Positions 1 to 64,000 of a stretch of DNA of 64,000 nt are shown in pieces; positions within the stretch are counted from its first letter, which is position 1, and every line of letters starts with the position of its first letter. Position numbers and translations under genes: made by a program. Under the pieces are notes generated by a model. The model was not told the DNA's origin. It was given only the letters and a program-made list of their open reading frames with translations, and made no database searches. Location: positions 6,820,001 to 6,884,000 of the forward strand of contig NZ_JAFBCM010000001.1 in NCBI RefSeq assembly GCF_016907715.1, in the 5' to 3' direction. Source of the DNA: Tenggerimyces flavus. Lineage in GTDB: Bacteria; Actinomycetota; Actinomycetes; Propionibacteriales; Actinopolymorphaceae.

Positions 1-1209
1 TTTGAGGGCTTCCATGCCGGCCTCGTCGTAGCCGAGGAGGTCGCCGAGGATCTCGGCGTTGTGCTCGCCCAGCAACGGCGCGTACGTCGGTGGCCGCTGC
101 TCCTCGCCGACGAAGCGCAGGCGCGGAGTGAGGACGGTCATCTTCCCCAGGCGCGGGTCGTCGATCTCGTGCAGGACGTTGCGCTCGCGCAGGTAGGGGT
201 GGTTGGCGACCTCGATCGTGCTGTACGCCGGACTGCAGGGGACGCCCGCGTCGCCGAGGATGCGGAACGCCTCTTCCTTCGTGTGCTGCTTGAGCCACTT
301 CGAGAAGATCGCGTCGAGCTCGTCCTTGTGGTCGCTGCGGGCTCCCTCGGTGGCGAATCGTGGATCGTCGACGAGGTGGGGTTCTCCGATCTCGTTGGCG
401 AGACGTTGCCAGTGCGCGGGGAGGTCGGCCTGGAGGTAGAACCAGCCGTCCTTGGCCTCGTAGCACTCGTGGAACGCCGGGCCGGCCTCGCCGGTGGAGT
501 GCCCGTCGCCGGCTCTCAGCTCGCGCTCGCGTGGGGCAATGCCGGTCATGAGGACGTACATCACGTCGAACGCGACCTGGCCGACCATGCAGTCGACCAT
601 GCTGATGTCGACGTGCCTGCCCTTGCCGGTGGTCTGGCGTCCGAGGAGCGCGGCCATGATCCCGATCGCAGCGTGCGTCCCGGCGGCGATGTCGGGCGAG
701 GCGCCGGGGGTCGGGGTGGGCGGGCCGCCCTCGAACCGGTTCATGTGCTGCACGCCGGTGAACGCGGTGATGACCGACGCGTGCGCGGTGCGTTGGGAGA
801 GGCTGGTGTTCTGGCCGAACCCGGTGATCGAGGCGAGGACGATGCCTTCGTTGATGCTTCTGAGCGTCTCGAAGTCGAGGCCGGCCTTGCCCATGACGTT
901 CGGTCGGAAGTTCTCCAGCACGACGTCGGACTGCTCGACCAGCTTCTTGAAGATGGCGTTGCCCTCGGGCTGCCAGATGTCGAGGGTGAGGCTCTTGCGG
1001 TACATGTTCCAGGCGAGGAACCTCAGCCCGGTGTCCCCCGGCCCGCCCCTTGGGCGCCTGGCGTGGTCGCCTCGTCCGGGCTTCTCGATCTTGATGACCT
1101 CGGCGCCGAGCTCTCCGAGGAGGAGGGCGCAGTAGGGCCCGGAGAGGACCCTGGTCAGATCGAGGACGCGGATGCCTTCGAGGGGTCCGCTGTAGTCGGT
1201 TTCCGGCAT
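1..1209 (-). CDS. CoA-transferase family III (CaiB/BaiF), 3' end cut by window edge
   Basis: Cytoplasmic enzyme of the class III CoA-transferase family, which moves CoA between carboxylic acids through an aspartyl-CoA intermediate. The translation opens with LEGIRVLDLTRVLSGPYC and GELGAEVIKIEKPG, the family's N-terminal signature, and later has GASPDIAAGTHAAIG, where the Asp is the expected catalytic residue. The frame is open to base 1 and ends in GYDEAGMEALK, so only a few C-terminal residues are missing from a protein of about 403 residues, the normal size. ATG at 1209 is preferred because GGGAG lies 9 nt upstream; an in-frame ATG at 1218 touches that same ribosome-binding site. Substrate cannot be told; the nearby HMG-CoA-lyase-like and hydrolase genes suggest acid catabolism. 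Confidence 0.9.
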   Translation of the reverse strand, partial: MPETDYSGPLEGIRVLDLTRVLSGPYCALLLGELGAEVIKIEKPGRGDHARRPRGGPGDTGLRFLAWNMYRKSLTLDIWQPEGNAIFKKLVEQSDVVLENFRPNVMGKAGLDFETLRSINEGIVLASITGFGQNTSLSQRTAHASVITAFTGVQHMNRFEGGPPTPTPGASPDIAAGTHAAIGIMAALLGRQTTGKGRHVDISMVDCMVGQVAFDVMYVLMTGIAPRERELRAGDGHSTGEAGPAFHECYEAKDGWFYLQADLPAHWQRLANEIGEPHLVDDPRFATEGARSDHKDELDAIFSKWLKQHTKEEAFRILGDAGVPCSPAYSTIEVANHPYLRERNVLHEIDDPRLGKMTVLTPRLRFVGEEQRPPTYAPLLGEHNAEILGDLLGYDEAGMEALK

Positions 1210-1320
1210 CGGCCGCATCTCCCAACCCGCGTTGAGCAGAGACCTGACGTCCCCCGTGCGACCCGTGCCAGCCGAGCTCGTGATGGCCACGTTCCGTGGC
1301 CGGATCAATCGTCGCTGTAC

Positions 1321-1337
1321 ACGATATAGAATATCGT
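1321..1337. promoter_or_regulatory. A+T-rich palindrome upstream of the CoA-transferase gene
   Basis: ACGATAT-AGA-ATATCGT is a perfect inverted repeat with 7-base arms, about 110 bp upstream of the CoA-transferase start. It is very A+T-rich for this genome and shares a TCTATA core with sites at 2548, 7881 and 9984. It could be an operator of the adjacent GntR regulator, or a promoter -10 region. Confidence 0.4.
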
Positions 1338-1546
1338 AGCTACGACAGATGGCCTCCACAAGCGAATCAGAAGATTGCCTGGGCGAACGGGTCGAGTGGA
1401 TGGTCGAGCGATGGAATGCCCCGCCCCACAGCCGATCGCAGCCCAGACCAGCGCATCGTGGAGCCAACGCGGCGAGCGGGCGACGCCTGCGAATCCAGAG
1501 ACCGATCGCTTAGCGGGCTACTCCACCCATCCACAGCCGCCGCCGA

Positions 1547-1614
1547 CTTCACCCACCGAACTGGGGTTCTGCAACGTGGCAACAGCCCGCCGAACCCCAT
1601 TCCCGTGGGTGAAG
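1547..1614. repeat. Palindromic repeat element, copy 1
   Basis: A 68-bp element bounded by perfect 10-bp inverted repeats (CTTCACCCAC and GTGGGTGAAG), with a nested GGGGTT/AACCCC pair. It matches 1750-1821 almost base for base, and the homology extends about 15 bp to the left of both copies. Together these copies account for most structure in the 620-bp gap between the CoA-transferase and GntR genes; no gene is seen there. Confidence 0.75.
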
Positions 1615-1749
1615 TGCAACCACATGGGGATGTTCCGACCGTGCGACCGCTCGCGCAAGTGGCACCACGCGATGAGCGACTCATCGCGTTGGCGCCGCTC
1701 GACCATCCAGCTGCAGGGCGCCGAACCGCGGCCGTCCACAGCCGGCGGC

Positions 1750-1821
1750 CACTTCACCCACCGAAGTGGGGTTCTGCAACGTGGCAACAGCCCGTCGAAC
1801 CCCGTTCCCGTGGGTGAAGTG
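1750..1821. repeat. Palindromic repeat element, copy 2
   Basis: Second copy of the element at 1547, with 12-bp perfect arms (CACTTCACCCAC and GTGGGTGAAGTG) and the same nested GGGGTT/AACCCC pair. It ends about 10 bp from the stop codon of the GntR gene and could serve as its terminator, although there is no T-tract. Fragments of the arm sequence recur near 11105, 20447, 20465 and 58588. Confidence 0.75.
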
Positions 1822-1830
1822 CGGCGCGGG

Positions 1831-2502
1831 TCAGTGGGTCAGCTGTTGTTCGCGGAAGCGCGCCGCCGTCATGACGTGGTCCGACATCAGGTCGGCCGCG
1901 GCGGCAGCGTCGCGGGAGGCGAAGGCTTCGATGATCTTGGCGTGCTGGGCCACCAGGACCTTGGTGATCCGCGGCTGGTCCCACATCGTCACGGTCGGCG
2001 GAATCAACCGCCAGAGGGAGTTGATGTGCTCGGCGACGATGGTCGATCCGCTGGAATAGATGGCGAAATGCAGCGTCTTGTTCAGCTGCGCCAGCTCACC
2101 ACCGGAGAGCTTCGTCCGCCCCCGCGAAAGCTCGCGGTGCAGCTTCTGGACGAGCTCCAAAGTTCCGCTGTCGTCTGCCAAGCGCTCGACCGCGAGCCGT
2201 GTAGCCAACGACTCCATCGTGGCGCGCAGCAGGTACAGATCGCGCACCCGTTCCGCGGACATTCCCGCGACGGTCGCGCCACGGTGCGGCGAGTAGCTGA
2301 TCGTGCCCTCGGCCTGCAACAGCCGCAAAGCCTCGCGAACGGGCGTGGGGCTCACGCCGTAACGAGCCGCCAGGTCGGTCTGCTTCAAAGACTCACCAGG
2401 AATGATCGCCCCGCTGGCGATCTCGCCGCGCATGCGGTCCAGCACGTACGCGGTCTTGCTCATGGGCGGACCGGGATGCTCCATCGCGTCGGTCGAGCTC
2501 AT
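1831..2502 (-). CDS. GntR-family transcriptional regulator, FadR/FCD subfamily
   Basis: A 223-residue DNA-binding regulator. The N-terminal winged helix shows the GntR pattern (GESLKQTDLAARYGVSPTP, then VREALRLLQAEG). The helical C-terminal half (LYLLRATMESLATRLA through QHAKIIEAFASRD) fits the FCD ligand-binding domain, which in this subfamily senses small organic acids. ATG 2502 is chosen because GGAGAGGAAAG lies just upstream; an in-frame GTG at 2532 has no such site. It is divergent from the ABC ATPase gene, with a TCTATAG motif between them, so it probably controls itself and one or more of the neighbouring catabolic genes. The effector is unknown. Confidence 0.92.
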   Translation of the reverse strand: MSSTDAMEHPGPPMSKTAYVLDRMRGEIASGAIIPGESLKQTDLAARYGVSPTPVREALRLLQAEGTISYSPHRGATVAGMSAERVRDLYLLRATMESLATRLAVERLADDSGTLELVQKLHRELSRGRTKLSGGELAQLNKTLHFAIYSSGSTIVAEHINSLWRLIPPTVTMWDQPRITKVLVAQHAKIIEAFASRDAAAAADLMSDHVMTAARFREQQLTH

Positions 2503-2547
2503 GACCGCTTTCCTCTCCCGTATTGAACCCACTCGTCAAGCTGTGCA

Positions 2548-2562
2548 ATGTAGTCTATAGCA
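2548..2562. promoter_or_regulatory. TGTAGTCTATAG motif in the GntR/ABC divergent promoter
   Basis: ATGTAGTCTATAGCA contains the CTATAG palindrome and closely resembles TGTAATCTATAGG at 7881. It lies between the GntR start (2502) and the ABC ATPase start (2618), so it may be a -10 element or a GntR operator. Confidence 0.4.
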
Positions 2563-2617
2563 AATGCCGGAGGGAGCGGCCGTCCACGGGGACCGAGCGT
2601 GGAGGTGACTGCGCGAG

Positions 2618-3622
2618 ATGCTCCTTGAGGTCAAGGACCTGCGGACGCACTTCGACAGCGAAGGCAACGACGTCAAGGCCGTCGACGGCGTTTCGTTCGA
2701 TGTCGAACGTGGTGAAACACTCAGCCTGGTTGGCGAAAGCGGCAGCGGTAAGAGCGTGAGCGGACTGTCGATCATGCGACTCGTCCCCTCCCCACCAGGA
2801 AGGATCCTGGGCGGCCAGGTCCTGTTCGACGGCGTCGACCTGCTCAAGCTGGACGCCAAGCACATGCGCCGCATCCGCGGCAAGGAGATCGCGATGATCT
2901 TCCAGGAGCCGATGACCTCGCTCAACCCGGTGCTGTCCATCGGCCGACAGCTCACCGAGGTCCTCCGGCTCCACCAGAACGCGACCCGCACCGAAGCACG
3001 CAAGAGAGCAATAGAGCTCCTCGGCCAGGTACAGATCTCCGATCCCGAGCAACGCCTCAGCCAGTACCCCCACCACCTCAGCGGCGGCATGCGGCAACGC
3101 GTGATGTTCGCGATGGCGTTGGCCTGCCGCCCGAAGCTGATCCTCGCCGACGAGCCGACCACCGCGCTCGACGTCACGATCCAGGCGCAGATCCTCGAGC
3201 TGATGAGCGAGCTCAGCGCCCAGGCGGGCGTCGCGATGATCATCATCACGCACAACCTCGGCGTCGTCGCGCGGTACGCCCAGCGAGTGAACGTCATGTA
3301 CGCCGGCAAGATCGTCGAGCAAGCCACGACCAAGGAGCTGTTCGCGAACCCGCGCCACCCGTACACGCTCGGACTGATGCGCTCCGTCCCCCGGCTCGAC
3401 ATGGAACGAACGGCGAAGCTCGAGCCGATCCAAGGCAGCCCACCCGACCTCGGCGATCTGCCGCCGGGCTGCGCCTACCACCCGCGCTGCCCGTTCGTCA
3501 TGGACCGCTGCAAGACCGAGACGCCACCCTTGGTCCAAGTGGGAACAGGCCACCTGTCCGCTTGCTGGGCCGCCGACCGGCTGGGCGAGCGCGCCAAAGA
3601 GCCAGTACGGGAGGCATCGTGA
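2618..3622 (+). CDS. Oligopeptide/dipeptide-type ABC transporter ATPase (OppD/DppD-like)
   Basis: A 334-residue cytoplasmic ATPase of the peptide/nickel importer family. Walker A GESGSGKS is at 39-46, the Q-loop Gln near 96, signature LSGGM at 154-158, Walker B LILADEP at 174-180, and the switch His near 212. The Cys-containing C-terminal extension (PPGCAYHPRCPF) is typical of OppD/DppD proteins. GGAGG lies 10 nt upstream of the ATG. The stop overlaps the start of the next ATPase gene (GTGA), so the two are translationally coupled. No permease or binding-protein gene is next to the pair, so the membrane partners must be encoded elsewhere, possibly beyond the left edge. Confidence 0.93.
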   Translation: MLLEVKDLRTHFDSEGNDVKAVDGVSFDVERGETLSLVGESGSGKSVSGLSIMRLVPSPPGRILGGQVLFDGVDLLKLDAKHMRRIRGKEIAMIFQEPMTSLNPVLSIGRQLTEVLRLHQNATRTEARKRAIELLGQVQISDPEQRLSQYPHHLSGGMRQRVMFAMALACRPKLILADEPTTALDVTIQAQILELMSELSAQAGVAMIIITHNLGVVARYAQRVNVMYAGKIVEQATTKELFANPRHPYTLGLMRSVPRLDMERTAKLEPIQGSPPDLGDLPPGCAYHPRCPFVMDRCKTETPPLVQVGTGHLSACWAADRLGERAKEPVREAS

Positions 3623-4638
3623 AGCTGACCGCCCCCACCCAGAAGCCCGCCGACACCGAGACCGCGGCGGCCCCGCTGGTCGACGTCCGCGGACTCCAGA
3701 TGCACTTCCCGATCACGACCGGCGGCCTCCTCCCCCGCAAGCGCGGCGTGATCAAGGCCGTCGACGACGTCAGCTTCACGATCGGCCGCGGCGAGACGCT
3801 CGGCCTGGTCGGCGAGTCCGGCTCGGGCAAGACGACCGTGGGGCGCTGCCTGCTGCTGATGTACAAGCCGACGGGCGGCCAGGTCCTGTTCGACGGAACG
3901 GACCTCAGCACGCTGCACGGCCACGGGCTGCACCAGTTCCGCAAGGACGCGCAGGTCATCTTCCAGGACCCGTTCAGCTCGCTCGACCCGCGGATGAACG
4001 TCGAGCAGATCCTCAGCGAGCCGTTCATCATCCACAAGCTGGCCAAGCGGCACGAACGCCGCGCCAAGGTGATCGAGCTGCTCGACACGGTAGGCATGGG
4101 CGCGCAGCTCGCGAGCCGCTACCCGCACGAGCTCAGCGGCGGCCAGAGGCAGCGCATCGCGATCGCGCGGGCGCTCGCGATCAACCCGCCGTTCATCATC
4201 TGCGACGAGCCCGTGTCCGCACTCGACGTGTCCGTCCAGGCGCAGGTGCTCAACCTGTTGGAGGAACTGCAGGACAAGCTCGGCCTCACCTATCTGTTCA
4301 TCGCGCACGACCTTTCCGTCGTACGGCACATCGCCGACCGCGTCGCGATCATGTACCTCGGTCATCTGGTCGAGATCGCCGACCGCGACGAGGTCTTCCG
4401 CGAGCCGCTGCACCCGTACACGAAGGCGCTGATGTCTGCCGCGCTGATCCCGGACCCAATCCAGGAGGAACAGCGGCAGCGGATCATCCTCACCGGCGAG
4501 ATACCGAGCCCCGCCAACAAGCCGAAGGGGTGCGTGTTCCACCAGCGCTGCCCGATCGCGATCGACGCGTGCAAGGAGCAGATGCCGCCCCTCCGCGAGG
4601 CCAAACCCGGCCGCTTCGTCGCCTGCATCCGCGCCTGA
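3619..4638 (+). CDS. Oligopeptide/dipeptide-type ABC transporter ATPase (OppF/DppF-like)
   Basis: The partner ATPase, 339 residues when read from the GTG at 3619, which overlaps the previous stop as GTGA and has GGAGG just upstream; an open frame from 3562 lies inside the first gene and is not used. Walker A GESGSGKT is at 65-72, followed by ELSGGQRQRIAIARAL and FIICDEP. The basic PRKRGVIKAVDD segment before the ATP site and the KGCVFHQRCP C-terminal motif are usual for OppF/DppF. It should pair with the upstream ATPase to energise uptake of a peptide-like or other small solute. Confidence 0.93.
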   Translation: MKLTAPTQKPADTETAAAPLVDVRGLQMHFPITTGGLLPRKRGVIKAVDDVSFTIGRGETLGLVGESGSGKTTVGRCLLLMYKPTGGQVLFDGTDLSTLHGHGLHQFRKDAQVIFQDPFSSLDPRMNVEQILSEPFIIHKLAKRHERRAKVIELLDTVGMGAQLASRYPHELSGGQRQRIAIARALAINPPFIICDEPVSALDVSVQAQVLNLLEELQDKLGLTYLFIAHDLSVVRHIADRVAIMYLGHLVEIADRDEVFREPLHPYTKALMSAALIPDPIQEEQRQRIILTGEIPSPANKPKGCVFHQRCPIAIDACKEQMPPLREAKPGRFVACIRA

Positions 4639-4696
4639 CCCCGGCGGGGATAAGATCCACAACGCGGTCCCACTATGCATAAGGCAGGTGCGAGAG

Positions 4697-5458
4697 ATGG
4701 GTCGTTCCACCGACGAGTACGAAGGCATGATCGCCGAGACGATCGCGGTCCCGGGACACGGCGGCGACCTGATCAACGCCTATCTCGCCAGACCCACCGG
4801 ACCCGGACCGTTCCCCGCGATGGTGCTCTTCCACCACCGCCCCGGCTGGGACGAGTGGTACAAGGAGGCGACCCGCCGGTTCGCCCACCACGGGTACGTC
4901 ACGATCTCTCCCGACCTGTTCTTCCGCTTCGGCCACGGCAGCCCGGACGATGTCGCCGCCCGCGCCCGCGCCGAGGGCGACGTCTCCGACGCACAGGTGA
5001 TCGGCGACGGGCTCGCCAGCGTCGCGTACCTCCGCGCGCTGCCCAACACCACCGGCAAGGTCGGCGTCTTCGGAACGTGTTCCGGCGGGCGGCACGCGTA
5101 CCTCACCGCCTGCAGCGGGAACGTCGACGCCGCCATCGACTGCTGGGGCGGGCGCGTCGTGATGGCGCCGGAGGACCTGAACGACAAGTACCCAGTCGCC
5201 CCGATCGACCTGACCAAGGACCTGAGCTGCCCGCTGCTCGGGCTGTTCGGCGAAGAGGACCACTCCCCCACGCTCGACCAGGTCGCCCAGCACGAGGCCG
5301 AGCTGAAGAAGCAGGGCAAGACCTACGAGTTCCACCGCTACCCGGGCGCCGGCCACGGCTTCTTCTACTACGACAAGCCGGCCGCCTACCGCGCCGAGGC
5401 CGCGGTCGACGGGTGGGCGAAGATCTGGGACTTCCTCCACACCAACCTCGCCGGCTAA
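4697..5458 (+). CDS. Dienelactone hydrolase family protein
   Basis: An alpha/beta hydrolase of 253 residues with the Cys nucleophile typical of dienelactone hydrolases: GTCSGG at 127-131 (Cys128), Asp188 in GEEDHSP, and His220 in GAGHGF. Family members open enol-lactones in chloroaromatic breakdown, but many act on other esters, so the substrate is open. ATG 4697 is chosen because MGRSTDEYEGMIAET resembles the usual N-terminus of this subfamily; GTG 4688 is the alternative. The stop codon overlaps the first base pairs of the 89-bp tandem repeat array, and a DUF6295 gene follows the array. Confidence 0.88.
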   Translation: MGRSTDEYEGMIAETIAVPGHGGDLINAYLARPTGPGPFPAMVLFHHRPGWDEWYKEATRRFAHHGYVTISPDLFFRFGHGSPDDVAARARAEGDVSDAQVIGDGLASVAYLRALPNTTGKVGVFGTCSGGRHAYLTACSGNVDAAIDCWGGRVVMAPEDLNDKYPVAPIDLTKDLSCPLLGLFGEEDHSPTLDQVAQHEAELKKQGKTYEFHRYPGAGHGFFYYDKPAAYRAEAAVDGWAKIWDFLHTNLAG

Positions 5459-5812
5459 ATAAGACTCGCGGCGGACGCCACGCCAGAGCAGGAGCGCGGT
5501 GACCATCCGAAAACGGCCTGGCGATGACCACGGACGAGTCGCGGCAAATAAGACTCGCCGCGGACGCCACGCCAGAGCAGGAGCGCGGTGAACATCCGAA
5601 AACGGCCTGGCGATGACCACGGACGAGTCGCGGCAAATAAGACTCGCCGCGGACGCCACGCCAGAGCAGGAGCGCGGTGAACATCCGAAAACGGCCTGGC
5701 GATGACCACGGACGAGTCGCGGCAAATAAGACTCGCCGCAGACGCCACGCCAGAGCAGGAGCGCGGTGAACATCCGAAAACGGCCTGGCGATGACCACGG
5801 ACGAGTCGCGGG
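5457..5812. repeat. Four 89-bp tandem direct repeats
   Basis: Units start at 5457, 5546, 5635 and 5724, each opening with AAATAAGACTCG and closing with GACGAGTCGCGG. They differ at only a few positions. Each unit has GACTCG near one end and CGAGTC near the other, and unit junctions can pair CGCGGC with GCCGCG. The array begins at the last two bases of the dienelactone hydrolase stop codon and fills the gap before the DUF6295 gene. There are no unique spacers, so it is not a CRISPR array. Confidence 0.95.
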
Positions 5813-5858
5813 TTTACTCATAAACGGGTTTACTCACAAAAACGGGCCTACTCACAAA
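5809..5858. repeat. Three short tandem repeats before the DUF6295 gene
   Basis: CGGGTTTACTCATAAA, then CGGGTTTACTCACAAAAA, then CGGGCCTACTCACAAA follow directly on the 89-bp array. The last copy runs into the AAAGGAG ribosome-binding site of the next gene, so changes in copy number could alter its leader. Confidence 0.75.
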
Positions 5859-5873
5859 GGAGACCAGCTAGTC

Positions 5874-6155
5874 ATGTGTACGACCATCGCCAACAAGGTC
5901 GCGATCTCCGGCAGCGCGAAGGGCAGCCGCGGCTGGTTCGCCGTCGACCAGGTGTGCGTGAGCTACGACCACCCGTTCCACATCGACCTCGAGCACGCGA
6001 TGATGCTCGACTTCGTCGACGCGAAGGCCGGCCCGGACGCCCGGGTCGCGATCGAGCTCGACCGCGAGTCGGCCCGCGCGCTCGCCGCGCAGCTGCTCGC
6101 GGCCGCCGACGAGGCGGACGCCTACGAGGGCAACGTGACGGTCGCGGCTTCCTGA
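5874..6155 (+). CDS. Small DUF6295-type protein
   Basis: A 93-residue protein beginning MCTTIANKVAISGSAKGSRG, followed by a YDHPFHID segment and a C-terminal ARVAIELDRESARAL helix. I recognise this as the DUF6295 family, whose function is not known to me; members are small, soluble and often lie beside dienelactone-hydrolase-like genes, as here. AAAGGAG sits 11 nt before the ATG, inside a run of short repeats. Its last 34 bp overlap the 3' end of the convergent exporter gene. Cys2 and the conserved His pair could bind a metal, but that is a guess. Confidence 0.8.
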   Translation: MCTTIANKVAISGSAKGSRGWFAVDQVCVSYDHPFHIDLEHAMMLDFVDAKAGPDARVAIELDRESARALAAQLLAAADEADAYEGNVTVAAS

Positions 6156-7363
6156 CTCTCGCGGCGGCGGCGGAGGTAGAGCGCCATCCCGCCGACGGCC
6201 AACGCCGTACCGATGCCGCCCATGCCGAGCGCCACCCGCGCGCCGAACGTCTCGCCGATCCAGCCCACCAACGGCCCACCGATCGGCGTCGTGCCGCCGA
6301 TGGCGACGACCAGCAACGCCATCACCCGCCCACGCATCTGTGAGTCCGCGCGCAGCTGGATCAACGCCGCGGCCACGGCCCGGAACGCCACGCTCGCCGC
6401 ACCCAGCGCGAACAGCAGCACCAAAGCGAGCACCAGCGTCGGCGCCGCGGCGGTCGCGAGGAGCACCGCGGAGAACACCAAGGCCCAGAACGTGAGGTTG
6501 CGCGTCGTCGCGTGCAGGACGCTCGCGAGCGCGAGCCCGCCGACGACCGCGCCGATGCCCATCGCGGAGAACACGAAGCCCGCGATCCGCGCGTCGCCGC
6601 CGAACGTGTCGCGCGCGAGCAACGGCAGCGTGACCGTCCACTCGTACGCCAACAACCCCGACACCGTCATCAACACGAGCGGGCCGAGCAACCCCGGCCT
6701 GCTCGCGACGTAGCGCAGCCCCTCGCGCAGCTGGCCACGCGCCCGCTGAGCACGCAGGCTGAGCTCCAGCTGGTCGGTGCGCATGAACAGCAACGCGGCG
6801 ACGACGGCGAGGAACGAGACCGCGTTGAAGAAGAAGCTCGACGCGAGCCCGACCGTGGCGATCAGCACGCCGGCCGCCGCGGGACCGAGGACCTTGCCGG
6901 CGTTGAGCACGATGTTGTTGAGCGCCACCGCGTTCGTCACCTGCTGGGCGTTGACCATCTCGAGCACGAACGTGTGCCGCGCCGGCTTGTCCAGGGCCTC
7001 GATCGTGCCCAACACGAGCGCGAGCGCCATCACGATCCACAGCGTCACGACCTCGGTCGCGGTCAGAATGCCCAGCACCAGTGCGGGAATCGCCGACAGC
7101 GACTGCGTCCACAGCAGGATCTTGCGCTTGTCGAAGCGGTCGGCGAGCAGTCCGCCCCACGGGCTGAGCAGCATCGTCGGCAGCTGCTGGAGCGCCGCCG
7201 TCACACCGAGCAGCGTTCCCGAGTTCGTGAGCTCAAGCACCAACCAGGCTTGGGCGATCTTCTGCATCCACGTGCCACTGATCGAGATCGTCTGCCCGGC
7301 GAAGAACAGTCGGTAGTTCCGGTTGCCGAGGGAGGCGAACGTGGCCCGTAGATACCGCCTCAC
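6122..7363 (-). CDS. MFS transporter (EntS/MFS_3-like exporter)
   Basis: An integral membrane protein of 413 residues with about twelve hydrophobic segments. The opening RNYRLFFAGQTISISGTWMQ and the loop LADRFDKRKILL are typical of MFS_3 exporters related to EntS. GTG 7363 overlaps the MarR stop (GTGA), so translation is coupled to the regulator gene; the longer open frame upstream is antisense noise across marR. The MarR-exporter pair with a palindromic operator is a classic arrangement for efflux of a toxic compound that releases the repressor. The 3' end overlaps the DUF6295 gene by 34 bp on the other strand. Confidence 0.9.
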   Translation of the reverse strand: MRRYLRATFASLGNRNYRLFFAGQTISISGTWMQKIAQAWLVLELTNSGTLLGVTAALQQLPTMLLSPWGGLLADRFDKRKILLWTQSLSAIPALVLGILTATEVVTLWIVMALALVLGTIEALDKPARHTFVLEMVNAQQVTNAVALNNIVLNAGKVLGPAAAGVLIATVGLASSFFFNAVSFLAVVAALLFMRTDQLELSLRAQRARGQLREGLRYVASRPGLLGPLVLMTVSGLLAYEWTVTLPLLARDTFGGDARIAGFVFSAMGIGAVVGGLALASVLHATTRNLTFWALVFSAVLLATAAAPTLVLALVLLFALGAASVAFRAVAAALIQLRADSQMRGRVMALLVVAIGGTTPIGGPLVGWIGETFGARVALGMGGIGTALAVGGMALYLRRRRESQEAATVTLPS

Positions 7364-7797
7364 CTCTTGACTTCCAGCAGCCGTTCGAGAGCGGGGACGG
7401 CGGCGAGCAGGTGGCGCTGGTCGGCGGGCGAGAGCCCGTCGAGCTGCCTGGCCAGGTACGCGTTGGCGCGTTCGGTCGACCCGGCGAGCAGGTCGTGCCC
7501 GCGATCGGTGACGTCGACCCACCACGTACGGCCGTCCTCGGTGTCCGGTCTGCGGCGAATCAGCCCGAGTGCTTCGAGATTCGCCACCAGCCGGGTCACG
7601 GTCGACTTGCCGATCTGCTCGTGCTCGGCGAGCCGGCCGATGCGCATCGAGCCATGCCGTTCGAGCGCGGACAACGCCGACTCCTGCGACGGGGTGAGAC
7701 CGGTACCGGACTGCCGGCGCAGCCTTCGCCCGAGCCGCAGCGCGGCGAGTCGTAGCCGTACGACCGTGTCCAGCGGCACCTTCGTCGCGGCGGGCAC
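7360..7797 (-). CDS. MarR-family transcriptional regulator
   Basis: A 145-residue MarR-type winged-helix dimer. The recognition region reads LTPSQESALSALERHGSMRI, then EHEQIGKSTVTRLVANLEAL, and the wing holds RRRPDTEDGRTWWV. The GTG start has GAGGAG upstream. A double palindromic operator (7819-7865) lies 22 bp before the start, between this gene and the divergent metallo-hydrolase gene, so autoregulation and control of the coupled exporter gene are likely. The ligand is unknown. Confidence 0.92.
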   Translation of the reverse strand: MPAATKVPLDTVVRLRLAALRLGRRLRRQSGTGLTPSQESALSALERHGSMRIGRLAEHEQIGKSTVTRLVANLEALGLIRRRPDTEDGRTWWVDVTDRGHDLLAGSTERANAYLARQLDGLSPADQRHLLAAVPALERLLEVKR

Positions 7798-7818
7798 CGG
7801 CGTCTCCTCGTGGTCGAG

Positions 7819-7865
7819 AACTAGTACGCCTAGCGTACCGCTTTGGTACGCCAGGCGTACTAGTT
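7819..7865. promoter_or_regulatory. 47-bp double palindrome, probable MarR operator pair
   Basis: The 21-bp arms 7819-7839 and 7845-7865 are inverted copies with one mismatch around a 5-bp centre. Each arm is itself palindromic: GTACGCCTAGCGTAC (7824-7838) and GTACGCCAGGCGTAC (7846-7860), with centres 22 bp apart, about two helical turns, so two MarR dimers could bind the same DNA face. Confidence 0.85.
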
Positions 7866-7880
7866 CCGGCGAGCAAATTG

Positions 7881-7893
7881 TGTAATCTATAGG
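7881..7893 (+). promoter_or_regulatory. Predicted -10 region of the metallo-hydrolase gene; leaderless start
   Basis: TGTAATCTATAGG sits just before the ATG at 7896. TAATCT (7883-7888) as a -10 element would place the transcript start at or within 1-2 nt of the ATG, and no ribosome-binding site is visible, so a leaderless message is likely. It shares the TCTATAG core with 2548-2562. Confidence 0.45.
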
Positions 7894-7895
7894 TC

Positions 7896-8900
7896 ATGGA
7901 ACCTGGCTGGCGGGCGTCCACGTCGCATGCGGAGCCGGCCGAAATCACCCCGGGGATCTGGCGACTTCCCGTGCCGCTGCCCGGTCACAGCATCGGATAC
8001 GTCAACTCCTACGCGCTGATCGCGCCGGAGGGCGTGCTGCTGATCGACGTCGGCTGGCGGTCGGACGAGTCCTGGGACGCGCTCGACCAGCTGCTGCGCG
8101 GCGTCGGCTCGTCGGCACGCGACGTACGCCGCGTGCTGCTGACGCACTTCCATCCCGACCACTGCGGCCAAGCCGGGCTGTTCGTCGACGCGTCGATCGG
8201 GATGCACCCGATCGACGCGGGTCACCTGTACGACCGGTTCGTCGACCAGACGCCGTACCGGGCCGAGATGATGCGCTGGGTCGACGCGACCGGGTCGCCG
8301 GACGCGGTCCGCGAGGTGTCGCTCACCCAGCTGACCCGGTCGAAGGCACGCGTCGCTCCCCTCGTTCCCGACCACTTGGTCGTGGACGGCGAGGTGATCA
8401 AGCACGACCGCTGGGAGCTCACCGCGTTCCACACCCCTGGCCACACGGGCGGGCATCTCTGCTTCTACGAACGCACGTCGCGGTTGCTGTTCTCCGGCGA
8501 CCACGTGTTCCCGCACATCAAGACGAGTCCGGCGTTCCGCCCGCAGTGCTCCGCGGATCCGGTCGGCGACTACCTGCGGTCGTTGACCCGGCTCGCGACG
8601 CTTCCCGTCGACCTCGTGCTGCCGGGACACCAGGAGCCGTTCGAGGGCTTCGACGAACGCCTGGGTCAGCTGCGCCAGCACCATGCCGAGCGGCTGTCGC
8701 TGTGCGAGCGGCTGGTCGCCGGCGGGGCGTCGACGGTGTGGGAGGTCGCGAGCCTGGTGCCCCGTTCGCGTACGTGGGACCAGCTCAACGCGGCGGCGAA
8801 GATCAGCTCGATGGGCGAGACGTACGCGCACCTCGTCCACCTCGCGGCGACCGGCCGGGCGACGCGGGAAGGCAGCGCGCCGATCACGTGGGGCGGGTGA
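7896..8900 (+). CDS. MBL-fold metallo-hydrolase
   Basis: A 334-residue soluble hydrolase of the metallo-beta-lactamase superfamily. The metal motif THFHPDH covers His84, His86, Asp88 and His89; His183 in TPGHTGG and Asp202 in SGDHVFP complete a dinuclear zinc site. A C-terminal helical region follows LPGHQEPF, as in BLACT/LACTB2-like members that act on thioesters or lactones. The TCTATAG promoter motif and position between the MarR and lyase genes suggest co-regulation with the acid-catabolism genes. The 3' end overlaps the convergent lyase gene by 17 bp. Substrate unknown. Confidence 0.9.
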   Translation: MEPGWRASTSHAEPAEITPGIWRLPVPLPGHSIGYVNSYALIAPEGVLLIDVGWRSDESWDALDQLLRGVGSSARDVRRVLLTHFHPDHCGQAGLFVDASIGMHPIDAGHLYDRFVDQTPYRAEMMRWVDATGSPDAVREVSLTQLTRSKARVAPLVPDHLVVDGEVIKHDRWELTAFHTPGHTGGHLCFYERTSRLLFSGDHVFPHIKTSPAFRPQCSADPVGDYLRSLTRLATLPVDLVLPGHQEPFEGFDERLGQLRQHHAERLSLCERLVAGGASTVWEVASLVPRSRTWDQLNAAAKISSMGETYAHLVHLAATGRATREGSAPITWGG

Positions 8901-9978
8901 TCGGCTCCTTCCACGGCTTGAGCTGTCCCTCGTACACGCCCGGCCCGCGCTTGAAGTGCGTGGCCTCGGAGAACGTCTCGACGAACGGCAGGTCGGGGTC
9001 GTACCAGCGATCCGGGGTCATCGGCCGCGGTCCCGCCTTCGAGACGTGCCCCATCGTCGGCCGGCCGAGGATCTCGTCCAGCATCCACACGCAGTCGATG
9101 ATCCGGTCGAGGTCGACACCGTGGTCGATGCCCATACTGTCCAACAGGTGCAGCAGGTCCTCGGTCGCCATCATGCCGGTGGCGCGGCCGTTGCCGCAGT
9201 ACGGGCAGCCGCCGACGCCACCGATCGTGCCCTCGAGGTGCAGGACGTCGCCGGGGCCGAGCACGCGGAGTGCCGCGTACGCCGACACGATCGCCATGCC
9301 GCGCGCGTCGTGCAGGTGCAGCCGGAACGAACGGATCGCCGGCCAACGCTCCTTGATGGCTTGGAGGATCGCCTCGGTGCGGTGCGGGGTGTTCCAGCTC
9401 ATCGGGTCGAGCAAAACGACCGAGGTCACCGGGATGCCCGCCTCGTCCCAGGGCGCGTGCGCGGTCGCGAGGGTGTCCATCAGCTGGGGCAGCGCGACCT
9501 CGCCCGTGAAGTTCGATCCCCACGCGGCGTGCGCTCCGATGCCCGCCTCTCGGGCGCCGTTCTCCACCGCGCGGGCGACGACCTGAGGCCACGCCGCGAT
9601 GACCTGCGCCTGGCTACGGTTGTAGTTGCGCCGCGCGAAGACGTCGCACAGGTGGGCGGACAGCCGCGGCACGTCCTGCTCGATCGTGAGCGGCGGCGCG
9701 TACTGCCGAGCCCGTTCCACCGCGCGCTGGTTGACGAGTAGGGCGGTGTACGTCACTCCGGGCCGCGGCCGGAACCTCTTGACCACCTCGTCGATGTGGG
9801 CCATCTGCGGCGTGTACTCCGGGCGGACGAACGAGCCGACGACGATCTCATTCAGCCCGGTGTCGCTCAGCGCCTCGAGGAGCCGGACTTTGTCGTCGAC
9901 GGAGATGCCGGCGGACTCGATCTGCATGCCCTCGCGCATCGCCTCTTCCTTGTACGTGACGGTTGGCCATGCATCCAT
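8884..9978 (-). CDS. HMG-CoA lyase-like enzyme (DRE-TIM barrel family)
   Basis: A 364-residue TIM-barrel enzyme related to hydroxymethylglutaryl-CoA lyase. Signs are EAMREGMQIES at the first strand (the metal and general-base region), HLHDARG at 221-227 with His221 and His223 as metal ligands, and the Cys-bearing loop GGCPYCGNGRATG near 256-268, equivalent to the catalytic-Cys loop. The family splits a 3-hydroxyacyl-CoA into acetyl-CoA plus a keto acid; with the CoA-transferase gene it could complete breakdown of a branched or dicarboxylic acid. ATG 9978 is used, with TAGAAT 7 bp upstream suggesting a leaderless message; ATG 10005 would add nine residues. Exact substrate is not deducible. Confidence 0.82.
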   Translation of the reverse strand: MDAWPTVTYKEEAMREGMQIESAGISVDDKVRLLEALSDTGLNEIVVGSFVRPEYTPQMAHIDEVVKRFRPRPGVTYTALLVNQRAVERARQYAPPLTIEQDVPRLSAHLCDVFARRNYNRSQAQVIAAWPQVVARAVENGAREAGIGAHAAWGSNFTGEVALPQLMDTLATAHAPWDEAGIPVTSVVLLDPMSWNTPHRTEAILQAIKERWPAIRSFRLHLHDARGMAIVSAYAALRVLGPGDVLHLEGTIGGVGGCPYCGNGRATGMMATEDLLHLLDSMGIDHGVDLDRIIDCVWMLDEILGRPTMGHVSKAGPRPMTPDRWYDPDLPFVETFSEATHFKRGPGVYEGQLKPWKEPITRPT

Positions 9979-9983
9979 GCGCT

Positions 9984-10001
9984 CGATTCTATATTCTGTA
10001 G
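9984..10001. promoter_or_regulatory. Overlapping divergent promoters between the lyase and LLM genes
   Basis: CGATTCTATATTCTGTAG gives TAGAAT on the minus strand (7 bp before the lyase ATG at 9978) and TATATT on the plus strand (8 bp before an ATG at 10004). It resembles the reverse complement of the 1321 palindrome and may also be an operator of the local GntR regulator. Confidence 0.45.
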
Positions 10002-10003
10002 GC

Positions 10004-10030
10004 ATGGTCGGCGTGCCGGATCCGCGATGA
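10004..10030 (+). CDS. Possible 8-codon leader ORF before the luciferase-like gene
   Basis: An ATG at 10004 directly after a TATATT -10-like element opens an 8-residue frame, MVGVPDPR, whose TGA overlaps the ATG (10027) of the luciferase-like gene as ATGA. The main gene has no clear ribosome-binding site, so ribosomes loading leaderlessly on this short ORF could reinitiate on it. This is inference from spacing only. Confidence 0.3.
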   Translation: MVGVPDPR

Positions 10031-11049
10031 AGGTCGGTGTCTCGCTGCTGGGACTCGCGCAGCAGCCGCGGGACTCGGACATGACGCAGCGCCTCGGTGA
10101 GCTGCTCACCTGGGTGCACGCCGTACGGGACAGCGGCTTCGACTACCTCACGACCGGGCAGCACTACCTGCTCGATCCCCTGTGTGAGCTGCAACCCGTG
10201 CCGCTGTTGGCGCGCATCGCGTCGGAGAGCGGAGACCTGCGGCTGGTGAGCACGCTGATCGCGCCGCTGCACAACCCGGTCGACCTGGCCGAGACGTGGG
10301 CGTCCCTCGATGTGATCACCGGTGGACGGATCGGGCTGTCGTTCGCGCTCGGGTACCGGGACGTCGAGTACGCGGCGTTCGGCGTCGACCCGTCGAAGCG
10401 CGTGCGTGCGTTGCGCGAGGTCGTCGACACGGTGCGGGCGTTGTGGACGCAGGAGTCGGTGACGGTGACCGGGCTGGGGTTCGCGCTGGACCAGGCGGTC
10501 TGCACGCTTCGCCCTTTGCAGCAGCCGCATCCACCGATCTGGATCGCCGCCAACGCCGACGCGGCGGTCGCGCGGGTGGGTCGGTGGGGCTTGCCGTGGA
10601 ACGGGAACTCACACGCCCGGTACGAGACGATCGCCCGCCAGCTGGAGCTCTATCGCGCGGCGGCCGCACAGCCGGTGGGCACGTTCCCGCTCGGCCGCGA
10701 GCTCTACTGCGGCGCCACGCGGGCGGAGGCGGTCGCGATCGCGGAGCCGTACCTCGGCGGCAAGTACGACGCGTACGCCCAATGGGGACAGGACAAAGCG
10801 CTGCCCGGTGAGGAGGACTTCACGGTCCCGTTCGAGGAGCTCGCGGCGGACCGCTTCATCCTCGGCGATCCCGACGACTGCCTACGCGAGATCGCCCGCT
10901 ACGCCGCGCTCGGCGTCGACCACCTGCACCTGCGGATGAACTGGCCCGGCATGCCCCTCGACGTCGCGCTCGACGGCCTGCACCGCTTCACCGAGCACGT
11001 CCTCCCCCGGGTCCGAAACGGTCTGGACCTGGAACGCGCGGATTGGTAG
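10027..11049 (+). CDS. LLM-class flavin-dependent oxidoreductase
   Basis: A 340-residue enzyme of the bacterial luciferase/F420 monooxygenase superfamily. MKVGVSLLGLAQ at the N-terminus, DYLTTGQHYLLDP, SLDVITGGRIGLSFALGYRDVEYAAFG and PPIWIAANAD are the usual barrel signatures; the G-GYR-E/Y motif marks the flavin phosphate region. Such enzymes use reduced FMN or F420 to oxygenate or dehydrogenate small organic substrates. It diverges from the HMG-CoA-lyase-like gene through a compact shared promoter, so the two are probably expressed together. The end, GLDLERADW, is complete. Confidence 0.88.
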   Translation: MKVGVSLLGLAQQPRDSDMTQRLGELLTWVHAVRDSGFDYLTTGQHYLLDPLCELQPVPLLARIASESGDLRLVSTLIAPLHNPVDLAETWASLDVITGGRIGLSFALGYRDVEYAAFGVDPSKRVRALREVVDTVRALWTQESVTVTGLGFALDQAVCTLRPLQQPHPPIWIAANADAAVARVGRWGLPWNGNSHARYETIARQLELYRAAAAQPVGTFPLGRELYCGATRAEAVAIAEPYLGGKYDAYAQWGQDKALPGEEDFTVPFEELAADRFILGDPDDCLREIARYAALGVDHLHLRMNWPGMPLDVALDGLHRFTEHVLPRVRNGLDLERADW

Positions 11050-11207
11050 CGTCCGGGCCATGCTTCTCAGCGATGTCTAGGTGGCTGGACTCGACACGCG
11101 GGTGAAGTGTGCCCAGATCCGGGCCGTTCTGTCTGACTCTTCGTGAGCCTTCTCTTCGCGTGTCCTCGCATGTCCACGCCCGACAGACACGCCCCGAGGG
11201 AACTCCC

Positions 11208-12470
11208 ATGACCACCTCCACCAGCATCTGGCGCAATGGCGACTTCCGCCTGTTTCTCGGCGGGCAGCTGATCTCGCAGCTCGGCGACTCACTCCAGCTT
11301 CTGGCCCTGCCGCTGCTCGTCATCACCCTCACCGGCTCGCCCACCCAAGCCGGCCTGGTCCTCGGCGTCAGCACCGCGACGTACCTGGTCGTCGGGCTCG
11401 TGGCCGGCGCGCTCGTCGACCGCTGGGACCGCAAGCGCACCATGATCTGGTGCGAGATCGGGCGCGCGGTGCTGACCGCGACGATCCCGGTCGTGATGAT
11501 CTGGGACGCGCTCACGATGGCCCAGGTGTACGGCGTCGCGGTCACGACCGGCATCCTCACCGTGCTGTTCCGGACGGCGTGGACCACGGCGCTGCCGAAC
11601 GTCGTGCCGGCGCACCAGCTGCCGGACGCGCTCGGCGCGACGCACGCCTCGGGCAGTGCGCTGAGCATCGTGGGCTCGTCGATCGCGGGCGCGACGTACG
11701 CGCTCGGGCGTGCGGTGCCGTTCGTGTTCAACGTGGTCTCGTTCCTGGTGTCCGCGGTGACGCTGCGCGCGATCCGGACCCGGTTCCAGGAGGAGGCTCC
11801 GGCCGAGCCCGCGGCGAGCGGCAATCGGCTGGTCGGCGAGGTTCGCGACGGGCTGCAGTGGCTGTGGGGGCAGCGCGTGCTGCGGCTGCTCACGATCGTC
11901 GAGGCGGCGGACGCACTGCGGTTCGGCGCGGGCTACCTGCTGATCATCGAGCTGGCCCGGCACGTGGGCGCGAACCCCGTCCAGGTCGGGCTGGTGTTCA
12001 CCGGCGCGGCGATCGGCGGGCTCGCGGGCGGGCTGCTGGCCGGCAAGATCGCCGGCCGGTTCGCGCTCGGACGGGTCGCGACCGTGATGCTGTGGGTCGA
12101 GGCGGCCGCGTTCCCGCTCTACGCGATCGCGCCGTCCTGGATCTGGCTCGCGCTGGTGGCGTTCTCCGAGAGCGTGATCACGCCGATCTACTCGGTCGCG
12201 ATGGACACGTACCGGCTGTCGATCACGCCGGACCGGATGCGGGGGCGCGTGATGAGCGCGCTCGGCACGCTCGTCACCGGCGCCTCCGCGGTCGGCACGA
12301 TGGTCGGCGGCGTACTGCTCGGCCTGATCGGCGCGCCGGCGTTGGCGATCGCCTGTTCGGTCTGGCTGCTGGCGCTCGCCGTGCTGGCCACGGCGAGCCG
12401 TACGCTCCGGACCGCGCGGGCAAGTCGGTCAGGATCGTCCGAGTCCCGGCTCGGATCGGACTACTCCTGA
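11208..12470 (+). CDS. MFS transporter (MFS_3 type)
   Basis: A second major-facilitator protein of about 420 residues and twelve hydrophobic segments. WRNGDFRLFLGGQLISQLGD and LVDRWDRKRTM match the MFS_3 exporter subfamily, like the exporter at 6122, but the two differ enough to be separate genes. ATG 11208 is chosen because GAGGGAAC lies upstream; the longer frame from 11109 has no such signal. The 158-bp gap before it contains a GGGTGAAGTG fragment of the palindromic repeat family. Substrate unknown. Confidence 0.88.
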   Translation: MTTSTSIWRNGDFRLFLGGQLISQLGDSLQLLALPLLVITLTGSPTQAGLVLGVSTATYLVVGLVAGALVDRWDRKRTMIWCEIGRAVLTATIPVVMIWDALTMAQVYGVAVTTGILTVLFRTAWTTALPNVVPAHQLPDALGATHASGSALSIVGSSIAGATYALGRAVPFVFNVVSFLVSAVTLRAIRTRFQEEAPAEPAASGNRLVGEVRDGLQWLWGQRVLRLLTIVEAADALRFGAGYLLIIELARHVGANPVQVGLVFTGAAIGGLAGGLLAGKIAGRFALGRVATVMLWVEAAAFPLYAIAPSWIWLALVAFSESVITPIYSVAMDTYRLSITPDRMRGRVMSALGTLVTGASAVGTMVGGVLLGLIGAPALAIACSVWLLALAVLATASRTLRTARASRSGSSESRLGSDYS

Positions 12471-12475
12471 CTGGG

Positions 12476-12490
12476 GCCTGACAGTCAGGC
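12476..12490. promoter_or_regulatory. Palindrome between the exporter and glycosidase genes
   Basis: GCCTGACAGTCAGGC is a perfect 7-bp-arm palindrome with a 1-nt centre, 74 bp before the glycosidase start. The loop is too small for a terminator hairpin, so a protein-binding site is more likely. Confidence 0.35.
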
Positions 12491-12563
12491 TCGGCTCAGC
12501 GGCCGCCCGCAGCTTCCCTTGCAGCTCTCACGCGCCAACGCGCCATCGCAGGAGGGGTTCGTC

Positions 12564-15041
12564 ATGCCGTCGTTCGCTCGGTTCGTCGTCTCGCTCATGC
12601 TCGTCGTCGGGATCCTCCTGGCCGTTTCCACCGCTGCCCAGGCGGCGACGGTCACGATCAACGCCGACTACACCGTCACCGCAGGCACGTTCGACCACGC
12701 GAAGGTCCTGAACGGCAACGAGGGTGGCTACCTGACGCACAACGCGCTCACGTGGCTGCCGGAGTCGTACCCGCAGCTCGACCAACTGGGCATGCGGATG
12801 GTGGCGATCACCCACCTGCTGAACGAGAACTTCTACAACGTCGTCTCGGGAACGGCGCCGAACTTCAGCTACGACTTCGACAAGCTCGACCGGGTCGTGC
12901 TGCCGCTGGTCGAGCAGGGCATCACGCCGCTGATGGGCGTGGCGTTCACCCCGGCGGTGCTGGGCGGCTCGGCCACCGGCTTCAGCAACGCGATCCCCAA
13001 CAACAACGCGCACTGGACGCAGGTCGTGCGGGCGATGGTCCAGCACTACAAGGACCTCGGCCACACCGGGTGGTACTGGGAGGTGTGGAACGAGCCTGAT
13101 CTGACCGACGCGCAAGGAGTTCCGTCGTTCTGGGCCGGTACGCAGGCGCAGTTCAACGCGATGTACGCCGCGACCGCTGAGGGCGTTCGGGCGGCTGACC
13201 CTTCCGCGAAGATCGGTGGGCCGACGACGACGCAGGGTGGATGGGCGTTCTTCGAGGGCTTCACGACGTTCCTGAAGAACAACCCTGATGTGCCTTTGGA
13301 CTTCGCGTCGTTCCACACCTACGGGGGAAACACGTTCGGCGAGACCGACGCCGCGAAGATGCGGCTCGACGCCGCCGGGCGCACGGGCGTGCCGATCTTC
13401 ATCACCGAGTGGAACCGCACGCCGAACATGACCGGCGGCCCGGGGTCGGCGACGGACACCAACGTCGGCGCGTCCTACGCCGCCCGCCGGGTGGCCGACG
13501 CGCTCGACAGGCCGGCGTTGTCGAAGGTCTTCTGGTTCGTTCCGAAGGAAGGGCTGACGCCGACGGCGTTGATGAACGGCGACCTGGGCCTGCTGACGGT
13601 CGACGGGCACAAGAAGGCGCCGGCCAACACGTTCCAGCTGCTGAACAGGCTGTACGGGACGCGGTTGGCGGCGACCGCCACCGGCTCCGGAACTTCCGAT
13701 CGAACGGTCGGGACTATCGCGACCAAGGACCCTGCTACCGGGAAAGTTGCGGTACTGGCCTGGAACGATCAGAACGCGGCGACGGATCTTTCGGTGAACC
13801 TGTCGAAACTTCCGTACGCCGGGCAGAACGTGCGGCTGACGCGCTACCAGATCGACGCGACGCACGGGACCTACTGGCAGGACTACTCCGAAGGCCTGCG
13901 GGGCTGGAAGGTCGGGCCGTACGAGAACGCCGACCCGGTGGAGAGCCGGGTCATCGCCGGCGGGGAGTCGCTCACGCGGACGTTCCAGGCCGCCCCGCAC
14001 AGCGTGGTGCTGTGGGTGCTCGAGCCGACCGCGACGCCGCCGACCGACGTTCCCCAGGTCGGGCCGGCCCCGATCCCCGTGGGGTCACGCAACCTCGCGC
14101 ACGGACGGCTGGCTTCCGCGAGCACTTCGGTGGCGTTCGGCTGGTCGCCCGGTGCGGTGGTGGACGGTCTCACCCACACGTTCCGGAAGGTCGACAGCGG
14201 CCCGATCAGCAACGGCTGGTCGAGCAACGGCCACCCCTCGGCAGTGGCGTCCGCTCCCGAATGGGTGCAGGTGGATCTTGGGGCACCGGTGTCGTTGAGT
14301 CGGATCAAGCTGTTCCCTCGCGACGACAAGGAGTGCGAGGGCTACGGCTTCCCGGTCGACTTCGTTCTGCAGGGCAGCAACGACGGCGCGAACTGGTCGA
14401 ACCTGCGGACGGTGACCAACCACAACGGCGGCCAGCCGCTCGCCGCTCCGATCGGTGCGCAGACGTACACAGTTTCCGGGACTTTCCGGTACGTACGGGT
14501 GACCGCCTCGCGGCTGCGGCCCGCGTGTGCCGACGACCCGAGCTTCCACTTCCAGCTCGCCGAGCTGCAGGTGGAGAGTGACACCAACGCATCGATCGGA
14601 GCCACTGCCCAGGGCAGCACGACGATCGAGGACTGGGGCTGGTCCCAGGCGTTCGTGAACGACGGCGTCCGGTCGTCCTCGGGCGCCTCGCACGGCTGGT
14701 CGACCGCACTGCTGACCGCCAACACGCCCCAGCACCTCACGCTCCGGCAGCCCGCGACGACCCGGCTGAGCCGCGTCGACCTGTTCCCGCGCGACGAGGC
14801 GGGCAACCAGGGTGCGGGGTTCCCGAAGTCGTTCCACGTCCAGGTTGCCGCCGACGACGCGTGTGCGACGTGGACGACGGTGGCGAGCCGGGCGAACTAT
14901 CCGAACCCGGGGACATTCGCCCGCACGATCGGCTTCCCCACCAGTACTGCTCGGTGCGTGCGGATCGAGGCCACCGATCTGTATCGGTTCTCCGATGGAA
15001 CTTTCGCGTTCCAGCTGGCGGAGGTCGAGCTCTACCACTGA
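12564..15041 (+). CDS. Secreted GH39-like glycosidase with two F5/8-type C (CBM32-like) domains
   Basis: An exported carbohydrate-active enzyme of 825 residues. ATG 12564 follows AGGAGGGG and opens a Sec signal peptide ending near AQAA (residue 28). The catalytic part is a clan GH-A barrel: acid/base Glu177 in EVWNEPDL and nucleophile Glu282 in FITEWN, the GH39-like pattern seen in xylosidases and iduronidases. A beta-sandwich follows to about 500, then two discoidin-type domains (about 525-670 and 675-823), each with the sequence pattern SRI-LFPRD or SRVDLFPRD. These probably bind the glycan. A similar enzyme with three such domains is at 54649. Linkage specificity is not deducible. Confidence 0.85.
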   Translation: MPSFARFVVSLMLVVGILLAVSTAAQAATVTINADYTVTAGTFDHAKVLNGNEGGYLTHNALTWLPESYPQLDQLGMRMVAITHLLNENFYNVVSGTAPNFSYDFDKLDRVVLPLVEQGITPLMGVAFTPAVLGGSATGFSNAIPNNNAHWTQVVRAMVQHYKDLGHTGWYWEVWNEPDLTDAQGVPSFWAGTQAQFNAMYAATAEGVRAADPSAKIGGPTTTQGGWAFFEGFTTFLKNNPDVPLDFASFHTYGGNTFGETDAAKMRLDAAGRTGVPIFITEWNRTPNMTGGPGSATDTNVGASYAARRVADALDRPALSKVFWFVPKEGLTPTALMNGDLGLLTVDGHKKAPANTFQLLNRLYGTRLAATATGSGTSDRTVGTIATKDPATGKVAVLAWNDQNAATDLSVNLSKLPYAGQNVRLTRYQIDATHGTYWQDYSEGLRGWKVGPYENADPVESRVIAGGESLTRTFQAAPHSVVLWVLEPTATPPTDVPQVGPAPIPVGSRNLAHGRLASASTSVAFGWSPGAVVDGLTHTFRKVDSGPISNGWSSNGHPSAVASAPEWVQVDLGAPVSLSRIKLFPRDDKECEGYGFPVDFVLQGSNDGANWSNLRTVTNHNGGQPLAAPIGAQTYTVSGTFRYVRVTASRLRPACADDPSFHFQLAELQVESDTNASIGATAQGSTTIEDWGWSQAFVNDGVRSSSGASHGWSTALLTANTPQHLTLRQPATTRLSRVDLFPRDEAGNQGAGFPKSFHVQVAADDACATWTTVASRANYPNPGTFARTIGFPTSTARCVRIEATDLYRFSDGTFAFQLAEVELYH

Positions 15042-15141
15042 CGAAAGCGGCACGCTTCCGGACGCTGGCCTAGGATCTTGACTGTCCTGGAAGCCAGGTC
15101 CGGCAGCCTGGCCGTTCGTCGTCTACTCGGGGGCAGTTCTC

Positions 15142-15522
15142 ATGACTGAGTTCGCGGTCTCGGTCGAGCTACGCGACGTGGCCTCTCTGCGGGTGGCCGT
15201 GGTGGTGCCGCGCGGCGAGGGCGACGTCGACCACATGCCGCTGCTGCGCGAGCGCTTGCTCTCGGCGCTCGACCCGGCGCCGGCCGCGCTGGTCGTCGAC
15301 CTGTCCCAGGTGGCGTTCCTGGACTCGTCCGGGATCGGGACGTTGGTCGTCGCCGCCCGCCGAGCCCGCGAGCTCGACTGCGAGTTCCACCTCGCCGCCC
15401 CCACCCACGTCGCCGCCCGAGCGCTGGCCGCCACCGCGCTGGATCGGATCTGGCCGATCCACCCCAGCGTCGACGAGGCCCTCGCCACCGTCGAACGCGG
15501 CGGACCGTCAACCCCGAGCTGA
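15142..15522 (+). CDS. STAS-domain anti-sigma-factor antagonist
   Basis: A 126-residue protein consisting of one STAS domain. AALVVDLSQVAFLDSSGIGTL carries the phosphorylatable Ser motif (Asp61, Ser62, Ser63) of SpoIIAA/RsbV-type antagonists, which release a sigma factor by binding its anti-sigma kinase when unphosphorylated. GGGGGC precedes the ATG. No kinase or sigma gene is adjacent, so it works as an orphan or with a partner elsewhere. Confidence 0.88.
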   Translation: MTEFAVSVELRDVASLRVAVVVPRGEGDVDHMPLLRERLLSALDPAPAALVVDLSQVAFLDSSGIGTLVVAARRARELDCEFHLAAPTHVAARALAATALDRIWPIHPSVDEALATVERGGPSTPS

Positions 15523-15534
15523 CAAGATGGGGCG

Positions 15535-15990
15535 GTGGAGCTCCGCGAAATCGAGATCTTCCTGACGCTGGCCGACGAACTACACTTCGGCAGGACCGCG
15601 GAGCGGCTGTACCTGTCCTCGTCGCGCATCAGCCAGACCGTGCGGACGCTGGAGGCGCGGGTCGGCGGGGAGCTGTTCGAGCGGACGTCGCGGCGGGTGC
15701 TGCTGACTCCGTTGGGCGAACGGCTGCGGGACCGGCTGCGGCCAGCGTACGACGAGATCTACCGCGCGTTCGCCGAGGTCCGCGAGGTCGCGTCGGGGAT
15801 CACCGGGCAGCTGCGGATCGCGTTGCTCAACTTCGTGGCCGGTGGTGCTGCGGGAGCCGCGGGCGCTCGCCGTTCGCAAGCGGCATCCGCTGGCGGGGCT
15901 CGGGGTTGCGACGCGCGCCGACCTGGAGGCGTTGCCTTTGGTTGACGCGTCATCCACCGTGCCACCGGAGACGCTCCCGGTCGTCCAACT
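15535..15990 (+). pseudogene. LysR-family regulator gene with an internal deletion and lost 3' end
   Basis: The first ~100 codons are a good LysR winged helix (MELREIEIFLTLADELHFGR, then TAERLYLSSSRISQTVRTLE). After ITGQLRIALLNFVAGG the frame turns into unrelated sequence, but one frame over a later piece of the effector domain appears at once (VLREPRALAVRKRHPLAG through VPPETLP). About 60 residues of the effector domain are therefore deleted with a frame change, near a GGCCGGTG at 15837-15844. The remaining C-terminus is cut where homology to the convergent amidohydrolase begins. Nonfunctional as an effector-responsive regulator; the first 100 residues might still be made. Confidence 0.85.
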
Positions 15991-17189
15991 GGCGAGCTCT
16001 CGAGCGCTGAGCCGGCCACCGGCTCGCCGTCCTGAACGACCAGCCAGATCCTGTGCTTGTCCTGGAACAGGGTCGGCTCCTGGAGCGGATCTCCTTGCAC
16101 CACGAGGAGATCGGCTCTCTTGCGCGGCTCGATCGTGCCGAGTTCCTTGTCCATGCCAAGCGCGTGCGCCGCGTCGACGGTAGCTGCTTGGAGGGCTTCG
16201 AGCGGCGTCAATCCGTGTTTGACGAGCCGCGCGAGCTCGATGGCCGCGCCCTGGAAGGGCTGCCAGTCGTGGCCGAGCGCGATCCGTACGCCTGCGGCTC
16301 GTGCGGCGAGCAGGGTGCGTGAGGCCTCTTCGAGGTTGTGCCTTGCGAGCTTGACGAGCTTCTCGGTCCACGGGCCTTCGGCGACGCCGTAGTAGCAGGA
16401 GAGGGTGGGAACGAGAGTCTGACCGTTGGCAGCCATCTCGTCGAGCAGCTCGGGGCGCTGGTTCACGTACATGCCATGCTCGATCGTGTCGGCACCGAGC
16501 CTGATCGCCCGCTCGGTGCCGGGGAGGCCCTCGGCGTGCGCGGCGACTCGGTAGCCGAGCCGGTGTGCCTCGTCGATCAGCGCCTCGATCTCCTGGCTGG
16601 TGAGCTGCGCGGGATGCGGGTCCTCGAGCTCGACCGAGCGGGCGCCGGTCGTCATGACCTTGACGAAGTCAGCGCCCCGCCGTACCTGCTCGCGGACGGC
16701 CTTGCGTACCTCGTCGGGGCCGTCGGCCTCGCGATACATGCCGTCGAAGAACCGCCCGCCGGGCGCGGTGGCCGACACGATCCGGCCGCAGGTGAGGAGT
16801 CGCGGACCGTTGAACGCCCCGTACCGCATGGCCTGCCGCGCCGCGACGACCACGTCGCCGTACGACCCGACATCGCGAAGCGTCGTGAACCCCATCCGCA
16901 AGGCGTCCTTGAGCCCGGCAGCCACAAAGTGCGCTCCGGTGCCCGGCCACAGCGGCTCAGCACCCTCCGCGGGCGTTGGGGGCGCGGCAAAGACATGGGC
17001 GTGCACATTGATCAAGCCGGGCAGGACCGTCCCACCTTCGACATCGATGGTCAGCGCATCGGTGGGCGCAGCGCCAGCACGTTCCTCCGCGACGATCCGC
17101 CCGTCCTCAACAAGAATCACCCGCCCATTACGAGGAGCGGCCCCGGTGGCGTCGAGCACCCGGGCATGGGTCAACCAGAACTTCTGCAC
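15759..17189 (-). CDS. Metal-dependent amidohydrolase with an aberrant C-terminal extension
   Basis: The first ~400 of 476 residues form a normal amidohydrolase: GLINVHAHVF carries the HxH metal pair, VKVMTTGAR the barrel strand near the bridging ligand, AAHAEG and TIEHG the further His ligands, and ALGHDW the catalytic Asp. This arrangement fits imidazolonepropionase/prolidase-like hydrolases of cyclic amides or peptides. After VVQDGEPVAG the frame runs on antisense through the broken lysR gene for ~75 Arg/Pro/Ala-rich residues, so the original stop was probably lost in a deletion. The catalytic part is intact and the enzyme may still work. GTG 17189 has GGATGG upstream. Confidence 0.85.
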   Translation of the reverse strand: MQKFWLTHARVLDATGAAPRNGRVILVEDGRIVAEERAGAAPTDALTIDVEGGTVLPGLINVHAHVFAAPPTPAEGAEPLWPGTGAHFVAAGLKDALRMGFTTLRDVGSYGDVVVAARQAMRYGAFNGPRLLTCGRIVSATAPGGRFFDGMYREADGPDEVRKAVREQVRRGADFVKVMTTGARSVELEDPHPAQLTSQEIEALIDEAHRLGYRVAAHAEGLPGTERAIRLGADTIEHGMYVNQRPELLDEMAANGQTLVPTLSCYYGVAEGPWTEKLVKLARHNLEEASRTLLAARAAGVRIALGHDWQPFQGAAIELARLVKHGLTPLEALQAATVDAAHALGMDKELGTIEPRKRADLLVVQGDPLQEPTLFQDKHRIWLVVQDGEPVAGSALESSPVGRPGASPVARWMTRQPKATPPGRRASQPRAPPADAACERRAPAAPAAPPATKLSNAIRSCPVIPDATSRTSANAR

Positions 17190-17544
17190 CCATCCAGCAT
17201 CTACCGGTGGCGTGGTGTGAACAACGGCCGACAGCTCACCGCATCGATAAGCGTGGCTTCACGATGCGATGAGCCACTGGCCATCGTTCCCTCTGCGAGT
17301 TGGGTCGACGATTCCCGTCAACGACGCAAGAAGAGGAGACTCACCATGACCGACCTGCGAACCGAAACCCCTACCCCCACAGGAATCCAGCCCCTCGCAC
17401 CGTACGCATGGCGCATCCTGGTGGCAGCGGTGGCGACCATGTTCGCCAGCTCCGTCTACTACATCCTGTTCGGCGACGTGTACCAGGACCTCCGCGGTGG
17501 AGCGGAGCTGTCGACGGAACTGTGGCCCATCGCCGCCCAACTAG

Positions 17545-18582
17545 ATGATCGATTCCAAGGGGTGTGGTTCGGCGTGGTGAGTGTTGGCTGAGGTGGAGGG
17601 TGTCCAGGATCGGCGTTGCTTACCCGACGCCGATCTCGTGGAGACCTTCGTGGACGCTGACCTGGACACCCTCGCGACAGCACTGTACGTGCGGACCGAT
17701 GATTGGTTGAAGTCGGCGCCGGAACGAGCGCCATGGCGTCCTGCGGTGGGGATCGTTCCGAAGATCAGTGACGCTGAACTGGTCACCTTGGCGGTGATGC
17801 AGGCACTGCTCGGACACACCAGCGAGGCGCGCTGGTTGCGCTATGCCCGGAGCCACCTGCGGGCGTTGTTCCCGTATCTGCCCAAGCAGCCCGGTTACAA
17901 CAAGCGGCTGCGGCGGTTGGGCTCGACGATCGGTTGGTTGGTCGGGGTGCTGGCCCGCGACACCACGATGTGGACCGACGATGTGTGGGTGGTCGACTCG
18001 ACTCCGGTCGAGTGCGGTCGATCACGCGAGACCGCGCGTCGTTCCGATCTGGCCGGTTGGGCTGAGTACGGCTACTGCGCCAGCCACTCCCGCTTCTTTT
18101 GGGGACTGCGGCTGCATCTGCTGTGCACCCTGCACGGGCTACCGGTCGGGTTCGCCCTGACCGGAGCGAAGGCCGACGAACGTCAGATCCTGCTCGGCGT
18201 CCTCCACGCCGACCCCGACCTGACCACCGGGAGGGTCGGGCAGATCGTGATCGCGGACAAGAACTACTACGGCCGCGAGTTCGAGACCGCCCTGGCCGAC
18301 GCCGGCCTCCACCTGCTCCGCCCGACCCGCAAAGGCGAAACCCCACGGGCAGGCGCCGAGTTCTTCCAACCGCTACGACAAGTCATCGAGTCGATCAACG
18401 ACACCTTCAAAGGCCAACTCGACCTCGAACACCACGGCGGCCACACCCCCGCAGGCGTCTGGGTCCGCGTCCTCCAACGCGTCCTGGCCATGACTACCGC
18501 GATCTGGCACAACGATCACACCAGCCAACCGATCAAGCGATCACTCCTGGCCTACGACCACTAACCCCTTGGAATCGATCAT
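17545..18582 (+). mobile_element. Complete IS982-family insertion sequence
   Basis: A 1038-bp element with perfect 18-bp terminal inverted repeats (ATGATCGATTCCAAGGGG, mirrored at 18565-18582) flanked on both sides by CTAG, the likely 4-bp target duplication. It holds one full transposase gene. Because CTAG is palindromic, the inverted repeat can also be read as 22 bp; the reading-frame repair of the host gene supports treating CTAG as duplicated target. Confidence 0.93.
17581..18564 (+). CDS. IS982-family transposase
   Basis: A 327-residue DDE transposase filling the IS. VVDSTPVECGRS holds the first catalytic Asp (139), QIVIADKNYYG the second (Asp226), and QVIESINDTFKGQL the Glu (270). The middle block YGYCASHSRFFWGLRLHL is typical of the actinobacterial IS982 branch. 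It starts at GTG 17581 inside the left end and stops just before the right inverted repeat. All three catalytic residues and the full length are present, so it may be active. Confidence 0.95.
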   Translation: MLAEVEGVQDRRCLPDADLVETFVDADLDTLATALYVRTDDWLKSAPERAPWRPAVGIVPKISDAELVTLAVMQALLGHTSEARWLRYARSHLRALFPYLPKQPGYNKRLRRLGSTIGWLVGVLARDTTMWTDDVWVVDSTPVECGRSRETARRSDLAGWAEYGYCASHSRFFWGLRLHLLCTLHGLPVGFALTGAKADERQILLGVLHADPDLTTGRVGQIVIADKNYYGREFETALADAGLHLLRPTRKGETPRAGAEFFQPLRQVIESINDTFKGQLDLEHHGGHTPAGVWVRVLQRVLAMTTAIWHNDHTSQPIKRSLLAYDH

Positions 18583-18821
18583 CTAGGCCGCAACCTCATA
18601 GTCGCCACGGTCCTAGCCACGCTGCTGGCCCGCCTCCGAGTGGCGACGCGAGCAGCGGCCCTCCCAACGGGAGCGCTGCTCTGGCTGGGCTTCCAAGCCA
18701 TGGCAATCCTCGGCTCAGTCATCCACGAGGGCTATTCGTTCGGCCTGTACGTCCTCCACACCGGCGACGCCCTCCTGACCACGATGATCATGGCGCTCAT
18801 CGTGGTGAGGAAGGCAGCACC

Positions 18822-20066
18822 CTAGGCAGCCGGTACGAACCGGTGGTTGCGGAGTGGGGTTCGGCTGGGGTCGATCCAGTCCGGGGGTAAGAACTCCGGT
18901 AACCCATCGCGTGCGAGTCGGATGGTCCATGCACCTTGGTGGATGAGTCGGTGGTGGTAGCCGCAGAGCAGCACCCCGTTGTCGCGGCTGGTCTTGCCGC
19001 CCTCCGACCAGGGGGTGAGGTGGTGGGCGTGGCACCAGCCGGGTGGGCGGTCACATCCGGGGAACGCGCACCCGCCGTCGCGTAGCTCGAGGAGCCGGCG
19101 GAGTTTGCCTTGGAAGAGTCGCTGCTCGGTGTCGGTGAGAAGGGTGACTCGGCCGGGCTGGTCCTCGGGCTTGACGAGGTAGGTGCGGTCGGCTTCGCAC
19201 ATGAGCTGGTCGACGATCTTCCGGGACAGCTCGATCCCGGTGTGCAACGTGCGTCCACCCGTGTTCGTGACGGTGACCACCAGCTGGGTCGGGTTCCCAC
19301 CATGCGAGGGCACGAGCTTGTCGGCCAAGAGTCGGCGGCACGCCTCATCCAACGCGTCGACGTTGCGTTGTTCGGGGAGCCGGGTGTCGCGGCCGTCAGG
19401 CCCGGGCTGTGGAGCGGCCAACGGGTCGAGAACGAGCTTGAGCCGCTCCCCCACTACCTTCGGCAGCCGGCCGTTGACCGGCCAGGTGCCGGTGGTCTCG
19501 TCGTAGGACATGCGGAAGAACCGGCCCCGCTCGGCGTGAGCCTCGTCGAGCTTGAGCTTCTGCTCCAACACCTGGTCAGCGAGATCCGGGGCGACAGTCT
19601 CCAACAGCCGGTTCCCGAGCTGCCGCACCGTGACTGGATCGAACGTGGCGGATCGCTCAACCAGCGTCGCTTCGACTCGGGAGCGCAGCTCGGGGGTGGA
19701 GATCTGCGGCGGCAGCATCGTCACAACCCGGGAGATGACGCGGGCATGACCGACAGAGATGTCACCGTCGGCGAGGGCTTGGGTGGTGGCCGGCAACTCC
19801 GAGTCGAGGTGGCTGGCGAGCTTCACCATCGCCCCCGCCTCGGCCGGAGGAACCCGGAGCATGCCGGCGACCCATTGTTGGGTGTTCGCGGCTCCAGCGG
19901 TGACGGCGAGGTTGCGGCCATCGGCCTCGCGGATCAGTTCGAGCCGGCGGGCTTCGTGCTTGTGGAGTGCGGTCTGGTTGTCGAGGAGTGCGGTGGTGAG
20001 TTGGTCGTCGGACATCGACCACGCCGCAGCACCGGCGATGCCGTTCGAGCAGATGGTCGATTCCAT
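18822..20066 (-). CDS. DUF222-HNH endonuclease-type protein (13E12-like), copy A
   Basis: A 414-residue protein with a helical DUF222 region (about 20-300) and a C-terminal HNH domain (CAFPGCDRPPGWCHAHHLTP, then NGVLLCGYHHRLIH) with the Cys/His zinc-knuckle ligands and the HH pair of the nuclease site. It belongs to the 13E12 repeat family known from mycobacteria, whose role is unresolved. It is the most divergent of three copies here (others at 40007 and 59510). TAGAAT 6 bp before the ATG and a TTGGGC 19 bp further up suggest a leaderless message. Its stop overlaps that of the split DUF1761 gene. Confidence 0.92.
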   Translation of the reverse strand: MESTICSNGIAGAAAWSMSDDQLTTALLDNQTALHKHEARRLELIREADGRNLAVTAGAANTQQWVAGMLRVPPAEAGAMVKLASHLDSELPATTQALADGDISVGHARVISRVVTMLPPQISTPELRSRVEATLVERSATFDPVTVRQLGNRLLETVAPDLADQVLEQKLKLDEAHAERGRFFRMSYDETTGTWPVNGRLPKVVGERLKLVLDPLAAPQPGPDGRDTRLPEQRNVDALDEACRRLLADKLVPSHGGNPTQLVVTVTNTGGRTLHTGIELSRKIVDQLMCEADRTYLVKPEDQPGRVTLLTDTEQRLFQGKLRRLLELRDGGCAFPGCDRPPGWCHAHHLTPWSEGGKTSRDNGVLLCGYHHRLIHQGAWTIRLARDGLPEFLPPDWIDPSRTPLRNHRFVPAA

Positions 20067-20072
20067 AGCAGA

Positions 20073-20103
20073 ATTCTACCAAGCGAATCGACCTAATGCC
20101 CAA
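20073..20103 (-). promoter_or_regulatory. Predicted leaderless promoter of HNH copy A
   Basis: On the minus strand, TTGGGC (20098-20103), a 19-bp spacer and TAGAAT (20073-20078) end 6 bp before the ATG. The same arrangement and spacing occurs at copies B and C. Confidence 0.65.
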
Positions 20104-20480
20104 CCCAGCAAGGGAAATATCCCGGCTTCATCTCAACGCCAAGAGACCGAAGGCCCCACAAGCAACCCAAGCACGGCAGCAGACGGATCGGCAAGCAGGC
20201 CTGGCCCGGGGAACTGTTCCGGGGGGGCGGGGCGGCGCGTGAAAATCTGGTGGCCACACTCGACCGCCGCAACAGCCCGACCAGCTAATCGCCAAGCACA
20301 GTTGAGCAAAGCAACAGCAAGAGCGAGGAGCAACACGCCCCCAAGGAGGCGGCGATGAAGAGCATAGAAGTGACAGTTCACCGGTGACGTGGCATGAGGG
20401 AGCGGAGGTGCGCGAGGTGGCGGCAATGCGAGGCACGGAGTGCTGGGTGAAGTGGCAGCCCCAGTGGGTGAAGTGAATGG
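20104..20480. repeat. Conserved non-coding leader of HNH copy A (hairpin module absent)
   Basis: Upstream of the promoter this stretch matches the leaders of copies B and C in order: a GGGGAACTGTTCCGGGG block (20208-20224), GGCGGCGCGTGAAAATCTGG (20231-20250), then the CGACCGCCGCAACAGCCC block (20261-20278) and an AGCAACAGCAAGAGC block. The ~100-nt hairpin present between the GAAAATCTGG and CGACCGCC blocks in B and C is missing here. Beyond it lie two GGGTGAAGTG motifs (20445-20475) of the palindromic repeat family. No gene is seen between here and the pseudogene at 20690. Confidence 0.8.
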
Positions 20481-20689
20481 GAGGAGCAAGGGGGTGGGAC
20501 GTGCGGGGCGGTGGAAGTGGAAGTGGAAGTGAGCCGCCCGCGTGATGCAGTGCGTCAGGCCGCGGAGGCGCGGGGGTGGCGGGCCAGGAGTCATGGTGGC
20601 GGCGGTGAGGACGGCGGATGTGGCCGGGGGCGCCTCCAGGGCGGAGACTGGCACCGCGCGACTCACCTCCCGCAGGGCCGCGGCGCCGG

Positions 20690-21260
20690 GGGCCGCCGAT
20701 GGCTGTCGCGAGGAGCTTGGTGAGCTCGTCCAAGCAGGCCGGGACTCCCAGCGGGCCGCCGATGGAGAAGGAGGAGCTGCTCACCAGGCCAGATGCGGTG
20801 TTCCCGATCGTCGTGGATCCCGGCGTGACGCGACTTCGCTGGAGAAGTTGCCAGTCCGCCGTCGTCGACATGATGCTGGCCGGCCCGGGGAAGGACGCGA
20901 CGTGCCCGGCCTTCACCGCGGCGAGATTCTGGAAGACCTGAGCGTTCCGCACCTCCGGCACCACCTTGCCGTCCGCGCCCAGGGCGGCGATCAGCAGTAC
21001 GTCGGCCTCGAGCACCTCGACCTTCTCCGGCGCCACCGAGGCGATCTCGAACCCCAAGGCGGCAAGCAACTGCATCCGCGGATCCGACGGCATCGCCCTC
21101 GAACTCCGGATGCGCCCGCCACCACCGCGTCGACAGTGGCCGAACGACCCACCGCGGTGGCAACGATCTTCAGTTGCTCCTGCCACGGCACCCCGTAGGC
21201 GGCCGCATTTCCTCGATCAGCCCGAACCAGTCCACCCCGCCGACCGGCACGACGCCGCAC
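20690..21260 (-). pseudogene. Remnant of an iron-siderophore ABC substrate-binding protein gene
   Basis: Minus-strand pieces in different frames resemble the second half of a FecB/FepB-type binding protein: YGVPWQEQLKIVATAVGRS (about 21205-21145), then in another frame LLAALGFEIASVAPE, ADVLLIAALGADG and VFQNLAAVKAGHV, and finally LGVPACLDELTKLLATAIGG near 20700. At least one frameshift separates the pieces, and no N-terminal half or signal peptide is present, so this is a decayed gene. Limits are approximate. Confidence 0.6.
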
Positions 21261-21360
21261 CTTCCCTAAAGACGCGTTTCCGGCCCAGGTGAAACGCCGG
21301 CCAACGAAGGCAGTCCGGACACGGACCTTGACGCCCACAGCCCGCTCGCCCATAGTGTCC

Positions 21361-21388
21361 GATGTCCGTAGACCTTGTTTCGGACATC
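21361..21388. promoter_or_regulatory. 28-bp operator-like inverted repeat before the sugar-binding-protein gene
   Basis: GATGTCCG, 12 bp, then CGGACATC: perfect 8-bp arms, ending 19 bp before the ATG at 21408. The same 8-12-8 layout recurs at 37183 and 39804, each before a gene of the same glycan locus. An extra TGTCCGA overlaps its left edge. Confidence 0.75.
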
Positions 21389-21407
21389 GAATGCTGGGAG
21401 GCGCGCG

Positions 21408-22712
21408 ATGCGGTCGCTGTGGAAGGTGGCAGCCGGAGTGCTGGCTGCCGGCGCAATGCTCACCGGCTGCATCTCCGGCGGCGAGCCGGCAGCCGAACAG
21501 AGCACGGACCAGCCCGCCGGCGAGAAGTACGCCGGTGAGGTCGAGTGGTGGACGATCAACCTGCAGAAGAACTACCCCACGTACATCCAGGGCTTGATCG
21601 ACAGCTACCAGAAGCAGCACCCGGACGTGAAGATCCGCTGGGTCGACGTGCCCGGCCAGGACATCACGACCAAGCTGCTCGCCGCGATCGCCGGCGACAA
21701 GGTGCCGGACGTCGTGAACTTCACGTCGTTCACCACCGGTCTGTTCGGCAACTCGATGACCGACCTCGGCGAGCTCTTCAGCAAGGACGACCTGGCGACG
21801 TACGCGCCAGCCCTGCTGGACAAGCTGAAGAGCACGGACGGCAAGCAGATCGCCATCCCCTGGTACAACGGCGGCGCGGGCGTCGCGATCTACCGGAAGT
21901 CGGCGCTGGAGGGTACGGGCTTCGACCCGGCCAACCCGCCGAAGACGTGGGACGAAGCGCTCGCCCTGGCCCAGAAGGTGCACGACGCCAAGGGCGGGTA
22001 CGGCACGAACGCGATGGCCTACAGCTACACCTTGCAGAGCGAGGGCATCAAGCTGATCTCCGACGACCGCAAGAAGGCCGCGTTCGCCACCCCAGAAGCC
22101 GCCGCGGTGCTGGAGAAGTACAAGAAGAACCTCGACTCCGGCGCGATCGCCCCCGGCGTGCTCGGCAAGGACGCGCGGTCGTACGCCCAGAACCTGTCCA
22201 ACAAGCTGATCGCGTTCATGCCGAAGGCCACCTCCACCGACGTCGTGCTGCTGCAGAACAACTCGCCGGACGTCTACGAGGACATCGTCGTCACGCCAGC
22301 CGTCACCGGCGCGCAAGGTGACCAGCTGCTGAACGGCCAACAGGTGTTCGGGATTCCGGCCAAGTCCGACAACAAGGCGGCCGCCGCGGAGTGGCTCAAG
22401 TTCGTCACGAACGCGGAGAACCAGCTCGGCTTCTGCAAGATCTCGTCGATCTACCCGTCCGCGCTGAAGACCCTCGAGGACCCGCACTTCACCAGCACAG
22501 CAGGGAAAACACCGATCGACGAGGCACGCAAGGTCCTCGTTGACACGTTCCCGCAGATCGTCGACGCCACGCTGGGTTCGCAGAACGACGAACGCATGCG
22601 CGAGCTGCTGGACGAAGAGGTAAGGACGTACATGCGCGGCTCGAAGTCCGCCGACGAGGCACTGAAGGCAGCCGCCGCGGCCTGGGACACCGAGCTGGCC
22701 AAGGCGAGTTGA
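21408..22712 (+). CDS. Carbohydrate ABC transporter substrate-binding lipoprotein
   Basis: A 434-residue family 1 solute-binding protein. ATG 21408 has GGGAGG upstream and opens a lipoprotein signal (AAGVLAAGAMLTGC; Cys near 23). The mature part has the usual sugar-binder features: GEVEWWTINL, YIQGLIDSYQKQHPDVKIRW, and a late AAAEWLKFVTNAENQLGF. It should capture an oligosaccharide outside the membrane for the two permeases at 35336 and 36158. It is first in a seven-gene run and has the best copy of the 28-bp operator in front. It overlaps the next start by one base. Confidence 0.93.
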   Translation: MRSLWKVAAGVLAAGAMLTGCISGGEPAAEQSTDQPAGEKYAGEVEWWTINLQKNYPTYIQGLIDSYQKQHPDVKIRWVDVPGQDITTKLLAAIAGDKVPDVVNFTSFTTGLFGNSMTDLGELFSKDDLATYAPALLDKLKSTDGKQIAIPWYNGGAGVAIYRKSALEGTGFDPANPPKTWDEALALAQKVHDAKGGYGTNAMAYSYTLQSEGIKLISDDRKKAAFATPEAAAVLEKYKKNLDSGAIAPGVLGKDARSYAQNLSNKLIAFMPKATSTDVVLLQNNSPDVYEDIVVTPAVTGAQGDQLLNGQQVFGIPAKSDNKAAAAEWLKFVTNAENQLGFCKISSIYPSALKTLEDPHFTSTAGKTPIDEARKVLVDTFPQIVDATLGSQNDERMRELLDEEVRTYMRGSKSADEALKAAAAAWDTELAKAS

Positions 22713-23746
22713 TGGCGGACAAGCTCCGCGTCGCGATCGTCGGCGCCGGCATCATGGGGCGCGGCAACGCCCAGGCGCTGTCGGGCGAACGCGACGTGGT
22801 CGTCGCCGCGATCACCAGCCACACGAGGGCGAACGCGGAGGCCCTCGCGAACGACCACAAGGACGCGCCGCGCGTCCTCGACAGCCTCGACGATGTCCTT
22901 GCCAGCAAGGACATCGACGCGGTCGTGCTCACCACACCCGACCACCTGCACGGCGACATGATGGTGCGGGCGGCCGAGGCCGGAAAGCACATCCTGGTGG
23001 AGAAACCGTTCACCACCGACGTCGCCGAGGCCGACCGTGCCGTCGCCGCGATCCGCAAGGCCGGCGTCGTGGCGATGTGTTTGTTCAACCACCGTTGGGT
23101 TCCCGCGTACGCGCAGGCCAAGGACCTCACCAGCCAGCTCGGCGAAGCGGTCGTCGGGTACGCGCGCAAGAACGACACGATCTACGTGCCCACGAAGATG
23201 CTCAGCTGGGCCGACCGCACGACCAGCGCGTGGTTCCTGTCCAGCCACGACATCGACCTGATGAACTGGCTGGTCGACGACCAGGTGACACGCGTCTACG
23301 CCACCGCGCGATGGGGCGTCCTTCGCGAACGAGGGATCGACACCCCCGACGCCGTGCAGATCCAGGCCGAGTACAGCCGCGGCGCGACGGCGACGTTCGA
23401 GTCCGCGTGGGTCTACCCGGAGACGTTCCCGACGATGGTCGACTCCTACGTCACGCTCGCCTGCGAAGGTGGCGTCGTGCAGCTCGATCGCCAGAAGGAG
23501 AACGTCGTTCTCGCCACCCACGACACGTACGCGTACCCGCGGAACATGCTGCAGCGCGTCCTGCACGGCATCCCTGCAGGGGCCTACCGCGACGCGATCC
23601 GGCACTTCGTCGACTGCTGCCTCACCGGCTCCGAGCCGCTGATCAGTGTGGAGAGCTCGCGCCACGTGACCGCCGTCCTCGCCGCGGCGCACGAGTCCAT
23701 CCAGTCTCGACAGCCGGTGGACGTCGCCCCGCCGGCCGCCACATGA
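22712..23746 (+). CDS. Gfo/Idh/MocA-family NAD(P)-dependent dehydrogenase
   Basis: A 344-residue oxidoreductase. The Rossmann motif VGAGIMG is near residues 10-16 and the EKP catalytic-Lys motif is in HILVEKPFTTD; HDIDLMNWL is the usual C-terminal-domain segment. Family members oxidise sugars, inositols or unsaturated uronic acid derivatives. ATG 22712 overlaps the previous TGA (TGATG) and the end overlaps the lyase start by 4 bp, showing a tightly coupled operon. It probably acts on the monosaccharide released inside the cell. Confidence 0.92.
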   Translation: MADKLRVAIVGAGIMGRGNAQALSGERDVVVAAITSHTRANAEALANDHKDAPRVLDSLDDVLASKDIDAVVLTTPDHLHGDMMVRAAEAGKHILVEKPFTTDVAEADRAVAAIRKAGVVAMCLFNHRWVPAYAQAKDLTSQLGEAVVGYARKNDTIYVPTKMLSWADRTTSAWFLSSHDIDLMNWLVDDQVTRVYATARWGVLRERGIDTPDAVQIQAEYSRGATATFESAWVYPETFPTMVDSYVTLACEGGVVQLDRQKENVVLATHDTYAYPRNMLQRVLHGIPAGAYRDAIRHFVDCCLTGSEPLISVESSRHVTAVLAAAHESIQSRQPVDVAPPAAT

Positions 23747-25644
23747 CGACAGCGACCGGGCCGGAGAAGGCCCGGCACATCGACGACCGGATCACCCGCA
23801 TCGGCACCGACGAGCTCGTCGAGGCGTTCGGGCGGCCGGAAGGCGTCACCGACCTGCAGTCGCTGCGGCAGTGGGCCGCCGCCGAGAGCCGGACCGCGCT
23901 GTGGCCGATCGGGCGGTGGGCGGACGCGTGGCTCGGCACCGACGAGGCCGCGAACGTGATCGCCGCCGCGAACCGCCTGCGCGACGAGCCGACCGACGTG
24001 ACCGGTGCGCAACTCGGCAGGTCCGCGCGGTACGGCCACCACTACCTGGGCTGGCTCCACCCCGCCATTCAGGCTTGGGAGCTGACCGGCGACGAGGCGT
24101 ACGTCCACACGTTCGAGACATTGTTCCTCAACTGGGCAAGGGAAAAGGATGGCCTCGCCGGCGAGTGGCCCGGCCTCGACCTGGTCTGGTACTCGCTCGG
24201 CACCTGGGCCCGCGCCGCCCTCCTGCTCCCCGCGCTCGACAGCCTGCGCCGCTCGCCGCTCTCCGACGAGGCGTGGGGCGCGATCATGGCGACGCTGATC
24301 GGCGGCGCGCGATGGGCGTACGACGAGCACGACGCCTTCCGGCACGGCAACTGGCAGTTCGTCTCCGCCTCGCACCTGCTGCACATCGGCGCGGCCTACC
24401 CCCAGCTCATGGAGGCGGCGGCCTGGCGAGAACGCGGACGCGAACGGCTGATCGAGCACCTCGACCAGGACCTCCGCGACGACGGCGGCCACCACGAACG
24501 CTCCCCCGGCTACCACTCGATGTGTCTGGACGCGGTCCAGCTCGCCCTCGGGGTCGACGAGCTGCATCTCCACACCGGGCTGGCCGACCATCCGAAGGTG
24601 CGCGCGATGCACCACTGGCTGCTCGAGCTCACCGGCAACGGTGGCTGGGCGCCGCACCTACAGGACTCCGGCATCGTGTGGAGCGGCCCGTCGCTGCTGC
24701 GCGGTGGGCTGCTGCTCGACGACCAGGAGCTGGTCCGCGCGGCCGAACGCTGGCTGCCCGAGGAACGCGTCCTCCGCGAGCTCGCCGCGCTGCCGACAGC
24801 GTTCGCCGAACGCCGGCCGACCAGCTGGCCGAATCCCCACGAGGCAAGGTCGGTCCTGCTGCCGGCCAGCGGCTACGCGGTGCTCAAGGCGGACGACCTG
24901 CGCGTCGTCGTGAACTGCGGCCCGTACGTCGAGCACGAGCTCGAGTCGCACTCCCACCACGCCGTCCTCGACTTCGTCGTCGACCACGCCGGCGAGCCAC
25001 TGCTCTGGGAGGCCGGCGGACCGCCGGACTACGACGATCCGGCATACCAGACCTGGTATCGCGCCGCCCGCGGCCACAACACGGTGATGGTCGACTGCGG
25101 CGACCCGAGCCCGGACCGCGACGCCGTGGTGGAGTCGTTCCGCGAAACCGACGAGGTCGCGGTCCTCACCGCACGACACCGCGGGTACGGGTTCGTCCAG
25201 CGGCGCACGTTCGTGCTGGTCCGGACCGACCCGGCGTACCTCGTCGTCCGCGACACAGCGGAGGACGACAGCAACCGGACGTACGAGCTCCACCTGCACT
25301 CCCCCACGCCGTGGCGCGGCAAGGGCGACGAGTGGGAGAGCGGCGTACGGGCCTGGCTGATCGGGGCCGCGGACGACTCCACCCACCTGACGACCGGCAC
25401 AGCGCGCATCCCCAATCCAGAGCAGGGCACCGCGGAGTACGGGCCCCTGCACACGCTCGGCTGGCAACGTACGAGCGGCGACTTCACCACCGTCCTCGCC
25501 CCGACCACCGAGGGCTGGCACGTCTTCGGCACCGACAGCGCCCTCACGATCGCGCACCCCCAAGGCGAGGACCTCCTCACCCGTACGCAGCTCTCGCACA
25601 AGGACGCGGACGGCACCGTGCGCTGGCTGGTGGAGGTCGGATGA
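23743..25644 (+). CDS. Heparinase II/III-family polysaccharide lyase, probably cytoplasmic
   Basis: A 633-residue protein with the heparinase II/III plan: an N-terminal alpha/alpha toroid (about 1-330) and a C-terminal beta-sandwich (from about 340). DDGGHHERSPGYHSM at 246-260 is the toroid signature, with Asn, His and Tyr residues typical of these lyases, and ELESHSHHAVLDFVVDH marks the sandwich. Lyases of this type cleave uronic-acid linkages by beta-elimination (heparin, alginate, oligo-uronides). No signal peptide is visible, so it likely acts on imported oligosaccharides. ATG overlaps the upstream stop (ATGA), and its own stop overlaps the next start the same way. Confidence 0.88.
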   Translation: MTTATGPEKARHIDDRITRIGTDELVEAFGRPEGVTDLQSLRQWAAAESRTALWPIGRWADAWLGTDEAANVIAAANRLRDEPTDVTGAQLGRSARYGHHYLGWLHPAIQAWELTGDEAYVHTFETLFLNWAREKDGLAGEWPGLDLVWYSLGTWARAALLLPALDSLRRSPLSDEAWGAIMATLIGGARWAYDEHDAFRHGNWQFVSASHLLHIGAAYPQLMEAAAWRERGRERLIEHLDQDLRDDGGHHERSPGYHSMCLDAVQLALGVDELHLHTGLADHPKVRAMHHWLLELTGNGGWAPHLQDSGIVWSGPSLLRGGLLLDDQELVRAAERWLPEERVLRELAALPTAFAERRPTSWPNPHEARSVLLPASGYAVLKADDLRVVVNCGPYVEHELESHSHHAVLDFVVDHAGEPLLWEAGGPPDYDDPAYQTWYRAARGHNTVMVDCGDPSPDRDAVVESFRETDEVAVLTARHRGYGFVQRRTFVLVRTDPAYLVVRDTAEDDSNRTYELHLHSPTPWRGKGDEWESGVRAWLIGAADDSTHLTTGTARIPNPEQGTAEYGPLHTLGWQRTSGDFTTVLAPTTEGWHVFGTDSALTIAHPQGEDLLTRTQLSHKDADGTVRWLVEVG

Positions 25645-26384
25645 CCGCGCTCATCGACGCCTGCGCGTGGGTCGGCGCCCATCCCCGCGCGTACGTCGAC
25701 GACCACACCGCCGCCGGCCTCGCCGCGACCATGCGCCGGCTCGACATCGCCGCGGCGATGGTCGGCGCCACCGCCGCCGTCTGGCACGACCCCGTCGGCG
25801 GCAACGACGAGGCGCTCGCCGCCGCGACCCACCACGGACTGTTCCCCTGCTTCACCCTGGTCGGCTCCACCCCCGAGGAGTCCGACCCGCCGGCGCTGGT
25901 CGCGGAAGCGGTCGCGGCCGGCGTCGTCGGCTTCCGGATGGCGCCGTCGACGCACGGGTTCGACCCGACCGACGCCGCGCTCGATCCGACGTACGACGCG
26001 CTGGTGAGCACCGGGCGCCCCCTCACGATCGACGCCGACATCGGTCCGGCGAACCTCGACGCGCTCGCCGCGAGGTGGCCGAGGCTGACGCTGATCGTCT
26101 CGTCGATCGGCTACCGCGCGCTGCGGACGATCGCGCCGCTGTTCGCCCGCAGGCCCAACCTGCATGCGGACACGGTCAACTTCGCCACCCACGAGGGCTT
26201 CGAGTGGTTCGCCCGGCAGTACGGCGCTGAACGGCTGTTGTTCGCGACCGGCGCACCGTTCCGCGACCCGGCCGAGGCCGTCGGGCGGCTGATGTGGTCC
26301 GGGCTCACCGACGCCGACCGCGAGCTCGTCGGCCACGCGAACGCCGAGCGCCTGTTCCCCGGAGTGGTCGCCCATGTCGGCTGA
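25641..26384 (+). CDS. Amidohydrolase-2-like protein lacking the HxH metal motif
   Basis: A 247-residue TIM-barrel-like protein. Its overall sequence follows the amidohydrolase-2 family, including a GAERLLFATGAPF strand and the end GHANAERLF. But the N-terminal metal site, usually D-x-H-x-H, reads IDACAWVG (residues 5-12), and other expected His ligands are also not evident. It lies directly before a normal family member (26374) and overlaps it by 11 bp, so it may be an inactive or structural partner. Start at ATG 25641, overlapping the lyase stop (ATGA). Confidence 0.8.
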   Translation: MTALIDACAWVGAHPRAYVDDHTAAGLAATMRRLDIAAAMVGATAAVWHDPVGGNDEALAAATHHGLFPCFTLVGSTPEESDPPALVAEAVAAGVVGFRMAPSTHGFDPTDAALDPTYDALVSTGRPLTIDADIGPANLDALAARWPRLTLIVSSIGYRALRTIAPLFARRPNLHADTVNFATHEGFEWFARQYGAERLLFATGAPFRDPAEAVGRLMWSGLTDADRELVGHANAERLFPGVVAHVG

Positions 26385-27216
26385 GCTTCTGCGGGCGATG
26401 CGCGCCGGCCGCCCGCTGTCCGGCGTCGACGTGGTGGACGCGCACGCCCACCTCGGCACGTACAGCCTGTTCTTCGTCCCCGACTCCGACGCCGCCGCGA
26501 TGGTCGGCGTCATGGACCGGACCGGCGTACGGCTCACGGTGCTCTCGTCCAACCGCGCCATCCAGCACGACGCCCCAGCAGGCAACGACGAGACGCTGCG
26601 CGCGATCGACCGCTTCCCCGACCGCCTCGCCGGGTACGGCGTCGTCAACCCGTGGCAGCACCCCGAACGCGAGCTGGAACGCATCGCCGAGGACCAGAGG
26701 TTCCTCGGCTTCAAGGTGCACCCGGACCTGCACGAGTACCCGCTCACCGGCGACCTCTACGAGCCGCTGTGGGAACGCGCCGCCGCCGAACGCATCCCCG
26801 TCCTCACCCACACCTGGCACGGCTCGCGGTTCGACGACCCGGCGATGGTCGGCGAGGTGCTCGCGCGGCACCCCGGCATCCCGTTCCTGCTCGGCCACAG
26901 CGGCGTCAGCCCGGCCGGCATGGCCGCCTCCATCAAGGTCGCGCAGCGGCACCCCACCGCGTACCTCGAGATCTGCGGCTCGGGTATGACCGGGTCCCTT
27001 TTGCGCTGGTTGGTCGACCGGGTCGGCGCCGACCGGGTGCTGTTCGGCTCGGACTTCCCGTTCATCGACCAACGGTGTTCGCTTGGGCGAGTCGTCGGCG
27101 CGGGCTTCGACTCGGGCTCCGCAGCCGCCATCCTTGGCGGAAACGCCAGGTTGTTGTTCGGCCCACGGTCGCCGGAACGGTTCGGCACCGTGCAGTACGC
27201 GGAAGGCATCGCATGA
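26374..27216 (+). CDS. Amidohydrolase-2-family hydrolase or decarboxylase
   Basis: A 280-residue barrel enzyme with an intact metal site: VVDAHAHLG (His24, His26), LGFKVHPDLHEYP, PVLTHTWHG and VLFGSDFPF, where the Asp is the expected catalytic base. The family covers lactonases and decarboxylases acting on sugar lactones and aromatic acids; in a uronide pathway a lactonase role is plausible but not proven. It overlaps genes on both sides. The pairing with a metal-site-free paralogue just upstream is notable. Confidence 0.88.
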   Translation: MSAELLRAMRAGRPLSGVDVVDAHAHLGTYSLFFVPDSDAAAMVGVMDRTGVRLTVLSSNRAIQHDAPAGNDETLRAIDRFPDRLAGYGVVNPWQHPERELERIAEDQRFLGFKVHPDLHEYPLTGDLYEPLWERAAAERIPVLTHTWHGSRFDDPAMVGEVLARHPGIPFLLGHSGVSPAGMAASIKVAQRHPTAYLEICGSGMTGSLLRWLVDRVGADRVLFGSDFPFIDQRCSLGRVVGAGFDSGSAAAILGGNARLLFGPRSPERFGTVQYAEGIA

Positions 27217-28589
27217 CCGAGGACAAGCCGCTCCACGCCGTCGGGGAGAACGTGCCCGACCTCGCCGTCGGTCTGTTCGGCCCGCGCGCGATCGTCAAGG
27301 TGATGGTCGACGAGGGCAAGACCGTCGCCGCACGCCATCCGCGCCAGGCCGTACGGTTCCTCGCCGCCGGGCACGCCGACCTGTCCGAGGCCGCCGACCG
27401 GTACGTACGCCTCGCCGACCGCATCGACGTCGCGGTCTTCCCCGGCCCGATGCACTACGACCTCGCCCGCGCCGCCGGCTACCTGTCGGTGCCGTCGTCG
27501 TACGTCCGGCTCAGCGGCGCCGCGCTGTACTCCACGCTGCTCCGCGGCCGCGTGCACGGCGAGCTCGACCTGACCCGGATCTCGATCGACTCGCTCAGCC
27601 ACGCGGCCGTCGAGGAGGCGTACGAGGAGATCGACGTCCCCTCGGCCGGGGTGCGGTGTTCGCCGTACGCGGATCCCGAATCCGCGCTGCGGTTCGCCGA
27701 GTTCCACCGGCCGCTGCTGCGGTCCGGCGAGTCGACGATGGCGCTGACCACGATCCTCAGCGTCGAGCAGGAGCTGCGGTCCGAGGGCTTTCCGGTCATG
27801 CGGATCCAGCCGACGCGCGCGACGATCCGGGAGGCGCTGGAGACGGCCGTACTCCTCGGCCACGGGTCGAAGCTCGGCGAGCAGCAGATCGCGATGATCG
27901 CGGTGCAGGTCCTCACGGAGGGGTCGCTCGCGAACGGCAGCAGTTACTGGCAGCAGGAGGCCGCGCTCTCCGTCCACCGGCTGCTGCTTGCCGAGGCGCG
28001 GACGGCCGGCGCGACGGTCGCCCGGCGCGGGGACGCTTCGTTCGTCCTGACGACGACGTTCGGTGGGCTCGACTCGCTGACCGCGCACCTGCAGCACGCG
28101 CCGTTCATCAACGCGATCCAGCAGCGGCTCGGGCTGCCGGTCGCGGTGGGCATCGGCGTGGGCAACACCGCCCGGGACGCCGAGGGCAACGCGCTGGTCG
28201 GACTGGAGGGTTCGCTGGAGCAGCGCGGCGAGGTCGCGGTGTACGTCGACGGCGGCGACGCCGCGATCGTGCTCACCGCGCCGGACCGCGCCGCCGACGA
28301 GCCCGAGTCCTCCGACCGCGAACGCGAGCGGGCGGTCGCCGTACTGGAACGGATCCTGTCCGCGCACCCCGCCGCCGGCGAACAGCCGCCGGTCGTCGGG
28401 GTCGAGGAGGTCAGCTCCGCGCTCGGCGTGACCGACCGGACCGGGCGGCGGCTGCTCAAGCAGCTCGTCGAGGCCGGCTTGGCCTGGCCGCTGCCGCCGG
28501 TCGCCCCGCCGGGCGGCGGCCGGCCCCGACTGCAGTTCCGCCTGTTGCCGGACAGTCGTCCGGCGACCTCGACGAGCCTGTTCGGCTGA
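27213..28589 (+). CDS. Predicted multidomain regulator: sensor, degenerate cyclase-like and C-terminal helix-turn-helix regions
   Basis: A 458-residue soluble protein of no family I can name with certainty. Residues 1-200 look like a ligand-sensing alpha/beta domain (AVGLFGPRAIVKVM; DVAVFPGPMHYDLARAAGYL). Residues about 265-345 resemble a GGDEF or nucleotide-cyclase fold (FVLTTTFGGLDSLTAHL; LPVAVGIGVGNTARDAEGNA) but have no GGDEF-type active site. Residues about 390-430 read as a winged helix (VEEVSSALGVTDRTGRRLLK). It sits fifth among catabolic genes with 4-bp overlap upstream, so it is a good candidate to sense the pathway substrate and bind the 28-bp operator. This role is inference. Confidence 0.6.
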   Translation: MTEDKPLHAVGENVPDLAVGLFGPRAIVKVMVDEGKTVAARHPRQAVRFLAAGHADLSEAADRYVRLADRIDVAVFPGPMHYDLARAAGYLSVPSSYVRLSGAALYSTLLRGRVHGELDLTRISIDSLSHAAVEEAYEEIDVPSAGVRCSPYADPESALRFAEFHRPLLRSGESTMALTTILSVEQELRSEGFPVMRIQPTRATIREALETAVLLGHGSKLGEQQIAMIAVQVLTEGSLANGSSYWQQEAALSVHRLLLAEARTAGATVARRGDASFVLTTTFGGLDSLTAHLQHAPFINAIQQRLGLPVAVGIGVGNTARDAEGNALVGLEGSLEQRGEVAVYVDGGDAAIVLTAPDRAADEPESSDRERERAVAVLERILSAHPAAGEQPPVVGVEEVSSALGVTDRTGRRLLKQLVEAGLAWPLPPVAPPGGGRPRLQFRLLPDSRPATSTSLFG

Positions 28590-28599
28590 GGTTGTTGCG

Positions 28600-29904
28600 A
28601 TGGTGACTCGTACGCGCGCCGACGAGATGTACGCCCGAGCCCGGCTGACGATCGCCGGCGGGGTGTCGAGCGACGCCCGGCGAGCGGCCGGAACGCCGTT
28701 GTTCGTCGACCACGCCCGCGGCGCGGAGCTGTGGGACGTCGACGGCAACCGGATCGTCGACTACGTGCTCGGCCAGGGCCCGAACCTGCTCGGGCACGCC
28801 GCCCCGGTGGTCGCCGAGGCGGTTTCCGCTCAGGTGACGCGTGGGGTGGCGTACGCGGCCCAGCACGCTCTGGAGCACGTCGTGGCCGAGCGGTTGTGCG
28901 CGATGGTGCCCGGCGCGGAGCTGGTGCGCTTCAACACGGTCGGGTCGGAGGCCGTGCACGCCGCGCTGCGGTTGGCCCGCGGCTACACCGGCCGGCGCAA
29001 GGTGGTGAAGTTCGAGGGGCACTACCACGGTTGGTTCGACACCGTCCTGTACAGCGTGCATCCCCCGCTGGACGCCGCCGGCGCGGCGGCGCGGCCGGCG
29101 ACGGTGCCGGGGTCGGCGGGACTGACGCCGGGTGCGGGCGACGAGCTGGTCGTGCTGCCGTTCAACGACCTCGAGGCCGTGCGTACGTACGTCACCGCGC
29201 ACGCCGACGAGGTCGCCGCGGTGATCTGCGAGCCGCTGCTGTGCAACTCCGGCGTGATCTCGCCGTTGCCGGGCTTCCTTGCTGGGTTGAGAGAAGTGTG
29301 TACGGAGACGGGTGCGCTGCTGATCTTCGACGAGATCATCACCGGCTTCCGGCTCGCTGCCGGCGGGGCGCAGGAGTTCTTCGGTGTCACGCCCGACCTG
29401 GCGGCGTTCGGCAAGGCGATGGCTGGCGGGATGCAGGTGTCCGCGCTCGCCGGCCGCGCCGAGTTCATGGCGGCGATCGCGGACGGGCGGGTCGCGCACG
29501 CGGGCACGTTCAACTCCCAGCCCGTCGCGATGGCGGCAGCCGCCGCGGTGCTCGAGGTCCTGGACGAGAAGCGCGACCAGATCTACCCGCCGCTGCACGC
29601 GACCGGCCGCTCGCTGATGGACGGCATCCGCGCGGCGGCCGAGAAGCACGGCGTCCCGGTGCTGGTCACGGGTCCGGGAGCGCTGTTCCAGGTGTACGTG
29701 ACGGAGAGCCCCGAGGTGAACGACTACCGCGCCTTCGCCTCGACCGACCGCGCGGCGATGCAGCGGCTGCACGAGCTGCTGCTGGACCGCGGCATCTACA
29801 CCGTTCCGCGTGGCCTGTGGTTCCTGTCCACCGAGCACACCGCCGCGCACGTCGAGGAGACGCTCACGGCGGTGGACTCGGCGTTCGCGGAGCTCAGTCG
29901 CTGA
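28600..29904 (+). CDS. Class III PLP-dependent aminotransferase (glutamate-1-semialdehyde aminomutase-like)
   Basis: A 434-residue aminotransferase of the GSAM/acetylornithine fold. The PLP Lys is Lys272 in AFGKAMAGG; DEIITGFR (244-251) holds the cofactor-binding Asp, and FNTVGSEAVHAALRLAR binds the phosphate. Catabolic relatives move amino groups on sugar-derived or beta-amino acids, which fits a pathway that must remove nitrogen from an amino sugar. GAGG lies upstream of ATG 28600. Its last 11 bp overlap the convergent propeller gene, where the two operons meet. Confidence 0.9.
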   Translation: MVTRTRADEMYARARLTIAGGVSSDARRAAGTPLFVDHARGAELWDVDGNRIVDYVLGQGPNLLGHAAPVVAEAVSAQVTRGVAYAAQHALEHVVAERLCAMVPGAELVRFNTVGSEAVHAALRLARGYTGRRKVVKFEGHYHGWFDTVLYSVHPPLDAAGAAARPATVPGSAGLTPGAGDELVVLPFNDLEAVRTYVTAHADEVAAVICEPLLCNSGVISPLPGFLAGLREVCTETGALLIFDEIITGFRLAAGGAQEFFGVTPDLAAFGKAMAGGMQVSALAGRAEFMAAIADGRVAHAGTFNSQPVAMAAAAAVLEVLDEKRDQIYPPLHATGRSLMDGIRAAAEKHGVPVLVTGPGALFQVYVTESPEVNDYRAFASTDRAAMQRLHELLLDRGIYTVPRGLWFLSTEHTAAHVEETLTAVDSAFAELSR

Positions 29905-31690
29905 GCCGTACGCGCACCAGGTCGCGGTCCCGGATCGTGTAGACGGCGTCGGTCTTCTCGTCGTAGTACGGCGCCGGTGGGTTGAACCAGTCGCCGGCCA
30001 GGCCGTCCGCGACAATGGTCAACCCGTCGGCGTCGACGCGGAAGACCGTGTCCCCGCTCGCGCCGTAGAGGTCGCCGCCGCGTTCGAAGAGCGTGCCGCT
30101 CGTCTTGTCCGGCGTCGAGTACGTCGCGACGACCTCGCGCGCGGCGACGTCCGCACGGAAGAGCGTGCCGCGATTCGTCAACCCGTACAGGTGATCGCCG
30201 TACGTCCGCAGCGAGAGGATCGCCTCCTCCCCCGCCAGCGGGACCCACCGCCACAGCACGGCGAACGTGGACAGGTCGACCGCCGCGAGCTCGCACTCCG
30301 ACGCTACGCCCTCGACGCCGTCCGCCCCGATGCTGCCGCCGAGATACGCGACACAACCATCGGCGGCGATCGCGCTGACGCCCTGCTGGGGAAGGGGATC
30401 GTCGAGGCGCTCCACCGCTCCTGTGTCGAGGGAGTAGCGGGAGAACGAACCGCCGATCAGTCCGTAGTCGGAGCGCGAGCCGATGAGGAGAGCGTTTCGT
30501 TCGGCGTGGTGGACGAGCGACAGCGGACGGTTCTGCCGGCCGCCGAGCGTCGCGATCCGTTCCACCTCGCCCGTGCGCGGGTCGTACGTCTCCAGGTGCG
30601 CGCCCGGATAGAGCGCCAGGTAGAGCTTGCCGTCGACGGAGAGGGACTTCTTCGCCTCGCCGCCCACCACGATCCGGCGCGCGTCGCCGGTGCGCAGGTC
30701 GTGGACGGACATCCGGTAGTTGCCGCCCACATAGGCGTTCTCACCGTCGACCGACACCGACTGCACGGGCTCCGGCCCACCGGGAGCGCCCGCGTCCAGC
30801 AGGCTGCGAAGCCCCGGCGTGCCCAGCTTCCACAGATCGCCGCCGCCGGTGACGCCGAGGATCCCGCCGTCGATCGGCACGAGCGCGCGAGCCTCCTCCG
30901 CTGCGGGCACCCCGAGCCGTTCCAGCGCTCCCGCGCGGAACCGGAAGACCGCGCCGGTGTTCCCGGTAGCGAACACCACGCCGTCGTCCTCGAGCAGGAT
31001 CGCGTCGATCCCGCCCTCGCCGACGTCGATGGTCGTGACCCCGCTGGTGCGATCCACGACGACGAGGTAGCCGTGCGGGGCGGTGCCGGCGACGACCCGG
31101 TCGGCGTCGGCCACCAGCGTCCGGACGAACGTCTCGCCCTCGATCGACAACACCTCGCGGAACTCGCGCAGCGTCGGGTCGTATGCCATCAGGTGCGCCG
31201 TCTCACCGCCCGCTCCGGCATAGACCGTCCCGTCCGCCCCGATGGCGACGCAGCGCACGTAACGCTGCCCAGGGCAGGCCTCTCCGAGGTCGTCGACCTC
31301 GCCCGTGGTGGGATCGATCGCGTACACGCGACCGCCCGGATAGCTGCCCGCGTAGAGCGTCCCGTCCCGGGCGGTCACGAGGTCCCAGACGAAGTCCTCC
31401 TCGGGCAGGTCCGCGAGCAGGCGTGTCTGGTTCGTCACCGGGTCGTAGCGGACGATCGCCGCGGGGGCGTAGGTGCCGAGGTGGACCACTCCGCCGGCTG
31501 CCGTCGCCGCCCAGCTCCCCGAGCCGATCGGCAGCGCCGCCGACGCGACCACCCGGTCGGTGGCCAGGTCGTAGCGCAGCACGCTCGTGGGACGGATCCC
31601 GCGCGTGCCGAGGAACAGGTCGGTGCCGTCCTTGGCCGCCGAGGTGATCGGTGACGCGACGATGCCGGGGCCGAGGTTGTCGACGTTCAT
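29894..31690 (-). CDS. Beta-propeller protein with PQQ/WD-like repeats, cytoplasmic
   Basis: A 598-residue protein built of repeated ~45-residue blades such as DGTLYAGSYPGGRVYAIDP, DGTVYAGAGGETAHLMAYDP and GDHLYGLTNRGTLFRADV. It has no signal peptide. ATG 31690 overlaps the stop of the AGE-like gene (ATGA). Similar propellers in pectin and glycosaminoglycan loci are oligo-uronide lyases or binding proteins, but I see no catalytic motif that decides between these. It is the last gene of the minus-strand operon. Confidence 0.75.
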   Translation of the reverse strand: MNVDNLGPGIVASPITSAAKDGTDLFLGTRGIRPTSVLRYDLATDRVVASAALPIGSGSWAATAAGGVVHLGTYAPAAIVRYDPVTNQTRLLADLPEEDFVWDLVTARDGTLYAGSYPGGRVYAIDPTTGEVDDLGEACPGQRYVRCVAIGADGTVYAGAGGETAHLMAYDPTLREFREVLSIEGETFVRTLVADADRVVAGTAPHGYLVVVDRTSGVTTIDVGEGGIDAILLEDDGVVFATGNTGAVFRFRAGALERLGVPAAEEARALVPIDGGILGVTGGGDLWKLGTPGLRSLLDAGAPGGPEPVQSVSVDGENAYVGGNYRMSVHDLRTGDARRIVVGGEAKKSLSVDGKLYLALYPGAHLETYDPRTGEVERIATLGGRQNRPLSLVHHAERNALLIGSRSDYGLIGGSFSRYSLDTGAVERLDDPLPQQGVSAIAADGCVAYLGGSIGADGVEGVASECELAAVDLSTFAVLWRWVPLAGEEAILSLRTYGDHLYGLTNRGTLFRADVAAREVVATYSTPDKTSGTLFERGGDLYGASGDTVFRVDADGLTIVADGLAGDWFNPPAPYYDEKTDAVYTIRDRDLVRVRLSD

Positions 31691-32916
31691 GCCGCTCCGA
31701 GACGTGCGGTGAGGAGGAGGGACCTCGCTACGTGGAACGGGTCCTTGACCGGCAGGCCGATCAGCTGGTCGACGGGTGCTCCGTGCCGATCGCGGATCTG
31801 GATCCACTCCCTGCCGTTGGGGTCGGGGAACGTCGCGTACGCGTAGTCGCGCAGCCGTTCGTGCCAGTCGAGCAGCTCGTCGGAGTCGTACCTCTCCGCC
31901 AACAACGCCGTGGTGTAAAGCGATTCGGCGTGTGGCCACCACAGTTTCGTCGACCAGGTGCGGTCGACCAGGTCCTCGTACGGGACGCCGATCCGCGCAC
32001 CGGTCGGCGGGCCGCCGTCGCGGTCGGTGAACCGGAACAGCCCACCTTCGTCGGCGTCCCAACCCAGCTCCAGCGAACGTACGGCGAGCCGTACGCACCA
32101 CTCGCCCAGCTTCGCGCCCACGTCGGGCAGCGCGTCGCCCGCGTCGACGAGGAACCACAGCAGCTCGAGCACGTGCCCGGGCGTGCGGTGCCGTTCCATC
32201 AGGGTGTCGCGCGGTGCGGCGGACGTGAACTCCGCAGGCAGCCCGTCGCCGGAGGACTGCGCGATCAGCAGCTCCGCCCAGTGCGTGGCGATGTCGCGTA
32301 CGCCAGCTTCGCCGGTCGCGCGGAAGAGAGCGGTGGACGCGCTCAGCATCATCATCCCGACGGCCAGGCTGGTCATGCCCTCGGGCACCGGGTACGGCTC
32401 GCTCCGGATCTCGCTGCGCCTGATCCGGTCGCTCGCCGAGGCGAGGACGTCCTGCGCCGTCTTCGTCCAGACCGCCGCGCGCTCGGAGCCGGCATGCGCG
32501 CTCGCGGCGCCGGCGAGGCCGAGGACGAGGAACAGGTCCGCGTAGATGCTCGCGTGCAACGTGCCGTCGGCCTGGGCGATCGGCTCGCCGTCCGCGGTGA
32601 GCTGGTAGATCGTCGACCCGTCCGGCAGCACGGCGTGCGCGACGAGGAAGTCGGCGGTCCGCGCTGCACGAGCAGCGGCCTGGTCGGCGCCGAAGACCGA
32701 CAGCTTCTCCTCGGTCGCGATCGCGCCGACCAGCCAGGCCCAGCGGCCCTGGCTCCAGGTGTACTTGTCGGTCGAGACGAGCTCGCCGGCGTTGTCGAAG
32801 CAGGTGTAGACCCCGCCCCGTTCGTCGTCGCTGCCGTTACTGAACCACCACGGCAGCACCTGGGTGTTGAGATGCTCCAGGTGCTGCGTGGCGTACGTCT
32901 GCAGTCGAGGGGTCAT
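31687..32916 (-). CDS. AGE-family epimerase/isomerase
   Basis: A 409-residue alpha/alpha-barrel sugar epimerase or isomerase of the N-acylglucosamine 2-epimerase family. ERGGVYTCFDNAGE, the internal SIYADLFLVLGL, and RHRTPGHVLELLWFL with its conserved His, plus late TWSTKLWWPHAESLY, match the family's active-site helices. Members interconvert GlcNAc/ManNAc, mannose/fructose or cellobiose-type sugars; in this locus an acylamino sugar or an aldose is likely. ATG 32916 overlaps the upstream stop by 4 bp, and its own stop overlaps the propeller start. Confidence 0.88.
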   Translation of the reverse strand: MTPRLQTYATQHLEHLNTQVLPWWFSNGSDDERGGVYTCFDNAGELVSTDKYTWSQGRWAWLVGAIATEEKLSVFGADQAAARAARTADFLVAHAVLPDGSTIYQLTADGEPIAQADGTLHASIYADLFLVLGLAGAASAHAGSERAAVWTKTAQDVLASASDRIRRSEIRSEPYPVPEGMTSLAVGMMMLSASTALFRATGEAGVRDIATHWAELLIAQSSGDGLPAEFTSAAPRDTLMERHRTPGHVLELLWFLVDAGDALPDVGAKLGEWCVRLAVRSLELGWDADEGGLFRFTDRDGGPPTGARIGVPYEDLVDRTWSTKLWWPHAESLYTTALLAERYDSDELLDWHERLRDYAYATFPDPNGREWIQIRDRHGAPVDQLIGLPVKDPFHVARSLLLTARLGAA

Positions 32917-33734
32917 GAGTCTCCGCTGATCAGGGTGGACCGTTGCTCGCCGAGTCCGGATGCCCATACCCGCATGACGTCTCCGGTACGCAGGAAGACC
33001 GGCGGCTTCTGTCCCGCGCCGACCCCGGCGGGCGTGCCGGTGCTGATGACATCGCCGGGATAGAGCGTCATGAACTGGGAGATGTACCAGACGAGGTGCG
33101 CGACCGGGAAGATCATCTGCTTGGTGCTGGAGTCCTGGTACGCCGTGTCGTTGACGTCGAGGCCGAGCGCGACCGCCTGCGGATCGGGGAGCTCGTCGGC
33201 GGTGACGAACCAGGGACCCATCGGGCAGAACGTCGCACAGTTCTTTCCCTTGTCCCATTGGCCTCCGCGCTCGAGCTGGAACGCGCGTTCGGACACGTCG
33301 TTGCACAGCACGTACCCCGCGACGTGGTCCATCGCGGCCGCCTCGTCGGCGAGTGCGGTTGCTTGGCGACCGATCACCACGCCGAGCTCGACCTCCCAGT
33401 CCGTCTTGTCCCCGCCGCGCGGGATCACGACGTCGTCGTACGGACCGACGACGGTGTCCGGCACTTTCATGAACAGGATCGGCTCCGCCGGCGCCTGCTG
33501 CCCTCCTTCGGCCGCATGGTCGGCGTAGTTGAGCCCGACGCAGACGATCTTGCCCGGACGCAGCGGCGCTCCGACGCGAATCCCCTGCAGGGCAACGCGT
33601 TCTCCGTTCGCGAGCGCTTCCTCACCCCGCTGACGTACGTCACCGCCACCGGGCGGGAGCCACGCCGCGTGCTCGTCGTCGACGAGCACGGCCTCGCGCT
33701 CCTCGCCCGGTTCTCCCAGTCGAACGATCCTCAC
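32913..33734 (-). CDS. Fumarylacetoacetate hydrolase-family enzyme
   Basis: A 273-residue FAH-fold enzyme. CVGLNYADHAAE, the metal motif DWEVELGVVIGR and VLCNDVSERAFQ with GDVISTGTPAGVG are standard signatures. Relatives cleave or hydrate 2,4-diketo sugar acids (for example in L-fucose and L-rhamnose breakdown) or open homogentisate-derived rings; in a sugar locus the first is more likely. The GTG start at 33734 has GGGAGC upstream. It lies 3 bp from the preceding gene and overlaps the following one. Confidence 0.9.
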   Translation of the reverse strand: MRIVRLGEPGEEREAVLVDDEHAAWLPPGGGDVRQRGEEALANGERVALQGIRVGAPLRPGKIVCVGLNYADHAAEGGQQAPAEPILFMKVPDTVVGPYDDVVIPRGGDKTDWEVELGVVIGRQATALADEAAAMDHVAGYVLCNDVSERAFQLERGGQWDKGKNCATFCPMGPWFVTADELPDPQAVALGLDVNDTAYQDSSTKQMIFPVAHLVWYISQFMTLYPGDVISTGTPAGVGAGQKPPVFLRTGDVMRVWASGLGEQRSTLISGDS

Positions 33735-33737
33735 CAG

Positions 33738-35309
33738 TTAGCTCCCATATCCTCTCGATCCCCATACACAGTAGGCGAAACCCAGCACGTACGAGCCCTG
33801 CGTGGGCTGCAGTGCCTGCGCGCGCGTGACCGCGAGCGCGTGCGGCAGGACGGCGGTGTTGAACGCCCCGGTGGGCATCCACCGCGGGACCTGCTGGATG
33901 TAGCCCGACCCGGCGGTCCCGGTGCCGGCGACGGTCAGGTGAGCGCCGGTGGCGCCGTTGCGCACGTTGGTCGCATACGTCGCGCCGAGCCGCGTCATGT
34001 CGGTCGCGGTGTACGCGAGGCCGGCGCGGTACGCGGCCACGACGAACTCCGCGTTGATCGCGCCGTGGCTGATGTCCTCGTACTGCCGCGAGGCGGACAT
34101 CGTCTGCGTGTAGCTGGAGATGTCCTGCGCGGTGTAGCCGGTCGCGGTCCAGCCGTTGTACACCGCGGCGCGGATCGACCAGTAGTGCCAGCGGTACGTG
34201 CTGCCCGCCAGCTCCAGGTTCTCCCGCATGGCCTTCGCGAGCCCCACCACGCGCGGGCGGTAGGCGGCGTCGCCGGTCGCGCGGAACAGTTCGGCCGACG
34301 CGGCGCCGAGGGTGTTGCACTGGTTCAGCGGCTGGTTGCTGCCGTCACACGGAACGGGCGTCTCCTTGATCCACTTGTACGAGCCCCAACCGTCGGTGTT
34401 CGTCCAGTACTCGCGCTCGTGGTACGCGATCGCGGCGTCGACCGCCTCCTTGTACGCGTCCGCCTTCGCGCTGTAGGTGGGGTTCGCGTTCAGGGCAGGG
34501 TCACGCTTGATGATCCTGACGAACGCCGCCATCGGGTAGCAGAGCTGCCCGGTGTGCACGGGAAAGACGTACGCCGAAGGCTGCAACGTGGTGCGGCCGA
34601 GCATCGGCAAACCGTCGAACACCCGGTCCGGCCGCGCGTCCCGCACGCTCCAGCGCGTGGTGGTGTTGTAGACGTCCAGGTAGACCCGCTTGAAGAAGTA
34701 GCGACTGCTGGTCACGTCGAAGTCGAGATCGGTCAACGTGGTAACAGGAGTCCCGCCCTTGGGCGTCAGCAGCATCGTGAACTTCTGCGGGCTGCTGCCG
34801 GCGCGGATCTCCACCGACGCGCCCGTGTTGACCGAGCTCTGCGCGTTGCGGACGTGGATGAGCGGGCGGCCGGCGGCGTTCTTCAACGTGGCCGTCGCCG
34901 CGGTGTAGTTGCCGCGTGCGCGCCACACCGGGCCGGCGATCCCGCGGTAGTCGGTGACGCCGCGCTCGGAGTCGCGTTGCTGGAGGACGAGGTCGACGTT
35001 GTGGATCAGGTGGTCGAGGTACTTGGTGTCGTGGGTCGCCTCGTACATGCGCACAAGACCGAGCAGGACGTACGCCTGCCCCCAGGCCAGGTTGCCGTTC
35101 TCGTTGTTCTCGGTGGGCTGGCCGATCGCTCCGGAGGCCTCGTAGCCGGTGAGGAACCGATCGAAGTCCGCGGGCGAGGTGTACTCGTAGGTGGCGGCTC
35201 GGGCCGGCGACGCGACCGTCGCCGCGAGTCCGAGCGCGGCACCGCCTGCCAGAAGCGTGCGTCGGGTGAGGGAGGAGGACGGGCGGCGTGCAGAGAAGGC
35301 ATCGTTCAT
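33738..35309 (-). CDS. Tat-exported alpha/alpha-toroid protein, possible uronate-modifying enzyme
   Basis: A 523-residue exported protein. The N-terminus has a twin-arginine signal (SSLTRRTLLAGGAALGLAAT) ending near ARAA. The rest alternates helices with aromatic-rich loops, such as NLAWGQAYVLLGLVRMYEAT, YHEREYWTNTDGWGSYKW and AIAYHERE, similar to toroid lyases and C5-epimerase-like domains; I do not see a decisive active-site motif. AAGGGAT precedes ATG 35309. It is placed between the FAH-fold enzyme and the permeases, so it should act outside the cell on the same glycan. Confidence 0.7.
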   Translation of the reverse strand: MNDAFSARRPSSSLTRRTLLAGGAALGLAATVASPARAATYEYTSPADFDRFLTGYEASGAIGQPTENNENGNLAWGQAYVLLGLVRMYEATHDTKYLDHLIHNVDLVLQQRDSERGVTDYRGIAGPVWRARGNYTAATATLKNAAGRPLIHVRNAQSSVNTGASVEIRAGSSPQKFTMLLTPKGGTPVTTLTDLDFDVTSSRYFFKRVYLDVYNTTTRWSVRDARPDRVFDGLPMLGRTTLQPSAYVFPVHTGQLCYPMAAFVRIIKRDPALNANPTYSAKADAYKEAVDAAIAYHEREYWTNTDGWGSYKWIKETPVPCDGSNQPLNQCNTLGAASAELFRATGDAAYRPRVVGLAKAMRENLELAGSTYRWHYWSIRAAVYNGWTATGYTAQDISSYTQTMSASRQYEDISHGAINAEFVVAAYRAGLAYTATDMTRLGATYATNVRNGATGAHLTVAGTGTAGSGYIQQVPRWMPTGAFNTAVLPHALAVTRAQALQPTQGSYVLGFAYCVWGSRGYGS

Positions 35310-35335
35310 GACGGATCCCTTTCGTACGAAGGCGA

Positions 35336-36154
35336 TCACCCTTTGATCGCGCCGGCCATGCTGCTGAGGATGTGGCGCTGCAGGAAGAGGAACACCGCCA
35401 CCACGGGGATCAGCGACAGCACGGTGCCCGCGGCGAGGCCGCGTACGTCCGCACCACTGACACCCGACAGGTAGGCGATGCCGAGAGCGAGGGGGAACTT
35501 GCTCTGGTCGGTCAGCGCGACGAGCGGCCAGAGGAAGCTGTTCCAGACCGAGATGAAGCCGAGAATCGTCAACACCGCAAGGGTGGGTCGCGCGAGCGGC
35601 AGCGCGATCGAGAGGAAGATGCGCCACTCACTCGCACCATCGACCCGTGCCGCTTCGATGATCGCCTCGGGGATCGTCGCGAACGTCTGGCGCAGCATGA
35701 AGATGCCGAGCGCGGACAGGATGCCAGGCAGGATGACGGCGGCGTAGGTGTCGATCAGCCCGAGCTCGCGCATGACGAGGAAGCGCGGGATGAGCATCAG
35801 CTCGCCCGGCAGGAACATCGTCGAGAGGAACAGCAGGAAGAAGACTTGCCTTCCACGGAAGGCGATGCGTGCCAGTGGGTACGCGGTCATCGCCGAGACG
35901 ACGAGGTAGAGCGGCACCATGACGCCGACGTAGAACAGCGAGTTCAGCACGAACTTGCCGTACGGGATGGTCGTCCAGGCCTCGATGAACCAGTCGACCA
36001 CCGGTGGGCGCGGGATCAGGTCGGGCGGGAACGAGAAGACCGACTGCGATCCGGGCTTCAGCGCGGTCGAGAGCAGCAGCAGGAACGGGCCGATGAACGC
36101 TGCCGCCACGACGACGAGCAGCGCGTACGTTCCGACCCGCTTGGCGATCCGCAC
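35336..36154 (-). CDS. Carbohydrate ABC transporter permease (MalG/LacG type)
   Basis: A 272-residue inner-membrane subunit with six hydrophobic segments. The cytoplasmic EAA loop EAARVDGASEWRIFLSIALP, which contacts the ATPase, is intact. GTG 36154 starts 3 bp after the upstream permease gene. It should pair with the product of 36158 and receive sugar from the binding protein at 21408. No cognate ATPase is encoded nearby; in actinobacteria a shared MsiK-type ATPase often serves. Confidence 0.93.
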   Translation of the reverse strand: MRIAKRVGTYALLVVVAAAFIGPFLLLLSTALKPGSQSVFSFPPDLIPRPPVVDWFIEAWTTIPYGKFVLNSLFYVGVMVPLYLVVSAMTAYPLARIAFRGRQVFFLLFLSTMFLPGELMLIPRFLVMRELGLIDTYAAVILPGILSALGIFMLRQTFATIPEAIIEAARVDGASEWRIFLSIALPLARPTLAVLTILGFISVWNSFLWPLVALTDQSKFPLALGIAYLSGVSGADVRGLAAGTVLSLIPVVAVFLFLQRHILSSMAGAIKG

Positions 36155-36157
36155 CTC

Positions 36158-37057
36158 TCACACCCCCTGTTGCCTGGTGAGACGCTGGTTCAGCATGGCG
36201 AGCAGGATCATCAACGCCCACAGCACCAGGCCGGCCGCGCTGGCGTAACCGATCTCGTACCGTTCGAACGCCGTGCTCCAGATGTAGTAGCCGAGCGTCA
36301 ACGTGCTGTCCTCCGGGCCGCCGCGGGTGAGCACGTAGATCGACTCGAACGATCGCGTCGCCTCCAGCATCCCGAGCGTGAGCGTGACCGAGATGTACGG
36401 GAGCAGAGCCGGAAGGGTCACGTGCCACAGCCTGCGGACCGCGTTCGCGCCGTCCATCGTCGCCGCCTCGAGCTGCTCCTTGGGCACTCCTTGCAGGCCG
36501 GCCAGGTAGATGATCATGAACAGGCCCATCGACTTCCAGCCCTCGACGGTCGCGAGCGCGGGCAGCGCCCAGCCGGTGTCGAGCAGGAAGTCGATCGGGC
36601 CGAGGCCGACGAGCGAGAGCAGCCAGTTGAGGACGCCCTCGCGGCTGAGCAGGTAGCGCCAGGCGACCGCGACGGCGACCATGCTCGTCACCACCGGCAG
36701 GTAGTACGCGACGCGGAACGCATGGATGCCCGGCAAGCGCCGGTTGACGAGGAGCGCGAGGAGCAGCGGCAGGACGACGGCCCAGGGCAGGAACAGGCCC
36801 ATGAAGATGAACGTGTTGGTGACCGCGTGGTGGAACTGCGGATCGTTCGCCAACTGCAGGAAGTTGCGGAGGCCGACGAACGTGACCGGCGTGACGATGC
36901 GGTACGACGAGACCGACATCTGCAGGGAGATGAAGGCAGGCCAGGCGAACATCGCTGCGAACAACGCCAGGCCGGGCAGCATGAACAGGTACGGCGTCAG
37001 GGCGCGCTGGCCGACCACCCGTCGCGGGCCTTCCCGCACTGCCCCGCCACGTGCCAT
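36158..37057 (-). CDS. Carbohydrate ABC transporter permease (MalF/LacF type)
   Basis: A 299-residue permease with six hydrophobic segments after a short basic N-terminus; the EAA loop is EAATMDGANAVRRLWHVTLP. AGGACAG lies 9 nt before the ATG. The 155 bp upstream contain the 28-bp operator (37183-37210) and a weaker similar sequence (37063-37090, starting TGTCCT) that overlaps the ribosome-binding site, so the permease operon has its own regulated promoter separate from the GH20 gene. Confidence 0.93.
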   Translation of the reverse strand: MARGGAVREGPRRVVGQRALTPYLFMLPGLALFAAMFAWPAFISLQMSVSSYRIVTPVTFVGLRNFLQLANDPQFHHAVTNTFIFMGLFLPWAVVLPLLLALLVNRRLPGIHAFRVAYYLPVVTSMVAVAVAWRYLLSREGVLNWLLSLVGLGPIDFLLDTGWALPALATVEGWKSMGLFMIIYLAGLQGVPKEQLEAATMDGANAVRRLWHVTLPALLPYISVTLTLGMLEATRSFESIYVLTRGGPEDSTLTLGYYIWSTAFERYEIGYASAAGLVLWALMILLAMLNQRLTRQQGV

Positions 37058-37182
37058 ACGTCGCTGTCCTAAAATCGGGTTTACGGCAGATCGATTCCAC
37101 AGCCTGTCCTGCCTTCTTGGACACTGTCAAGCACGAAGTCCGTGGTCGGCCCGCCTGCGCTGTTCCGACGGACCGACCCGTT

Positions 37183-37210
37183 GATGTCCGCAGTGTTAAT
37201 TTCGGACGAC
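37183..37210. promoter_or_regulatory. 28-bp operator-like site before the permease operon
   Basis: GATGTCCG, 12 bp, CGGACGAC: the left arm is identical to the site at 21361 and the right arm differs at two positions. The inner TTT before CGGAC is also shared. It lies just after the GH20 stop codon and 126 bp before the permease start. Confidence 0.7.
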
Positions 37211-37212
37211 AG

Positions 37213-39792
37213 CTACCCCCAGAGGTCCTGGTAGACCTTTCTGTCCTGGATCTTCCAGAACCAGTGGTGCATCTTCCCGGCCGCGTCGGTGGCCCAGACG
37301 TGCTGCTGGTCGTTAGCGGAGTTGAAGCCGTACGGATCCGCGACGGCGGTCGCCGGGCCGCCGATCGCGGTCGCCGTCCAGTCGTCGACGGTGACGCCGC
37401 CCGCCGGAGGCAGCGACAGCCGGATCAGGTGGTCGTCGCTCGCGCGGCGCACCCAGACGTACCGCGTTCCGGCGTCGCCGACCCCGAAGGCGTACTCCAC
37501 CGGGTTGCCGGTGACGGTGATCCCGGTCTCGGTGGTCAGGTCGCGCCAGGACGAGCTGCCTGCCTTGTGGTCGTGCGACCACAACCGCAGCCGGCCAGCT
37601 GTATCGCGGAGGACGACGTCCTGCCGGGTCTCGAAGAAGGCGAGCGCGGCGGGCCTCGCGTCGGCGCCGAAAGTTCCGCCGAGGTTCCGGTACTGCCGGT
37701 GGGCCAGGTCGGTCCCCTGCAGCGACCACTGCCGCAGCGTGCCGTCGGGGGCGACCGCGAAGACGTTCTGCGTCCTGCCCCACGCGTACGCGACGGGTGA
37801 TCCCGCGATGTCGCCGCCCCAGACGTCGGTGAGCACCTTCTGCTGGTTGGCGTCCCAGAAGATGTGCCGCAGCTTGTTGTCGGTGCCGCGCGCGAACACG
37901 TGCTGGTGCGGGCCGTACGCGTAGCCGGCCAGGTCGCCGGTGAACGAGCCGAGCGGTGTGCCGCTCCTCGCGGTCCAGTCGTCGTTGGCCCAGCGGTTCG
38001 CGCCGGGGTCCCACCAGACGTGCTGCAGGCTGCCGTTCGTTCCGCGTACCCAGACGTGCAGCTGGCCGCTTCCGACGTACGCGAGGGGACGGCCGGTCAC
38101 GGTGACCGCGGTCGTCAGCGGCTCGTCCTTCACCGCTTGGCCGGGGCTCCAGAACCGGTGCCGGAGCTGGCCGGCGGCGTTGACGAAGAAGACCTGCTGC
38201 GAACCGTTGTAGCCGACGGCGGGGCTGCCGGGGAGCGAGGACTTGCCGGGATCCCACGGGTCGTTCGCGGCACCGGTCGCGGGCGTCTGGACGAAGCCGG
38301 GCGCGCGGCCGATCGCCTTGAACAGGACGCGTGCCACGGCGATCGTCGACGTCGGTTTGGTCGGCGCCCAGGCACGTTCGGCGAGCGGACGGGTGAGCGT
38401 CAGCAGGTTGTTCTCCATCGGCGCCGGCGGCAGGTGCATCGAGCCGTGCCAGGTGTTGAGCTTGATGCCGTCGAGGTGCGGGTCGTCGGCGCCGCCGGGC
38501 AGCCTGAGTCCGCCGTTGAACTCGCCGGGATCGAACGTCGTCCAGAGCGCGGTGTCGGTGGCGTTCGGGAACTGTGGTGCGCCCTCGTTGTAGTAGAGGT
38601 ACTGCTGGTTGGAGTTGATCAGCTGGTGTCCGGCGGCGGCGAACTGCGCGGGCTCGAGCGAAGGCGGCCGCTTGAACCAGTGGTCGATGGTGATGTCGGG
38701 GTCGAGCTGGATGGTCGTGGTCGGAACGATGGCGTCACTCCACATCCGCATCTGCTTGCCGTGCTGCTTGGCGAGGTCGTTCAGGTTGTTGAAGACCTCG
38801 TTGTAGAGCGCGCCCGCGGGGTACGTCTCGGTCGGGTAGCGCTGCTTCGCGACCGCGTACAGATCCGGCGCATTGGCGGCGGTGACCCGGTCGTTGCGCA
38901 GGTACCACTTCGGGTACTCGTCACCGCCGGCATGCCAGATCGGCGTGGTCTGGAGGTCCATGTAGTGCTCGATCTGGTCGGTCGCCCACTTGATCGCGGC
39001 CGGCTCGGTGAGGTCGAGCGTGTTCGGGTCCGGCGCGACCACAGTGCCGGCCTGGTTGGCGACCCGCAGCTGGTGCGCCGGCGGCACGTTGCCGTTGTAG
39101 TGCGGGGTGTTGAACCAGCCGACGAACTTGACGTGGTACTTGTCGGCAGCTTGTTGGATCGTTCTGAGCTGGTCGTCGGAGAGCCCGGCGAGGGCGGAGC
39201 CGGTGGTGAGCTCGTTGAGCTTGACGAAGCTCAGGTCCCTGACCAGGTTGACGAACCAGCCAGCCGGATACTTGTCGAGGCTCACACTGACGGCGCGGAC
39301 CTTGAACTTCGGCCAGTCCCTGACGGTGTACGCGGGCAGGGTCGAGCGTTGCCTGAGCAGTTGGAGGACCGTGCGCGTACCCCAGAACGCGCCGGTGCTC
39401 GTTCTCGCCTGGATGTTGAGGGTCGGGCCGATCGCGAGGGTGTAACCCTCCTCGCCGAGCTGGGTATCGGTGCTGCCCAGCGCGAGCGTGATGTCGCCGG
39501 GCTGCGCGCTGCCGGGCGCGCCGGTGACGACCTGCGGCAGGCGGCCCTCGAAGATCCCGGCAAGGTCCTCGGCGAGCGTCCTTGCGTCGTTCACAAGGGG
39601 TGCCTCGGCCACGATGCGTCCGGTCGGCGTCCACGCGAACCCAGCCCCCGTGCCCGCGGTGGCTTGGCGTACGGACGGGACGGTGCCGGGTAACGGATCA
39701 GCGGCCTCGGCCCGGTCAGGCTGGACGCCGCCGAGCAGGCTGGCACCGAGCAGAGCCACGGCGGAGAGCAGGATGGAACGACGTGCCCACAT
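37213..39792 (-). CDS. Secreted GH20-like beta-N-acetylhexosaminidase with a C-terminal lectin-like repeat domain
   Basis: An exported enzyme of 859 residues. ATG 39792 has GGAGG 8 nt upstream and a Sec signal ending near AEAA. An N-terminal GH20b-type domain (about 60-155) precedes the barrel; WHAGGDEYP holds the catalytic Asp291-Glu292 pair of retaining GH20 enzymes. From about 515 to the end come repeated HVW or HRFW blades (LHVWVRGTNGSLQHVWWDP; QHVFARGTDNKLRHIFWD) like the PLL/fucolectin beta-propellers, probably for glycan binding. It would release terminal N-acetylhexosamine outside the cell. It has its own copy of the 28-bp operator. Confidence 0.87.
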   Translation of the reverse strand: MWARRSILLSAVALLGASLLGGVQPDRAEAADPLPGTVPSVRQATAGTGAGFAWTPTGRIVAEAPLVNDARTLAEDLAGIFEGRLPQVVTGAPGSAQPGDITLALGSTDTQLGEEGYTLAIGPTLNIQARTSTGAFWGTRTVLQLLRQRSTLPAYTVRDWPKFKVRAVSVSLDKYPAGWFVNLVRDLSFVKLNELTTGSALAGLSDDQLRTIQQAADKYHVKFVGWFNTPHYNGNVPPAHQLRVANQAGTVVAPDPNTLDLTEPAAIKWATDQIEHYMDLQTTPIWHAGGDEYPKWYLRNDRVTAANAPDLYAVAKQRYPTETYPAGALYNEVFNNLNDLAKQHGKQMRMWSDAIVPTTTIQLDPDITIDHWFKRPPSLEPAQFAAAGHQLINSNQQYLYYNEGAPQFPNATDTALWTTFDPGEFNGGLRLPGGADDPHLDGIKLNTWHGSMHLPPAPMENNLLTLTRPLAERAWAPTKPTSTIAVARVLFKAIGRAPGFVQTPATGAANDPWDPGKSSLPGSPAVGYNGSQQVFFVNAAGQLRHRFWSPGQAVKDEPLTTAVTVTGRPLAYVGSGQLHVWVRGTNGSLQHVWWDPGANRWANDDWTARSGTPLGSFTGDLAGYAYGPHQHVFARGTDNKLRHIFWDANQQKVLTDVWGGDIAGSPVAYAWGRTQNVFAVAPDGTLRQWSLQGTDLAHRQYRNLGGTFGADARPAALAFFETRQDVVLRDTAGRLRLWSHDHKAGSSSWRDLTTETGITVTGNPVEYAFGVGDAGTRYVWVRRASDDHLIRLSLPPAGGVTVDDWTATAIGGPATAVADPYGFNSANDQQHVWATDAAGKMHHWFWKIQDRKVYQDLWG

Positions 39793-39803
39793 TGGCGACC
39801 TCC

Positions 39804-39831
39804 GATGTCCGAAACCCGAGTTCAGGACCAC
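39804..39831. promoter_or_regulatory. 28-bp operator-like site before the GH20 gene
   Basis: GATGTCCG, 12 bp, AGGACCAC: the left arm is identical to those at 21361 and 37183; the right arm keeps GGAC. It starts 11 bp upstream of the GH20 ATG. About 35 bp further up, AGGTCTT (39864-39870) and AAGACCT (39893-39899) form another, spaced inverted repeat. Confidence 0.65.
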
Positions 39832-39995
39832 GGCCAGTGTCGGGCCGCTGGGGCGCGGACAAAAGGTCTTGGCCTCAAGTTGCCACGCTGTAAAGACCTC
39901 GCTCAGTAGCGGCCCGGCGGATCGGGATGGATCGCGCGGCCGACAACCGAGCTTTAGGACAGCCTGGCGAAGGCCGTCCGCGCATGATCACCCAC

Positions 39996-40018
39996 CCGGC
40001 CGCCGCTCAGGCGGCCGG
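39996..40018. terminator. Stem-loop over the stop codon of HNH copy B
   Basis: CCGGCCGCC-GCTCA-GGCGGCCGG is a perfect 9-bp stem with the stop codon in its loop. There is no T-tract, so a terminator role is possible but unproven. Copy C has a weaker version at its own stop. Confidence 0.45.
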
Positions 40019-41260
40019 GGTGAGGCGGTGGTTGCGGAGTGGTTGTTGGTGGGGGTCGATCCAGTCGGGGGGTAAGAACTCCGGTAATCCGTCGAGCGCT
40101 ATTCGGACCTGCCACGCGCCTTGGTGGATTAACCGGTGGTGATACCCACACAGCAGGACCCCGTTGTCGCGAGTAGTCGGCCCGCCCTTACTCCACGGGA
40201 CCACATGGTGAGCGTGACACCAACCAGGTGGCCGATCACACCCGGGGAACGCACACCCGCCGTCGCGGAGTTCGAGGATGCGGCGGAGTTTGCCTTGGAA
40301 CAGTCGCTGCTGGGTGTCGGTCAGCAGTGTGACTCTGCCGGGCCGGTCCTCGGGCTTCACCAAGTAGGTGCGGTCCGCTTCGCACATGAGCTGGTCGACG
40401 AGTTTGCGGGACAGCTCGATCCCGGTGTGCAAAGTCCGCCCACCAGTCTGGGTGAGGGTCACGACCAGTTGGGTCGGGTTCCCACCATGAGAGGGCACCA
40501 GCCGCTCGGCCAACAACCGCCGGCAGGCCTCATCCAGAGCATCCACATTGCGCTGCTCGGGGAACCGGGTGTCACGGCCGTCGGGTCCGGGCTGCGGCGC
40601 CGCCAGCGGGTCGAGCACAAGTTTGAGGCGTTCCCCGACCACCTTCGGGAGCCGGGCGGTGACCCGCCACGTCCCCGACGTGGCGTCGAAGCTCATGCGG
40701 AGGAACCGGTCCCGCTCAGCGCTGGCCTCTTCCTGCTTGAGCTTCAACTCCAGGACCTGGTCAGCAAGATCCGGCGCGACGGTCTCCAACAACCGGTTCC
40801 CGACCTTCCCCAAGACTTTGGGGTCGAAGGTCGCGGCATTCTTCAGCAGGGTCGCCTCCACCTCGGAGCGGAGTTCCGGGGTGGAGATGTGGGAGGGCAG
40901 CAGCTGCACCACCCGCGAGATCACCCGGGCGTGCGGAACAGAGATCTCGCCGTCAGCTAACGCTTGCGCGGTGGCGGGCAACTCGTGGTGCAGGTGGCTG
41001 GCCAGCTTCACCATCGCCCCAGCCTCAGCCGAAGGAACACGAAGGACGCCGGCCACCCACTGCGCGGTGTTCGCGGCACCCGCGGTGACGGCGAGGTTCC
41101 GGGCGTCGGCCTCGCGGATGAGCTCGAGCCGCCGGCCTTCGTGCCGGTGGAGTGCCGCCTCGTTGTCGAGGAGTGCGGTGGTGAGTTGGTCATCGGACAT
41201 CGACCACGCCGACACCCCATCGGCGGTGCCGGTGGTGTTCGAGCAGGTGGTCGATTCCAT
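40007..41260 (-). CDS. DUF222-HNH endonuclease-type protein (13E12-like), copy B
   Basis: A 417-residue paralogue of copies A and C. The middle and C-terminal parts are almost identical to copy C, including GTWRVTARLPKVVGERLKLV and the HNH block CAFPGCDRPPGWCHAHH, whereas the N-terminal ~110 residues differ at many positions, a mosaic pattern. All zinc and HH residues of the HNH site are present. The promoter (TTGAGC, 19 bp, TAGAAT) again ends a few bases before the ATG. A 9-bp stem-loop covers the stop codon. Confidence 0.93.
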   Translation of the reverse strand: MESTTCSNTTGTADGVSAWSMSDDQLTTALLDNEAALHRHEGRRLELIREADARNLAVTAGAANTAQWVAGVLRVPSAEAGAMVKLASHLHHELPATAQALADGEISVPHARVISRVVQLLPSHISTPELRSEVEATLLKNAATFDPKVLGKVGNRLLETVAPDLADQVLELKLKQEEASAERDRFLRMSFDATSGTWRVTARLPKVVGERLKLVLDPLAAPQPGPDGRDTRFPEQRNVDALDEACRRLLAERLVPSHGGNPTQLVVTLTQTGGRTLHTGIELSRKLVDQLMCEADRTYLVKPEDRPGRVTLLTDTQQRLFQGKLRRILELRDGGCAFPGCDRPPGWCHAHHVVPWSKGGPTTRDNGVLLCGYHHRLIHQGAWQVRIALDGLPEFLPPDWIDPHQQPLRNHRLTPAA

Positions 41261-41266
41261 AGCACA

Positions 41267-41297
41267 ATTCTACCAGCCGAACCGGTCTAATGCTCAA
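41267..41297 (-). promoter_or_regulatory. Predicted leaderless promoter of HNH copy B
   Basis: On the minus strand, TTGAGC (41292-41297), a 19-bp spacer and TAGAAT (41267-41272) end 6 bp before the ATG at 41260, as at copies A and C. Confidence 0.65.
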
Positions 41298-41745
41298 CCC
41301 GGCAACGGAAATCCCCGGCTTCATCGAAACTACAAGAGGCCGGGGGCTCCACAAGAAGCCGCAACACGGCAGCAGACGGGAACGACAAGCGGGCCTTGCC
41401 CGGGGAACTGTTCCGGGGGGTGGGGCGGCGCGTGAAAATCTGGTGGCCGGGCCGGGGCGAGTCAAGGGCCGCAACGCGGTCGCGAAGCGACGTCGCCCCT
41501 CTGCGAAGCCGCCGCGGCGCCCTTGACGCGCCCCGGACCGGCCACCACAATCGACCGCCGCAACAGCCCGACCAGCTACTTCACCCAAGCACAGCAGGGA
41601 AAAGCAACAGCAAGAGCAGAAGCACAGCACCGTCCCCAAGAGGCGAAGGTGAAGAGGATGGGAGTGACGGTCGAGAGCTGGGAGCGACCGAGCGGTGGAC
41701 GATGTTGAAGAGGAAGTAGTGGGCTAGCGAGGCGCGGCATGGAGT
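41298..41745. repeat. Conserved non-coding leader of HNH copy B, with hairpin module
   Basis: The stretch matches the copy C leader throughout: the GGGGAACTGTTCCGGGG block (41403-41419), the GTGAAAATCTGG block, the hairpin module (41442-41547), the CGACCGCCGCAACAGCCC block (41553-41570), then AGCAACAGCAAGAGC and GTGAAGAGGATGGGAG. Long open frames on the opposite strand are low-complexity and unlikely to be genes. Confidence 0.85.
41442..41547. ncRNA. Candidate structured RNA or DNA hairpin module, copy B
   Basis: A 106-nt segment closed by GGTGGCCGG (41442-41450) pairing with CCGGCCACC (41539-41547), then CCGGGGCG with CGCCCCGG, then GTCAAGGGC with GCCCTTGAC. Inside are small hairpins: CCGCAACGCGG and TCGCGAAGCGA. 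Pairing is possible on either strand, so direction is unknown. It is present at copies B and C and absent from A. Confidence 0.5.
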
Positions 41746-41776
41746 GATGGTCGCGGGGTAAGCGCAAGGTGGCGGG

Positions 41777-41957
41777 CCGGTGGGTGACGTGACGGGCCGG
41801 TGGGTGACGTGACGGCCGGTGGGTGACGGCCGGTGGGTGACGTGACGGCCGGTGGGTGACGTGACGGGCCGGTGGGTGACGTGACGGCCGGTGGGTGACG
41901 TGACGGGCCGGTGGGTGACGTGACGGCCGGTGGGTGACGTGACGGCCGGTGGGTGAG
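41777..41957. repeat. Tandem array of ten 19-20-bp units
   Basis: Ten copies of CCGGTGGGTGA followed mostly by CGTGACG(G), with one copy shortened to 14 bp. There are no unique spacers, so it is not a CRISPR array. It encodes only a repetitive His/Pro/Arg string on the minus strand and is not a gene. Confidence 0.9.
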
Positions 41958-42811
41958 GTGAGAGGTGCGGGACTAGCCGGGATGGGACATGCGTGGGGAT
42001 GAGAAGGATGGCGGCTGGATGCGGCGGCGGGTGATGGCCGCGGGAGCGGCCGGAGTGGGAGCGATGGCCGCTGGCGGAAGACGGGTACTGGTCGCGGGAG
42101 TGGGAGCGATGACTTCCGGGTGGCATCGATGGATGGGTCCGAAAGTGGAGTGAAGGTGAGGTGATGGGCCGCTGGGTGGCAACGGTGGAGGGGCGGGAGC
42201 GACAGGCCTCGGAGTGCGGCTCGACACCCAATCACGAAACCACGACGACCACGCCCAGCCGCGCACCACAACCAGCGCGTCACGACCCGAACGGGCAGGA
42301 ACCGCTGCCCGGTGGGCGAAGTAGCGGCCGCCTGGGCGACGTCGCCACGCGGCGGATGAACAGACGGCTCGGTGAGTGCAGAGCCACGGTGAGGTGTCGG
42401 GGTAGTGGGCCGAGGCGGCGGCCCGGTGGACGAGGTCGCGGACGGAAGGTGACGTGCCGGGGTGAGGTCTCAGGGGTGGTGGACGAAGTCGCGGCCCAGA
42501 GGATGAGGCGACGGCCCTAGCGGGTGTGGCCGGGGGTAGGTGAAGTCACGGCACCGTGGGTCAAGTGACGGCCCGGGTAGACGGGTGGACAAAGACGGTG
42601 CGGGACAACGGAGACGGGTGATCACCGTCGGGGTGGGAGTGCGGCGCCGAGGGTCACGTGACGGCCCGTTGGGCGAGGCCTGGGGTGGGGTGAAGTCGCC
42701 CGCCACCCGCACGAGCAATCGCAACCCATCAAGTAACAGTCCGGCATCCGAGGCAACAAACAGCCCCCGCACGATGTCTTTAACGGTGAACGAACCGAAG
42801 GCGGGGGGTCG
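41958..42811. other. Gene-free stretch with decayed copies of the G-rich repeat
   Basis: No gene is recognisable. From about 42290 to 42690 there are degenerate relatives of the preceding array and of the palindromic element arm (for example GGTGGGCGAAGTAGCGGCC, GGTGGACGAAGTCGCGGCC, GGTAGGTGAAGTCACGGC and GTGGGTCAAGTGACGGCC). The last ~120 bp should hold the promoter of the glycosyltransferase operon; a GGCGGGGGG ribosome-binding site precedes its ATG. Confidence 0.6.
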
Positions 42812-43747
42812 ATGAAGCCGGCGCTGAGCGTTGTCGTTCCGTGCCACAACGAGGCGGAGGTGGTTACTGCTGCGCACGCGAGCCTCACCGGCGAGATCGC
42901 CGAGGTGGTGGACGACTACGAGCTGGTCTTCGTCGACGACGGCAGTACGGACGGCACGCTCGAGCTGATCCGCGTCCTCGCGGCCGAGGACGAACGGGTC
43001 CGGTTCGTCGCGTTCAGCCGCAACTTCGGCAAGGAAGCCGCCATGCTCGCCGGGCTCAGAGCTGCCAACGGCGAGGCCGTCGTGATCATCGATGCCGACC
43101 TGCAACACCCGCCGGAGCTCGTTCCCCGCATGCTCGAGCTGCACCGCAAAGGGTTCGACCAGGTCGTCGCCAGGCGCACCAGGACCGGCGACAAGCCGAC
43201 GCGGACGCTTGCGGCCAAGACGTACTACAAGGTGATGAACCGCCTCGTCGACGTCAAGCTCGTCGACGGCGTCGGCGACTTCCGGCTGCTGTCCCGCCGT
43301 GCGGTCGATGCCGTGCTCGCGCTCGGCGAGTACAACCGCTTCTCCAAGGGCCTGTTCTCCTGGATCGGCTACGAGCAGATCACGATCGAGTACGACAACG
43401 TCCAACGCGCCGGCGGCGACAGCAGCTGGACGTTCCGCAGCCTGCTCAACTATGGCATCGACGGCGTCCTCTCGTTCAACAACAGACCGCTCAGACTGTC
43501 CATCTACCTGGGCGGAATCGTCATCCTCGCATCCATGCTCTACGTGCTCTGGTTGACGATCCGCGTCGCACTCTTCGGTGTCGAGATGCCCGGCTACGTC
43601 ACCCTCGTCGCAGCGGTCGCCGGCCTCGGCGGCATCCAGCTGCTGTTCCTCGGCGTCATCGGCGAGTACATCGGCCGCATCTACTACGAGACCAAGCGCC
43701 GACCGCACTTCCTGGTCAAGGACAGCAACGTGCCCGGCCCATGGTGA
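42812..43747 (+). CDS. GT2 glycosyltransferase (polyprenyl-phosphate sugar synthase, GtrB/CsbB-like)
   Basis: A 311-residue membrane-anchored family 2 glycosyltransferase. The GT-A motifs are SVVVPCHNE, VDDGSTDGT (41-49), DADLQHP (94-100) and a late GDFRLLSR; two C-terminal hydrophobic segments (about 228-252 and 265-290) precede GEYIGRIYYETKRRP. This is the layout of enzymes that load a sugar onto undecaprenyl phosphate. Its last 7 bp overlap the GtrA-YfhO fusion gene, so the pair probably forms a surface-glycosylation system: sugar loading, flipping and transfer. Confidence 0.92.
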   Translation: MKPALSVVVPCHNEAEVVTAAHASLTGEIAEVVDDYELVFVDDGSTDGTLELIRVLAAEDERVRFVAFSRNFGKEAAMLAGLRAANGEAVVIIDADLQHPPELVPRMLELHRKGFDQVVARRTRTGDKPTRTLAAKTYYKVMNRLVDVKLVDGVGDFRLLSRRAVDAVLALGEYNRFSKGLFSWIGYEQITIEYDNVQRAGGDSSWTFRSLLNYGIDGVLSFNNRPLRLSIYLGGIVILASMLYVLWLTIRVALFGVEMPGYVTLVAAVAGLGGIQLLFLGVIGEYIGRIYYETKRRPHFLVKDSNVPGPW

Positions 43748-46734
43748 TCCTCAGGCAGGCTGTACGGTTCGGGCTCGTCGGCGTCGTCAACACCGGCACG
43801 TACCTCGCCTGCTATCTCGCCCTCCGCCTCGTCCTCCCCTACCTCGCGGCGCACGTCCTCGCGTTCGCCATCAGCACCGTCGGCTCGTTCTTCCTCAACT
43901 GCTGGTTCACCTACCGCGTAAGCCCCACCTGGAAGCGGTTCCTCCTCTTCCCCCTCACCACCGCCACCAACTTCGTGCTCACCACCGCGGGCGTGTACGT
44001 ACTCGTCGAGTGGATCGGCATGGACGAACGCCCCGCCCCACTCGTCGCCGCGGCGGCCGCGATCCCGGTCACGTTCCTCGTATCGCGTACGATCCTCGCC
44101 CCCAAGGACGAGCCCACAAGCAAACCCACACCGGCATGGGAGATCGTCACAGCCGCAGTACTCGCCACCGGCGTCTACCTCGGCACGCTGGTCGTCAGGA
44201 ACGTCTATCCCGCCGGCACCAACTCGATCCTGACCCACGATCTCAGCCATCAGTACGCCCCACTGTTCTCCTATCTCCGCCAGGCCGTCCTGGGTCCCGA
44301 AGGCCTGATGTTCAGCTGGCAGGCCGATCTCGGCATGAACCTCTTCCCACTCGCCGCCTACTACCTGGCCAGCCCGTTCAACGCGATCGCACTACTCGTC
44401 GGCGACAGCAACCTCCCCGAGGCGATCATCGCCGTCACGGCCGGCAAGCTCGCGCTCGCGGCCGCCACCATGGCCTGGTACCTCCGCCGAACGTTCCCCG
44501 GCCCGCGCCCGTTCGTCGTCGCCGCCGCCGTCACCTACTCGGCCATGAGCTGGGCGATCTTCAACGCCTCGAACCTCATGTGGCTGGACGCGCTCTACCT
44601 CCTGCCCCTCGTCCTCCTCGCGATCGAGCGACTCCTGGCCAGCCAGAGCATGCTGCCGCTCGCCGGCCTCACCGCCGCGACCATGATCGTCAACTACTAC
44701 GCGGGCATGATGACGATGCTGTTCGCCGGCCTCTACCTGGTCGTCCGGTACGTCGCCCTCCACCACACCCTCCAGACACGTGCCGCCCTGACCACCGCCG
44801 CGCGAGCCACGGCCGCCGTGGCGATCGGGCTGCTGTGCGCGGGCGTGGTGATCATCCCGTCCCTGCGGGCGATCCAGGACCGCTACGCGGCGCCGGAGGG
44901 CAACAGCGACGTTCCGCTCCCCTGGGCCGACTTCCTCGGCAGCCTGTACGGCGGAACGATGCTCGACAAGCTCAACGGCCCGCCGCATCTCGCGGTCGGC
45001 ACCGCCACGCTCGTCTTCGCGCTGGTGTTCTTCGCCGCCAAGAGAATCCCAAGACGCGAACGCGTCGGCTTCGGCCTCCTGCTCGCGTTTCTGATCGCGT
45101 CCTGCCAGGTGCCGTTCCTCTACCTGCTGTGGCACGGCTTCGAGCCGCCGACGAGCTACCCGCACCGGTTCGGGTTCGTCCTCTCGTTTCTCCTTGTGCT
45201 GTTGGGCTATCGCGCCGCCGTCACAGGGATCGGCAGGGTCGCGGCAACCGCCGCGGTCGGAGTGGCGGGGGCAGCACTCGCCACCGCGGCCTGGGTCGCC
45301 GGCGTACGACCCGCCCTGCTGCCGGAGAGAGTGCTGCTGTGGACGGCCGTCGTCGTCACTGCCGCCGCGACGATCGGCCTCGCGTACTTCCTGTTCCGCG
45401 GCAGAGAACGAATTCGAAGGCCGCTCGTCGCCGCGCTCGCGATCCTGCTAATCCTCGACGCGAGCGGAGCGGCCGCGTTGGCGTCGAAGAAGCTGGTCGT
45501 CGTCGACCGCGAGCTGTGGAGCCGACCCGGACCGGCCTGGTCCGCGGAGCTGCGAGCCGCGAACCCCCAGCAGGACGAGTTCTTCCGCGCGGACGCGACG
45601 AGCTACCGCACGCCGAACGACGCGCTCCGGTTCGGCAACTTCGCGATCACGCACTACTCGTCGATCACGAACGGCCGCGCCCACCGCGCCTTCCACGCGC
45701 TCGGCTTCTCCGACCCGCTTCCGAACGTGCGCTTCGACTACCAGGGCTCGACGCTGGTGACCGACGCGATGTTCGGCTTCCGGACCGTGCTCAGCGACCG
45801 GCCACTCACCCGCCCCGGCTTCGAGCTGGTGCGCCACGTTCCCGCCGAGCGGCCGTCGCCGTACCAGGAACCCTTGTTCGCCTACCGAAACGCGAACGCA
45901 CTGCCGGTCGGCTACTTCTTCGAGCCCGGAGGTCCGCTCGACTCGAAGAACCCGTTCACCAACCAGGAGAGTCTCCTCGGCGACGACAACCTCTTCACCG
46001 ACAGCTGCCAAAAGGATCCCGTCGTCACCGGCGGGACCGTGCGAGAACGCCCGGGCGCGATCGTCCTCACCCGCGACCCGGCGGTCAAATCCGCGACGCT
46101 GCGCTGGACCTGCCACGCCACCAGCACGCGTCAGCTCTACCTGTGGCACCAGGCCCCGTTCGACGCGAGCGACGTACGGATCGACGACGAGCCGACGATC
46201 ACCTACCCGACCAGGCAGGCGACCGGCCCGCTCGACCTGGGCCAGCGCACCGACACGACGTTCACGATCGAGTTCAGTACGCGCAGCAAGCGCGTCGCGC
46301 TTCCTCAACCTCTCGTACAAGGCCTGGACGTGGCGCGCTTCGACCGGTGGGTGAGCGGGCTGCGCGCCCGCTCGGCCACCGCGGTGCGCTGGACGTCGGC
46401 CGGGCTGGCCGTCGAGGTCGACGACGCGAAGGGCGGCCGGTTCTTCCTGTCCGTACCGCACATCTCCGGTTGGCAGGCCGAGGTTGACGGTCGTCCCGCA
46501 CCGATCCGGACCACCGCGGGTGCGTTCATCGGCCTCGACCTCGAGCCTGGTCGCCATCGGATCGAGCTCGCCTTTCGCCCGCCCGGCCTGCGCGCCGGCC
46601 TGCTGATGTCCTCCGTCGGCGCAGCCGGGCTGATCATGCTGGTCGCCGTGCCCGTACTCCGACGGCACCGTCGCGACAACGAAACGACGCTCTCGCGTGT
46701 CTCTTCACGCAAGGAACTCTCGAGTCACCACTAG
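43741..46734 (+). CDS. GtrA-YfhO fusion membrane protein
   Basis: A 997-residue protein joining two normally separate parts. Residues 1-125 form a GtrA domain with four membrane segments (RQAVRFGLVGVVNTGTYLAC; FLLFPLTTATNFVLTT), the putative flippase of lipid-linked sugars. From about 135 a YfhO-family region starts (LTHDLSHQYAPLFSYLRQAV; NASNLMWLDALYLLPLVL), with about a dozen membrane segments and a ~350-residue extracytoplasmic C-terminal part before a last membrane helix near 970. YfhO proteins transfer the flipped sugar to teichoic acid in Firmicutes. Fusion suggests hand-over of substrate. ATG 43741 overlaps the GT2 stop by 7 bp. Confidence 0.88.
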   Translation: MVILRQAVRFGLVGVVNTGTYLACYLALRLVLPYLAAHVLAFAISTVGSFFLNCWFTYRVSPTWKRFLLFPLTTATNFVLTTAGVYVLVEWIGMDERPAPLVAAAAAIPVTFLVSRTILAPKDEPTSKPTPAWEIVTAAVLATGVYLGTLVVRNVYPAGTNSILTHDLSHQYAPLFSYLRQAVLGPEGLMFSWQADLGMNLFPLAAYYLASPFNAIALLVGDSNLPEAIIAVTAGKLALAAATMAWYLRRTFPGPRPFVVAAAVTYSAMSWAIFNASNLMWLDALYLLPLVLLAIERLLASQSMLPLAGLTAATMIVNYYAGMMTMLFAGLYLVVRYVALHHTLQTRAALTTAARATAAVAIGLLCAGVVIIPSLRAIQDRYAAPEGNSDVPLPWADFLGSLYGGTMLDKLNGPPHLAVGTATLVFALVFFAAKRIPRRERVGFGLLLAFLIASCQVPFLYLLWHGFEPPTSYPHRFGFVLSFLLVLLGYRAAVTGIGRVAATAAVGVAGAALATAAWVAGVRPALLPERVLLWTAVVVTAAATIGLAYFLFRGRERIRRPLVAALAILLILDASGAAALASKKLVVVDRELWSRPGPAWSAELRAANPQQDEFFRADATSYRTPNDALRFGNFAITHYSSITNGRAHRAFHALGFSDPLPNVRFDYQGSTLVTDAMFGFRTVLSDRPLTRPGFELVRHVPAERPSPYQEPLFAYRNANALPVGYFFEPGGPLDSKNPFTNQESLLGDDNLFTDSCQKDPVVTGGTVRERPGAIVLTRDPAVKSATLRWTCHATSTRQLYLWHQAPFDASDVRIDDEPTITYPTRQATGPLDLGQRTDTTFTIEFSTRSKRVALPQPLVQGLDVARFDRWVSGLRARSATAVRWTSAGLAVEVDDAKGGRFFLSVPHISGWQAEVDGRPAPIRTTAGAFIGLDLEPGRHRIELAFRPPGLRAGLLMSSVGAAGLIMLVAVPVLRRHRRDNETTLSRVSSRKELSSHH

Positions 46735-46744
46735 AGGACGTCAG

Positions 46745-48496
46745 ATGTCGGGAAAGCCGAGCTTCTCGGTCCTGGGACCGCTGAAGGTCACCCGCGGCGG
46801 CCGGCCCGTGCGGGTGGGTCCGCCGCGCCTCCGCACGCTGCTGGCCTCGCTGCTGCTGCGGGCGAACCATCCAGTCCCCACGAGCGAGCTGGTCGAACGG
46901 CTGTGGAACGAGCGGCCGCCGAGCCAGCCTCGAGACGCGGTCCAGCTGTACGTGGTGCGGCTTCGGCAGGCGCTCGGTGACCCGCGGCTGATCCGGACCA
47001 CCCCGGGTGGCTATCAGCTCGAGCTGGACCCGACCCAGCTCGACCTGCTGCGGTTCGACCAGCTGCTCCGCCAGTCAGCAAAGGCATCCGAGACCGGACG
47101 TCGGGTCGAGCTCCTGACCGAGGCACTGCGGCTGTGGCGCGGTCCGATCTGCGTCGACCTCGACTCCGACGTTCTGCACGCGTTGGACGCCACGCCGGTG
47201 AACGAACGTCGGCTCGAGGCCGAGGAACAGCTCATCGACGACGAACTGTCGCTCGGCCACCACGCCAGCCAGCTCCCGCGACTGCGGCGGCTGCTCGCCG
47301 AGCATCCGCTCCGGGAACGGTTCTGCGGTCAGCTCATGCTGGCGCTCTACCGGTCTGGTCGTCAGGCCGAGGCCGTGCAGGCGTACACCGCGACGGCGGA
47401 CGTGCTCACACACGAGTTGGGCGTCAGCCCGGGACGCGAGCTGCGGGACCTCCATCGGGCCATCCTCGCCGCGGACCCTCGCCTGCTCGCCGCGGACACT
47501 CCGGCCGTGACCATCGCCGAACCCGTCCGGCCGGCGCAGCTACCCGCGGACACCCCCGCGTTCACCGGGCGTGTGAGGGAGGTCGAGGAGCTGCTCCACC
47601 TCGCCGGACAACCGGCAACGACGGTCCTCGCGAGCAGGATCGACGGCATGGCCGGCGTGGGCAAGACCGCGCTGGCGGTGCACGTGGCGCATCGGCTCGC
47701 GCCGGAGTTTCCCGATGGTCAGCTCTTCGTCGACCTGTACGGCTACACGGAGGGCCGATCGCCGTTGGCTCCCGGCGTCGTGCTCGCGCGCCTGCTGCGC
47801 GCGCTCGGCGTGCAGGACGAGTCCATCCCGGTCGAGCTCGACGAACGTGCCGCCCTGTACCGGAGCACGCTCGCCGGCCGCCGGATGATCGTCGTACTCG
47901 ACAACGCGCACGACGAGTCGCAGGTGCGACCGCTCCTCCCAGGCAGCCCGGGCTGCCTGCTCCTGATCACCAGCCGCCGGCGTCTGCGCACGATCGACGC
48001 CGACCATCAGCTCACGCTCGACGTGCTCCCCAAGGCAGACGCGATCGCGATGTTCACCAGGTCGCACGGACGAGAACGCGACGACTCCCGGCAGGCCGTC
48101 GACGAGCTCGTCGAGCTGTGCGGTCGCCTTCCTCTCGCCCTCAGGCACGCCGCGGAATTGTTCCGCTCCCGACCATTCTGGTCGGCTTCCCAGCTGACGG
48201 AACGGCTCCGAGAGGGAATATCCGAGGTAGACGCCGCCTTCGCATTGTCCTCTCGAGATCTCACGCGCGATCAGGAACGTGCCCTGCGGCTTTTCGGAAA
48301 GCACACCTGCGGCGAGCTCACGCCCCAGAGCACCGCCATTCTTCTGCATTCGACGGTGGCCGAATCGAGACGACTTCTGGAGGAGCTCGCGGACGCCCAG
48401 CTGGTCAAGGAACACGCGCCGGATCGCTACCGGCTTCACGTTCTCGCGCGGGCAACCTCGCTCAAGCAGATGAGCGCCGACGGAGCAGCCGCTTAG
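46745..48496 (+). CDS. SARP/AfsR-type transcriptional regulator with BTAD and NB-ARC domains
   Basis: A 583-residue regulator. Residues 1-95 form an OmpR-like winged helix (FSVLGPLKVTRGGRPVRV; VVRLRQALGDPRLIRTTPGG), about 100-245 the BTAD domain, and 270-580 an NB-ARC ATPase with Walker A GMAGVGKT (301-308) and MIVVLDNAHDESQV as Walker B. The usual C-terminal TPR region of AfsR is missing. ATG 46745 has AGAGGAC upstream. It follows the GtrA-YfhO gene by 10 bp and may regulate this surface-glycan cluster instead of an antibiotic cluster. Its 3' end overlaps a convergent gene by 35 bp. Confidence 0.9.
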   Translation: MSGKPSFSVLGPLKVTRGGRPVRVGPPRLRTLLASLLLRANHPVPTSELVERLWNERPPSQPRDAVQLYVVRLRQALGDPRLIRTTPGGYQLELDPTQLDLLRFDQLLRQSAKASETGRRVELLTEALRLWRGPICVDLDSDVLHALDATPVNERRLEAEEQLIDDELSLGHHASQLPRLRRLLAEHPLRERFCGQLMLALYRSGRQAEAVQAYTATADVLTHELGVSPGRELRDLHRAILAADPRLLAADTPAVTIAEPVRPAQLPADTPAFTGRVREVEELLHLAGQPATTVLASRIDGMAGVGKTALAVHVAHRLAPEFPDGQLFVDLYGYTEGRSPLAPGVVLARLLRALGVQDESIPVELDERAALYRSTLAGRRMIVVLDNAHDESQVRPLLPGSPGCLLLITSRRRLRTIDADHQLTLDVLPKADAIAMFTRSHGRERDDSRQAVDELVELCGRLPLALRHAAELFRSRPFWSASQLTERLREGISEVDAAFALSSRDLTRDQERALRLFGKHTCGELTPQSTAILLHSTVAESRRLLEELADAQLVKEHAPDRYRLHVLARATSLKQMSADGAAA

Positions 48497-49148
48497 CCCG
48501 ACCGAGGATACCCAGCAGGCGCCGCCCTGAGGACGAAGAGCGCAACAGTGCCTTGACGGTGACCGGTTGGGCTGCGGCATCGAGGTGCCGGCGCAGCTCC
48601 ACGGACAGCTTCTCCGCGTGCGCGGCGGCCTTCGCGAGGTGACCGAGCAGCGCCTGCTCGCTGCGCCTCCGGTCCGCCTCACCCGAGAGCAGAAGCCGCC
48701 GAACTTCCTGTGCACGTGGACGATTCCGAGCCATGCCCGCTTCCGCGATCGTTGCCGCCGAATGAGCGGCAGCCACCAGGACTCCCGTCGAGCCCGAGCC
48801 CGACCCCGTCGTACGCAACACCGCACACGGCCGCTCGCCGAGCAGCACCAGCCCGTCCCACTCCAGCCCAGGCAGGGCAGGCGACTGCGCGGTCGCGGCG
48901 GCCGGACCACCAAGCGCGACGAGAATCCGCGCCTTCGGACTCACCACCGAACGCAGCTCGGCAGCGACCCGGTCGAGCCACAACGGATCGAAGCCGGGAC
49001 GGTCGATGACCACGGTGTCGAAAGCGCCCTCGAGCTCCCACGCACCGTCGCCGTCCACCACGGTCGCGTCCCGGAACGGAAGCGCGAACGCGTCGGACCA
49101 GGAATCGGCGTCATCCATCACCACGAGCAGCTTGGCTTCGCTTTCCAT
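48462..49148 (-). CDS. Unrecognised protein with Rossmann-like start and charged coiled C-terminus
   Basis: A 228-residue soluble protein I cannot assign. The first half alternates strands and helices (AKLLVVMDDADSW; FDTVVIDRPGFDPLWLDRV; KARILVALGGPAAATA) in a Rossmann-like way, similar to the nucleotide- or SAM-binding proteins that accompany glycosyltransferases. The last third is helical and basic (AKAAAHAEKLSVELRRHLD through RAKRLLRRRSSA). It diverges from the large glycosyltransferase gene across 123 bp and overlaps the SARP gene end by 35 bp. Codon usage matches a real gene. Confidence 0.65.
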   Translation of the reverse strand: MESEAKLLVVMDDADSWSDAFALPFRDATVVDGDGAWELEGAFDTVVIDRPGFDPLWLDRVAAELRSVVSPKARILVALGGPAAATAQSPALPGLEWDGLVLLGERPCAVLRTTGSGSGSTGVLVAAAHSAATIAEAGMARNRPRAQEVRRLLLSGEADRRRSEQALLGHLAKAAAHAEKLSVELRRHLDAAAQPVTVKALLRSSSSGRRLLGILGRAKRLLRRRSSA

Positions 49149-49271
49149 GATTTCACGCTAGCGCATTTCCACGGTGAGTTCTCGCGGCGAATGAAGGAGA
49201 TCTGAAGGCCGTTTGACAACGCTCCATGACACAGTTCGACGAGCAATTGTCGGTCGAAAGGCAAGGGTGGA

Positions 49272-51275
49272 ATGGGCGGGGATGTAACGGAGCACCAGGA
49301 CTTCGAGGTCGTCCTGTTGTGCGACGGAGAATGGCCGAACGTGCCCGGCGTTTGCTGCTGGCGCAGCGGCGTGCGGAACGCGTTCGGCGCGGCCGGCGCG
49401 ACGGTCCGCGAGGTAGTGTGGCAGCCGCCCGCTCCCGCACCCGTCCGCAAGGCGACCACGGGCAACGGTCCACGCCGGTTGGCCTGGCTGCCACCGTTCG
49501 CACGGCGCCCGCTCGCCCAGGCCTACCGACGCCTGCGCCGCGCGACGGCCGAGGTCCGGCTGGGTCGGGGGCACCCTGGTCCCATAGGTTCGGACCAGGG
49601 TGCCCCCGACCCAAACCGACCGGACCTGGACGGTGCGGACCTCGTGGTCGCCGAGTCCCTCCGGGCCGCGCGGGCCGCGGCTAGCGCGGACACCCCGAGC
49701 TACCGCGTCTGGGCCCTCGCCCTCCCACCGCAGTGGCTGCCGCCCGGCGGGCACACGGAGTACGCGACCGAGCTGAACGAGACCGCCAAGCAGGTCGGCG
49801 GATTCCTCACCGACGGCGAGCTGGCCCGGGAGTCGATCGAGCGCTCCGCCCACGCGCTCAGGCCGAAGGTCGAGCTGTTCCCGCCGATCGCGACCGACCA
49901 GGCCTGCGAGGCCTGCACCGGCCAGCCGGTCGAGCCACTCAACCTGACCGAGCTGGATCCCACCGTGGCGCAGCTCGCGCTCTGGCGCGACGGACACGCG
50001 GAGGAGGACGAGCCCCACCCGTACTCGTTCGCCGGCGCGCGTCAACGCGGCCTGGCGGGTCCCTGGGCGAAGGCGAACCGGTCGGCCTGGCAGAACGACC
50101 ACACCGGCACGCCGATGACGATGCCCGGCGACCGACCCGCCGACTGGACAGCAGCAGCGCAGGCCGCCGGCGCCCGCGCGGTACGCGACACCGTCCGCAT
50201 GCCCGGCCCCACCGCGCCAAGGCAGCGGCGCAACGTGATGGTGTCCGGGCACGACCTCAAGTTCGCCGTCGAGCTTGCCGAACGTCTCGACCGGAGGAGC
50301 GATCTCGACCTCTCCATCGACGAATGGCCAGGCCTGGCGCGTCAAACCGCCCAGACCGCCGAACGACTGGAACGGGCCGACTCGATTCTCGCCGAGTGGG
50401 CTCGCACCAGCGCGATCTGGTTGTCCGAGCACAAGCGCCCCGACCAGTTCCTCGTCGTACGACTGCACAGGTTCGAGCTCGACACCCCGTACCCGCGGCA
50501 GCTCGCGCTGGAGAACGTCGATGCCGTCGTCTACATCGCGCCGCTGTTCGGACGACGGATCCGCGACGAGCTCAACTGGCCCACGGACAAGCTGGTCTAC
50601 ATCCCGAACTACCTGGACCTGGACTGGCTCGACCGGCCCAAGCTCGACGGCGCCCAGTTCACGCTCGGCTTCGTCGGCTTCGAGTTCATCCGCAAGCGGT
50701 TCGACCTCGCGCTCGACCTGCTCGCCGAGATTCGCCAGACGGACAAGCGATTCCGCATGGTCGTTCGCGGCGCGATGCCGTGGCACAACAAGTACGCGTG
50801 GACCAACGACGACGAACGCGACTACGTCGGCTGGTGCTTCGAACGGATCGAACGCGACCCGCTGCTGCGCGACGCCGTCGTCCTGCACCCGCCCGGACGC
50901 GACATGGCGCGCTGGTTCCGCCGGGTCGGCTACCTCGTCTCGACCAGCGACGAGGAGGGCAGCCACGCGTCGGTCGCGGAAGGCATGGCCTCGGGTGCCG
51001 TGCCGGTCGTCCGGTCCTGGCCCGGCGCGGCCGAGATCTACGGCAAGCAGTGGGTGCACGACTCGATCGGCGCGGCCGCGAACGCCGTGCTGAGCAACGC
51101 GGATCCAGCCGTGTCGGCCGAGAGCCGGGACCAGGCCCGCGAGGAGATTGGCCGTACGCACGACCCGCACAAGGTCGTCGCCGCGTGGGCGGACCTGCTG
51201 CACCGCGACGTCGCCGGTGCCCGCCGCTACTTCGCGGAGTACGCCAGCGTCGAGCTCCCGGACTCGGGCCGGTGA
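49272..51275 (+). CDS. Large GT4-like glycosyltransferase
   Basis: A 667-residue protein. The C-terminal half (from about 330) is GT-B-like: VVYIAPLFGRRIRDELNWP, VYIPNYLDLDWLDRP, FTLGFVGFEFIRKRFDLALD, and the donor-site-like STSDEEGSHASVAEGMASGA with its Glu residues. The N-terminal half is less conserved, beginning DFEVVLLCDGEWPNVPGVCC. A perfect 21-bp inverted repeat (49562-49612) is embedded in frame at codons 97-114. Stop overlaps the methyltransferase start (GTGA). It may extend a cell-surface polysaccharide; donor and acceptor are unknown. Confidence 0.85.
   Translation: MGGDVTEHQDFEVVLLCDGEWPNVPGVCCWRSGVRNAFGAAGATVREVVWQPPAPAPVRKATTGNGPRRLAWLPPFARRPLAQAYRRLRRATAEVRLGRGHPGPIGSDQGAPDPNRPDLDGADLVVAESLRAARAAASADTPSYRVWALALPPQWLPPGGHTEYATELNETAKQVGGFLTDGELARESIERSAHALRPKVELFPPIATDQACEACTGQPVEPLNLTELDPTVAQLALWRDGHAEEDEPHPYSFAGARQRGLAGPWAKANRSAWQNDHTGTPMTMPGDRPADWTAAAQAAGARAVRDTVRMPGPTAPRQRRNVMVSGHDLKFAVELAERLDRRSDLDLSIDEWPGLARQTAQTAERLERADSILAEWARTSAIWLSEHKRPDQFLVVRLHRFELDTPYPRQLALENVDAVVYIAPLFGRRIRDELNWPTDKLVYIPNYLDLDWLDRPKLDGAQFTLGFVGFEFIRKRFDLALDLLAEIRQTDKRFRMVVRGAMPWHNKYAWTNDDERDYVGWCFERIERDPLLRDAVVLHPPGRDMARWFRRVGYLVSTSDEEGSHASVAEGMASGAVPVVRSWPGAAEIYGKQWVHDSIGAAANAVLSNADPAVSAESRDQAREEIGRTHDPHKVVAAWADLLHRDVAGARRYFAEYASVELPDSGR
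49562..49612. repeat. Perfect 21-bp inverted repeat inside the glycosyltransferase gene
   Basis: Arms 49562-49582 and 49592-49612 (GGGTCGGGGGCACCCTGGTC plus C, and its exact reverse complement) surround a 9-nt loop, 51 bp or 17 codons in all. It encodes GRGHPGPIGSDQGAPDP, poor in predicted structure, and looks inserted between the Arg-rich LRRATAEVRL and DLDGADLVVAE. Confidence 0.95.
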
Positions 51276-52249
51276 GGTCGAAGCTCGCCAGCAACCTCGC
51301 GCGCCGCGGCCTGCTCGCCGCGGTCGCGGCGATCTGGTTGGCCGCGCTGGCGATCACCGCCGCGCTCCGATCGGACGTCACCGTCGTCCTGCTCGTTTCC
51401 GTGCTCGGCCTGCAGCTCCTCGTCGTCCTCAATTCACACAGGCAGAACCGCTTCGTGATCGGCGAGCTCCGCCAGCTGGCAGGGAGGCACCAGGAAGGCG
51501 CGCAGCACGCCACCGACCTGCTGACCGCGATGAGAACGATGAGCTCGACTCTGGATGCCGCGGCGACCGCGATCGACCGAGGCCCGGAGAACACCAGGCG
51601 GAAGGTCATACGGGACACCACGACCGTCTACCGCCAGCTCGAGGCGCTGGTCAACCTCTACAGCATGGTCCCGGTGACCGCGCGCGTTCCGGCGATGCGG
51701 GGATGGGCGGCATCGCCGGACCTCCTTCTGCTGTTGGTCGAAACCATCCGCGCGGATCGGCCGCGGCTCAGCGTCGAGTGCGGCAGCGGCGTCTCCACGC
51801 TGTGGTGCGCGCTGGCGCGACGCGCGTTCGGCGTCGAGGGCCGGCACGTCGCGCTCGAGCACGACGCCCAGTACGTACGCCAGACCGAGGCATTGCTCGA
51901 AGCGCACGGCGTCGCGGACTTCGCCGACGTACGCCTCGCGCCGCTCCAGACGTACCGCCTCGGTGACCAGGACCGGTCGTGGTACGCGAAGGACGCCTGG
52001 CGCGACCTCGACCAGCTCGACCTGCTGTTCGTCGACGGCCCACCTGGCGTGACTGGCCGGCACGCCCGCTATCCAGCGTTGCCGCTGCTCGCCGACCGGT
52101 TCGCGGGCGATGCGGTCGTGGTGCTGGACGACCTGGTCCGTACCGACGAGCAGGAGCTCGTCGCGCGTTGGCTGGCCGAGTACCCGTGGCTGACCGAGAC
52201 GCGCCTCAACGTGGAGAAGATCGCCTCGGTCCTGCGCTGCTCACGCTGA
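51272..52249 (+). CDS. Membrane-anchored class I SAM-dependent methyltransferase
   Basis: A 325-residue protein. Two hydrophobic stretches (about 13-32 and 36-53) anchor it at the membrane, a helical linker (about 60-130) follows, then a Rossmann methyltransferase: SVECGSGVSTLW at 168-179 as the SAM motif, ALEHDAQYVRQTEALL as motif II, and FVDGPPG (Asp256). It resembles family 24 methyltransferases found in O-antigen and surface-polysaccharide clusters. GTG 51272 overlaps the glycosyltransferase stop. The 3' end overlaps the convergent gene by 9 bp. Confidence 0.87.
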   Translation: MRSKLASNLARRGLLAAVAAIWLAALAITAALRSDVTVVLLVSVLGLQLLVVLNSHRQNRFVIGELRQLAGRHQEGAQHATDLLTAMRTMSSTLDAAATAIDRGPENTRRKVIRDTTTVYRQLEALVNLYSMVPVTARVPAMRGWAASPDLLLLLVETIRADRPRLSVECGSGVSTLWCALARRAFGVEGRHVALEHDAQYVRQTEALLEAHGVADFADVRLAPLQTYRLGDQDRSWYAKDAWRDLDQLDLLFVDGPPGVTGRHARYPALPLLADRFAGDAVVVLDDLVRTDEQELVARWLAEYPWLTETRLNVEKIASVLRCSR

Positions 52250-54151
52250 CGGAAACCTCGCCCGTACGATCCGCTCCAGCACGGCTTTCGCCGTCGCGGC
52301 GTCCCCGACGGGCGACTGGTAGGCCAGCGGCTGGCGGCTCAACGGGCTGTCCGGCTCGACCAAGCCCCACACCGCCGTGCCGCTCCCCTTGTAGTCCGAC
52401 CACTTCGACGGCAGGTACGGGTTGCGCTCGTGGTGCTCGGAGGTGTTCGCGTCGTTGACCACGAGGCAGTCGAATCGCGTGGTGAGGTTGAGGAACTCCA
52501 GATATCCCGCGTACGGACCCACCCGTACGCACGCGCCGATCCCCAGCTCCGCCGCCCGTGCCCGCAGCGTCTCCGGCTTCGTCGTGAACACGTGCAGCAT
52601 CAGCCGCTCGCGATCGGCCGGGCCGAGCTCGGCCGCCGCCGCGAGCACGTCGTCGAGCCCGCGGGTCGGATAGAAGACGCCGAAGTACGCCACGTGCGCC
52701 TTGCCCGGTTCGAGCGGCGCGTGCCCGTCGACCATCGAGTAGAACGGCGTCGGCAGCGTCGGGTGCGCCGACACCACCGCCTTCGCGCGAGCCGTCGCCG
52801 CCACCAACGGGTCGGAGCAGTACGACAGCATGTACTCCAGCTGGTTCTCGTTGGTGAAGATGAGCTCGTCGGCCAGGACGTACGCGAGCTCCTCGCACCA
52901 GACGAAACAGTTGTCGGACGCGGGCATCGGCAGCCCGAGTTTCTCCAAGCCCGCGGTCAACAACTCGCGTACCGGCCCTGGCTCGACCGTCGTGCCGCGC
53001 TCCTCGTCCAGCATGTCGCGCGAGAGCGGGTCGGAGAACTCCGCGGTCCACGAGACCGACGGGCTGGCCAGCTTGTGCGCGGCGCCGAGCAGGTGGGACG
53101 CCGCGAAGTGCGCGCGGCTGTACGACCAGCGGTACGGGCCCTTCTCCGCCTCCCACTTGCGCGCCTGGTCGAGCCCTTCGAGGATGAACTGCTCCATCGC
53201 CGGCCAGTGCGAGAAGTACGTGGGGGTCGCGATCACCGCCTCGTCCGCGGTGAACGGTCCCGCGATGCGGCGGGTCGTCGGATCGACCGTACGGATCCGG
53301 TCCATCGCGTTGTAGACGACGTCGGCGACCCGGCCCATCGTCCTGATCCGCTTGGCCATGACGATCCCGCTCGCGTCGGCGTACGGGGCGAACGCGTACG
53401 CGAACACCACGCCGCGCGGCATGCCCGCGTTCACCAATCCATAAGGCAGGTGGAAGATCGGGAGCTCGTCGAGCGCGGCCACCAGCTCGGCGTGCTCGGA
53501 CGGGTGCCGCTGGAGGTACGTGCCGATCGCGGTCGCGCGCGCCGCGATGGCCTCGTCGATCGGCGCGACCATCGCAGCGCCTGCCTCGGCGCGCAGCTCC
53601 TCGAGCTGGGCGATGGCGGCGAGGTGCGGACGCCAGCCCGCGTCGTCGTCGGGTGTGCCGGCCACGAACTCCGTCCTGGTGCGCACCGCGACGTTCGCCC
53701 AGTAGACGTCCTCCGCGCCGCCGACCTGCCGGGCGATCGCCTGAGCCAGCGCCGTCTCCACCACCGTGCCGTTCTCGCCGGCTTCCCTGACCTGGGCCCG
53801 GCGAGCGGCGGCGAGGCCGGCCACCCGGGCGGCGGCACGGTGGGCGGTCGGCAGCGAGATCGTGCGAACGTCGAGCTCGGGATGCGACGTACGGAAGGCC
53901 TCGACGATCGGCCGCCCCGCTGACGTCAGGACGATCACGAGCTCGACGTCGCGCCGGCCGTCCACCGAGAGCCCGTCGAGGTCGTCGAGGTCGAGCACCA
54001 CGATGGACAGCCCCGGCGCCAGCGGCTCCGTGCGGCCGAAGCCGACGGTGGGGTACGGAAGCTCGTCGAGAGCGGCGGTCCACGACTCGATCAGCTCGGC
54101 GTCGACGGTCGCGGTGGTCGACTGCGACCATGGACGTTCTGCACTCTGCAC
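52241..54151 (-). CDS. Large glycosyltransferase-like protein
   Basis: A 636-residue protein with a long N-terminal half of unclear nature (about 1-290) and a C-terminal GT-B-like half: VAYFGVFYPTRGLDDVLAAA, ERLMLHVFTTKPETLRARA, and VRVGPYAGYLEFLNLTTRFD, with VVNDANTSEHHERNPYLPSK as the donor loop. GTG 54151 is chosen because GAGGGG lies 7 nt before it; ATG 54184 is the in-frame alternative without such a site. It faces the methyltransferase and GT4-like genes and likely belongs to the same glycan pathway. Confidence 0.8.
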   Translation of the reverse strand: MQSAERPWSQSTTATVDAELIESWTAALDELPYPTVGFGRTEPLAPGLSIVVLDLDDLDGLSVDGRRDVELVIVLTSAGRPIVEAFRTSHPELDVRTISLPTAHRAAARVAGLAAARRAQVREAGENGTVVETALAQAIARQVGGAEDVYWANVAVRTRTEFVAGTPDDDAGWRPHLAAIAQLEELRAEAGAAMVAPIDEAIAARATAIGTYLQRHPSEHAELVAALDELPIFHLPYGLVNAGMPRGVVFAYAFAPYADASGIVMAKRIRTMGRVADVVYNAMDRIRTVDPTTRRIAGPFTADEAVIATPTYFSHWPAMEQFILEGLDQARKWEAEKGPYRWSYSRAHFAASHLLGAAHKLASPSVSWTAEFSDPLSRDMLDEERGTTVEPGPVRELLTAGLEKLGLPMPASDNCFVWCEELAYVLADELIFTNENQLEYMLSYCSDPLVAATARAKAVVSAHPTLPTPFYSMVDGHAPLEPGKAHVAYFGVFYPTRGLDDVLAAAAELGPADRERLMLHVFTTKPETLRARAAELGIGACVRVGPYAGYLEFLNLTTRFDCLVVNDANTSEHHERNPYLPSKWSDYKGSGTAVWGLVEPDSPLSRQPLAYQSPVGDAATAKAVLERIVRARFPSA

Positions 54152-54270
54152 GCTGGCACCCCTCGTTGGTGACTTCGATCCCATGAGTGAGACACCTGAC
54201 AGGGCGCCGACGTTGTGCGGCCATGATGGAATTCGCGATCATCGGTGAACGGACCTGTGGGCGTGCACGC

Positions 54271-54656
54271 ATGAGGGACGGCAAGCGGAGCTACACCGCC
54301 GAGGGCGTGGCGGCGCTTCGGGCGGCTACACGCGGGCCCACCGGTTCGCCGACGCCGCGCGCGGGATCCCGTTCTTCGAGGTCGACCATCCGTCGACGAG
54401 CGACTGGAAGCAACAGACGATGCGCGGCCTCCCGCAGCTGTCCGCCGAGGTCCACTACGTCACGATGGACTTCACCACCGACTCGCTGCTCGAGTCGCTC
54501 CCCGCGGCGGGCGCCGCGCTGGACCGCGTGACTCTGTTCCTGTGGGAGGGCGTCACGCCGTACCTCACCGAGCCGGCCGTGAACGAGACCCTCAACGCCA
54601 TCAGGGAGTTCGCGCCCGGCTCGAGCGTCGTCCACGCCCGCAGGCCGGTCAGCTAG
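54271..54656 (+). pseudogene. Remnant of an LCM-type (PF04072) SAM methyltransferase gene
   Basis: The start MRDGKRSYTAEGVAALRA resembles the N-terminus of this family, but then the frame shifts and jumps to the middle of the fold: GGYTRAHRFADAARGIPFFE, VDHPSTSDWKQQ, then LSAEVHYVTMDFTTDSLLE and LFLWEGVTPYLTEPAVNETL. The SAM-binding core between these pieces is gone, and the end breaks off after IREFAPGSSVV. It is a decayed gene. It overlaps the following glycosidase gene by 8 bp. Confidence 0.75.
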
Positions 54657-57282
54657 GCCGCGTGGCGAACGCCTCCACCTCGGACAGGCCGACGTTCAGA
54701 CCTCTCCCAACGGCGGGATGGAACTCCAGCCAGGTGACGGTCCGAGGCGAGAACGGGACCGGCTTTCCCACACCGGTGTTGTCGATTCCGCTCACGGGCT
54801 CCTGACTGCCGTCGCTGAACACGAGCGTCCCGCCCGGCGCGTGGTCGACGAGGTTGTTCCGGTCGTACAGCACGACCTGCCCAAGCGTCTGCGGCGTCGT
54901 CCAGGTCAGCCGGAACGAGGGATTGAGCTGACCGTTCGAGGCCCACTCGCCGGCGAACCACTGGTTGACGACACCGTCCACGGCCGCCGATGGGCCAAGG
55001 CCGGGGTCGCCGGCCGAGCTCGACGCCGTCGCCACCGCGCTCGAGGCCAGGTTGCCCGCGCTCAGGATCCGCAGCTCGGCTAGTCCGTTGCCCGATCCCG
55101 TTCCGCCCGCGGCCTGGAAACGCACCGAGGTCACGGACTTCGGCGGGAACGACACGACCTTCGCCGCTCCGTTCGCCGGAACGCCGGACACCGCGACCGA
55201 CGAGCCGTCGCTGAACGTCAGCGTGCCGCCGTTCACGTTGCTCGCCGTGCTCACCCGGTCGTGCAGGACGACGCGGTCGATCTGGTGGCTGTTCACCCAG
55301 CTGACCTGAACCCAGGGGTTGGTCTCTGTCGACACCCATTCGCCTGTGCTGGTGGAGTTTCCGTCGGTCGCGCGGAGCTGGCCGCGCGGGCCGAGGTCCG
55401 CCTGCGTCGACGTGGTCAGCGTCCCTTCGCGGGCGACGTTGTCGCCGGCGAACACCTGCAGCTCGGACAGGCCGACGTTCGAGCCGGCCCCGTTCGTCAC
55501 CTCCAGGCGCACCGAGGTGGCCGTTCGCGCCGGGAACGAGATCGCCTTGCCAGTAACGCCATCGTTCACCAGCGCGGGAACGTCGACGACGCTGCCGTCG
55601 CTGAACACGACCCTCCCCGCGTTGATGCGATCGGTCGGGTTGGCGCGGTCGTACAGCACGACCTGACCGATCGTCTGCGGCGTCGGCCAGGAGAGTGTGA
55701 TGCTCGGCCTGAGCTCGCGGTGGGACGCCCATTCGCCGCGCGCGTGGATACCGACGACGCCGTCGACGACGTTCGGTCCGGCCAGCTGGGGAGCCTCCGC
55801 GGAGACCGACGACGGCGTGACCGTGGCGGTACGGGCGAGGTTCTCGACGTCGGCGATCGGCGTCGCGCCGAGCCGTACGCCGATGAGCGACTTGGCTGGA
55901 ACGGCGACATCGAGACGCGCCGCTCCCCCGGTCACCTGCAACGGCACGGACGTCTTCGGTGCGGTCGTCGGCTGGATCGGGCTGGCCTCGAAGACCGTCG
56001 CCGTCGTGGACGTCGCCGAGCCGAGCCCGGTGAGGTTGAGCTCGACCTCGAGCGGCGCGGTGCCGTCGTTCACCAACCAGGCAACGCGATCGCCGTTCGC
56101 GTTCATCGCGGCACCGGCGCTGCTGATCGACGTCGGGTACGTCATCGGCCGCAGCCGGCTCGCACCGGCACCGAGGCCGAGGTCGACCGACATCAGCCGG
56201 TAGACGCGCGCCTTCGGCGGCAGCATGCCGTTGCGGTGCACGCCGAAGAACTCCGGGACCTCCGCCTCGTCGTTGTCGGCGAAGTAGTTGGTCCCGTTCG
56301 TGTGCTGCTTGAGGAACGTGCTGAGCCGCCAGGCCGCGTAGCTGATCGTGTGCGGGTGGTTGCCGTTCATCGGCACGTCGCCGTACACCGGGTCCCAGTT
56401 CCATTCCGTCACGTAGACGGGGAAGTCCTCGCCCTTGCCGAGGTCACGTGCGGCCTGCTTCCACTGCGTCACCTGCTCGTCCCGGAAGCTGTCGTAGTGG
56501 TTGTAGACGTGGTAGCTCAGGAAGTTGATGTCGTCCTTCACTCGCGTGTCGCGCAGCAGCTTGTCGATCCACTGCAGGCCCACGTTGGGATGGGACATCA
56601 CCGGTCCGCCGATCGGGACGTCGGAGTGGGGATCGGCGGCCTGAACAGCATCGGCGGCGGTCTCGTAGATCTTGGTGTAGACCTCGATCCGCTGCGCCAT
56701 CGTGGTTCCGTCGGGGAGGTCGAGGAAGATGTCCAGGTCGGGCTCGTTCCACACCTCGACCAGATGCACTTTGTCCTTGAAATGCCGGTAGATCTTGCCG
56801 ACGACGTCCCCGTACACCCGGTACCCGTCCGGCCCGTTCGGCGGCCCGAACTGCTTGCCGTTGGCACTGAGCCAACTGATGTTGTAGGCGAGGATCAGCA
56901 CGATCTTCGCTCCGCGCTTGTGGTGCTCGTCGACCCAGGCGTACTTGCTCCAGTCCCACGTCGTCGGGTCGGCCACGCCGGTACCGGACGGCATGGCCTC
57001 GAGGTAGCCGGCGATCGAGGTGTCCTTCGGCAGGATGTCGTCCAGATACGCGTCGCCGCGGATGAACCTCGTGCCGGTCTGGTGGAGCGTCTCGATCTTG
57101 TTGGTGTCGGTCAGCCTCGGCACGTTGATGCCCGAGCCGAACACCTCGGCGTGACCCGGTCCGGCGTCGACGGAGAAGTCCGCGGTCGCCGTGACGGCCG
57201 CCTGGGCGATCGGTGGTGGGGACGCGGCCCAGAGCAGGGCGCCGAGCAAGGTGAGGACGGTGGCGAACGTGCCGATGCGCAT
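54649..57282 (-). CDS. Secreted GH39-like glycosidase with three C-terminal sugar-binding-type domains
   Basis: An exported enzyme of 877 residues. A Sec signal ends near IAQAA (29). The GH-A barrel has acid/base Glu180 in EVWNEPDLD and nucleophile Glu293 in VTEWNWD. After a beta-sandwich (about 380-480) come three related discoidin-like repeats (about 485-610, 620-740 and 745-875), each with a QVVLYDR or RVVLHDR strand and a VFSDGS or TFSDGS turn. GGAGG lies upstream of the ATG. It is divergent from a GntR-LacI-type repressor across two palindromes, so expression is probably sugar-induced. Related to the enzyme at 12564. Confidence 0.86.
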   Translation of the reverse strand: MRIGTFATVLTLLGALLWAASPPPIAQAAVTATADFSVDAGPGHAEVFGSGINVPRLTDTNKIETLHQTGTRFIRGDAYLDDILPKDTSIAGYLEAMPSGTGVADPTTWDWSKYAWVDEHHKRGAKIVLILAYNISWLSANGKQFGPPNGPDGYRVYGDVVGKIYRHFKDKVHLVEVWNEPDLDIFLDLPDGTTMAQRIEVYTKIYETAADAVQAADPHSDVPIGGPVMSHPNVGLQWIDKLLRDTRVKDDINFLSYHVYNHYDSFRDEQVTQWKQAARDLGKGEDFPVYVTEWNWDPVYGDVPMNGNHPHTISYAAWRLSTFLKQHTNGTNYFADNDEAEVPEFFGVHRNGMLPPKARVYRLMSVDLGLGAGASRLRPMTYPTSISSAGAAMNANGDRVAWLVNDGTAPLEVELNLTGLGSATSTTATVFEASPIQPTTAPKTSVPLQVTGGAARLDVAVPAKSLIGVRLGATPIADVENLARTATVTPSSVSAEAPQLAGPNVVDGVVGIHARGEWASHRELRPSITLSWPTPQTIGQVVLYDRANPTDRINAGRVVFSDGSVVDVPALVNDGVTGKAISFPARTATSVRLEVTNGAGSNVGLSELQVFAGDNVAREGTLTTSTQADLGPRGQLRATDGNSTSTGEWVSTETNPWVQVSWVNSHQIDRVVLHDRVSTASNVNGGTLTFSDGSSVAVSGVPANGAAKVVSFPPKSVTSVRFQAAGGTGSGNGLAELRILSAGNLASSAVATASSSAGDPGLGPSAAVDGVVNQWFAGEWASNGQLNPSFRLTWTTPQTLGQVVLYDRNNLVDHAPGGTLVFSDGSQEPVSGIDNTGVGKPVPFSPRTVTWLEFHPAVGRGLNVGLSEVEAFATRPS

Positions 57283-57329
57283 CCCGGGGCTCCTCCCGCA
57301 GGTGAACGTGTCTGGGACCGTAGACTTAG

Positions 57330-57341
57330 CGCGTTAACGCG
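57330..57341. promoter_or_regulatory. Operator-like palindrome 1 between glycosidase and repressor genes
   Basis: CGCGTTAACGCG is a perfect 12-bp palindrome 48 bp upstream of the glycosidase start. It shares CGCGTTAAC with the second site at 57375. Confidence 0.65.
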
Positions 57342-57374
57342 TCAATGTCGCGGCCAGAAGCTGCCAGGAGTCTG

Positions 57375-57385
57375 AACGCGTTAAC
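57375..57385. promoter_or_regulatory. Operator-like palindrome 2 next to the repressor start
   Basis: AACGCGTTAAC contains the 8-bp palindrome AACGCGTT and repeats CGCGTTAAC of site 1. It ends 8 bp before the repressor ATG, a suitable place for autorepression. Confidence 0.6.
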
Positions 57386-57393
57386 CTGAGCCC

Positions 57394-58524
57394 ATGAGCG
57401 ACGACTCTCTGCCGCGCTACCAGCAGGTCAAGCGCGAGCTCCGGGCGGCGATCGAACGCGGTGAGTACGTTCCGGACCAGCCGTTCGTCAGCCAGCGCGG
57501 CGTCTGCGAGCGGTTCGACGTGAGTACGACGACCGCGATCCGCGCGCTGAACGACCTGGTCGCCGAGGGGATCCTGGTCCGGCGGCAGGGCCGTGGCACG
57601 TACGTCGCGGACCGCTCGAGCTCGGCGGTCGTCGCTCCCGAGCGCCCGGCGCGGTCGTCACGTACGTCGGTCGCCTGCGTCATCCACGGGCAGGGCCCGA
57701 TGCGGGCGAACGTGATCGCCGGCGTGGAGTCGGTCTGCTCCGACCTCGGCGCGGAGCTGCTCCTGTTCCACAGCAAGGACTCCCTCGCTGGCCAGGAGCG
57801 GGCGCTGGAACGCGCGCACGAGGGCGGCGTCAGCGGGGTCGTGCTCTATCCCGTTCAGGGCAGCTCCCCTTCGCCCGCGCTCGCGGCGCTCGAGCGGCAG
57901 AACGTTCCGGTCGTGATGGTCGACCGCTACCTGCCGACGGTCGCCTCCGACACCGTGACCGTCGACCACTTCGCCGTCGGGTACGACCTGTCCACGCACC
58001 TGATCGCGCAGGGCCACGAGCGGATGGCGCTGCTGTGGGACGAGACCGATTGCACCAGCGTGCGCGAACGGCTGAGCGGACATCTGCAGGCGCTGCGGAA
58101 GCACGACGTACGGGAACGTCCCGACCTCACCGTGCTGACCGCGCACCAACGTCTCGACCGGCCGGCACGCGTCGCCCGGCTGGCGGAGCTGCTCGAACAC
58201 CCGGAGCCGCCGACGGTGCTGATCTGCTCGCACGGCTACACCGTGGCCACCGCCGCGGCCGACCTCGCCTCGATGGGCATCGAGGTGCCGGGCCAGGTCG
58301 AGCTGGCCGGCATGGACGACGCCGGCCCGCTCGACATCCTGCCGCTGACAATCGCCGCCGCCGTCGTCCCCGCCGAGGAACTGGGCCGGCAGAGCACGCT
58401 GCTGCTCGCGTCCCGGATCGACGGCTCCCTCGACGACAGTCCCCGGCGGGTCGTCCTCCCGATCAGCCTGCGCACCCGCGACACCGCACGCGGCTACTTG
58501 CAGGTGGTGGCGGGGACGGCTTAG
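57394..58524 (+). CDS. GntR-LacI chimeric repressor (AraR-like)
   Basis: A 376-residue regulator with a GntR winged helix (YQQVKRELRAAIERGEYVPD; VSTTTAIRALNDLVAEGILV) joined to a LacI-type periplasmic-binding-protein domain from about residue 90 (TSVACVIHGQGPMRANVIAG; VVMVDRYLPTVASDTVTVDH; VELAGMDDAGPL). This is the AraR plan, in which a sugar releases DNA binding. Two CGCGTTAAC sites lie between it and the divergent glycosidase gene, its most likely target. The message has little room for a leader and no clear ribosome-binding site. Confidence 0.93.
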   Translation: MSDDSLPRYQQVKRELRAAIERGEYVPDQPFVSQRGVCERFDVSTTTAIRALNDLVAEGILVRRQGRGTYVADRSSSAVVAPERPARSSRTSVACVIHGQGPMRANVIAGVESVCSDLGAELLLFHSKDSLAGQERALERAHEGGVSGVVLYPVQGSSPSPALAALERQNVPVVMVDRYLPTVASDTVTVDHFAVGYDLSTHLIAQGHERMALLWDETDCTSVRERLSGHLQALRKHDVRERPDLTVLTAHQRLDRPARVARLAELLEHPEPPTVLICSHGYTVATAAADLASMGIEVPGQVELAGMDDAGPLDILPLTIAAAVVPAEELGRQSTLLLASRIDGSLDDSPRRVVLPISLRTRDTARGYLQVVAGTA

Positions 58525-58760
58525 GTCCCAGGCCGTGACCTGGGGTTGCGGGTGTGGTGGCTGGAACGGTGAGTACCCACCGGGGCGGCGCTTCACCCAC
58601 TAACCCCGCGACTCGCGACTCGCGCACTCCGCCACATCCCGCGCATAGCTCCCGGCAGGATCGCGCACACGCCATGCCCCGCAGGTCCCCGGCGGGTCCG
58701 CACCCCTCGATCATTCACCCCCAGGCAGCCATCACCCCACTTCTCGACCATCAAGCCCCG
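58525..58760. other. Gene-free stretch after the repressor gene
   Basis: No gene is recognisable. It includes CGCTTCACCCACTAACCCC (58586-58604), a single arm of the palindromic element described at 1547, and a run of CGCGACTCGCGACTCGCGC. The remainder is C-rich low-complexity sequence leading into the copy C leader repeats. Confidence 0.55.
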
Positions 58761-58769
58761 CCACTATCG

Positions 58770-59220
58770 CCTGCTTGCTGGTCTTATCCTCTTGCTGTTG
58801 CTTTGCCCTGCTGGGCTTGGGCAAGTAGCTGGTCGGGTTGTTGTGGCGGTCGATTGTGGTGGCCGGGCTGCCACCTTGCGCCCATCACTCCGCCCCCGCG
58901 CTCGCACCTAGCCCGCTACTTCCGTCCTCTTCATCATCGCCCCTCCGGGGGCGTGCTGTCCTCTGTTGATTTGCCCCACCCTGCTTGAGCAAGGCATCTG
59001 ATCGGGGCTGTTGCGGCGGTCGATTGTGGTGGCCGGGCTGCCACCTTGCGCACCCCGCGACCATCACTCCGCCCCACGCGCTCGCACCTAGCCCGCTACC
59101 TCCCATCCTCTTCACCTCCGCCCCTTTTGGGGCGGTGCTGTGCTTCTGCTCTTGTTGTTGCTTTTCCCTGCTGCGCTTGGCGATTAGCTGGTCGGGCTGT
59201 GGCGGCGGTCGATTGTGGTG
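58770..59220. repeat. Three tandem 170-190-bp repeats in the leader of HNH copy C
   Basis: CGATTGTGGT recurs at 58851, 59021 and 59210, each time after a CTGGTCGGG- or ATCGGGGCTG-type block, and in the first two followed by GGCCGGGCTGCCACCTTGCG. Each unit also carries a C/G hairpin such as CCGCCCC-TTTT-GGGGCGG (near 59120). The third unit runs into the hairpin module. Copies A and B carry only one such unit. Confidence 0.85.
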
Positions 59221-59327
59221 GCCGGTCCGGGGCGCGTCGAGGGCGCCTCTCTGGGGCGCTTCGCGGAGGAGAGAGGCGTCGCTTCGCGACCGCTTTGCGG
59301 CCCTTGACTCGCCCCGGCCCGGCCACC
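59217..59327. ncRNA. Candidate structured RNA or DNA hairpin module, copy C
   Basis: A 111-nt counterpart of 41442-41547 in the opposite orientation, closed by GGTGGCCGG (59217-59225) with CCGGCCACC (59319-59327). The outer pairings match copy B, while one internal arm differs: here CGCCTCTCT and AGAGAGGCG form an added 9-bp hairpin with no equivalent in B. Outer stems conserved with a variable inner arm is what a selected fold, or a mobile hairpin, would show. Confidence 0.5.
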
Positions 59328-59472
59328 AGATTTTCACGCGCCGCCCCTGCCCCCGGAACAGTTCCCCGGGACAGGTCTCCTGTGCCTTGGGTTTGCTGCC
59401 GTGCTTGGGTTGCTTGTGGAGCCCACGGCTTGCTTACGGCTCGGATGAAGTCGGGGGATTTCCCTTGCCGGG
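59328..59472. repeat. Conserved promoter-proximal leader of HNH copy C
   Basis: Between hairpin and promoter this contains the CCAGATTTTCACGCGCCGCC block, the GGAACAGTTCC palindrome (59355-59365) and TCCCTTGCCGGGTTGAGC, all shared in order with copies A and B. No reading frame is conserved across it, so it is not coding. Confidence 0.8.
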
Positions 59473-59503
59473 TTGAGCATTAAGCCGATTCGGCTGGTAG
59501 AAT
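59473..59503 (+). promoter_or_regulatory. Predicted leaderless promoter of HNH copy C
   Basis: TTGAGC (59473-59478), a 19-bp spacer and TAGAAT (59498-59503) end 6 bp before the ATG at 59510; no ribosome-binding site is present. Identical layout to copies A and B. Confidence 0.65.
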
Positions 59504-59509
59504 TCTGCT

Positions 59510-60763
59510 ATGGAATCGACCACCTGCTCGAACACCATCGGCACCGCCGGTGGTGTGTCGGCGTGGTCGATGTCCGATGACCAACTCACCACCGCACTTC
59601 TCGACAACGCCACCCAGCTGAACCAGCTCCAGGGCCGCCAGCTCGAGCTCATCCGCGAAGCCGAGGCCCGCAACCTTGGTGTCACGGCTGGTGCGGCGAA
59701 CACCGCGCAGTGGGTCGCTGGTCGGCTTCGGGTCCCGACGGCTGAGGCGGGGGCGATGGTGAAGCTGGCCTCTCATCTCGACGCCGAGTTGCCCGCCACC
59801 GCGCGGGCGCTTGCTAGCGGCGAGATTTCTCTTCCACAGGTGCGGGTGATCTCCCGGGTCGTGACGATGCTGCCCTCCCACATCGCCACCCCGGAGCTCC
59901 GCTCCGAGGTGGAGGCGACCCTGCTGAAGAATGCCGCCGCCTTCGACCCCAAAGTCTTGTCGAAGGTCGGGAACAGGCTCTTGGAGACCGTCGCTCCGGA
60001 CCTCGCTGACCAGGTCCTGGAACTGAAGCTCAAACAGGAAGAGGCCAGCGCCGAACGGGACCGGTTCCTGCGTATGTCCTTCGACGCCACGTCGGGGACG
60101 TGGCGGGTCACCGCCCGGCTCCCGAAGGTGGTCGGGGAACGCCTCAAGCTGGTTCTCGATCCGTTGGCTGCGCCGCAGCCTGGACCCGACGGGCGTGACA
60201 CCCGGTTCCCCGAGCAGCGCAATGTGGATGCTTTGGATGAGGCTTGCCGGCGGTTGTTGGCTGAGCGGTTGGTGCCCTCTCATGGCGGGAACCCCACCCA
60301 GGTGGTCGTCACCGTCACCCAGACTGGTGGGCGGACTTTGCACACCGGGATCGAGCTGTCCCGCCGCCTGGTCGAGCAGCTGATGTGTGAGGCCGACCGC
60401 ACCTACCTCGTGAAGCCCGAGGACCAGCCCGGCCGCGTCAGCCTCTTGACCGACACCCAGCAGCGACTCTTCCAGGGCAAGCTGCGCCGGTTGCTCGAGC
60501 TCAGAGACGGTGGCTGTGCGTTCCCCGGCTGTGACCGGCCACCCGGCTGGTGCCACGCCCACCACGTCACCCCCTGGAGTAAGGGCGGGCCCACTACCCG
60601 CGACAACGGGGTCCTGCTCTGCGGGTACCACCACCGACTCATCCACCAAGGCACCTGGCAAGTCCGCATCGCACTCGACGGATTACCCGAGTTCTTACCC
60701 CCCGACTGGATCGACCCCCACCAACAACCACTCCGCAACCACCGCCTCACCCCAGCCGCCTAA
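59510..60763 (+). CDS. DUF222-HNH endonuclease-type protein (13E12-like), copy C
   Basis: A 417-residue paralogue of copies A and B with the same plan: a DUF222 helical region to about 320 and an HNH domain at 336-378 (CAFPGCDRPPGWCHAHHVTP; NGVLLCGYHHRLIH). It agrees with copy B almost throughout residues 115-417, but residues 30-110 differ much more (for example QLNQLQGRQLELIREAEARN here). All zinc and HH residues are kept, so a nuclease activity is possible. Its non-coding leader is the longest of the three. Confidence 0.93.
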   Translation: MESTTCSNTIGTAGGVSAWSMSDDQLTTALLDNATQLNQLQGRQLELIREAEARNLGVTAGAANTAQWVAGRLRVPTAEAGAMVKLASHLDAELPATARALASGEISLPQVRVISRVVTMLPSHIATPELRSEVEATLLKNAAAFDPKVLSKVGNRLLETVAPDLADQVLELKLKQEEASAERDRFLRMSFDATSGTWRVTARLPKVVGERLKLVLDPLAAPQPGPDGRDTRFPEQRNVDALDEACRRLLAERLVPSHGGNPTQVVVTVTQTGGRTLHTGIELSRRLVEQLMCEADRTYLVKPEDQPGRVSLLTDTQQRLFQGKLRRLLELRDGGCAFPGCDRPPGWCHAHHVTPWSKGGPTTRDNGVLLCGYHHRLIHQGTWQVRIALDGLPEFLPPDWIDPHQQPLRNHRLTPAA

Positions 60764-60853
60764 GCGGCGGCCGGGGCCAGCGGAGCGCCGACCGCCTGCG
60801 GTCACCCCACACGGCCAACCACCCCACTACCTGCCGCCCACCCCACGTAAAGC

Positions 60854-60885
60854 GGCCAATGAGCCTGTAAACACGATCATTGGCC
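60854..60885. terminator. Inverted repeat between convergent genes
   Basis: GGCCAATGA and TCATTGGCC form a perfect 9-bp stem with a 14-nt loop, midway between the convergent ends of HNH copy C (60763) and the DUF899 gene (60966). It may be a bidirectional terminator, though no T-tract is present. Confidence 0.45.
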
Positions 60886-60965
60886 CCGGCGCCGGCACCG
60901 GTCGCGCGGGTCGCCGTTGCTGTCGACCGCAGCTCACCAGGTCATCGCCAGGGACAACTGTGCCG

Positions 60966-61691
60966 TTAGGCGAGGGTGTCGTCGCGGCCGGCGGCGATGC
61001 GGGACCACTGCGCGATCGGGCGCCCGTTGATCCGCATCGGGTTGACGTCGTCCGGCCACATCGGCTCCGGCCGTCCCTCGGGCTGGTCCTCCCAGCCCTC
61101 GCGGCGCCCGAACACGGTCCGGTCCAGCAGCCCGTAGCTCGGGGCCAGCGGCTCCAGCCCGCGGCCGCTCGTCCAGTATGTCTCGAAGACCCGGTTGCCG
61201 TCTCGTACGTAGAACACCAACGGCGACGGTGCGGTCGGCCGATCTCCCAACAGGGCTTGCAAAGAGTCCTGCGCGGAGTACCACGGCACGTCCCATTGCA
61301 TGAAGTTCCGGTAGCGCACGCTCGGCTCGTACGGACCCTGGCACAGCGTGGCGTACGTGACATCGCGCGAGTGCAGCACCGACAGCTCGCGCACCTGGCC
61401 GTTGAAGTACGTGCAGCCCTCGCACTGACCGGCGGAGTCATGGCCGGCGTGCCACATGTGGAAGTACGCGATCAGCTGGCCGCGACCCTCGAACGCGGCG
61501 AGCAGCGGCACCCGTCCGTTCTCGCCGACGAGCGGGATCGTCGCGTCGACCTCCACCATCGACAGCCGCCGCCGCGCCGCCGCCAACGCGTCGCCCGCCC
61601 TGGTGTGCGCCTTCTCCCGCAGCCGCAGGGCGTCGAGCTCTGCCTGCCAGCTCGCCCGGTCCGTCACGTTCGGCAGTCCGCTCTTCGACAT
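60966..61691 (-). CDS. DUF899-family protein (thioredoxin-like fold)
   Basis: A 241-residue soluble protein of the DUF899 family: REKAHTRAGDALAAARRRL, then FHMWHAGHDSAGQCEGCTYF with the paired Cys, VTYATLCQGP and SYGLLDRTVFGRREGWED. The family has a thioredoxin-like fold and no settled function known to me. ATG 61691 has GGAGAGA upstream; the longer frame from 61964 runs antisense through the MocR gene and is rejected. It diverges from the MocR gene, a likely regulator, with two TTCGACATCGG repeats nearby. Confidence 0.88.
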   Translation of the reverse strand: MSKSGLPNVTDRASWQAELDALRLREKAHTRAGDALAAARRRLSMVEVDATIPLVGENGRVPLLAAFEGRGQLIAYFHMWHAGHDSAGQCEGCTYFNGQVRELSVLHSRDVTYATLCQGPYEPSVRYRNFMQWDVPWYSAQDSLQALLGDRPTAPSPLVFYVRDGNRVFETYWTSGRGLEPLAPSYGLLDRTVFGRREGWEDQPEGRPEPMWPDDVNPMRINGRPIAQWSRIAAGRDDTLA

Positions 61692-61757
61692 CGGTCTCTC
61701 CTTCGTTCGGCGGTCCATGCCCACCGACGTTCGAGGCACCTCACGATTCGACATCGG
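61684..61757. promoter_or_regulatory. Paired TTCGACATCGG direct repeats in the DUF899/MocR gap
   Basis: TTCGACATCGG occurs at 61684-61694, over the DUF899 start codon, and at 61747-61757, with 63 bp between starts, close to six helical turns. MocR-type regulators often bind direct repeats, so these may be its operator halves. Confidence 0.4.
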
Positions 61758-61797
61758 GCCGCCGAAATCCCGTGGTCCAGGGGTAGGGTCCGAAACC

Positions 61798-63183
61798 GTG
61801 GCACGTGAATGGACCACCGGGGTGGACCTGCTGCTCTCCCTCCCTCCGCAGCTCGGCCGCCGCGAGGGCCTCGAACGGGCGCTGCGCGAGGCGATCCAGT
61901 CGCACCGGCTCTCGGCCGGAACGAGGCTGCCGGCGACGCGAGAGCTCGCCACGGAGCTGGGCATCTCGCGGGGAACGGTGGTCGCCGCGTACGACCAACT
62001 CGTCGCCGAGGGCTACCTGCTCTCGCGGCACGGCGTGGGTACGCAGGTCGCCGAGCTGCCGGCCCACTGGCCGGCGGTCGCCGAACGCTCCACCGATCCC
62101 CGACCGGGCCTCAGCCTGGCTCCCGGCTACCCGGATCTGAGCCGCTTCCCCACGACCGAGTGGCTGCGTTCGATGCGTCGCGGGCTCGCCGACGCGCCGG
62201 CCGAGGTGTACGGCTACGGCGATCCGCTCGGCTGGCGCCCGCTGCGGATCGCGCTCGCCGCGTACCTCGGCCGTGCCCGCGGCGTGGTGTGCGCGCCCGA
62301 CCAGGTGATGATCACGTCGGGATCGGTGCACGGGCTGCACCTGCTCGCCCGGGTCCTCGCCGACGAGGGGCGGACGACGATCGCCGTCGAAGAGCCCGGC
62401 TGGTACTTCGCGCGCGACGTCGTCACCCGGATGGGCGCCTCGGTTCGCCCGCTGACCGTCGACCAGGACGGCGTGCAGGTCGAGTCGTTGAGCGACGAGG
62501 ACGCGGTGCTGTTGACGCCGACGCACCAGTTCCCGACGGGTGTCGCGCTCAGCCCCGAACGCCGGCGCGCGCTCGTGCGCTGGGCCGAGGCGACGGGCGG
62601 GGTGCTGATCGAGGACGACTACGACGGCGAGTTCCGCTTCGACCGCGCGCCCGTCGGCGCGTTGCAGGGCACGGCTCCCGAGCACGTCTGTTACGTCGGG
62701 AGTACGTCGAAGGCGCTCGGCCCGGGGCTCCGGCTCGGATGGATCGTGCTGCCTCCGCGGCTCGTCGCGCCGATGGTCGATCTCCGTCTGCACACGGACA
62801 TGCAGACCGAGGCGCTCGGCCAGGTGGCGCTGGCGGACTTCCTCGCCAGCCACGCGTACGACCGGCACATCCGCGCGTCCCGGCTGCGCTACCGACGCCG
62901 CCGCGACCTGCTGCTGGCCCAGCTCGAGGCGAGCCGCGCGGACGTCACCATCGCCGGCATCTCCGCCGGGTTGCACGCGCTGCTGTGGCTTCCCGAGGAC
63001 ACCGTCGAGAGCGATGTCGTCGCCGCGGCCGCGCGGCGCGGGCTCGAGCTCAGCAGCCTCACCGAGCAGTGCCTCCCGTTCACCCGCCAACGCCCCGGCC
63101 TCGTGATCGGCTACAGCCGCCCGACCGAGCACACGTACCCGACCGCCCTGTCCACCCTCACCCGCGTCCTCCCCCGCTGCTAG
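61798..63183 (+). CDS. MocR/PdxR-type regulator (GntR domain fused to aminotransferase domain)
   Basis: A 461-residue chimeric regulator. Residues 15-85 form the GntR winged helix (RLPATRELATELGISRGTVV; AEGYLLSRHGVGTQV) and 105-461 a fold-type I aminotransferase domain with PLP Lys305 in GSTSKALGPG and DDYDGEFRF. Such proteins bind PLP and control vitamin B6 or amino-acid genes. GTG 61798 is the likely start; TAGGGT 7 bp before it may be a -10 element of a leaderless message. It faces the DUF899 gene, its probable target. Its stop overlaps the DUF2461 stop by 4 bp. Confidence 0.92.
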   Translation: MAREWTTGVDLLLSLPPQLGRREGLERALREAIQSHRLSAGTRLPATRELATELGISRGTVVAAYDQLVAEGYLLSRHGVGTQVAELPAHWPAVAERSTDPRPGLSLAPGYPDLSRFPTTEWLRSMRRGLADAPAEVYGYGDPLGWRPLRIALAAYLGRARGVVCAPDQVMITSGSVHGLHLLARVLADEGRTTIAVEEPGWYFARDVVTRMGASVRPLTVDQDGVQVESLSDEDAVLLTPTHQFPTGVALSPERRRALVRWAEATGGVLIEDDYDGEFRFDRAPVGALQGTAPEHVCYVGSTSKALGPGLRLGWIVLPPRLVAPMVDLRLHTDMQTEALGQVALADFLASHAYDRHIRASRLRYRRRRDLLLAQLEASRADVTIAGISAGLHALLWLPEDTVESDVVAAAARRGLELSSLTEQCLPFTRQRPGLVIGYSRPTEHTYPTALSTLTRVLPRC

Positions 63184-63875
63184 GACGGGTACCGGTGGGC
63201 GTCGCCCGGCACGTGGTCGGCGAACCACGACGCCATCGGCCGCAGCTCCTCGAACGCCGCGAGCACCCGATCGGCCGCCTCGGGTTTGTGTAGCCAGTTC
63301 TCGGATCCGAGGTGCCGTCCGGCGACCAGGCTGCGGTGCCGCAGCAGCCCGGCCCGCGGATGGTCGGCGTCCCTCAGCAGCAGGGCTCGCGGATGGTCGC
63401 CCGGGTAGCTCTTCGGGATCCGTTCCAGCTGCTCACCGCCGAGGTCGTAGCCCTGCTGTCGCAGCGTCTCGACGATGCCGACCAGCTCCGGCCCCGACGT
63501 GTCGTCGGCGACGGCCGTCATGTAGGCCTCGCGCCAAGGGCTGGTGTACGAGCCAGGGTTGAACATCCACCAGCACGCCTCGACGTACATCCCGTCGAGG
63601 TCGAGCCAGACCCGCTGGTCGAAGTTGCGCTCGGCCCGGACGAAGCCAACCTGTCGTTGCCACGGCCAGAGCGTGAGGCCGAGGCTCGGAACGACGAACT
63701 TGCGGTAGCAGGCGTCCGCGTCGGCGAGATCCTGCATGAGCGCGACCATCGGCTGACGTACGAGCCGCTCCCGCTCGTCGCGAACGCTCTCCCGGACGGC
63801 CATGGGCGGGTCACCTTCGAGCTTCAGCAGCACGTCGTACGCCTGCTCTGGCCAGCCGGTGAATCGTCCACCCAT
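63180..63875 (-). CDS. DUF2461-family protein
   Basis: A 231-residue protein of the DUF2461 (TIGR02453) family, of unknown function. It starts GGRFTGWPEQAYDVLLKLEG and continues VRQPMVALMQDLADADACYR and RAERNFDQRVWLDLDGMYVE; members normally run RPYRDVRFSKDKTPYK at the third block, and here the loop is changed (LTLWPWQRQVGFVRAERNFD), so this is a variant branch. It is convergent with MocR, sharing 4 bp at the stops. Confidence 0.75.
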   Translation of the reverse strand: MGGRFTGWPEQAYDVLLKLEGDPPMAVRESVRDERERLVRQPMVALMQDLADADACYRKFVVPSLGLTLWPWQRQVGFVRAERNFDQRVWLDLDGMYVEACWWMFNPGSYTSPWREAYMTAVADDTSGPELVGIVETLRQQGYDLGGEQLERIPKSYPGDHPRALLLRDADHPRAGLLRHRSLVAGRHLGSENWLHKPEAADRVLAAFEELRPMASWFADHVPGDAHRYPS

Positions 63876-63922
63876 ACCGCAGCAGTATCGCCGACCGATC
63901 AGGACACCTGCTGACCTATTCG

Positions 63923-63940
63923 CGCGGGCGAGCGCCCGCG
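63923..63940. terminator. G+C-rich hairpin after the right-edge gene
   Basis: CGCGGGCG-AG-CGCCCGCG folds into a short hairpin 6 bp downstream of the stop codon at 63947 on the minus strand. There is no T-tract. Confidence 0.4.
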
Positions 63941-63946
63941 TTGCCG

Positions 63947-64000
63947 TTAGTTGTGCAGGACCGCGCGGCGGCGGGCGAGGCGGCGGGCTACGGCGACGGC
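63947..64000 (-). CDS. C-terminal end of an unidentified protein, cut by the right edge
   Basis: A minus-strand frame enters from the edge and reads AVAVARRLARRRAVLHN before TAA (63949-63947), followed by a hairpin. The basic tail would suit a membrane protein end, but 17 residues are too few to identify it. Confidence 0.35.
   Translation of the reverse strand, partial: AVAVARRLARRRAVLHN

Follow-up and report, generated by a model that had tools for sequence, protein, structure and literature searches.

Three genes in the window, which is the whole stretch of 64,000 nucleotides analysed here and lies within one 8.52-Mb contig of the Tenggerimyces flavus genome (G000), encode DUF222-HNH proteins, and each of them is preceded by a similar non-coding region. 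What is this region, and is it linked to the gene that follows it? The first-pass annotation of the window had described it as a leader of the HNH gene and had offered a guide-like or regulatory RNA, a recognition site, or the untranscribed end of a mobile unit as explanations. We found that the "leader" is a hairpin-forming DNA repeat, dispersed in the genome, that here lies fused to the upstream side of a nuclease gene. The result is a compound unit, which often consists of a minisatellite, the hairpin core, a promoter, and the DUF222-HNH gene. The features of the three copies (A, B, and C) are listed in Table 1.

Table 1. Features of the three DUF222-HNH units in the window (positions counted from the first nucleotide of the window)
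Feature	Position	Strand	Remark
Copy A, DUF222-HNH gene, 414 aa	18822-20066	-	
Copy A, promoter -10 box and start, TAGAAT-6 nt-ATG	20063-20078	-	leaderless start inferred
Copy A, core remnant	20121-20274	-	outer stem halves 20260-20270 and 20230-20240 retained; without inner hairpin
Copy A, palindromic block CCCCGGAACAGTTCCCCGGG (block 1)	20205-20224	-	
Copy B, DUF222-HNH gene, 417 aa	40007-41260	-	
Copy B, promoter -10 box and start	41257-41272	-	
Copy B, complete core	41314-41565	-	
Copy B, 5' domain of core	41422-41565	-	imperfect palindrome with three-hairpin tip; 150.3 bits with model R1
Copy B, palindromic block	41399-41418	-	
Minisatellite 5' of core B, 19 bp x 9.9	41775-41961	.	
Copy C, two partial duplicates in 5' flank	58776-59036	+	58776-58866 and 58872-59036
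Copy C, complete core	59198-59455	+	
Copy C, 5' domain of core	59198-59347	+	imperfect palindrome with three-hairpin tip; 161.9 bits with model R1, C itself being among the sequences used to build R1
Copy C, palindromic block	59351-59370	+	
Copy C, promoter -10 box and start	59498-59513	+	
Copy C, DUF222-HNH gene, 417 aa	59510-60763	+	AlphaFold model: ParB/Noc-like residues 36-168, HNH 323-394

The four sequence blocks reported earlier are all present at A, B, and C, and their order is identical. Block 1, GGGGAACTGTTCCGGGG, is exact at 20208-20224 (A), 41402-41418 (B), and 59351-59367(-) (C), and GTGAAAATCTGG was found at 20239, 41432, and 59326(-), respectively. Block 3 starts at 20261 (A), 41552 (B), and 59194(-) (C), and block 4 at 20310 (A), 41603 (B), and 59148(-) (C). 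Copy C has additional copies upstream, namely block 3 at 59005 and, with mismatches, at 58835, and block 4 at 58788 with a mismatch. Block 1 is itself a palindrome, which in all three copies precedes the -10 box by about 130 bp, and it lies 3' of an imperfect palindrome of about 150 bp that was absent from the annotation. The inner part of this palindrome is present in B and C but missing in copy A. According to Pfam, the three genes encode DUF222 (PF02720, 114.8-131.1 bits) and then HNH, which also scored above its cut-off.

The genome holds many more such units than the three reported. There were 27 DUF222 matches, and 23 of them form one family (115-138 bits); among the rest, L024 and L025 are about 45% identical to the main family, and L026 and L027 are remote. 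The ORFs are 414-418 aa long in 22 of the 23 family members, and L007 enters foreign sequence near its end, where, judged by eye, we take an IS3-type ORF to be fused to the gene. When the 460 bp upstream of each gene were aligned, the upstream region proved common to all 23 family copies, so a chance similarity of the blocks is untenable. A core of about 260 bp precedes the promoter in 22 of the 23, and copy A is the only one without the inner hairpin. From 5' to 3', the layout consists of a variable part, the long imperfect palindrome, CCCCGGAACAGTTCCCCGGG or a variant of it, conserved blocks, and TAGAAT-6 nt-ATG. Beyond the core on the 5' side the copies diverge, and many have a minisatellite there. 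These minisatellites differ between gene-linked copies; the one directly 5' of the L022 core contains 62.8 repeats of 26 bp that are 99% identical (L188:9253-10885, G000:C1).

Actinobacterial genes with a -10 box very near the ATG are often leaderless. In all 23 aligned copies the TAGAAT box ends 6 nt before the ATG, which suggests an mRNA that starts at the ATG. Because this promoter lies between core and gene, the core would be upstream of the transcript and is probably no mRNA leader. We also considered an mRNA leader or riboswitch and rejected it, since the constant TAGAAT-6 nt-ATG arrangement suggests a leaderless start.

Structurally, the core is a long imperfect palindrome that carries three small hairpins at its tip, and covariation, which had been proposed as a check, was found above the level of shuffled alignments both within the genome and between genomes. 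Alignment A2 contained 52 cores, namely 22 gene-linked ones and 30 of the 64 solos (close cores not before a DUF222 gene; see below). Its structure has 49 pairs, with 98.2% of the cells paired, and changes on both sides occurred in 9 pairs and 69 cells (5.5 and 22 in shuffles; 1-4 pairs in slid controls). Within T. flavus this covariation sits in the small hairpins; the long stem is nearly invariant and hence uninformative. Alignment A5 contained 20 hairpins from five genomes, six of them from T. flavus, with L232 (G012) excluded. Here both-side changes were seen in 16 of 30 pairs and in 80 cells (27 in shuffles; 3-7 pairs in slid controls), the structure having been derived from A5 itself, which favours the test. 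Between genomes the stems are rewritten yet still paired, and the tip GTCAAGG...CCTTGAC and the small hairpins are constant.

To estimate the abundance of the core in the genome, we used R1, a covariance model of its 5' domain, and considered the best 150 rows, 46 of which are the antisense reading of the palindrome. Close cores occupy at least 86 places at 118 bits or more: 22 are gene-linked and 64 are not before a DUF222 gene. In addition, a manual count gave 18 further places with diverged copies (66-96 bits). When the leader of copy C served as BLAST query, the gene-linked copies were returned together with at least 18 places away from family genes (among the best 40 candidates), and further copies were found with a gene-less copy as query (again among the best 40). 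A feature confined to DUF222 genes was therefore rejected. The tie of the leader to the HNH gene stands insofar as 22 of the 23 family genes have a core before them, but at least 64 close cores lie elsewhere. Thus, the core is palindromic with compensatory changes, multi-copy, and mostly gene-less.

The solos examined are flanked on both sides by sequence unlike that of the gene-linked copies. They terminate in a double palindrome, TGAAGGGCACCTTCA...TGAAGGTGCCCTTCA, in all eight solos fetched with a leader-only query (the best 8 of 18 listed); the 30 aligned solos came from a query that contained this 3' double palindrome, and its presence there is uninformative. No double palindrome was found at the 23 gene loci within the 3.9 kb examined. 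A double palindrome with TGAAGGNNNCCTTCA twice occurs 131 times across the genome (for example, L058:1847-1891), and double palindromes together with the types GTGATCATG and GGACCAGGGTGCC form mosaic intergenic arrays around many gene-less cores. According to a rough ORF caller, the core was free of called ORFs, i.e., intergenic, at 28 of 30 solos, and the same caller gave no rule for their orientation to the neighbouring genes (10 convergent, 14 tandem, 5 divergent, and 1 open). No replication-strand bias of the cores was found (Fisher P = 0.53, with contig position 1 assumed as origin). Among the 86 close cores, only one neighbouring pair lies within 6 kb, and two more inverted pairs appear once the diverged R1 copies are included. 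Of the 22 gene-linked units, only L018 has another close core within 6 kb. Along its locus (L018/L197, G000:C1:2561311-2564723), the first core is followed by the DUF222 gene, an IS, the tail of the gene, and finally a second, inverted core.

How closely is the core tied to DUF222? The gene-linked cores form one clade, which contains 22 of 22 gene-linked cores and none of the 30 sampled solos (support 0.94); the linkage is therefore mostly one event copied many times. L025, whose protein is 45% identical to the family, is preceded by a diverged hairpin (77.3 bits) that lies some 150-300 bp from the start, as far away as the hairpin in the family, which suggests a second link of the hairpin to DUF222. 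Its sister L024 has the same leader without the inner hairpin, as copy A does. Judged from the sequences, copy A and L024 look like independent losses of the hairpin; deletion of a palindrome between short repeats is common in DNA.

As DNA, the leader was found in none of 37 other genomes at E 1e-8 (among at most 19 candidates scored per genome), the relatives compared being other genera, and a leader conserved as DNA sequence was rejected on this result. Similarity of the leader beyond its own copies, on which the functional link had been made to depend, was thus not found as DNA in these 37 genomes and within T. flavus traces to one clade, but the hairpin of L025 extends it. We then looked at 79 DUF222 loci of other organisms (Actinopolymorpha, Micromonospora, Phytohabitans, and others) obtained with the A1 query; a contig search of other genomes with the protein as query returned no loci. 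No hairpin was found at E < 0.05 at these 79 loci, four of which have less than 500 bp upstream. Six chance-like matches had E-values of 0.1-0.77 with R1, and L091 reached 0.06 with R2, a more general model. R2 was also run on 16 of the 20 loci fetched from the DUF222 search of chosen genomes. Conversely, there was no DUF222 within 1.5 kb of 15 R1 hairpin loci in other genomes, one of which is cut by a contig end. Hairpin and DUF222 are also not adjacent in G034 and G025, where they lie at least 13.9 kb apart (nearest pair in G034) among the DUF222 matches listed (17 of 28 in G025 and 14 of 15 in G034). The comparison of upstream regions that had been proposed thus unites all 23 family copies in T. 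flavus, but the DUF222 copies of each relative compared share mainly the promoter-proximal 50-150 bp, longer stretches in some pairs, and other repeats. Alignment A3 was made without row L118 (stop in the translation) and A6 without L148 (wrong frame). In Actinopolymorpha alba, the upstream regions of L091, L092, L093, L096, and L114 contain palindromes (GTGATCATG...) resembling those around the T. flavus solos.

The hairpin itself occurs in other actinobacteria. R1 had matches in 5 of 56 other genomes of the order, and R2 in 18 of 197 genomes of the class, T. flavus included, with rough E-values for both models. R2 was partly built from matches in G025, G027, G034, and G014, which fit by construction, and G190 is independent. 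The weak matches in G012 and G014 (R1) and the single ones near 48 bits (R2) may be chance palindromes, and we relied on the genomes with multiple matches (G025, G027, G034, and G190). Conservation across species thus holds for the hairpin type, which crosses genera, but there it lies away from DUF222. G190 has at least 20 hairpin matches, including eight inverted pairs 1.0-3.7 kb apart (L273-L280). The ends of these units are inverted and near-identical over about 250 of the 320 bp compared. Among the cargo proteins tested, Pfam identified two GntR regulators, a GDSL hydrolase, and one DDE_5 transposase; another is presumably HAD-like, judged by eye. PF02720 had no match in G190. These results indicate that the hairpin can end a mobile-looking unit without DUF222. 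In G034, there are three inverted hairpin pairs 0.28-0.46 kb apart. A protein of about 80 aa recurs in three G190 units, and the one tested had no Pfam match.

What does the gene encode? All 36 members searched with Pfam have DUF222 and HNH; 16 other families were each matched by one member, at E 0.008 or worse. There was no RuvC in the 36 members by Pfam and no ParB model among the families listed up to E 5. No HUH (Y1) transposase was found in the gene. The full-length structural model has a moderate pLDDT of 76, and the N-terminal domain alone was modelled well (pLDDT 89.5). In the fold search with this domain, the ten best rows were all Noc/ParB/Spo0J, with Z 6.9-9.8 and the first unrelated row at 6.1; the tool cautions that for helical domains Z below about 13 may reflect a mere common arrangement. 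The six best ParB-type rows superpose at 2.2-2.8 A over 97-103 residues. The ParB rows of Foldseek had E 0.5 or worse, and the PDB profile matches to ParB had E 0.08-0.2. The HNH domain is nearest to IscB (E 8.7e-6, Z 6.5) and then to McrA (Z 6.3). On these models, the protein is probably a ParB/Noc-like DNA-binding domain joined to an HNH nuclease, and it is likely that it acts as a DNA-reading HNH nuclease. No published account of such a leader or of a ParB-like DUF222 was found in the accessible literature searched.

Gene and leader are mosaics of alleles that are common to the copies. For 22 leader-plus-gene sequences with 283 biallelic sites, mean r2 was 0.26 at 1-10 bp, 0.11 at 11-30 bp, and 0.05 at more than 800 bp, and the share of site pairs with four gametes climbed from 45% to 83% with distance. 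Conservation is equal in the leader (0.899) and the gene (0.902). In the REP13E12 regions of Mycobacterium tuberculosis, 87 gene conversion events were detected (PMC13061034). Cutting by a nuclease within its own family would account for both the mosaicism and the REP13E12 conversion, and so would homologous recombination between repeats without any nuclease.

These mycobacterial DUF222-HNH repeats, named 13E12/REP13E12 (PMC10589994), are similar to the present family in having DUF222 and HNH, several paralogs, and frequent gene conversion (PMC13061034). However, a hairpin leader and dispersed gene-less hairpins are not described for mycobacteria in the accessible parts of these two sources. 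One of them, a 2026 preprint, mentions a putative phage attachment site in REP13E12 and states that the REP13E12 regions have no defined function (PMC13061034). The REP/RAYT systems (BIMEs and REPtrons) are likewise high-copy dispersed extragenic palindromes, some of them beside a candidate processing-enzyme gene. Nevertheless, the core measures 150-260 bp and a REP 20-40 bp, and the enzyme here is DUF222 plus HNH, whereas RAYT is an HUH tyrosine transposase (PMC3733652). The alternating neighbouring repeats of BIMEs are also not the T. flavus pattern, as the single close pair among the 86 cores indicates. With ParB/Noc the family shares the modelled helix-turn-helix DNA-binding fold (Z up to 9.8, by model only), but in DUF222-HNH an HNH nuclease follows this domain. 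The inverted hairpin ends around the G190 cargo and the three close inverted pairs in G034 resemble MITE-like TIR transposons, but the T. flavus cores are mostly single, and L018 is the only two-ended unit of the 22.

We consider a partnership between the repeat and a ParB-type nuclease, of a RAYT-REP-like or homing-like kind, to be the leading explanation, at a tentative probability of about 0.43. The DUF222-HNH protein would read a palindrome in the core and would nick or cut there. Repair from another copy would homogenise genes and cores and might occasionally copy the whole unit, and the gene-less cores may be non-autonomous partners. In its logic this would resemble RAYT-REP pairs or homing endonucleases, although the enzyme is of another kind. 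Among the explanations offered at the outset, a recognition site or the untranscribed end of a mobile unit fits best, in view of the dispersed palindrome, its place upstream of a probably leaderless promoter, and the unit ends in G190. A wider proposal would be that DUF222-HNH proteins are unrecognised ParB-type site-reading nucleases that copy, convert, or move palindromes with a four-way-junction tip, and that the hairpin is a conserved end or processing site of several unrelated actinobacterial mobile elements; taken as a whole, this is speculative and rather unlikely.

The main rival, possible but less probable than the partnership, is that the hairpin is the end structure of a transposon-like repeat moved by another enzyme, and that DUF222-HNH was captured once and spread as cargo. 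The eight inverted pairs in G190, which bound units with varied cargo and no DUF222, argue for this, as do the single clade of the gene-linked cores and the inverted second core beyond the gene in L018. However, two-ended units are not the rule in T. flavus, where one pair lies within 6 kb among 86 cores. Furthermore, PF13546 (DDE_5) and PF01797 (Y1), the only transposase families searched, find nothing in this genome, and L025 suggests a second link to DUF222. An operator or boundary, where the ParB-like domain binds the core palindromes and controls or insulates its own promoter and mobility is incidental, is improbable. The steady distance of CCCCGGAACAGTTCCCCGGG from the -10 box in all three copies and the ParB-type DNA binders at the top of the fold search are what such a role would predict, but at least 64 cores stand before no DUF222 gene, the 30 solos examined show no fixed orientation to their neighbours by the rough ORF caller, and the gene of copy A is intact although its hairpin is missing. 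We regard it as very improbable that the region has no function and that the hairpin is a chance passenger in a recent duplication of one gene and its flank. The failure to find the leader DNA in the other 37 genomes and the single clade are consistent with this; the compensatory changes that preserve the core, the hairpin type kept across genera, and the second subfamily with a hairpin are not.

The least probable reading is that transcription of the core yields a structured RNA, perhaps guide-like, for the HNH protein, as omegaRNA is for IscB. Like IscB with its omegaRNA (HEARO), the unit has a conserved structured region immediately before an HNH gene and an HNH domain that is closest to IscB in sequence and fold, and the core folds strongly as RNA (z-score -4.7). 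However, the DNA z-score is as extreme (-5.3), as any palindrome would give. Among one-sided changes on the gene strand, G-U did not outnumber A-C (4 against 9 positions in A2, and 4 against 6 in A5), so selection on a gene-strand RNA is not visible, and an RNA from the opposite strand stays compatible with these counts. The HEARO/omegaRNA covariance model is included in Rfam, and no Rfam family matched the window and five loci at gathering score; when four loci were searched with the limit relaxed to E 1, there were four matches, each to a microRNA family and far below the gathering score of that family. In addition, unlike IscB/HEARO, DUF222-HNH has no RuvC by Pfam and has its promoter between structure and gene, downstream of which the transcript probably begins. 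No variable guide segment was seen at a fixed place in the core alignments. The protein model also reads as DNA-binding, and the guide-like or regulatory RNA of the first-pass annotation was set aside in favour of the repeat-nuclease partnership.

DUF222 was found in 11 of the 12 genomes searched, with 1 to 40 matches each (the genomes were hand-chosen and non-random, and matches may be gene parts). If the site-reading nuclease view is true, it gives a function to a much-repeated uncharacterised actinobacterial gene family. The ParB-like domain, the candidate target beside the gene, and the natural versions with and without the hairpin make the question amenable to laboratory tests. The hairpin family, whose tip is constant while the stems vary freely, could also mark mobile units in other genomes.

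Finally, in L002, L009, and L018, one and the same sequence, more than 1.2 kb long and 96-99.7% identical between the copies, directly follows the DUF222 stop; by eye, we take it to be an IS110-type transposase. The 3' end of the DUF222 gene looks like a favoured insertion site. In addition, the L001 and L006 units share 250 bp of upstream flank and 107 bp of downstream flank in rearranged form, and the shared upstream flank is presumably the end of a citrate synthase gene, again judged by eye.
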